From positions 1 to 35,390 of the forward strand of contig JAGVQB010000001.1 of the NCBI GenBank assembly GCA_020051955.1: a DNA stretch of 35,390 nucleotides, read 5' to 3'. The notes below the pieces were generated by a model. It did no database searches and was not told where the DNA came from. It saw nothing but the letters and a program-made list of their open reading frames with translations. The position numbers and the translations under genes were made by a program. This stretch comes from a bacterium (GTDB lineage Bacteria > Patescibacteriota > Patescibacteriia > UBA9934 > GWF2-40-263). Every line of letters begins with the position of its first letter. Within the stretch, counting starts at the first letter, position 1. Shown in pieces: positions 1-35,390 of the stretch.

Positions 1-765
1 CAGGACAACGACTGCGACGGTGTGGCGGACGACGGCATCGTCGCCGCCTACTACCCGGACGAGGACGGCGACGGATTCGGCGACGACCTGGTCGCCTTGC
101 AGTACATCTGTGGCCCCACCGCAGGGTGGGCACCGCAGGGTGGCGACTGCGACGACGACGATCCGCTGATCAACCCCGGCGCTACCGAGCAGTGCAACGC
201 AATCGACGACGACTGCGACGGTAACGTGGACGAGGGATTCGACGCGGACGGTGACGGCTACAGCGCCTGCGAAGGCGACTGCGACGTCTCGGACGCGACC
301 GTCCACCCCGGCGCCTCAGAGGCGTCCGAGGGTATCGACGGGATTGACAACGACTGCGACGGGCAGATCGACGAGGCCTTCGAGGCCTACGTCGGAGTCA
401 CGTACCCCACAGCGGCGACCAGGTCGCTGAACGTACAGCTGTACTCGGATGCGAGCCAGCTGGGACAGAGGTGGGACGCCACGGACTCCTCCGCTGGGAC
501 GGAGCTCGAGGTGACCCTGATGTCCTCGAGTGGACTGGGGTCGCTGTGCGGACTTCGGGTCAATGTAACCGAGTCCGTCAGCGACTGGTACTGCGAGGGG
601 AACGGGGCGACAGCGTCCCTGAACTTGGTCCCGCTCGTCGACATCTGGATCGACGGGCAGTGGTACGATGAGGATGATCTCGAAACATGGTCGGCACTAG
701 GCGGTCCCTCCGCCGGGTGTTCGGCCATCCTGGTCACCAACCCGGCTGCCTGGTGCCAGCCGTAG
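1..765 (+). CDS. MopE-like putative metal-binding repeat protein, 5'-truncated by window start
   Basis: Frame 1 is open from base 1 to TAG at 763-765; repeats DCDDDDPLINPGATEQCNAIDDDCDGNVDEGFDADGDGYSACEGDCD, followed by a ~125-aa C-terminal region with Cys residues. Confidence 0.85.
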   Translation, partial: QDNDCDGVADDGIVAAYYPDEDGDGFGDDLVALQYICGPTAGWAPQGGDCDDDDPLINPGATEQCNAIDDDCDGNVDEGFDADGDGYSACEGDCDVSDATVHPGASEASEGIDGIDNDCDGQIDEAFEAYVGVTYPTAATRSLNVQLYSDASQLGQRWDATDSSAGTELEVTLMSSSGLGSLCGLRVNVTESVSDWYCEGNGATASLNLVPLVDIWIDGQWYDEDDLETWSALGGPSAGCSAILVTNPAAWCQP

Positions 766-803
766 CTACTTGCCCTTGAGACGCTAGCCCCGCTAGCGGC
801 AGA

Positions 804-845
804 ACATCCCGACTGGGAGAACTGCTGCAGCGGGGTGTTTTGTTT
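804..845 (+). terminator. Putative Rho-independent terminator after the first MopE-like gene
   Basis: ACATCCCG (804-811) pairs with CGGGGTGT (831-838, one G-U pair), followed by a T-rich tract TTTGTTT. Confidence 0.55.
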
Positions 846-864
846 GGTACAAAAGCTACTGATC

Positions 865-906
865 TACAGATTACAGATTCTTACAGATTTACAGATTTTA
901 CAGATA
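865..906 (+). repeat. Short direct-repeat array of TTACAGAT-type units
   Basis: tacagattacagattcttacagatttacagattttacagat read directly. Confidence 0.8.
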
Positions 907-914
907 TTTCGTCG

Positions 915-955
915 AAATCTCCCCACTTTCCAAGGGGGGATCAAGGGGGGTTGCC
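915..955. repeat. Dispersed palindromic element, copy 1 (intergenic)
   Basis: aaatctccccactttccaaggggggatcaaggggggttgcc; near-identical copies at 8135 and 32655. Confidence 0.85.
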
Positions 956-959
956 TTCA

Positions 960-993
960 GCCCCTTGTTGCCTTTGTTACCCTTGTTACCTCC
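960..993 (+). repeat. Short 8-9 nt repeat array (CTTGTTACC-like)
   Basis: gccccttgttgcctttgttacccttgttacctcc. Confidence 0.65.
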
Positions 994-1073
994 ACTCCAT
1001 TTTCCTTGACACTACCTCCTTTCTATGATAAAAAACCGCCTTGTTTTTGGGTTCTTTTTGAATGAATCGTGGA

Positions 1074-1159
1074 CTGGTTAATTGGGAGGTGGTTAGGTGG
1101 TCCGGACAGTTCGGAAACACCTCACCACCTGACCACCTAACCACCTCCCAATTAACCAG
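1074..1159. repeat. 29-bp perfect inverted repeat built on AGGTGGT(T/C/G) units
   Basis: ctggttaattgggaggtggttaggtggtc (1074-1102) and its exact reverse complement gaccacctaaccacctcccaattaaccag (1131-1159), 28-nt loop. Confidence 0.9.
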
Positions 1160-1249
1160 GCCAAGATTCAACCAAAGAAACACCTTCTCCCTTGCCACCA
1201 GGCCTGGCACCCAATCCTGGGAGGGAGAGAAACCGTGAGGAGTAGAGAG

Positions 1250-6118
<4,869 letters not shown>

Positions 6119-6149
6119 CCTGGTCGTGACAACGAAGAGCTAACGACGC

Positions 6150-6177
6150 GCGGCCAATCTCTGATCGGCCGCTTTTT
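6150..6177 (+). terminator. Rho-independent terminator
   Basis: GCGGCCAATC-TCT-GATCGGCCGC stem with one mismatch, followed by TTTTT. Confidence 0.85.
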
Positions 6178-6208
6178 AATTTGAGTAAAAATCCGACCTT
6201 ATTCGTGT

Positions 6209-6214
6209 TACAAT
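6209..6214 (+). promoter_or_regulatory. Extended -10 element (TGtTACAAT), 6 nt from the start codon
   Basis: tgtTACAATatcaccATG. Confidence 0.55.
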
Positions 6215-6220
6215 ATCACC

Positions 6221-7804
6221 ATGATAAATCTTCGGATGATTTACAAGCGTACACAAGAGCATATGATTTTTAATTTTGTCGCGCTTTTTGTGGTGCTTGT
6301 TTTTTTGATTGCGCTTCAGGCGATCTTCTCACCAGCGCTTGTGCTATCGGGTGTCTTCATCGCGTGCCTTGTCGCGCTTACCGCTCTGCGTCCACACTGG
6401 GCACTGGGTCTGCTTGCTGTTTACCTTCCGTTTGAATCTTTTATTCTCAAATTCATTCCAGATGACATTTACGTTTTTGCTCGGTATGGTTCCGAAGTTC
6501 TTATTTATCTCGTAGCGGCTGTTGTGATCGTCCGAGTCCTCGCTGGCAAACGTGGTTATCTTTCCACACGTTTTGATCTTCCGTTTTTGCTTTTTGTGGG
6601 AGCGCTCGTTGCCTCGGCGTTGGTAAACCTTGTCCCACCCACGATTGCGATTCTGGGTCTGCGTCAGATTTTGCGTTTCATGATTGTTTTTTTTCTTGTT
6701 GTACAGATCGCGCCATCAGCAACTTTCATCAAGCGCCTGACCTGGGCGATGTTTGGTATTGTCGCGTTCCAAGCGCTCTTGGGAATTTTCCAAGCGATCA
6801 TCGGTGAGCCGCTTGACGCGTTTTTACTTTCTTCGGAAGCGCGAAACCTTGGCAGTATTTCCCTCACGCAAGGCGTTGAACAATTTTGGGATCCAGGCTC
6901 GCGTGTGTTCGCGACGCTTGGTCGCTATGATCGTCTTGGAAACTTTCTTTATTTTTTTCTTTTGATCGGTAGCGGATTTTTGTTTACGAAAGAGCTCGCG
7001 AAAAAAATTACTTGGCTACCTTGGTTGTTCGCGCTCGCGGTCCCCGTGCTTGTGCTGACTTATTCTCGCTCATCGTGGTTCGCGTTCATACTCGGGTTTC
7101 TCTTCATCGGTCTTTATCTCAAAAAAGATCGGCGAGTATTGGCTGGGCTTGCGGCATTTCTTTTGTTCATTTTTGTTGTTCTTGGGACATCTGGGTTAAA
7201 CGTTGGTTTGATAACCGAGATGCCTGGTCAGTCTTTGTCAGAGCGTTTTTATGAGAGCTTCAGTTACGCGCGTTGGAGAGGGGAGTATTACGGATTGGGT
7301 CGCGTATTTTGGTTTGTGCACACGCCGCTGTCTGTTATTCCTGCCTCGCCGATTTTAGGATTCGGACCTGGGCAATTCGGCGGCGGCGCGGTCTCGGCAT
7401 TGCACAACACGAGGGTGTATGAGGAGCTTGGACTGCCGTTTGGAGTGTTTGGGACAGAGGGGTTTATCGACAACAACTGGTTTTCTCTTTGGGGAGAAGC
7501 TGGGACACTGGGAATGATTTTTTACTTGTGGTTGTACGTTGGGCTGTTTGTGTTTTCGCTTCGCACGGCTCGTGACGCGAAGGACCCTTTTACGCGCGCA
7601 CTCGCGTTGGGTCTGTGCGCGGTATTGATCGCGATAGCTTTTAACGCGTTTACCTCGACGCTGTTGGAGATTCGCACGTCAGCGTTTTATCTTTGGCTGT
7701 ATGCGGGGTTTGTGTATGTGCTTGGGAGGAGGGGAGGGGGAGGAGGGAACAGTGAACAGGGAACAGTGAACAGGGAACAGGGAACAGTGAACAGGGAACA
7801 GTGA
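6221..7804 (+). CDS. O-antigen ligase family (Wzy-like) polytopic membrane protein
   Basis: 527 aa, many hydrophobic segments; VLTYSRSSWFAFILG and NNWFSLWGEAGTLGMIFYL motifs typical of Wzy_C ligases. Confidence 0.8.
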   Translation: MINLRMIYKRTQEHMIFNFVALFVVLVFLIALQAIFSPALVLSGVFIACLVALTALRPHWALGLLAVYLPFESFILKFIPDDIYVFARYGSEVLIYLVAAVVIVRVLAGKRGYLSTRFDLPFLLFVGALVASALVNLVPPTIAILGLRQILRFMIVFFLVVQIAPSATFIKRLTWAMFGIVAFQALLGIFQAIIGEPLDAFLLSSEARNLGSISLTQGVEQFWDPGSRVFATLGRYDRLGNFLYFFLLIGSGFLFTKELAKKITWLPWLFALAVPVLVLTYSRSSWFAFILGFLFIGLYLKKDRRVLAGLAAFLLFIFVVLGTSGLNVGLITEMPGQSLSERFYESFSYARWRGEYYGLGRVFWFVHTPLSVIPASPILGFGPGQFGGGAVSALHNTRVYEELGLPFGVFGTEGFIDNNWFSLWGEAGTLGMIFYLWLYVGLFVFSLRTARDAKDPFTRALALGLCAVLIAIAFNAFTSTLLEIRTSAFYLWLYAGFVYVLGRRGGGGGNSEQGTVNREQGTVNREQ

Positions 7805-7849
7805 ACAGGGAACAGTGAACAGGGAACAGGGAACAGGGAACGGGGAACA
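7745..7849 (+). repeat. Heptamer tandem array, (GGGAACA/GTGAACA) x15
   Basis: Fifteen consecutive 7-mers read directly; spans the 3' end of the ligase ORF and its TGA stop. Confidence 0.95.
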
Positions 7850-7901
7850 GTGGGAATCGGGCAGGACGAGAGATCGCTCGAGAATCGTTGTTTCGTCTCT
7901 T

Positions 7902-7928
7902 CTTCCACACCTTCCACACCTTCCACAC
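7902..7928 (+). repeat. Nonamer array CTTCCACAC x3
   Basis: cttccacaccttccacaccttccacac read directly. Confidence 0.85.
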
Positions 7929-7946
7929 CTCCCCACCTACTTACTT

Positions 7947-9191
7947 ATGACAATAATCCACGCCAACAAATACTACTTCCTCAAAGGCGGGGCAGAGAGA
8001 TACATGCTCGAGCTTTCGAATTGGCTTGAGAGGCAGGGGCATAAGGTCGTGCCGTTTGCGATGGCGCATCCAGACAATCTCTCCACTCCTTATGCGAAGT
8101 ATTTTGTTAGTCAGATTAAGACCAACGAGAGTGAAATCTCCCCCCTTTCCAAGGGGGGATTAAGGGGGGTTGCCGAGCGTCTCCACACTTTCGGTCGCAT
8201 GATGTATTCGCTGGAAGCTCGTCGCAATCTTGCTACCCTCATCACCCACACCAGACCTGACTTGTGCCATATTCACAGTATCTACACGCAGATTTCGCCG
8301 TCGATTTTGCACACGCTCAAAGATCAACACGTGCCAGTCGTGATGACGGTTCACGATCACCATCTCATCTCTCCGCAGTACAATGTTTGGGCGCAAGGAT
8401 GTGGAGAGGATTATCGAGACGTTGGATTGCTGGCTGGCACTCTCGCGCGTTATCACAAGGGTTCATTGTCGGGGAGCTTTGCCCAGACCCTCGCGTTTAA
8501 GTTTCATCGCGCGCTGAAAATCTACGAACGTGGTGTTGAAATGTTTATTTGTCCTTCGCGGTATATGAAGCGTCAGCTTATTCGCGGTGGATTTTCAGAA
8601 TCAAAAATTGTCGTGATTCCTTACGGGATTGATGTTGCTCGTTTTGAGCCGCGTTACGATCATGATGGATACTTTCTTTTTGTCGGGAGGTTGAGCGAGG
8701 AAAAGGGGATTGAGACGATCGTGCGCGTCGCGCGACTTTTGCCTGACCTGCGTTTTAAAATTGTCGGTCGCGGGCCGCGGATGGAATATCTACACCGTCT
8801 TGCCGATGGACTCACCAACGTTGATTTTATGGGTTTTCATGATGGAGACGAACTGCGTGATCTTTACCGTGGCGCGCGAGCCGTGTTGTTGCCTTCGCGC
8901 GTTCATGAGAATTTTCCACTCACTATTTTGGAAGCAATGGCTTTTGGCAAACCAGTTATCGCGAGCAATGTGGGCGGTGTTCCAGAGACAATTGAAGATC
9001 GAGTGAGTGGCCTTCTCGTATCGCCCGCTGATTTGCACGGATGGGCAGAGGCCGTGATGCGCGTCGCGTATGATGATGAGATGCAATCGCGAATGAGTCA
9101 CGAAGCGCGCTTGGCAGTCGAGAGAGGTTTTGGGTTAGAGGAACATTATCGAAGGGTGATGGAGGTTTATCAAAACATCACGCAAAAATAA
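7947..9191 (+). CDS. Glycosyltransferase family 4
   Basis: MTIIHANKYYFLKGGAERYMLEL N-terminus, VGRLSEEKGIETIVR, EAMAFGKPVIASNVGGVPE. The ORF-track start at 7815 lies in low-complexity repeats. Confidence 0.85.
   Translation: MTIIHANKYYFLKGGAERYMLELSNWLERQGHKVVPFAMAHPDNLSTPYAKYFVSQIKTNESEISPLSKGGLRGVAERLHTFGRMMYSLEARRNLATLITHTRPDLCHIHSIYTQISPSILHTLKDQHVPVVMTVHDHHLISPQYNVWAQGCGEDYRDVGLLAGTLARYHKGSLSGSFAQTLAFKFHRALKIYERGVEMFICPSRYMKRQLIRGGFSESKIVVIPYGIDVARFEPRYDHDGYFLFVGRLSEEKGIETIVRVARLLPDLRFKIVGRGPRMEYLHRLADGLTNVDFMGFHDGDELRDLYRGARAVLLPSRVHENFPLTILEAMAFGKPVIASNVGGVPETIEDRVSGLLVSPADLHGWAEAVMRVAYDDEMQSRMSHEARLAVERGFGLEEHYRRVMEVYQNITQK
8135..8174. repeat. Dispersed palindromic element, copy 2, in-frame in a glycosyltransferase CDS
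   Basis: aaatctccccccctttccaaggggggattaaggggggttgcc-type element; encodes ISPLSKGGLRGVA. Confidence 0.85.
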
Positions 9192-9220
9192 AATCTCCCT
9201 TTTTGGCAGGGGAGATTTTA
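9189..9220. terminator. Bidirectional terminator hairpin between convergent genes
   Basis: TAAAATCTCCC (9189-9199) / GGGAGATTTTA (9210-9220), 11-bp perfect stem; stop codons of both flanking genes lie in the arms. Confidence 0.8.
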
Positions 9221-10372
9221 TGTTGTCTTTGTTGAAAGCTCTGGCTCGAGCCACAGAAGTTCGTAGAGATATTCAGTTGTCTCCGCGATGTCTTTCCAGT
9301 CGTAAGTTTTCGCGACGTGCGTGCGAGCTTCCGCGCCAACGCGAGCTACGAGTTCTGGATTTTCTATCAATTCTTTTATTTTCTCTGCCAGCTCTCTGAT
9401 CTTGCCAGTCTTGAACGTCAGCCCGTGGTCCTGCGTGAGTTCAAGATTTTCTGGTATGTCAGATGAGAGCACACACTTTCCATAGCTCATCGCTTCCAAG
9501 ACCGAGATTGGCAGCCCCTCGGATTCTGATGGATGTACAACCGCGTAAGCTCCGCCGAAAAGCGCGTGGAGGGTTTCGCCGGTTTGGGTTCCAGTGAGTA
9601 CAATCGATAGGTCTGTTGTTGACATTCTGTGCAATTCCTCGACGTAGGGATCTGTGAACGCGCTACCACCCACGATCGCGAGCTTTTTCCCACGTGTGAG
9701 TTCTGGCTGTTTGCGTTTTAATTCCTTCCACGCCTTAATTAGCACGTGCGCTCCTTTGTGGCGCACAAGGCGTGAGCACATAAGAATATATTGTCCGCTA
9801 GTAAGCCCGAATGGTTCAAGCAATGTCGCGTCTGGATCAGTCATCGGGACTTGTGTGCCGTTTGGAATATATTTCGCGTCCATTCCAAACGAGAGTCTAC
9901 AGTATGTTTCAAGCGTCTTGGAAACCGCGATTGTCGCGTCTGGAATCGCGCATGCCACGCGTTCGCCAAGGTATAACATTGTGCGAGCGAACATGTTCCA
10001 TTTTTGATGGTGACGATCGATACAGTGGAATGTCACGACGACTTTTGCTGTTGGGCGCAGGAGTTTTGGAAGCCAGCACAGAAGCGCGGGGCCAACACCG
10101 TGGAAGTGAAAGACGTCCACCTTTTCTCGCACCGCAAGCAGGATTGACGTGAAGGTGTGCGTGATCGCGTCAAGGTGCTTGGTGGGGATGCCGTAGCTTT
10201 TTAGACAGCGCGCGCCACGGTGGTCTCTAATCGGCCAAACGTACCACGAACGACAAAATACGAGCACTTCATGTCCTCGCGCGGTCAGCTCGGCAGAGAG
10301 CTCTTCCACGTGCCGTTCTATGCCTCCGGTTTGGGCTGGGATTCCCTTTTGTCCGATCATTGCTATCTTCAT
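9218..10372 (-). CDS. Glycosyltransferase family 4
   Basis: MKIAMIGQKGIPAQTGGIERHVEEL; HPSESEGLPISVLEAMSYGKCVLSSDIPE. Confidence 0.88.
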   Translation of the reverse strand: MKIAMIGQKGIPAQTGGIERHVEELSAELTARGHEVLVFCRSWYVWPIRDHRGARCLKSYGIPTKHLDAITHTFTSILLAVREKVDVFHFHGVGPALLCWLPKLLRPTAKVVVTFHCIDRHHQKWNMFARTMLYLGERVACAIPDATIAVSKTLETYCRLSFGMDAKYIPNGTQVPMTDPDATLLEPFGLTSGQYILMCSRLVRHKGAHVLIKAWKELKRKQPELTRGKKLAIVGGSAFTDPYVEELHRMSTTDLSIVLTGTQTGETLHALFGGAYAVVHPSESEGLPISVLEAMSYGKCVLSSDIPENLELTQDHGLTFKTGKIRELAEKIKELIENPELVARVGAEARTHVAKTYDWKDIAETTEYLYELLWLEPELSTKTT

Positions 10373-10391
10373 AATGACGGGAGAACTTAAC

Positions 10392-10418
10392 AAAAAACGA
10401 CCATTGTGTCAATGGACG
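10392..10418 (-). terminator. Rho-independent terminator on the minus strand
   Basis: Minus strand CGTCCATTG-ACA-CAATGGTCG followed by TTTTTT. Confidence 0.7.
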
Positions 10419-10440
10419 TTTGGGGACAAGTGGATGGGGA

Positions 10441-10507
10441 AAGGCTTAAAGGGCGTAAAAGGCTTAAAAGGCGGAAAGGCAGGGAAAGGCAAGGGGAAAG
10501 GCAGGGA
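10441..10507 (+). repeat. Degenerate purine-rich repeat tract (AAAGGC-type units)
   Basis: aaggcttaaagggcgtaaaaggcttaaaaggcggaaaggcagggaaaggcaaggggaaaggcaggg. Confidence 0.65.
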
Positions 10508-10508
10508 A

Positions 10509-12359
10509 TCAAGGGGGGGAGACTGCTGCTTTTCCTGTGGCCAAGAGGTCTTGGGGGAGGTTTGTCGAAACAGGAAGCCCAGACGCGCTCACGAAAGCGC
10601 CGGTGCGGGCATCGGATGCTGTGAGTCGGATTTGGTCGATGAGGGTCGGGCTTGATCCAACCATTGCTGAAGTGGGCGTGAGGCTGACCTCAAACGCCAC
10701 TCCAATTATTTTGCTCATTGGGGAGAGGGTTGGTTCAACAAGCACCGCGCTCCAGCTTATCGTCCCGTCTTCCTCGTCCCACTCAACTCCGCTGTTTTGT
10801 GAAGACGTTTGTCTGCCAGTGAAGGTTACTCCCTCCGCGAGCGCCCCCTCAACTTTTACGTTTTCAAGATCGTTGATTGTTCCGTCGACATGCCAGAACA
10901 CCCAGTACTTAGTTTCGATTCCGACACGTGGCGGCAATGGTCCGCGACCCAGCTGGTCACCGGTTGCTGTTGAGTAACGCCCGAATGATTCCAGCACAAC
11001 GGGAGAGGTGATTGGAGAGGAGAGACTTGAGCCTTTGCTTGTAACGCGTTGCCCTGTTCCGTCGCCAAGCGTGTAACTCGCAAGCGCGCGAGTCGTGAGG
11101 TCAAGGTTTTCATATATGTCTGTCTCGCTTTGTAAGATCGATGAGCGCAGTGGCACCTGCATGATTACCTCGCCAGATTCACCTGGTTGAATCTTCGCCA
11201 ACTCTGGATAGCTCGCGCTTCCAACCTCGTACATTTTTTTGGAGAAAAATTGACTGTCCGATTCTATCGCGAGCGCCACGTCATTCACCGCGAACTCTCC
11301 GATGTTCTCATAGCGAATCGTAAACTGTGTTTGCGCGCCTGGCTGTACCGAGGTCTTGGTGACACGATGTTCGATTTTGATCTGCGGAGGCACAACAGGC
11401 GCTGTGTGCGTGAGTGTCTCTTGATGGTATCGCGACTTGCCAAACGTAAACGAAGGCAGAAAAACGAAAGTTACTTCATCGCCAACATCATCTAGATAAC
11501 CAGTAAAGTCCATTGAGCCCTCGCGGCCAGCAGTGAGTGCTGGAAGCCTAAACGCGCCATCAACAAAAGGGGTGGAGGTGGATTGGAGCGTAAATCCAGC
11601 AGGCCATTGCGGTTCAATGCTGATCGTCGGGAAATCAATTTCCCCTCTGTTGTGATAGGTGATTGTGCCTTCCATTGGTTGGAACGCGATGAGCGTGTGG
11701 GGAAGCACGAGAGCGATTTCAAGCGTGGATGCGACAGGTGAGAATGTATAAACATCTGTTTTGCTCACTGGGATGTCGCGATTTTTTCCGTGCACAAAAT
11801 TGAGTGTGCTCGTGAACGATTGCTCGCCCGCGACATCGCCAAACATGACTCCGCGCACGTGCACGGATCTACTATCGCCCACAGGTATGTCGCCAAGCTC
11901 TATCGTCTCGCCTTCGACAGGTTGTCCTTCCGCAACAAGCTCTTGCAAGAGGAAGTGATCAGGGTAGCTAAGTCTCAAGCGCGCGTTGCGGATTATTTCG
12001 TTTGTGCCGTTGGTGAGTTGGATCACAAGAGTGGAGGACGCGCCTGCTATGACTTCTCGTGGCGCGACAGTTGCCTCCAATGTTACTCGAGTGGCAAAGC
12101 GGGCTGGAGAGTAAATGTTGGCGATAAGGAGCGCGCAGGCAAGACCGATTAACGATCCGATGAGGACGAGGTCGAAACCAAACATAATCCGCGCGAAAGC
12201 GTATTTGTTTCTGTAGTGTTTATTGAACCAATGCAGAAACGGGAAAAGCAGCATTTTTCCTGGGTGCACGGATAAACAAACCGCGCGTCCGAGCACGGAT
12301 TCCGGCTTGCCAACGCTGTCGCAGGCAATAGCTTTTTTAATTTTTTCGTCGAAGCGCAT
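10509..12359 (-). CDS. Membrane-anchored extracytoplasmic protein with repeated beta-sandwich-like (DUF11/CARDB-like) segments
   Basis: One N-terminal TM segment (FGFDLVLIGSLIGLACALLIANI), then repeats such as 'VTLEATVAPREVIAGASSTLVIQLTNGTNEIIRNARLRLSYP'. Confidence 0.6.
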   Translation of the reverse strand: MRFDEKIKKAIACDSVGKPESVLGRAVCLSVHPGKMLLFPFLHWFNKHYRNKYAFARIMFGFDLVLIGSLIGLACALLIANIYSPARFATRVTLEATVAPREVIAGASSTLVIQLTNGTNEIIRNARLRLSYPDHFLLQELVAEGQPVEGETIELGDIPVGDSRSVHVRGVMFGDVAGEQSFTSTLNFVHGKNRDIPVSKTDVYTFSPVASTLEIALVLPHTLIAFQPMEGTITYHNRGEIDFPTISIEPQWPAGFTLQSTSTPFVDGAFRLPALTAGREGSMDFTGYLDDVGDEVTFVFLPSFTFGKSRYHQETLTHTAPVVPPQIKIEHRVTKTSVQPGAQTQFTIRYENIGEFAVNDVALAIESDSQFFSKKMYEVGSASYPELAKIQPGESGEVIMQVPLRSSILQSETDIYENLDLTTRALASYTLGDGTGQRVTSKGSSLSSPITSPVVLESFGRYSTATGDQLGRGPLPPRVGIETKYWVFWHVDGTINDLENVKVEGALAEGVTFTGRQTSSQNSGVEWDEEDGTISWSAVLVEPTLSPMSKIIGVAFEVSLTPTSAMVGSSPTLIDQIRLTASDARTGAFVSASGLPVSTNLPQDLLATGKAAVSPP

Positions 12360-12385
12360 AATTTTTTATCTTATTTATTCATGTC

Positions 12386-14446
12386 CTATTTTTTCCGACT
12401 TCCAACCTCCGACTTCCAACCTCCGCTCATTGTAAACACATCCGTTGTCAGTCCGATTACTTCATCTCTACCATCATCGTCCACGTCCGCGACAATCACC
12501 TCAAGCCCATCGCGTTGCGTTGAGTCGAAAATGTAGAACTCATTTTCTCGCGTTCCGTTGCGATCGAATATCCGAGCGAGCGGGGATCCTCCACTGCCTG
12601 GTCCAGTGATTATCTCGTCGGTTCCATCCGCGTCAACATCGCCAACAGAAATATTCACGCCACCTCGGAATGTTTTGTCGTAGGCAAAAAATCCTGGGTT
12701 GATGAGGGTTCCATTTTTGTTGAACACTCGAACGTGCGGGCCGCCGCCCGCGCCCGCGCCTGTAATTATCTCGTTGATATGGTCGCCGTTTAAGTCGCCA
12801 ATCGCGACATTCACTCCGCCTCGGAACGCTTTGTCATACGCGAAAAATCCTGGGTTGATAAGCATGCCGTCGCCATTGAACACGCGCACTTGAGGTCCCC
12901 CGCCATTCTCTGTGCCAGTCACGATCTCAACAGAGCCGTCGTTCTCAAGGTCTCCCACCGAGATATTGATTCCGCGGTCGTACGTTTGCGTGTACGGAGC
13001 GAACTTCGCGTGGAGATGGCCATTGTCATCGTAAATCGAAACGTACGTTTCATTGGCAACGACCGTCTCGCGTTTGCCGTCGTTGTCAGTGTCAAATGAG
13101 ACGACTTGCGTGCCGCCGCGTTGTGCGCTGTCGTAAACGAAAAATCCAGTGCGTTTCGTTTTACCTTCACTATCGAACACGCGAGCGAAAGAGCCGTTTC
13201 TGAAAGTCGCGTCAAGTATTTGTTCGATCGGGCGCAGTAAAATGATTCCGTCTTTTGCCGCGAGTTTCACCTCTGAAACGATTGATCCGTCATTCACCTT
13301 CGGATCCTGCGCGCCGTGTAGCTTTTCAAAATCCCCGTCGAGTTTCACGGTCTGCGAGCTTGGCGTCGCGTTTACAATCACTGTCCCTTGCTCAAACTCC
13401 CGCATCCACACACCTTCGTCGAGCTGTGTTTTTTGGGGGTTGATGGCATTGTGAAGATCGCTTTTGGCCGCGCCAAGGTACGCGTCATATTCGTCGTATG
13501 TCCAAATGACAGCATGGTCGTAGGTTCCGTGATCGTATGAAAAATATCCGTCACCCAAAAGCGTGGTCGTCAAACCAAAGCGGACTGATTTGTAGTCATT
13601 GGCATTTCCCATTCCGTTTGTGTTGTCCGTGTTGACATTGATGATGTGAATCGGATCGGCTTTGACGGTTTGTTCAAGCGCGAGGTATTGACCCGTCATA
13701 TTTTTCCATTCCGCGAGCGTGTTGCGCGAGGAAGGGAAAGTTTCAAACATACGACCATTCACGAACGGAGAGAACACTGGGTTTGAACTTCCGTTGGTAA
13801 TCATGATGGGTGCCTCGCCGATGAGCTTGCGTGTTGTTTCAAAAAGTTTTTTATAATTGTTCGCCCAAAGAACATCGGCCTCACTAGCCGTATCTGCTTT
13901 TCCATCCTGATTAACGTCTGGTTTCCCAACCCAACTAATTGAATCCTGCACTTCATCATAAAACACTCCGTCCCACAAGCCCGTTGAGAGCACGTCGTTT
14001 TTTACGTGTTGCGCTAGATATGATACCCATCCTGTGTTCAGGTTAAGCGCGCGCGTGTTTGGCCACACAGACAGCTGTTTACCTTCAGCGTCTTTGAGCC
14101 ACCATTCTGTTTTGATGTTAGGAGACATTGCTCGGTGGAGCGGATCTGTCCAATAGAGATCGTTCCAGCTCACGGTTGCGACGTAGGGGAGGATCACGAT
14201 GTCGGGATTGAGTTTTCGAATCTTCGGGAAAAATGATTTGTTATAGACCTGGCATTCCACTGGAATAACAAGCAGGTCAAACTTTGCCAGTTGCTGTAGG
14301 CTGTCGTCCAATACAGATCCGCCCATCAAAAAGATATTCGCGGTGCGAACGAATTCATTATCGTCTGTGATTGCCAGCGTTTGAGTCGGGTTCATCGCCA
14401 AGACAAACGCCAGAACGAGAATTGCGTGGAGAAGGCGACAAGGCAT
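12386..14446 (-). CDS. Exported putative glycoside hydrolase (GHL15-like) with C-terminal FG-GAP/VCBS-like repeats
   Basis: Signal peptide; GLWDGVFYDEVQDSI and PIMITNGSSNPVF; repeats 'FFAYDKAFRGGVNVAIGDLNGDHINEIITGAGAGGGPHVRVF'. Confidence 0.65.
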   Translation of the reverse strand: MPCRLLHAILVLAFVLAMNPTQTLAITDDNEFVRTANIFLMGGSVLDDSLQQLAKFDLLVIPVECQVYNKSFFPKIRKLNPDIVILPYVATVSWNDLYWTDPLHRAMSPNIKTEWWLKDAEGKQLSVWPNTRALNLNTGWVSYLAQHVKNDVLSTGLWDGVFYDEVQDSISWVGKPDVNQDGKADTASEADVLWANNYKKLFETTRKLIGEAPIMITNGSSNPVFSPFVNGRMFETFPSSRNTLAEWKNMTGQYLALEQTVKADPIHIINVNTDNTNGMGNANDYKSVRFGLTTTLLGDGYFSYDHGTYDHAVIWTYDEYDAYLGAAKSDLHNAINPQKTQLDEGVWMREFEQGTVIVNATPSSQTVKLDGDFEKLHGAQDPKVNDGSIVSEVKLAAKDGIILLRPIEQILDATFRNGSFARVFDSEGKTKRTGFFVYDSAQRGGTQVVSFDTDNDGKRETVVANETYVSIYDDNGHLHAKFAPYTQTYDRGINISVGDLENDGSVEIVTGTENGGGPQVRVFNGDGMLINPGFFAYDKAFRGGVNVAIGDLNGDHINEIITGAGAGGGPHVRVFNKNGTLINPGFFAYDKTFRGGVNISVGDVDADGTDEIITGPGSGGSPLARIFDRNGTRENEFYIFDSTQRDGLEVIVADVDDDGRDEVIGLTTDVFTMSGGWKSEVGSRKK
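12397..12424 (-). repeat. 14-nt direct repeat (two 7-mers) x2 at the 3' end of the CDS
   Basis: cgacttccaacctccgacttccaacctc. Confidence 0.8.
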
Positions 14447-14455
14447 ATATCTAGT

Positions 14456-14587
14456 TGAGACCTCTGCAAAAGTCGATGAGATTGCGTTGAACGGGGAAGC
14501 CAGCCTCCGAGACGTGGGTTAATCCCACGGTGAGGAGGTGGTGGGGTCCCCGTGAGGCGCAAGATCGCGACTTTTGCAGAGGTCTCA
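14456..14587. mobile_element. MITE-like 132-bp imperfect palindrome with 20-bp perfect terminal inverted repeats
   Basis: TGAGACCTCTGCAAAAGTCG (14456-14475) and exact reverse complement CGACTTTTGCAGAGGTCTCA (14568-14587); interior arms also largely complementary, tip GTGGGTTAATCCCAC. Confidence 0.75.
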
Positions 14588-15481
14588 TTTTTTTGTCGCG
14601 CGGATTAAAAAAGTTAGCACTGACATATCCGCGTCCTTTCCGCGGAAACGGCGAGCAAGTCGCGGTCGGATTTTTTCCACATATTCGGATGGAAGCTGTT
14701 GTAGTGGAATGATTTCGATTTTGTCCCAACCGTGATGTTCCAACAGTGTTCGATAATCTTTCGGACGCAGGCGGTTTGGTATTCCAGAGAACCGCAGTAG
14801 TTTGTAAATACAATCGGAGTAGCGATAGAGGTTGAGCGGATCGCGTGATCGCATAATACCCGTGTGGGTCATTCCATCGACTTCAGCGATGAACACCGTG
14901 CCTGGTTTTGAGACCACACTCAAGTGTTCAATCGTTTTATCTACATCAGTAAAATGTTCAAACGCGGCTTGGCTCACAACAATGTCAAATTGTTCATCGC
15001 GAAGAACCGAGAGAGAAAAAGATGGATCAACGTGGTATCGGATGCGCCCGTCATTTCCCGAAAGCGTTTTCTGTAATTCATTTTTTAATTCCTGACCATG
15101 AACAAGCGTTTGAAGGAGGTTGGTGTAAAAGATTGGAGGAGTTTGATCAATGAGCCGATTGGCATCAACTGTCACGTAACGTGATGCGCCCGCGTTGAGA
15201 AGAATTAGTGCGTTTCCAAGATCAGCTCCTGGGCCAAGCTCAAGAATCGTTTTCCCTTCGACTGATTGACCGTTGTACTCGTACAGCGCGTCAATCCAAT
15301 TTTTAACAACCCGTCGATCGTAATCAATGGCTTGTGTATAATTGGACGGATCAAACGGTCTGGGTTCGCGGTATCCGCGTATTTGATAGCGGAGTTTGTT
15401 TAACATCAAAATTGCTAAGCCAACCAAATAAAAAATAATAGGGCGCGGTTGTGGGGGTGTGATTAGTTTACCAAGAGACAT
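14585..15481 (-). CDS. Class I SAM-dependent methyltransferase
   Basis: GKTILELGPGADLGNALILLNAGASRYVTVD (motif I) and FDIVVSQAAFEHFTDVDKTIEHLSVVSKPGTVFIAE. Confidence 0.8.
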   Translation of the reverse strand: MSLGKLITPPQPRPIIFYLVGLAILMLNKLRYQIRGYREPRPFDPSNYTQAIDYDRRVVKNWIDALYEYNGQSVEGKTILELGPGADLGNALILLNAGASRYVTVDANRLIDQTPPIFYTNLLQTLVHGQELKNELQKTLSGNDGRIRYHVDPSFSLSVLRDEQFDIVVSQAAFEHFTDVDKTIEHLSVVSKPGTVFIAEVDGMTHTGIMRSRDPLNLYRYSDCIYKLLRFSGIPNRLRPKDYRTLLEHHGWDKIEIIPLQQLPSEYVEKIRPRLARRFRGKDADMSVLTFLIRATKK

Positions 15482-15489
15482 ACTGGAGA

Positions 15490-15768
15490 TTATTTTGTTT
15501 CCTCAAACGACTCTGGATTGGGAGAGTACAGTTTCCCGCTTAACTTCCATTGATTAACAAATTGACCGATGCCTTCGCGGTCACGTTTGTTCTTTACGGT
15601 CGTGGTGCGCTGGCTCCATCGGAGGAGTGACTCAAAATTGAGTTTATAGCGACCCTGGACAACCACGTAGGTTATCTCACCAGCAAGGATCGCGCGCCTT
15701 ATTGTGCGCTGGCTTACCCCAAATAGTTTTGCCGCTTCGGAGACGGCGAGACGTATGACGGATTTCAT
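15490..15768 (-). CDS. Small helix-turn-helix (excisionase/MerR-like) DNA-binding protein
   Basis: LAVSEAAKLFGVSQRTIRRAILAGEITYVVVQGRYKLNFESLLRW. Confidence 0.75.
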   Translation of the reverse strand: MKSVIRLAVSEAAKLFGVSQRTIRRAILAGEITYVVVQGRYKLNFESLLRWSQRTTTVKNKRDREGIGQFVNQWKLSGKLYSPNPESFEETK

Positions 15769-15779
15769 AAAAGTATGGA

Positions 15780-15808
15780 AAATAAGTGTGGATAAAGTTA
15801 ACTGTCAA
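15780..15808 (-). promoter_or_regulatory. Promoter proximal to HTH gene: TTGACA-N17-TTATTT
   Basis: Minus strand -35 at 15803-15808, -10 at 15780-15785. Confidence 0.55.
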
Positions 15809-15812
15809 GGCT

Positions 15813-15841
15813 AGAGTAGCCAAAAAGTTACGACCTGTCAA
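15813..15841 (-). promoter_or_regulatory. Distal tandem promoter for HTH gene: TTGACA-N17-TACTCT
   Basis: Minus strand -35 at 15836-15841, -10 at 15813-15818. Confidence 0.6.
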
Positions 15842-15848
15842 TAAAACA

Positions 15849-15877
15849 TTGATATTTTCTAGAGAATTTGCTATTTT
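15849..15877 (+). promoter_or_regulatory. Promoter for sigma-factor gene: TTGATA-N17-TATTTT
   Basis: -35 at 15849-15854, -10 at 15872-15877. Confidence 0.55.
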
Positions 15878-15923
15878 TGTCCTCGTCTTTATCGAGTAAT
15901 CATATTATTCATCCACCTAGAGT

Positions 15924-16481
15924 GTGCAACAAACAAAGCTAGAAAAATTTCTACTTGTCAGGGTGCGTATTTTTAAGGATGAAGATGCTTTTGAGAGATT
16001 GTTGCGTGAACATTCAGCCGCATTACAAAGGTTCTTGTACGGCAAGTTGCCTTGTCACGCTGACGTGGAGGACGCCTACTCAATGCTAATGATGCAATTG
16101 TGGGAATACGCCACCTCAACAGTGGTTCAACACTTTTCAGGGCTCTCTTTCACCATTGCTCGTCGGATTGTCGCCAGCTTCTATCACAAGAGAGAAGGCA
16201 AGGAGCAGGTGCCGATTAGAACAAGCTATGGAGAAGAAGGAGTAGAAGTGCAATCTCCGAACTCAAAAGAACAAATTGAAGACCACATTGATTCAGTGAT
16301 AGTAAAAGAAGGATTGAAAAAATTGGAAAGTGAAGATGACCGCGAGGCAGTCATACTGCGCTTCATAGAAGGGTACAGTCTAAAAGAGATTGCGAACTAT
16401 CTTGGCAAGACAGAAAACGCGACATCAGCGCTTATTCACCGAGCTCTCAAAAAGATACGTGACAAACTTGAGAAGAAATAA
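15924..16481 (+). CDS. ECF-like sigma-70 family RNA polymerase sigma factor
   Basis: HADVEDAYSMLMMQLWEY (region 2-like) and REAVILRFIEGYSLKEIANYLGKTENATSALIHRALKKIRDKL (region 4); GTG start. Confidence 0.85.
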   Translation: MQQTKLEKFLLVRVRIFKDEDAFERLLREHSAALQRFLYGKLPCHADVEDAYSMLMMQLWEYATSTVVQHFSGLSFTIARRIVASFYHKREGKEQVPIRTSYGEEGVEVQSPNSKEQIEDHIDSVIVKEGLKKLESEDDREAVILRFIEGYSLKEIANYLGKTENATSALIHRALKKIRDKLEKK

Positions 16482-16483
16482 TT

Positions 16484-17353
16484 ATGGATAAAATTGACCG
16501 TAAAATAATCAATGCGCTAAAGGGTCTAAAAGACGATCCAGATTTTACTGGCGGGCTTGATTATGAGGGGATCCACAATCGCGCGCTCGCGAGGAACGGT
16601 TTCAGTTCAAGCTCCGCGGAGTCTCGTTACACATTCCGCGATTATCTTGAAACATACACATGGCAGTTCACCCACACAATGCTTCGTCCAATGGGAGCGG
16701 CAGTGGCGGTTTTTGTGTTCGCGATCATTGGATGGATTTCCGTGGCGAATGCTTCTGTGCATTCTCTCCCAGGCGACAATCTTTATCCTGTGAAGATCAG
16801 CATGGAGAAAGCTCAACTGGCGCTTGCCTTGAATCCACAGCAACGCGCGAACCTCCAGGTCGAGTTCACAGGTCGACGTTTGGAAGAAATGGTTGAGATA
16901 GCGCTTTTGAGCCATGGTGAATCATCTGCCGTGCAGGTTGCGGTGGATCGTTTCAAGAGCGAGGTGAATACTATTAAGGATGAAATGAAAGCCACGCAAG
17001 AGATTGTTGCTGTGAATCAGAAAGAGCTTGCGAGAGCTGTCGGTCGCAAGACGGACGTTTACTCGTCTACTGTTGCCGCGTCTGTGCCAGAGCTTTCAGT
17101 GCAAGTCGAGGAGATTTTGGAAGAGACAAAGGATCAAGCGGTGGAAGTGTTTATCACAGCCAATGAGCAGGAACAAGATGAGGAGACTGTTCGTGAGCTT
17201 GAGCGCGCGCTTCAGGCAGAGATTTCAAAGATAGAAACAGCCTATGGTGATTCTGCGGACGTGGCGATCCAAACAGCGATCGCGCTGAAAGCAGAAGGCA
17301 ACTATCGCCGCGCGTTCCAGGTACTGAAAGAGTTTGTTTTGACCCAAGAGTAA
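16484..17353 (+). CDS. DUF5667-type single-pass membrane protein, probable anti-sigma factor
   Basis: TM segment AAVAVFVFAIIGWISVA followed by SLPGDNLYPVKISMEKAQLALALNPQQRANLQVEFTGRRLEEM; starts 2 nt after the sigma-factor stop. Confidence 0.75.
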   Translation: MDKIDRKIINALKGLKDDPDFTGGLDYEGIHNRALARNGFSSSSAESRYTFRDYLETYTWQFTHTMLRPMGAAVAVFVFAIIGWISVANASVHSLPGDNLYPVKISMEKAQLALALNPQQRANLQVEFTGRRLEEMVEIALLSHGESSAVQVAVDRFKSEVNTIKDEMKATQEIVAVNQKELARAVGRKTDVYSSTVAASVPELSVQVEEILEETKDQAVEVFITANEQEQDEETVRELERALQAEISKIETAYGDSADVAIQTAIALKAEGNYRRAFQVLKEFVLTQE

Positions 17354-17484
17354 TCAATCGAGTCGGCGTCCGTTTTTAGTAAACGGGTTCTGGCTCGCTC
17401 TTTCATCTCAAAATGGAAGAGTCTAAACAAGTTAGTTCGCGGTCGCGCCAAAAGGTCGAGGCCCACAAAAGGGTCGCGTGTCCG

Positions 17485-17490
17485 TATAAT
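17485..17490 (+). promoter_or_regulatory. Consensus -10 (TATAAT) upstream of the S-layer-like gene
   Basis: tccgTATAATgag; no clear -35 seen. Confidence 0.5.
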
Positions 17491-17492
17491 GA

Positions 17493-17512
17493 GTTCGATC
17501 ATTAGATCGAAC
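17493..17512. promoter_or_regulatory. Perfect 8-bp palindrome at or near the predicted transcription start of the S-layer-like gene
   Basis: GTTCGATC-ATTA-GATCGAAC. Confidence 0.75.
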
Positions 17513-17540
17513 CAAATGTACAAAAGTTCCAAATTCAATT

Positions 17541-20500
17541 ATGTCCAATTCCCTCCGATTAACTAAGAAAGCGTTTACGATCGCTATCGCGACAGCCACG
17601 ATTCTTTGGACGGCTGGTCTTGCGGCGTTCGTGCCAACCCAGGCTCAAGCTGCCGAATACGGCGATTTGATCGTGGGTGAGACCCTCTCAACCGTGTACT
17701 ACTACGGTTCTGACGGTTTGCGCTACTCGTTCCCAACAGAGAAGACCTACTTCTCTTGGTATGTGGATTTTGATGATGTCGTGCAGATTTCCGATGAGGA
17801 ACTCGCTGACATCTCTCCAGCTGGAAACATCGTTTACCGCCCTGGTTCTCGATGGCTCAAGATAACAAGTGATGAAAAGGTATACGCGGTTTCAACAGAC
17901 GGCACACTCCATTGGATTGAGACCGCTGAAGTCGCGGAAGACCTTGCAGGAAGCAACTGGAACCAATTCATCGATGATGTTCCAGATGTTTACTTCACAA
18001 ACTACACAGTCGGCGAGTCTATAACCGACGCGTCCGAGGGTTACAACGGAATGTTGTGGACCGATGGCGATGACACATATCTCGTTTGGGATGGTGAAGT
18101 CCGATCAGTCTCCAGCGCCGGTATGTCAGCCAACGGTTTCCAGGACGGTTTCGTTTTGGATGGCGATGGTTTTGACGTTGACTCCCTCGACGAAGGCGAC
18201 GACGTAACAGGTGAGCTTGCTTACCTCACAGACGCCGCGCAAGAAGTCGAGGATGAGGATTACGAGGAGACGAAAGAGATCGAAGTGAGTATCTCGGGTT
18301 CACCAGCTTCTTCGACCTTGATCGAGACGCAGGCTGTGGCCGATCTATTGCATGTCACTTTGACAAACAACTCGGCTTCAGATGTAAAGCTAACGGGGCT
18401 AACAGTAACCCGCACGGGCGTGTCTTCCGATACTACATTGTCGAACGTTTATCTTTTTGATGGTTTCGTTCGATTAACTGATGCGGCCACGATTTCTTCC
18501 GGTCGTGCTACGTTCAATGATAGTACGGGGCTCTTGACTATTGCTGCGGGTGCTTCTGAAACGATTTATGTTCGTTCAGATATTGCCAACACCACAAATG
18601 GCCAGACCGTTGGTTTGAAGATTGCTTCTGCCTCGGATTTGGTTTTCAGTGTTAGCGGCTCTGCTTCGGGATCATTCCCAATGCAGGGAGCAACTCACAC
18701 GATTGCGGATAACCCAACCACATTTGGAACGGCTGATTTCACAGGATCCACAACTCCAACTGCGGCCACCGTTGATCCACAAGAAGGTTATCGTGTGTTT
18801 GAGCGCACCCTTTCTGTCGGAAAAAATGAGCTAAATCTGACCGCAGCTCGTTTCCGAAACATTGGTTCTATCGATGCGGATGATGTAAATAATTGGCAGT
18901 TATACGTCGGTGGTGTAATGCGCGGAAGCGCTGTCTCTCAAGAGGATGCAGACGGATATGTGACGTTTGATTTCTCTAGTGCACCAATCGAACTAAAGAC
19001 AGGGAACCATCAGATTAAAGTGATGGCTGATATCATTGGTGGATCTGGTCGCACAGTAACTGTTGGTCTTCGAAATAGTGCTGACTTCATCTTGGTTGAC
19101 CAAGATTACAGCCAGCCTGTTCGCCCAACTGTTGGATCGGCCACGTTCGCCGCTATGGATGCAGGCGCTCAGTTGATCAGTAGCGGTACTCTTACCTACA
19201 CCAAGATGAGTGACTCTCCGTCAGGGAACGTAACAAATACTGCTTCAGGTGTTACACTTGGAAAGTGGTCTGTGAAAGCCTTCGGCGAGTCAATGAAAGT
19301 TGAGAACCTTCGTTTCGCATTCACTGAAAGCGATGCCGATGATGTGTCTTTGCGTAACGGTGCTGTATATCTCAATGGTTCGCAGATTGGAAGCACGGCA
19401 TCTCTGGAGGCAAATGCCGGTGCTGGAACAGATTACACCGAGTACACTTTCGGTTCAGCGTTTATTGTTGTCCCTGGTTCACCAGCAACGCTGGAGATCC
19501 GTGCGGACATATATGACGCTGACGGAACAGACAACATTGAAGCAAACGACACCATTATTGCTCAAGTTGTTGATATGAATGGAATTCTCAACGTTCAACA
19601 GATGACTTCTGGCGGCTATATTGACGCACCAGATGGTTCAGCGGTTGCCGCAAATACGTTGACGGTTTCAACTGGTTCTCTCACGCTCGCAAAGAATGGC
19701 TCTTATGCCAACCAGACCGTGATTGACCCAAAGACCGCTTACAAGGTTGGTTCTGCCACCGTGACAGCAAGCACCACAGAGGCCATTAACCTCACGGAGA
19801 TTGCTGTTGACTTTGATGAAGATGGTACAGGGCACGTTGCAGACTCGGATACTTCCGAGCCTGCCGACGGCGACATGTATAACCTGTATGTGAAATACGG
19901 TCCAGCCGCAAACATGGTTACTACCAGCACAAAGGGAACGATTTCCGAAACATCCAACTCTTGGTCCATCAATTACGCGCTTGGCGCGGGTGAGACCATC
20001 TATGTGGATGTTTACGCAGACATCGACTCTGCGATTTCAACTGGCGAGGTCATCCAAACTGCTATCGATGTAAACGGAACGACAGTGAATTCTGGTACGT
20101 CTCCGTCAACCACAAAGATTGCTGGTCAGACCATTACAATCACCGCAGGTTCTTTCACCGAGTTTAATGACAACCATCCGGTGGCTGCCGTGGCCGCGGC
20201 CAATCAATTGCTCGAAGTCGCTCGCTATCGTTTTAGTGCCTCAAACGAGAACTACACGATAAAGGAGTTGACAACCAGCGTTGCCAGCGCGACAGCTGCC
20301 GGATTGGTAAACGAAGTTCGCATCTACGACGGAAGCACACTTGTTGCTTCAACCGTCTATGACGAAAACACAAACACACGCGCGACATTCACAGGTCTCG
20401 CAGTTGCTGTGAACGCCAACGTATCAAAGACCCTCATTATCAAGTATCTCTTGAACAATGTCGGTGTGGGCGCTGGTACTTCACAGACTGACGTTGCCAA

Positions 20501-21320
20501 TACCCTCTACTCGGTAAAATTTGCCGATAGTCAGGGAACAGAAACAACAGAGACATCAGGGACAGCATTCAGTTCTGTTAACGGTAATATTCAGTACGTC
20601 TTTGCATCCGTCCCAACCATTACGGCTGTTGATCTCACAAACTCAACACTCGTGAACGGTCAGGCAGTTGACCTCTATAAGTTCACAGTCTCCGCCGCTT
20701 CCAATGGCAATGTGGCTTTGAAGCAATTCAAGCTCTCAACATCTTGGTCAGACGGTGGAACAGCTGATACTCTCGAGGTAGAATCGCTCAAGCTTTACAA
20801 GAACGGATCTGATATCACATCATCGGTTACGATCGTTGATGAGAACGGAAACGTCGTTACAAGCACAAGCGGATTGCTAGAGAGTGACGAGGATGCTGTA
20901 ATAACATGGACAACAGAGGATACGGTTAGCGCCGGTGAGACCGTGACATACACAGTTCGCGGAACTCCATCAGGATTCCGAACAGTCGGTGCTGATACCT
21001 CAGGTGACTCTGTCAGCTTCTATCTAGCTCAAGATGCCGCTACAAACGGCACGAGCGTGTACCTTAACGATGAGACAGACCTTGCGGGTGGACAATCCGA
21101 AATTATGGAATTGTTCACCAGCGCTGCTGCATCTTCATCTGATGGTACAGGTACAGCCGCCGATGATAGCTCGGCTACTGTAAGCGCAAACCGCTTCATT
21201 TGGTCCGATGTTAGTGCCGCAAGTCACAGTTCGTCTGCAAACGCAGACTCAACTGGCGACTGGCACAATGGATACTTGGTCAAGAACCTCGACCTCTCGG
21301 GCGAGACATGGTCTAAGTAA
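17541..21320 (+). CDS. Large S-layer-like exported surface protein
   Basis: 1259 aa; signal peptide ending QAQAAEYG; N-terminal YYYGSDGLRYSFPTEKTYFSWYVDFDDV domain; Thr/Ser-rich repeated beta-sandwich-like segments. Confidence 0.75.
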   Translation: MSNSLRLTKKAFTIAIATATILWTAGLAAFVPTQAQAAEYGDLIVGETLSTVYYYGSDGLRYSFPTEKTYFSWYVDFDDVVQISDEELADISPAGNIVYRPGSRWLKITSDEKVYAVSTDGTLHWIETAEVAEDLAGSNWNQFIDDVPDVYFTNYTVGESITDASEGYNGMLWTDGDDTYLVWDGEVRSVSSAGMSANGFQDGFVLDGDGFDVDSLDEGDDVTGELAYLTDAAQEVEDEDYEETKEIEVSISGSPASSTLIETQAVADLLHVTLTNNSASDVKLTGLTVTRTGVSSDTTLSNVYLFDGFVRLTDAATISSGRATFNDSTGLLTIAAGASETIYVRSDIANTTNGQTVGLKIASASDLVFSVSGSASGSFPMQGATHTIADNPTTFGTADFTGSTTPTAATVDPQEGYRVFERTLSVGKNELNLTAARFRNIGSIDADDVNNWQLYVGGVMRGSAVSQEDADGYVTFDFSSAPIELKTGNHQIKVMADIIGGSGRTVTVGLRNSADFILVDQDYSQPVRPTVGSATFAAMDAGAQLISSGTLTYTKMSDSPSGNVTNTASGVTLGKWSVKAFGESMKVENLRFAFTESDADDVSLRNGAVYLNGSQIGSTASLEANAGAGTDYTEYTFGSAFIVVPGSPATLEIRADIYDADGTDNIEANDTIIAQVVDMNGILNVQQMTSGGYIDAPDGSAVAANTLTVSTGSLTLAKNGSYANQTVIDPKTAYKVGSATVTASTTEAINLTEIAVDFDEDGTGHVADSDTSEPADGDMYNLYVKYGPAANMVTTSTKGTISETSNSWSINYALGAGETIYVDVYADIDSAISTGEVIQTAIDVNGTTVNSGTSPSTTKIAGQTITITAGSFTEFNDNHPVAAVAAANQLLEVARYRFSASNENYTIKELTTSVASATAAGLVNEVRIYDGSTLVASTVYDENTNTRATFTGLAVAVNANVSKTLIIKYLLNNVGVGAGTSQTDVANTLYSVKFADSQGTETTETSGTAFSSVNGNIQYVFASVPTITAVDLTNSTLVNGQAVDLYKFTVSAASNGNVALKQFKLSTSWSDGGTADTLEVESLKLYKNGSDITSSVTIVDENGNVVTSTSGLLESDEDAVITWTTEDTVSAGETVTYTVRGTPSGFRTVGADTSGDSVSFYLAQDAATNGTSVYLNDETDLAGGQSEIMELFTSAAASSSDGTGTAADDSSATVSANRFIWSDVSAASHSSSANADSTGDWHNGYLVKNLDLSGETWSK

Positions 21321-21325
21321 TCCGC

Positions 21326-21342
21326 GATACTCTAGGAGTATC
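21326..21342 (+). other. Small 3'-UTR hairpin
   Basis: GATACTC-TAG-GAGTATC, 6 nt after the stop codon. Confidence 0.6.
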
Positions 21343-21433
21343 AATCTCTTCGACAATCCACACGTCTTGCGAGCGATCGGCGACGGCTGATGCCAACGCC
21401 TTGGCTCAATCAAGACCGGGATCTCGAGGAGTC

Positions 21434-21467
21434 AACACCACCCCACAACCGGGTGGTGTTTGATTTT
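21434..21467 (+). terminator. Rho-independent terminator of the S-layer-like gene
   Basis: AACACCACCC / GGGTGGTGTT 10-bp stem, then tgattttt. Confidence 0.8.
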
Positions 21468-21476
21468 TCCTCCCAG

Positions 21477-21517
21477 GTCGTGCATCCGACCTACGCCAGT
21501 CGTGCATCCGACGTACG
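21477..21517 (+). repeat. 19-bp direct repeat x2 (one difference), period 22
   Basis: gtcgtgcatccgacctacg at 21477 and gtcgtgcatccgacgtacg at 21499. Confidence 0.85.
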
Positions 21518-21587
21518 ACTACGTGCAAAAAAAGCACTTAGGCGGTGTTTGATTTGAATGTGAGTGCGTGTGATAAAATGAAACGAT

Positions 21588-21815
21588 ATGAAGATCGAGT
21601 ACGACAGAGAAGCCGACGCGCTTTACGTGCATCTATCAGAGAAACCTAAAAAAGTGGCAAAAAGTCGTGAGATTGAAAACGGAATTATTTTGGATTTAGA
21701 TGGAAAGAAACAATTGTTGGGCATAGAGGTTCTCGACGTTTCTAGACGTTTTAAGGAAGCTGACGCGTTTCAGTTTGCAGTGACACACTTGGCAAAGGAA
21801 CGCGTGAGCATATAG
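21588..21815 (+). CDS. DUF2283 family small protein
   Basis: MKIEYDREADALYVHLSE...GIILDLDGKKQLLGIEVLDVS matches the DUF2283 signature. Confidence 0.85.
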   Translation: MKIEYDREADALYVHLSEKPKKVAKSREIENGIILDLDGKKQLLGIEVLDVSRRFKEADAFQFAVTHLAKERVSI

Positions 21816-21821
21816 TCTCAT

Positions 21822-21932
21822 ATGACAGATCACCAAGTTACATCAAATGATATACTCGTTGCCTTGATCGAGATTATGAAAAAGAAAGGCCTCCTTGATG
21901 AGGATGAGGCACGGGAGATCCTCGATGCTTAA
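21822..21932 (+). CDS. 36-aa small protein MTDHQVTSNDILVALIEIMKKKGLLDEDEAREILDA
   Basis: Not in the supplied ORF track; ATG 21822, TAA 21930-21932 overlapping the ATG of the next gene (TAATG). Confidence 0.6.
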   Translation: MTDHQVTSNDILVALIEIMKKKGLLDEDEAREILDA

Positions 21933-24002
21933 TGCAAAATTGGGTATTATTTAAAGACATGCTCGCATCCTTACAGACCCTGCACCTCCAACCACTCGAG
22001 CAAAAACTTTTTTTCGCCACTCGCGCAGGGCTATTTTTACTGCTCTTAACCCCGCTTCTTTTTTCCCATCATCTAACACATCCGTTTAGCTCTACGCAGT
22101 CGTACACGATTCTGGCAGTGAGCGAAGTCGTTTTTTTATCTTACGTCTGGCTTGCATCACTCTTTCCGCTCTGGCGACCACGATGGACTTTGGTGGATAA
22201 AGTTTTTTTTATTTACGTTGGGATTCTATTCATCACTCTGCTGACGGGCGAGGATCCTTTTTCCAGCTTTTGGTCGAGCATGGTTCGCACGACGGGCGGA
22301 TTGATGTGGTTGCATTTATCAGCTGTCTTTATTGCTGTCCGTGGTGTGACGCGTACGCGAGAAAATTGGGTGAAGTTGTTTACCGTTTCAGTGAGCGCGG
22401 CACTGCTTAGTTCTTTCTTTCACGCTTTGTCGCTCGTCGGGATTGATCTCATTTCACTTGCCGCGGGGGGAAGTACGTTTGGCAACTCAACATATTTTGC
22501 CACGTATCTGTTATTTAACTTTTTTTTTCGCGTTTTTTATTGCGACGCAGACAACAACACGATTGACACGACTGTTCGGATATGGCTCTGCCATTCTTCT
22601 TGGTGCGACACTGTTGACTACAGCGGCGAACGCGGGCAAGGTTTCTCTATTGGGAGGTTTGTTGTTCCTTGTTATCTTGTGGCTCGTTTTTTTGGGGCAA
22701 AAGAAATGGATGCTGACTGTAGGGCTTGCGAGCTTGGGTATGCTGGTCGCAGTTTTTTTCGCAGTTGTAGTTTTGGCTTTTCGTCCAGGTTATGTTCAAG
22801 ATACACTTGTTGATATATCTTCTGGCGCGCGATTTGTTCTTTGGGATATGGCTTGGGAGGGGATTCAGGAGAGACCATTGTTAGGATGGGGGCTTGAGAA
22901 TTATCAGTTCGTATCTTATAAGTTTTTTAATCCATGTCTCGGATCAGAGCAGTGCGGAGGAGAGCTGTGGTTTGATCACGCGCACAACAAGTTGCTCGAT
23001 GTTTGGGTGGAGACCGGGTTATTCGGTTTGATGGCCTACATATCGATTTTTATTGTCGCTATTTTTTCTTTTTGGCGCGCAGGGACAACATCACCTCGCG
23101 CTCGTCGTGCTTTCATCATCCTTACTGCTGGTCTTGTCGCGTATTTTGTTCAGAATCTTACCGCTCTTGAAACCTCAACTCTTCTTCTTTTTTGGGTGCT
23201 TCTTCTTGCGGCAGTAGGCGCCATATCGGAGACCGGCTCTTTTTCCAGCGAAGGTAATTCCATGGATTCGTTGAGGACTTCTAGAATTGTCCCCACCGTC
23301 GCAAGTCTACTGTTCCCATTTGCAATTTTTTTTCTCGTGATCCAGCCAGTTCAAGCAAACCTGGCAGTTCGCCAAGCCATCTTCGCGACAGAACCAGAAC
23401 AACGCGCGCGAGCTTATGACACAGCGACAAGTTTATCTCCTGTTGGTATTGATATGAGACGCGTCTGGCTTGCTGATGATACGGTTAAGACCATTTGGCA
23501 AAGAATTCCAGTTGGCACAGAGCTACCAGCAGGCTTGGTTCAAGAGTTGAACAATGCGGCTGACCTATTGGAAGATTCGCTACGACGCTCGCCAGGAAAT
23601 TTGCGCGCACGTATTGCGCTTGGATTTGTTTATAAGACAAAGGGGCATTTTTTAGAAGATGCAGAGTCATACGAAAAAGCTACCAAGATTTTTGAGGAGG
23701 GGATTCGTCTTAGCCCGAGCCATCCGATCGTGCGCAGGGGGCTTGCTTCTGTGTATTTGGATCAGGGAAGAAAAGAAGACGGTTCGACATTAATGCGGAC
23801 GTTGGTTGAATTATCTCCAGAGAGTCCGGCGGCATATAATTATTATCTTGCCACCCTTCGTCTAATTGGAAATCAGGATGAGTTTGAGCGAGTTGCTTCT
23901 CAAGCGATTAAGTCCTTCCCGTCTCTCTCAAGCGACATCGAACAATTACGCAGAGCCGATAATCAGGCTGATGGCCAGGCACTGCTTTATCTCTTTCATT
24001 GA
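21932..24002 (+). CDS. O-antigen ligase/PglL-like membrane protein with C-terminal TPR repeats, frame-interrupted at a T9 run (22520-22528)
   Basis: ORFs 21932-22813 and 22443-24002 fuse into one ~689-aa protein if one T is removed (..YLLFNFFFAFFIATQTTTRL..); TPR-like tail 'LGFVYKTKGHFLEDAESYEKATKIFEEGIRLSP'. Confidence 0.75.
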
Positions 24003-24138
24003 TTTGTGATTTGTACCTCGTATTTATTCTTGCCCCCTTGCCCCGGTCGGAAATCAGAATCCCGACTACGACACCTTTCCGACACTATAATTGTTGCAGT
24101 CTTTTCTTTCGCGTATTTTGGCGATAAAATATAGCGGC

Positions 24139-24555
24139 ATGAAGATATATCAGACAAAATCAAAGTCGCTAGCCGGGACGAACTATAAGGAGGTTTATAA
24201 GAAGGTGTTTGGTTTTTATTCAACAATCAGAAAGAGAACAAAAAGACGACCGTATGTTAGGTCGGCATATTTTAATAAGGAGAAAATTTTCTTGCCGCTA
24301 TTTTGGAATCATCTGCATGAAAAATTGAATTTTCGTGACAAGACTCGTCGTGTAAAATTTTTTTTATGCGCGATTGAGCTTATTAGGCAAAGCAGGTTTG
24401 ATCCAGAGTCGAAGGAAAATGTAAACAGAAGATCGGAGATACTGCACCGTTTTTCGGGGAAGACAAAAGACGGGCAATTATTTTTCGTGCAGATAAAAGA
24501 AGAGAAAAAGTCTGGAGAAAAATGGTTGTTGTCAGTTTTTGGTGCAGAAAAATAA
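24139..24555 (+). CDS. Small basic protein of unknown function, possibly of the phage BECR-like nuclease type
   Basis: MKIYQTKSKSLAGTNYKEVYKKVFGFY...FSGKTKDGQLFFVQIKEEKKSGEKWLLSVF; ORF-track start at 24091 is an upstream TTG. Confidence 0.5.
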   Translation: MKIYQTKSKSLAGTNYKEVYKKVFGFYSTIRKRTKRRPYVRSAYFNKEKIFLPLFWNHLHEKLNFRDKTRRVKFFLCAIELIRQSRFDPESKENVNRRSEILHRFSGKTKDGQLFFVQIKEEKKSGEKWLLSVFGAEK

Positions 24556-24558
24556 AAG

Positions 24559-24611
24559 AAAAAGACCTTCCGCCAGTTTGGGGCTTATGAGCCCCGGCCG
24601 AAAGCCTTTTT
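24559..24611. terminator. Long bidirectional terminator-like hairpin
   Basis: AAAAAGACCTTCCGCC ... GGGGCT-TATG-AGCCCC ... GGCCGAAAGCCTTTTT. Confidence 0.7.
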
Positions 24612-24686
24612 CACTCCCAATATAATGTTTGATGTCACTCGCGTCAATGGGCGCTGTGGATACATATAATACGACCATTTTCTTTT

Positions 24687-25394
24687 ATGAAAACTCGCCT
24701 TAACAAATTTCTTGCCGATCGTGGAATGTGCTCGCGACGAAAAGCGGACGAGCTGATTTCCGCTGGAAAAGTTTTTGTGAACGGCGCGCGGGCAGAGCTT
24801 GGGATGATGGTTGATGAGAGTGACGACGTGAGGCTGAGGGGTAGAGAGGTCGTGAAGAAGAAACCCGAGACGGTTTATTTTGCGTTTCACAAACCCGTTG
24901 GGATCATCACGAGCGTGGATCCAAACGCGCGCGATTCGGTTATCTCGTTTCTTCATTTGCCAATGCTCGTGTTTCCAGTCGGAAGGCTTGATGTCGCTTC
25001 TTCTGGTTTATTGCTCCTCACAAATGATGGGCGGCTCTCCGAAAGTATTACTAACCCTCGACACAATCATGAGAAAGAATACGTCGTGACGGTTGATCGT
25101 GAGATAAAGGACGGCGACCTGCGCGCGATGGCGCAGGGGATCATGATTCTTGGTTCCATAACCAAGCCAGCGGTTGTGCGCCGAGAGAGCGCGCGGATTT
25201 TCAGTATCATTCTCACCGAAGGTCGCAATCGCCAAATCCGTCGTATGTGCGAGGCGCTTGGATATGATGTGAAGAATCTCGTACGCGTGCGCGTGATGAA
25301 CATCGAGCTTGGCAATCTCCCTGTTGGCGCGTGCAGACCTCTAACAAAAAAAGAAGTCACAGAACTTTTGCGTTCGACACTCGGTGAGAATTGA
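24687..25394 (+). CDS. Pseudouridine synthase, RsuA/RluB/RluF family
   Basis: S4 domain 'MKTRLNKFLADRGMCSRRKADELISAGKVFVNG'; catalytic GRLDVASSGLLLLTNDG; EGRNRQIRRM. Confidence 0.93.
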   Translation: MKTRLNKFLADRGMCSRRKADELISAGKVFVNGARAELGMMVDESDDVRLRGREVVKKKPETVYFAFHKPVGIITSVDPNARDSVISFLHLPMLVFPVGRLDVASSGLLLLTNDGRLSESITNPRHNHEKEYVVTVDREIKDGDLRAMAQGIMILGSITKPAVVRRESARIFSIILTEGRNRQIRRMCEALGYDVKNLVRVRVMNIELGNLPVGACRPLTKKEVTELLRSTLGEN

Positions 25395-25507
25395 CGCTAT
25401 TTTTTAAGTGAGCAAAAAAAAGCCCCCGACGGGGACAAGCCCCACAAGGGTCTCTTTCGTGGTGATCTAAGGCAAAGTTATCTTTTTCATGGTACTCTGT
25501 CAATACT

Positions 25508-26995
25508 ATGCAAAAATATTTTTTCCCAGCCCTTGTCACCTCTGTCACTCTTGTCGCCCTTGTCACCTTTCTCGCGCTTGTCACTTCCTCCGTGCTCGCT
25601 TCGTCTTCATGGATCGAACAAGACTCCGGTACTCTCCAAAGCCTTCGCGCCATTGCAAAAACCGATGGCACGCTTATTGCTGGCGGGAACACTGGGTACC
25701 TTATGCGTTCAATAGATGAGGGGCAGACCTGGTCGCGCATTGAACAATTTTCAAGCACGTGGTGGCATGACTTGGAAATGGAACCAGACGGTGATGTTGT
25801 CGCTGTGGGCGATGGGGGAAGTTACGCGGTTTCTTCTAACGCCGGTGTAACGTGGGTTTCATCCTCGCTTGGTGTCTCTGTAAATCTTTTCGACATTGAA
25901 CGCACGCAATCGAATGGGTACATCGTGGGTGATTCTGGAACCGCGCTGTATTATTCGGACAACAGTAAAAATTGGCACACCACATCCACTGGTGTGACTG
26001 ACAATCTTTACGCTGTGCAAGATATGGGGGACGGAACCGCGTGGATGGCTGGATCGGGTGGGCGGTTGTTGCGCGTAAGCCAGAGCGGTTTATCTTTTGC
26101 GAATCTTGGGCGAGTTGTCGTGGATAATATTCGGGGGCTGTATTTTACGAGCGCATCAACAGGTTGGATCGTTGGCGAGAAGGGCACATTCAAAAAGACA
26201 ACCGATGGTGGGACGAGCTGGGTGGCGGTGAGTGTGAGTGGGCTTGTGTCGCAGGATCTTTTTGACATTAAAGCGTTTGGAGATGACATCGTCGTTGTTG
26301 GCGACAAGATAATTATTCAGTCACAGGATGGCGGAGTGACTTGGAGTACCACGGATTTTACTAGCGACAACATCACGTTTTACGCGGCTGTTTTCGATAG
26401 TGATGGCGAGTTGTGGGCGGCTGGGACGGATTATGATGTGAAGTCCGCGGTGTTTCATTACCAGGAGGAGGTAGTCGAGGTGGACGAGGTTGTCGAGGTT
26501 GAGGAAGAGGAAGGAGAGGAAGTAGAAGCGCAGGCGGCAAGCCTTATCAAACTCGCGTGCGTTGGAGAGACTCTTGATAGCGATCCCTGCCGCGCGGTTT
26601 ATTATTACGCCACTGATGGCAAGCGTCATGCTTTCACAAACGAGAACGTGTTCTTCACTTGGTTTGATGACTTCGATGACGTTGTGGAGGTGAGCGCGGA
26701 TTTTATGTCAGACTTGATGCTTGGCGCGAACGTCACATATCACCCTGGCACGCGAATGGTGAAGTTTCAAAGCACACACACGGTTTACACTGTATCGGTG
26801 GGTGGCGTGTTGCGCGCGATCGCGAGCGAGGACATTGCTGAAGGGTTATATGGCGCGGACTGGAACCAGCAGATTGATGACATATCAGATTCGTTTTTCG
26901 GTGATTATACTTTTGGTGAGGTGATAGATTCTGTTGGTGATTATGATGTGGAGGAGGATCAGGAGTCGGTACAAAATTTGGATGACAATTTTTAG
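25508..26995 (+). CDS. Exported YCF48/BNR-repeat beta-propeller protein with a C-terminal S-layer-associated domain
   Basis: 'DEGQTWSRIEQ', 'STGWIVGEKGTFKKTTDGGTSWVAVS'; C-terminal YYYATDGKRHAFTNENVFFTWFDDFDDV. Confidence 0.75.
   Translation: MQKYFFPALVTSVTLVALVTFLALVTSSVLASSSWIEQDSGTLQSLRAIAKTDGTLIAGGNTGYLMRSIDEGQTWSRIEQFSSTWWHDLEMEPDGDVVAVGDGGSYAVSSNAGVTWVSSSLGVSVNLFDIERTQSNGYIVGDSGTALYYSDNSKNWHTTSTGVTDNLYAVQDMGDGTAWMAGSGGRLLRVSQSGLSFANLGRVVVDNIRGLYFTSASTGWIVGEKGTFKKTTDGGTSWVAVSVSGLVSQDLFDIKAFGDDIVVVGDKIIIQSQDGGVTWSTTDFTSDNITFYAAVFDSDGELWAAGTDYDVKSAVFHYQEEVVEVDEVVEVEEEEGEEVEAQAASLIKLACVGETLDSDPCRAVYYYATDGKRHAFTNENVFFTWFDDFDDVVEVSADFMSDLMLGANVTYHPGTRMVKFQSTHTVYTVSVGGVLRAIASEDIAEGLYGADWNQQIDDISDSFFGDYTFGEVIDSVGDYDVEEDQESVQNLDDNF
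25532..25585 (+). repeat. Nonamer array (CTTGTCACC-like x6) encoding the signal peptide core
   Basis: CTTGTCACC TCTGTCACT CTTGTCGCC CTTGTCACC TTTCTCGCG CTTGTCACT; encodes LVTSVTLVALVTFLALVT. Confidence 0.8.
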
Positions 26996-27024
26996 GAAGA
27001 ACGATACAATACCGCAAGTTAACT

Positions 27025-29073
27025 ATGCGGTATTTTGTTTACAAAACAATTGTTTTTTCAGCCCTCGTTGTCCTTGCAGCCTTTTCAGCCCTCGCAGCCC
27101 TCCCACTGCAAGCTCGCGATTCTGCTGACCGTTTCCGTGGTGAGCTTTGGTATCTTGATCGAATTTCTGCTCCGACCGCGTGGAATATTGAAACTGGTAG
27201 CGAGGAAACGATTGTAGCAGTTCTTGACGCTGGTTTTGATTTGGACCACGAGGATCTCGCGACGCAATACTGGCACAATGACCGCGAGACCAGCAGTGAC
27301 GGCGTTGATAATGATCGCAACGGTTATGAGGACGATGTAATGGGATGGGATTTTGTTGATGGTGATCCTGACCCAAGCCCGGATTTTGACGGCGCGGTTT
27401 CAGATACGGTCGCCTCGCACGGGACAGTCATCGCGGGAATAATCGGCGCGACAGCCAACAACGGACTTGGGATCGCGGGAATAAATTGGGACGTGTCAAT
27501 TATGCCTCTGCGCGTTTTGGATTCTCGAGGCGCTGGGTCAACCGCTGATGTGCGCGACGCGATTGAGTACGCGGTGAATAACGGCGCGGACGTTATCAAT
27601 TTGAGTTTTACTTTTACTAAGACCGATAACAGACTGCGCGACACTATTGAATGGGCGCATGACGAGGGTGTGGTGATAGTAGCGGCGATTGGGAACGGCA
27701 ACATTGATACTGACTCGACTCCAATTTACCCAGCGTGTTTTGATTCAGAGGTCGGTCGAAATGTAGTGATCGGCGTTGCCGCAAGCGACCGTGATGATCG
27801 CAAAGCAAGCTTTTCAAATTACGGCGCGGGTTGTGTTGACCTTACTGCTCCAGGCACAGACATTTTTGCTTCGGTTTATCACGACCCAAACATTCTTTCG
27901 TTTATTACCTCCTACGCGTCTCCGTGGGAGGGCACGTCACTTGCCGCTCCGATGGTGAGTGCGGCCGCGGCTTTGTTGCGCTCGAGCTATCCTTCTTTAA
28001 CGCCGGATCAAATTCGCAACGTACTAAAACTTTCTGTTGACTCTGTTGGCGAGACATCGCTTGAAGCAAGAAAAAGATTGGGGGCTGGTCGCTTGAATCT
28101 CTTTCAGGCTCTCCAAACAGCGCAAGTATTCGCGCTGGGTTCTGGCAGTGGGAAAAACAATAAAGATCAACCGTCGTCTGGTTCGCTTGTTGTGGCGCAG
28201 GGGCGCGGGGCTGATTCGACTGTGCGACGAGTGGATGGGGGAGGGAATTTGCTTTCACAGTTTCAAGCGTATCCAATAGGATTTCGTGGCGGAGTTAACT
28301 TGGCAACCGGGGACGTTGATGGAGATGGGGAGGTAGAGATAATTACTGGAGCTGGAATTGGTGGCGGGCCGCAAGTTAGAGTTTTTGATCTTGATGGAAA
28401 ACTTGAGAATCAATTTTTTGCTTTTGACGAGGGCGATCGCAATGGAATTTTTGTTGCGTCAGGAGACACGAATAACGACGGCATGGACGAGATTATTGTG
28501 ACCTCTTGCATGAATGGCACGGGTCAGGTTCGTATTTTTAATCGTTATGGCCATCTTAAGGGAGCGTATTTTCCATTTGGTCGCACTAATAACCCTGTGC
28601 GCGTAGCGATTGGGAATATAGACGATGATGGGGAACAGGAGGTTTTGTCGGTTCTTGAGCGCGGTGGAGAGGGAAGCGTTCTCGCGCACGACGGGTCAGG
28701 TCGCTATGTTCGTAGCTTTGTGGTTTTTGGCGGCGCGGTTGATGCGCTGAGTGTCGCGACCATCGATTTAGAGGGTGATGGCCGTGACGAGATTATTGTT
28801 GGTGCGGGATCAGGGGAGGCGCCGCGCGTTGGCGTTTATAATGATTTGGGAGTGGAGAAGCTGAATTTTTTTGGATACCAACTTGGATTCCATGGCGGCA
28901 TTGAGGTTGCTGGAGCAGATATAGATGGCAATGGTTTACCAGAGATTTATGTTTTTCCTCATTCCAGCGGAGGTCCGCAAGTGCGCGTTTTTAATCAAGA
29001 AGGGTCTGTAATTGGAGGATTTTTTCCATTCGATCCTGCTTTCCGTTTCGGCGGCTCGATTTCAATAAAGTAG
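27025..29073 (+). CDS. Exported S8 (subtilisin-like) protease with C-terminal FG-GAP-like repeats
   Basis: Catalytic triad motifs VAVLDAGFDLDH, SHGTVIAGI, WEGTSLAAPMVSA; repeats 'FRGGVNLATGDVDGDGEVEIITGAGIGGGPQVRVFD'. Confidence 0.9.
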   Translation: MRYFVYKTIVFSALVVLAAFSALAALPLQARDSADRFRGELWYLDRISAPTAWNIETGSEETIVAVLDAGFDLDHEDLATQYWHNDRETSSDGVDNDRNGYEDDVMGWDFVDGDPDPSPDFDGAVSDTVASHGTVIAGIIGATANNGLGIAGINWDVSIMPLRVLDSRGAGSTADVRDAIEYAVNNGADVINLSFTFTKTDNRLRDTIEWAHDEGVVIVAAIGNGNIDTDSTPIYPACFDSEVGRNVVIGVAASDRDDRKASFSNYGAGCVDLTAPGTDIFASVYHDPNILSFITSYASPWEGTSLAAPMVSAAAALLRSSYPSLTPDQIRNVLKLSVDSVGETSLEARKRLGAGRLNLFQALQTAQVFALGSGSGKNNKDQPSSGSLVVAQGRGADSTVRRVDGGGNLLSQFQAYPIGFRGGVNLATGDVDGDGEVEIITGAGIGGGPQVRVFDLDGKLENQFFAFDEGDRNGIFVASGDTNNDGMDEIIVTSCMNGTGQVRIFNRYGHLKGAYFPFGRTNNPVRVAIGNIDDDGEQEVLSVLERGGEGSVLAHDGSGRYVRSFVVFGGAVDALSVATIDLEGDGRDEIIVGAGSGEAPRVGVYNDLGVEKLNFFGYQLGFHGGIEVAGADIDGNGLPEIYVFPHSSGGPQVRVFNQEGSVIGGFFPFDPAFRFGGSISIK

Positions 29074-29077
29074 AATT

Positions 29078-31144
29078 ATGGGAGTTTTTTTCAAACGAAT
29101 TATCACGATTGCCATTGTCTTTATTTTTTTGTCCATCTCCTATTCCTCCCTCCACGCTCACCCCTCCCCCCTCATCCCTAACGACGAATACTTAGACGAC
29201 CAGTGGTATCTGCAACAGATTGGCACATACGAGGCATGGGAAACACAAACCGGCAGTCGGAATGTTGTCGTGGCTGTGCTTGATACTGGTGTGGATTTGG
29301 ATCATCCAGATTTACGCAGGAACATCTGGGTAAACGATGATGAGGTTTCTAACGATGGAATTGATAACGACGACAACGGCTATGTTGACGATGTGAACGG
29401 TTATGATTTTGTGCACGATGACGCCTCGCCAATCCCAGATCAAGACATTGGTTTTGACGCTGACGCTGTTTCGCATGGCACATTCATCGCGGGAATTATC
29501 GGCGGTGTTGGTGATAACGAGGAGGGGATCGCGGGGATAAATTGGAAGGTGAAGATAATGCCAGTGAGGATTTTGGACAACCAGGGGATTGGGGATTCGC
29601 GGCTCGCGACTTTTGGCGTGCGATACGCGATCGACAACGGCGCGGATGTTATCAATTTAAGTTTCACTGGTTTTGATCGCGATGAGGATTTGCGCGACGC
29701 TGTGCGGGATGCTTACTTGGCAGGGATTGTAGTTGTGGCCGCTGTTGGCAATGGTGGAATTGATATTGATGAACAACAGATTTATCCAGCGTGTTATGGC
29801 GAGGGTGAAGATGATGATTGGATTTTGGGGGTCGGGTCAACAAACGAGAATGACGAGAAGTCCGAGTTTTCAAATTACGGAGCCGTGTGCACAGACATCA
29901 GCGCGCCAGGTGAAAATATTTTTAGCACTGTTTATCAGGATGATGATTGGTTGGGATTGGATCAGGGGTTTTATCAAGATGGATGGTCTGGTACATCCGT
30001 CGCCGCGCCAATGGTTGCTGGGGCATCAGCGCTTTTGCGCGCGGAATATCCGTCATTAACTCCAAAAGAAATCAAAATTATTTTAAGACTGTCAGCGGAT
30101 CCGATTAGCGCGGGGGGAAACGCGATTGGGAAGATGGGATCCGGGAGATTAAATATCGAAAAAGCGATGGAGTCCGCGTTGACGTTTTTGGGTGGTGAGG
30201 TGATTGAGGCGGCGACAATATCTCTGGATCCAAGTTACAGAATCGTGGTTGCGCCAGAGCAGGGAAGCCCTCCAATCGTGCGTGTGTTTACGAACAGCGG
30301 CAATGAAGTCGTGGCAGAGTTTAATGCTTATGACGCGACGTTCGAGGGTGGTGTGCGTCTGGCAATGGGCGATGTGGACGGAGACGGCGCGGAGGAGATC
30401 GTTACGGTGCCAGGGTTAGGTGGTAGTCCGCACGTTCGTGTGTTCAGTCTCGATGGCAAGCTCGAAAGCCAGTTTTTCGTGTTTGAGCAAAGCATGCGGT
30501 CTGGATTATTTGTGGCGACAGGCGATGTCAATGGTGATGGTGCGGAAGAGATAGCGGTTTCAACGGACGCGGGTGGCGGCGGTCGTGCTCAGGTTTTCGA
30601 TTACAAAGGCACTGCGAAAGCGAACGCGTTCCTTCCATATGGCGGATCAGCGTTCGATGATTCTGTGAGGGTCGCGATTGGGGATGTTGATGGTGATAAG
30701 GTCGGGGAGGTTATTGTTTCGCGTGGGGAGGGGAGTGAGCCAATGGTGCGAGTTATGAAATTCAATGGCGAGTTCGTGGGGGAGTTTCTGGCGTACGCGG
30801 CGACGTATGATAAGGGCGTGTTCGTCGCGAGTGGGGATTTAGATGGTGATGGAGATGATGAGATTGTGACGGGCACGGATAATGGCGGCGGGCCGCAGGT
30901 GCAAATTTTTGATGGGGAGGGGTCGTGGTTGGGGACGTTTTTTGCGTACGACAAAAATTTTCGCGGAGGCGTGAGGTTGTCTGTCGGTAAGTTATCTTCT
31001 TGGAAAGGCGCTTCGATAATTACCTCAGCTGGTCCTGGCGGTGGGCCGCACGTTCGTATTTTCAACGGGTACTCAAAGCTTATTGGAATGTTTTTTAGCG
31101 ATGATGCGGATGAGAGGGGTGGTATCAATTCAGGGGCGTGGTGA
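29078..31144 (+). CDS. Exported S8 (subtilisin-like) protease with C-terminal FG-GAP-like repeats (tandem paralog)
   Basis: VAVLDTGVDLDHPD, SHGTFIAGI, WSGTSVAAPMVAG; repeats 'FEGGVRLAMGDVDGDGAEEIVTVPGLGGSPHVRVF'. Confidence 0.9.
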   Translation: MGVFFKRIITIAIVFIFLSISYSSLHAHPSPLIPNDEYLDDQWYLQQIGTYEAWETQTGSRNVVVAVLDTGVDLDHPDLRRNIWVNDDEVSNDGIDNDDNGYVDDVNGYDFVHDDASPIPDQDIGFDADAVSHGTFIAGIIGGVGDNEEGIAGINWKVKIMPVRILDNQGIGDSRLATFGVRYAIDNGADVINLSFTGFDRDEDLRDAVRDAYLAGIVVVAAVGNGGIDIDEQQIYPACYGEGEDDDWILGVGSTNENDEKSEFSNYGAVCTDISAPGENIFSTVYQDDDWLGLDQGFYQDGWSGTSVAAPMVAGASALLRAEYPSLTPKEIKIILRLSADPISAGGNAIGKMGSGRLNIEKAMESALTFLGGEVIEAATISLDPSYRIVVAPEQGSPPIVRVFTNSGNEVVAEFNAYDATFEGGVRLAMGDVDGDGAEEIVTVPGLGGSPHVRVFSLDGKLESQFFVFEQSMRSGLFVATGDVNGDGAEEIAVSTDAGGGGRAQVFDYKGTAKANAFLPYGGSAFDDSVRVAIGDVDGDKVGEVIVSRGEGSEPMVRVMKFNGEFVGEFLAYAATYDKGVFVASGDLDGDGDDEIVTGTDNGGGPQVQIFDGEGSWLGTFFAYDKNFRGGVRLSVGKLSSWKGASIITSAGPGGGPHVRIFNGYSKLIGMFFSDDADERGGINSGAW

Positions 31145-31148
31145 AAGA

Positions 31149-31240
31149 GGAAAAATCCAAAATCCAAAGTCCAAAACCCAAACCTTATTATTCCTAATTA
31201 TTTCTTTTTGGATTCTGGTTCCTGGATTTTGGATTTTTCC
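31149..31240. repeat. 18-bp perfect inverted repeat made of AAATCCA heptamers
   Basis: GGAAAAATCCAAAATCCA (31149-31166) / TGGATTTTGGATTTTTCC (31223-31240). Confidence 0.85.
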
Positions 31241-31264
31241 CTTCCTATTTGGATTTTTCTCCGC

Positions 31265-31270
31265 TATACT
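31265..31270 (+). promoter_or_regulatory. -10 element TATACT, 8 nt from the start codon
   Basis: cgcTATACTtactccatATG. Confidence 0.5.
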
Positions 31271-31278
31271 TACTCCAT

Positions 31279-32295
31279 ATGCCCAAGCCTCTTGTCTTTG
31301 AAAAGAAGAATGTTCTCGTCACTGGCGGCGCTGGATTTATTGGATCCTTTCTGTGCGAGCAGTTGTTGCGCGATGGAAATCGAGTGATTTGTGTTGACAA
31401 CCTTGCGACAGGGGACACAAAAAATATCGAGGTACTTCTCCAAAATTCAGATTTTCGTTTTCTGCGTCTGGATGTGAACACACCATTTGAGCTTGAGACG
31501 TTCGCGGAGCTCGCCGCTTTTAAGCTTCCGTTCCAGGGCATTCAGGAGATATATCATTTCGCTTGTCCAACCTCGATTAAGAATTTCGACCAATTCAAGA
31601 TTCAAACGCTTCTCTCAAACTCGCTCGGTAATTATCACATACTTGAGCTCGCGAAAAAGTACAGATCCAAAATTCTTTTTGCATCAAGCTCTGTCGTGTA
31701 CGGACAGCGCAAGGATGGCGCGCAGCTTGTGGTCGAGACAGAAATCGGAGCAGTGGATCAAATGTCACCGCGCGCGTGTTACGATGAGGGCAAGCGTTTT
31801 TCTGAAACAATGTTCGAGACATATCGACAAGTGCACGGGCTTGATACTCGCATCGTTCGAGTGTTCCGCACCTTCGGTCCTCGAATGCCACTGTCCGATG
31901 GTCAGCTCATTCCAGACTTCATAATGAACGCGTTGGATGGAAAAGATTTGATAATGTACGGCGGAAAAGATTTCCGCACATCGCTTGTGTATGTGACTGA
32001 TGTTGTGGACGCTCTTGTTCGCGTGATGGGTTCAGTAGAATATCCTGGGCCAGTGAATATCGGTAGTGACATTGATCTCGCGCTTGAAGATGTCGCAAAG
32101 CAGATAATCGAGATGACAGATTCAGCGTCAAAGATAGTGGAGGGCGAGAGCTTTACGTTTCTTTCGGAGCTTGCTCTTCCTTCGATCAATCGTGCCAAGG
32201 AAATGGGTTGGTTCCCGCTGACGCGACTTGAGGATGGCTTGCGCAGGACAATTGAATACATGAAAGCGAATAAGATATTGTTGAGTAGTGTGTAG
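31279..32295 (+). CDS. NAD-dependent epimerase/dehydratase, UDP-glucuronate decarboxylase (UXS)-like
   Basis: NVLVTGGAGFIGSFLCEQLL Rossmann motif; SPRACYDEGKRFSE (YxxxK); ATG 31279 preferred over ORF-track 31249. Confidence 0.82.
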   Translation: MPKPLVFEKKNVLVTGGAGFIGSFLCEQLLRDGNRVICVDNLATGDTKNIEVLLQNSDFRFLRLDVNTPFELETFAELAAFKLPFQGIQEIYHFACPTSIKNFDQFKIQTLLSNSLGNYHILELAKKYRSKILFASSSVVYGQRKDGAQLVVETEIGAVDQMSPRACYDEGKRFSETMFETYRQVHGLDTRIVRVFRTFGPRMPLSDGQLIPDFIMNALDGKDLIMYGGKDFRTSLVYVTDVVDALVRVMGSVEYPGPVNIGSDIDLALEDVAKQIIEMTDSASKIVEGESFTFLSELALPSINRAKEMGWFPLTRLEDGLRRTIEYMKANKILLSSV

Positions 32296-32312
32296 GGAGG
32301 GGGGAGAAGAAT

Positions 32313-33050
32313 ATGAAAGTTATCGCAATAATCCCAGCGTACAATGAGGAGAAGACAATAACCGAGGTGCTGAAAAAAGCATCTGGTTTTGTTTCTAAGG
32401 TTATCGTCGTGGATGATGGTTCACTTGATCGAACCGCGCGAATCGCGCGCGCGAACGGGGCGTTGGTCGTAAGTCACTCAATCAATCGTGGGCTTGGCGC
32501 CGCGATAGGCACAGGGTTTGAAGCCGCGAAACGTTTTGGCGCAGACGTGGTAATTACACTGGACGCTGACGGTCAACACGACCCTTCCGAGATCCCGTCA
32601 TTTTTGAAAGCCATCGAATCCGGCGCGGATGTTGTGATTGGATCAAGAATGATTGGCAATCTCCCCCCTTCCCAAGGGGGGATAAAGGGGGGTTGCCTGG
32701 ACTGGTGTTACGACGGGGGTTGCCTGCACGTGACTGGAATGCCCTTCCACCGAAGAATCGCTCAACTCCTCGGCAACCTTGTTACGCTTATTTTATTCGG
32801 CGTGTGGGTGACTGACAGTCAATCTGGATTTAGAGCGTTTACGAGTTACGCGCTTTCAAAGATCGAAATCAAAACAAATCGAATGGAAGTTTCGTCTGAA
32901 CTAATTGCCGAGGCTAGGCGTAACAGGCTAAAACTTGTCGAGGTTCCGATCAAGGCGATCTATACCGATTATTCACTTGCCAAGGGGCAGAGTTTTATCG
33001 TGGGGCTGAAGACGCTTATCAAACTTATCCTACGACGCATCACTCAATAG
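32313..33050 (+). CDS. Glycosyltransferase family 2 (dolichol-phosphate mannosyltransferase-like)
   Basis: IAIIPAYNEEKTI..VIVVDDGSLDRTA..VVITLDADGQHDPSEIP..VTDSQSGFRAF. Confidence 0.88.
   Translation: MKVIAIIPAYNEEKTITEVLKKASGFVSKVIVVDDGSLDRTARIARANGALVVSHSINRGLGAAIGTGFEAAKRFGADVVITLDADGQHDPSEIPSFLKAIESGADVVIGSRMIGNLPPSQGGIKGGCLDWCYDGGCLHVTGMPFHRRIAQLLGNLVTLILFGVWVTDSQSGFRAFTSYALSKIEIKTNRMEVSSELIAEARRNRLKLVEVPIKAIYTDYSLAKGQSFIVGLKTLIKLILRRITQ
32655..32697. repeat. Dispersed palindromic element, copy 3, in-frame in GT2 CDS
   Basis: GGCAATCTCCCCCCTTCCCAAGGGGGGATAAAGGGGGGTTGCC; encodes NLPPSQGGIKGGC. Confidence 0.88.
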
Positions 33051-33053
33051 CCT

Positions 33054-33398
33054 ATGACTCTGATTCAGATTCTCATTATCGCGTTCGCGATCTTCGCGCT
33101 CACGCGGGCAGTTCGCCAATTTAAAAAAGGATCGTTTTCGATCGCTTGGCTTATTTTTTGGATTTTGTTTTGGGCCTGTGCCGCGGTGGTGGCATTTCTT
33201 CCGCAGACCACTGATGTTGTCGCGCGCTTGGTTGGAGTGGGGCGAGGCGCTGACATGATCGTGTATCTTTCCCTGATTGCGTTATTTTATTTGGTGTTTC
33301 GTATTTATGTGAAAATCGAACAGGTAGAAGGGGAGATTACGCGCCTTGTGCGCGGGAGGGCGTTGGATGACGCGCAGGATGAGTTTACCAAAAAATAA
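33054..33398 (+). CDS. DUF2304 small membrane protein
   Basis: 114 aa, three hydrophobic segments, VGVGRGADMIVYLSLIALFYLVFRIYVKIE. Confidence 0.8.
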   Translation: MTLIQILIIAFAIFALTRAVRQFKKGSFSIAWLIFWILFWACAAVVAFLPQTTDVVARLVGVGRGADMIVYLSLIALFYLVFRIYVKIEQVEGEITRLVRGRALDDAQDEFTKK

Positions 33399-34497
33399 TT
33401 TTTTTGATGATGTGAAAATATCGCGCGAGGACTGGATTCACGATTCGCGCGAGAATCTTGTTATCAATTTCTTGGTTCAAGATAACGCCGACCATGTTTG
33501 AAAGCATTTCCTTGTCAGTTTTAGTTCGGATTTTTGAGATCAACAATCTTCGCAGGATTATCCATTTCCATGTTGACGGTCTAAACAAGTGCGCTAACGC
33601 GCGCGTTTTATTTTTTGCCCAGCCAGATCGCGCCGCGAATATAAGCGTGCCAAGTTCCATTGCCAAGTACGCTGGCACAAGTAGCAGAAGTGTTGGCAGT
33701 TTGTAGTTCGCGAGATTGGTAAGATGACGGTTGCGTTCCATCCAATAAAATTTTTTGATTGATTTTGAAAATTCGTATCGGTGGAAGATGACAGATTCCG
33801 GCGCGTAGAGAATGTCGAATCCAGCAAGACGCGCGCGCCAGGAAAGATCAAGGTCTTCGTGGTAAAGGAAATACGAAGAATCAAAAAGTCCGCCGATTGT
33901 CTTTAGAGCGGAGACACGCACCAGCATGCCAGCGCCGGAGGAGTAGAAGAAAGGGAGGGGAGAGGGGTGAGGGGTGAGGGGAGAGGGAGACGGAGAACGT
34001 TCGCGGTAACCGAGGGAGAAACCGAATCCGAGAAAATGCATCGCGTTGCCGCGCGAGTTGAGAAGATCGGATTCTTGATCCAGCATTACGCGCGACTGGA
34101 TGATTGCCGCGTTGGGATTTTGTAGGGCGAGTTCGACCGCGCGCGAGAGAAACGACTTGTCGACTCTGGCATCCGCGTTGAGAAGATAAACGAATTCTGG
34201 ATCGAATCGTTTCCCGATTTCAAGCGCGAGATTATGTCCGCCAGCAAATCCCTGATTCGGATTCTGTGCCTGGACAATCATCTCTGGTAACCCCTGCGCG
34301 TTCATCCATCGCGAACGAATGTGGTTGCCAAGATCATGCCCCTCGCAAAAATTGTTTACGATTACCAATCTCCATTTCTCGCGCGGATAATCAGACTGTA
34401 CCAGCGACAACATCAAGCTGTCGATCACCTCAAGCGGTTCGATATGCACCAAAACTTGTACGACGACCATTGGATTCATATTCGATGTCCTAACCAT
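33385..34497 (-). CDS. Glycosyltransferase family 2 (rhamnosyltransferase-like)
   Basis: NNFCEGHD..NQGFAGGHNLALEIG..FVYLLNADARVD..YFLYHEDLDLSWRARLAGFDILYAPESVIFH. Confidence 0.85.
   Translation of the reverse strand: MVRTSNMNPMVVVQVLVHIEPLEVIDSLMLSLVQSDYPREKWRLVIVNNFCEGHDLGNHIRSRWMNAQGLPEMIVQAQNPNQGFAGGHNLALEIGKRFDPEFVYLLNADARVDKSFLSRAVELALQNPNAAIIQSRVMLDQESDLLNSRGNAMHFLGFGFSLGYRERSPSPSPLTPHPSPLPFFYSSGAGMLVRVSALKTIGGLFDSSYFLYHEDLDLSWRARLAGFDILYAPESVIFHRYEFSKSIKKFYWMERNRHLTNLANYKLPTLLLLVPAYLAMELGTLIFAARSGWAKNKTRALAHLFRPSTWKWIILRRLLISKIRTKTDKEMLSNMVGVILNQEIDNKILARIVNPVLARYFHIIKKIIFW
33951..33992 (-). repeat. Heptamer array (TCACCCC-like) inside GT2 CDS
   Basis: Minus strand TCTCCCCTCACCCCTCACCCCTCTCCCC-type units; encodes SPSPSPLTPHPSPLPFF. 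Confidence 0.75.
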
Positions 34498-35291
34498 TTA
34501 AGCGTGTATTTTATCCAACTTGTTATGTGCACGCGAGTTTTTGGATTATGAACCACGCGGTCAATTGTGCCGTTTCCCGCGGCTGACTCTTTTCCATACG
34601 CGTGGAAGACAACCGCGTTTGGGAGATAATAAACTGGGCGGCCGCGCATCCAGCAATTGCGGCACAAGTCAACGTCTTCGTAGTACATAAAGTATCGCTT
34701 ATCAAACCCACCAATCTCATGAAAGAGTTTCGCGTCAATCATGAACGCTGAACCCTGAACCCAATCAACCATGCGATGTTTGTCGTGGTCAAAATCTTCC
34801 ATGAGAAATTTCGCGCGATGAGCTTTTGTCTTGTCAGGGTTCATCATTGATGTCCTCTGCGCGATGGGTGTGAACCAGCGGGGAAACCTGCGGCACGTTT
34901 CTTGGAGCTTGCCGTCCATGTAAAGAATTTTTGGAGAAGCAATACCGACCACTGGATGCGCTTTCATGAACGAGTGAAGCGTGTCGAGTAATTGGGTATC
35001 TTTAACGCAGGTGTCTGGGTTAAGAAAAAAATAATAGTCCGCGTCAACTTCACAAGCGCCGCGGTTGCAAGAACTTCCGAATCCGTAATTATCGTCTCTT
35101 AAAATAACGGTCGCCTCAGGCACGATTTTTTTTACAAGGGCGTGTGCATCAAAAGCTGTGGAACCATTGTCGACTAAAACAAAACATACTTTCAGAGATG
35201 TGGTATCCAAAAGTTTACGAATAGAGCCGAGACAGTCCTCTCTAAGCTGGTTTGTTGATACCGTGATGATAGCGACGTCGAAGTGTGGCAT
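34476..35291 (-). CDS. Glycosyltransferase family 2
   Basis: FVLVDNGSTAFDAH..DDNYGFGSSCNRGACEVDADYYFFLNPDTCV..YFMYYEDVDLCRNCWMRGRPVYYLPNAVVFHAYG. Confidence 0.88.
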   Translation of the reverse strand: MPHFDVAIITVSTNQLREDCLGSIRKLLDTTSLKVCFVLVDNGSTAFDAHALVKKIVPEATVILRDDNYGFGSSCNRGACEVDADYYFFLNPDTCVKDTQLLDTLHSFMKAHPVVGIASPKILYMDGKLQETCRRFPRWFTPIAQRTSMMNPDKTKAHRAKFLMEDFDHDKHRMVDWVQGSAFMIDAKLFHEIGGFDKRYFMYYEDVDLCRNCWMRGRPVYYLPNAVVFHAYGKESAAGNGTIDRVVHNPKTRVHITSWIKYTLKWLGHRI

Positions 35292-35390
35292 AACGAATGC
35301 GAATGTCGTGCGAATATACTAATGGAACGAATGCGAATGTCGTGCGAATATACTAATGGAACGAATGCGAATGTCGTGCGAATATACTAA
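35292..35390. repeat. 34-bp tandem repeat, 2.9 copies, running off the window end
   Basis: aacgaatgcgaatgtcgtgcgaatatactaatgg repeated at 35292, 35326 and 35360 (truncated). Confidence 0.95.

Follow-up and report, generated by a model that had tools for sequence, protein, structure and literature searches.

The DPM1-like glycosyltransferase gene examined here contains, in frame, a 40-nt imperfect palindrome that recurs throughout its genome, and we consider it very probable that this palindrome is a recently active, non-autonomous and very small mobile element whose in-frame insertions are retained in tolerant protein loops. The window, by which we mean the whole stretch of 35,390 nt analysed, is contig C59 of a metagenome-assembled genome (MAG) of about 1.0 Mb in 63 contigs. 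A sequence-only reading of the window had described a palindromic repeat inserted in frame in this gene, in a segment through which the frame stays open. Both statements hold, since the palindrome lies inside an uninterrupted ORF of 245 aa that matches PF00535. Beyond that reading, the insert has counterparts elsewhere in the genome: a covariance model (R1), built from twelve copies that match it by construction, finds 44 copies in the genome at E ≤ 0.1. The features of the window that bear on the element are:

32313-33050, forward strand: DPM1/ArnC-like GT2 glycosyltransferase gene with in-frame insert (ORF, PF00535, phmmer, Foldseek).
32658-32697, forward strand: 40-nt imperfect palindromic element AATCTCCCCCCTTCCCAAGGGGGGATAAAGGGGGGTTGCC, matched by R1 at E 2e-15; four further genomic copies have the identical sequence.
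32662-32682, no strand assigned: inner hairpin with arms 32662-32670 and 32674-32682 (repeat search).
32698-32729, forward strand: insertion tail in which the 3' end of the element recurs in part (GGGGGTTGCCTG at 32715-32726; direct repeat), absent from the orthologs in the same-genus genomes G001 and G002.
8135-8174, forward strand: element copy lying in frame within a GT4-type glycosyltransferase ORF (7815-9191), encoding EISPLSKGGLRGVA (window and covariance searches).
916-955, forward strand: intergenic copy adjoining TACAGATT short repeats (covariance search).

The assignment of the host gene to GT2 comes from Pfam (PF00535, E 5e-25), and is joined by a phmmer match to PfDPMS (5mlz, E 2.8e-16), by Foldseek matches to GtrB and, at the top, to ArnC and PfDPMS, and by a GT-A fold with DAD and GSR motifs; D84, D86, Q88, H89 and R112 are invariant, and the closest orthologs belong to Candidatus Uhrbacteria (Patescibacteria). 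In PfDPMS, Arg117 binds the lipid phosphate together with Arg131 and Ser135 (PMC5526996), and the phmmer alignment equates it with R112 of the host (chain numbering offset 22). Going by this correspondence, the insert appears to be placed after an acceptor-binding residue and outside the mobile A-loop (residues 202-210). Elsewhere in the window, a 1627-aa ORF at 1235-6118 contains Asp/Cys-rich repeats of the DNDCDG type.

The stretch GSRMIGNLPPSQGGIKGGCLDWCYDGGCLHVTGMPFHRR stands in place of the GSRMLTGFVGMPLHRR of G001 and G002 and is longer by a net 23 aa (69 nt), made up of the 40-nt element and a tail in which the element's 3' end is repeated; the two occurrences of GGGGGTTGCCTG, at 32688 and 32715, are spaced 27 nt apart, and the 3' boundary of the tail is approximate. 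The extra segment had earlier been put at about 25 aa, of which only the first half was attributed to the palindrome. Alignment with the orthologs bears out the insertion at 23 net residues without fixing its exact 3' end, and takes from it the terminal 'VTG', which is probably native judging by G001 and G002; the first half is indeed the palindrome, and the second half also holds the near copy of the element's 3' end. One relative of the tail occurs in the genome, behind the element copy in a rimK-like gene. The 9-nt arms of the inner hairpin pair perfectly, and alternative 8-nt arms exist at 32663-32670 and 32685-32692. The DNA fold of this hairpin (-11 kcal/mol, z -1.0) is no stabler than its composition predicts, and an unusually stable hairpin was rejected as a property of the element on the same ground; the segment 32600-32800 matches no Rfam family. 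In an AlphaFold2 model with a mean pLDDT of 86, the insert (residues 116-139) falls below 50, which agrees with the earlier guess of a surface loop; the roughly 23 residues added after the GSR motif are probably disordered.

Across the genome, a pattern search recovers 12 copies and its reversed-pattern control none. Five copies, the one in the DPM1-like gene and those on C28, C30, C49 and C60, are identical in unrelated contexts, the same 40 nt being found within secA, at another gene's end, between genes and in the glycosyltransferase. Within the window itself there are three copies at up to three mismatches (921, 8140 and 32663), compared with none in 100 dinucleotide-preserving shuffles, and the copy in the GT4-type gene is absent from same-genus orthologs. 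The element comes in a 40-nt short form and a 70-nt long form whose loop holds an additional 30-nt stem, and in subfamilies that end in TTGCC or TGGGAGTG; a nested palindrome was rejected as an independent element, as all 8 of its matches lie inside element loops and represent the long form. The TACAGATT short tandem repeats occupy 857-905, just before the intergenic copy, and similar sequence precedes other intergenic copies.

Four pairs of copies form inverted doublets, three of them with a 15-nt gap and all outside genes (0/27 in-gene copies in doublets versus 8/17 outside genes, p 1e-4), and target-site duplications show no excess over a swapped-flank control (3.11 vs 3.20). The lack of a duplication, the palindrome and the inverted doublets suggest a REP-like, possibly single-strand, process. 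The element, which would insert at many sites, may move by copying, with its hairpin, possibly single-stranded, acting as a substrate for a Y1/HUH (REP-type) transposase or for template switching. A narrower mechanism within this explanation, in which a RAYT (Y1 tyrosine transposase) would move a REP/REPIN-type element that has spread into genes, is possible but somewhat doubtful. REP, BIME and REPIN elements with their RAYTs (PMC3733652, PMC3116915) are likewise 20-40-nt palindromes that leave no target-site duplication and form inverted doublets, set apart by a constant spacer, outside genes, and our genome has two Y1_Tnp genes. However, REP and REPIN elements are extragenic whereas copies here lie mostly in genes, the consensus contains neither the GTAG nor the CGTC tag, 11 copies occur in genome G020, where no Y1_Tnp was detected, and across 60 genomes Y1_Tnp does not co-occur with the element, the two counts being uncorrelated (Spearman 0.16, p 0.22). 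Nor does the element flank the two Y1_Tnp genes of its own genome, where another inverted repeat is found instead. Each of these genes (L004:962-1915 and L005:960-1920) lies between the arms of an inverted repeat that contains GGGGTCAGGTCTT.

About 27 of the 44 copies lie in frame within ORFs, and some 20 ordinary housekeeping genes are hosts that gain short peptides and stay unbroken, when the count is limited to ORFs of 150 aa or more in which the copy has 15 aa or more on either side and one case upstream of polA is removed by judgement (C49:4555, which precedes the likely polA start and was not counted as coding). Hosts named by NCBIfam, the majority, are dinB, secA (two copies), leuS, mnmA, epmA, dnaX, murI, smc, lepA, valS, tsaC, polA, uvrA, dnaK, ychF and truB; others are glycosyltransferases, the rimK-like gene, a membrane protein with three copies, and ORFs to which no family name was assigned (e.g. 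C9:12814 and C30:5524). Insertions that persist in genes would be those that keep the frame and fall in tolerant protein loops. The three copies in the membrane protein gene (L139:1559-2815, 419 aa) are all in frame. A methyltransferase-like ORF (L111:666-1526) ends within an element copy and is perhaps a disrupted gene.

One of the six reading phases, (+,2), is taken by 15 of the 27 in-frame copies compared with its 15.5% share of open frames (p 2e-6), and copies in this phase have T or C where an A would make TAA in 4/4 cases, versus 1/10 (p 0.005), although both tests are post hoc, being chosen after the data were seen, and treat copies as independent. The preferred phase yields the peptide [IV]xPLPxGGxxGV. 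This strong preference, along with similar peptides at the same leuS loop in genomes G003 and G013, could be taken to mean that selection acts on the encoded peptide, which might serve as a flexible P/G-rich linker, and that the element is kept on its account. We regard this as improbable, as identical DNA is also translated in further phases and from the opposite strand, giving NLPPSQGGIKGGC in the DPM1-like protein and GNPPLSPLGKGGDL in SecA, so that the shared item is the DNA and not the peptide; copies also lie outside genes, and the phase bias is explicable by some insertions being less harmful than others. The insert would then be tolerated rather than useful. That the element is open in unusually many frames was dropped as an argument, the mean of 4.5 of 6 being only slightly above the 4.2 of composition shuffles.

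Comparison with same-genus genomes points to recent activity of the mobile palindrome: at the same threshold, our genome has 42 copies versus 1, 3 and 11. These comparisons are between species, and one side of each is a MAG. Sites free of the element, with conserved flanks, are found in same-genus uvrA, lepA, mnmA, dinB, valS, murI and smc, in an O-antigen ligase-like gene, in two glycosyltransferase genes and in the DPM1-like gene. Relative to these genomes the net insertion length varies from 30 to 69 nt, and the element boundaries are therefore not exact. Relatives also have palindrome-like inserts of their own in the same loops, recognised at the peptide level in leuS (G003 and G013), smc and secA (G003) and ychF (G002), and at the DNA level in the DPM1-like gene of G003, in which a palindrome of its own, ACCTCCCCTTGCCAAGGGGAGGT, encodes a longer P/G-rich loop; a palindrome-like insert in G003 mnmA lies in another loop. 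Inserts at shared loops fit repeated insertion into tolerant loops, and those at shared sites may also reflect inheritance followed by divergence.

It is very unlikely, in the light of these sites, that the segment is a native, family-specific P/G-rich loop extension with no inserted element. Loop length does vary naturally at this position (8 residues in L020, 4 in L018), but the longer P/G-rich loop of G003 is the product of another palindrome, relatives with conserved flanks lack the segment, and the identical 40 nt recur within secA, at one further gene's end and in intergenic DNA, with copies elsewhere in the genome sitting in other reading phases. The sequence-only reading had turned on whether orthologs from unrelated phyla carry the segment natively: the 13 cleanly read of 14 bacterial and archaeal homologs lack it, and their flanks align. 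Within the genus, the site in the DPM1-like gene is empty in two of three genomes, and the third, G003, has its different palindromic insert in the same loop. Homologs without the segment, empty sites and identical copies elsewhere led us to reject a native loop. Least probable of all is an artefact of metagenome assembly or binning with repeat-induced chimeras, for although the MAG is in 63 contigs and one copy (C12:10032) apparently ends or frameshifts a methyltransferase-like ORF, the frame is kept in about 27 ORFs, other genomes show the same pattern, and flanks align with orthologs on both sides.

The mobile palindrome that we favour can be set beside several known systems. The likeness to Rickettsia palindromic elements (RPEs), which are about 100-150 nt long and lie in frame in genes (Ogata 2000, 2002; via PMC10969869, PMC4316617), had been suggested from the insert alone and stands in kind: short palindromes are dispersed in a reduced genome, many in frame in unrelated genes and others intergenic, and their copy number is close to the 44 RPE integrations reported in R. 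conorii (PMC10969869). It does not extend to length, 40 or 70 nt here, or to host, here one of the Patescibacteria, and the element is RPE-like but not an RPE. MITEs with in-frame intragenic insertions (ERIC, Coxiella QMITE1; PMC10969869) are likewise non-autonomous, bear inverted repeats and are sometimes fused to genes; the element is much shorter, however, with no target-site duplication detected and no parent insertion sequence found in a transposase search that covered Y1_Tnp. It therefore differs both from REP/REPIN elements and from classical MITEs. Cyanobacteria reportedly contain very small dispersed repeats of tens of nucleotides that are apparently mobile, said to have been described in a 2008 paper by Elhai that PMC2884548 and PMC3116915 cite, and by that description the element resembles them in size, dispersal and apparent mobility. 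The open-access papers searched contained no account of an element of this kind from Patescibacteria, and its novelty is provisional. Tentatively, and with somewhat less than even confidence, we propose that coding palindromes as short as 40 nt make up a distinct superfamily in Patescibacteria that has been active recently, includes a long form extended by a stem and REPIN-like doublets, expands in bursts within individual species and settles repeatedly in the same housekeeping-protein loops.

Beyond the genus, at least one copy is present in 26 of 60 relatives' genomes (own included, E ≤ 0.001). Copies were also found in 10 of 287 genomes of the phylum (own included, E ≤ 1e-6) and in 2 of 48 genomes reached via other loci, one from Uhrbacteria and one from Nitrospiraceae; the large genome searches scored only some candidates, so that absence from them is weak evidence. 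The in-frame pattern recurs in other genomes in genes that by inspection resemble queA, tsaD and uvrB. Similar elements of 30-36 nt occur within CDSs of Planktothrix, Nostoc and Microcystis plasmids, as weak (E about 1e-3) and composition-biased matches; in Planktothrix, a gene whose annotation is DNA modification enzyme has three tandem in-frame copies of a weakly similar element. Searches for carriage by phages gave no match in phage records and no exact match in viral contigs.

In-frame palindromes in housekeeping genes have so far been mainly a matter of Rickettsia, and a shorter element in a streamlined Patescibacterium adds an independent case. If the cyanobacterial and Nitrospirota elements are kin, protein-coding palindromes would be general in bacteria and not a peculiarity of the Rickettsiales. 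Comparing many related genomes makes both movement without a visible transposase and the creation of new protein segments testable. The element also explains odd P/G-rich inserts (xPLPxGGxxGV) in predicted proteins, which can mislead annotation and structure prediction.

Two further repeats were noticed in the window. A 7-nt minisatellite, (G/T)GAACAG, at 7744-7850 runs from the end of one ORF into the beginning of the following one; the repeat also recurs throughout the genome (111 overlapping 28-mer matches), and leuS contains some of it in frame (EQGTGNSEQGTGNSEQGTG, L010). An exact 34-bp tandem repeat at 35292-35390, in 2.9 copies, runs off the contig end.
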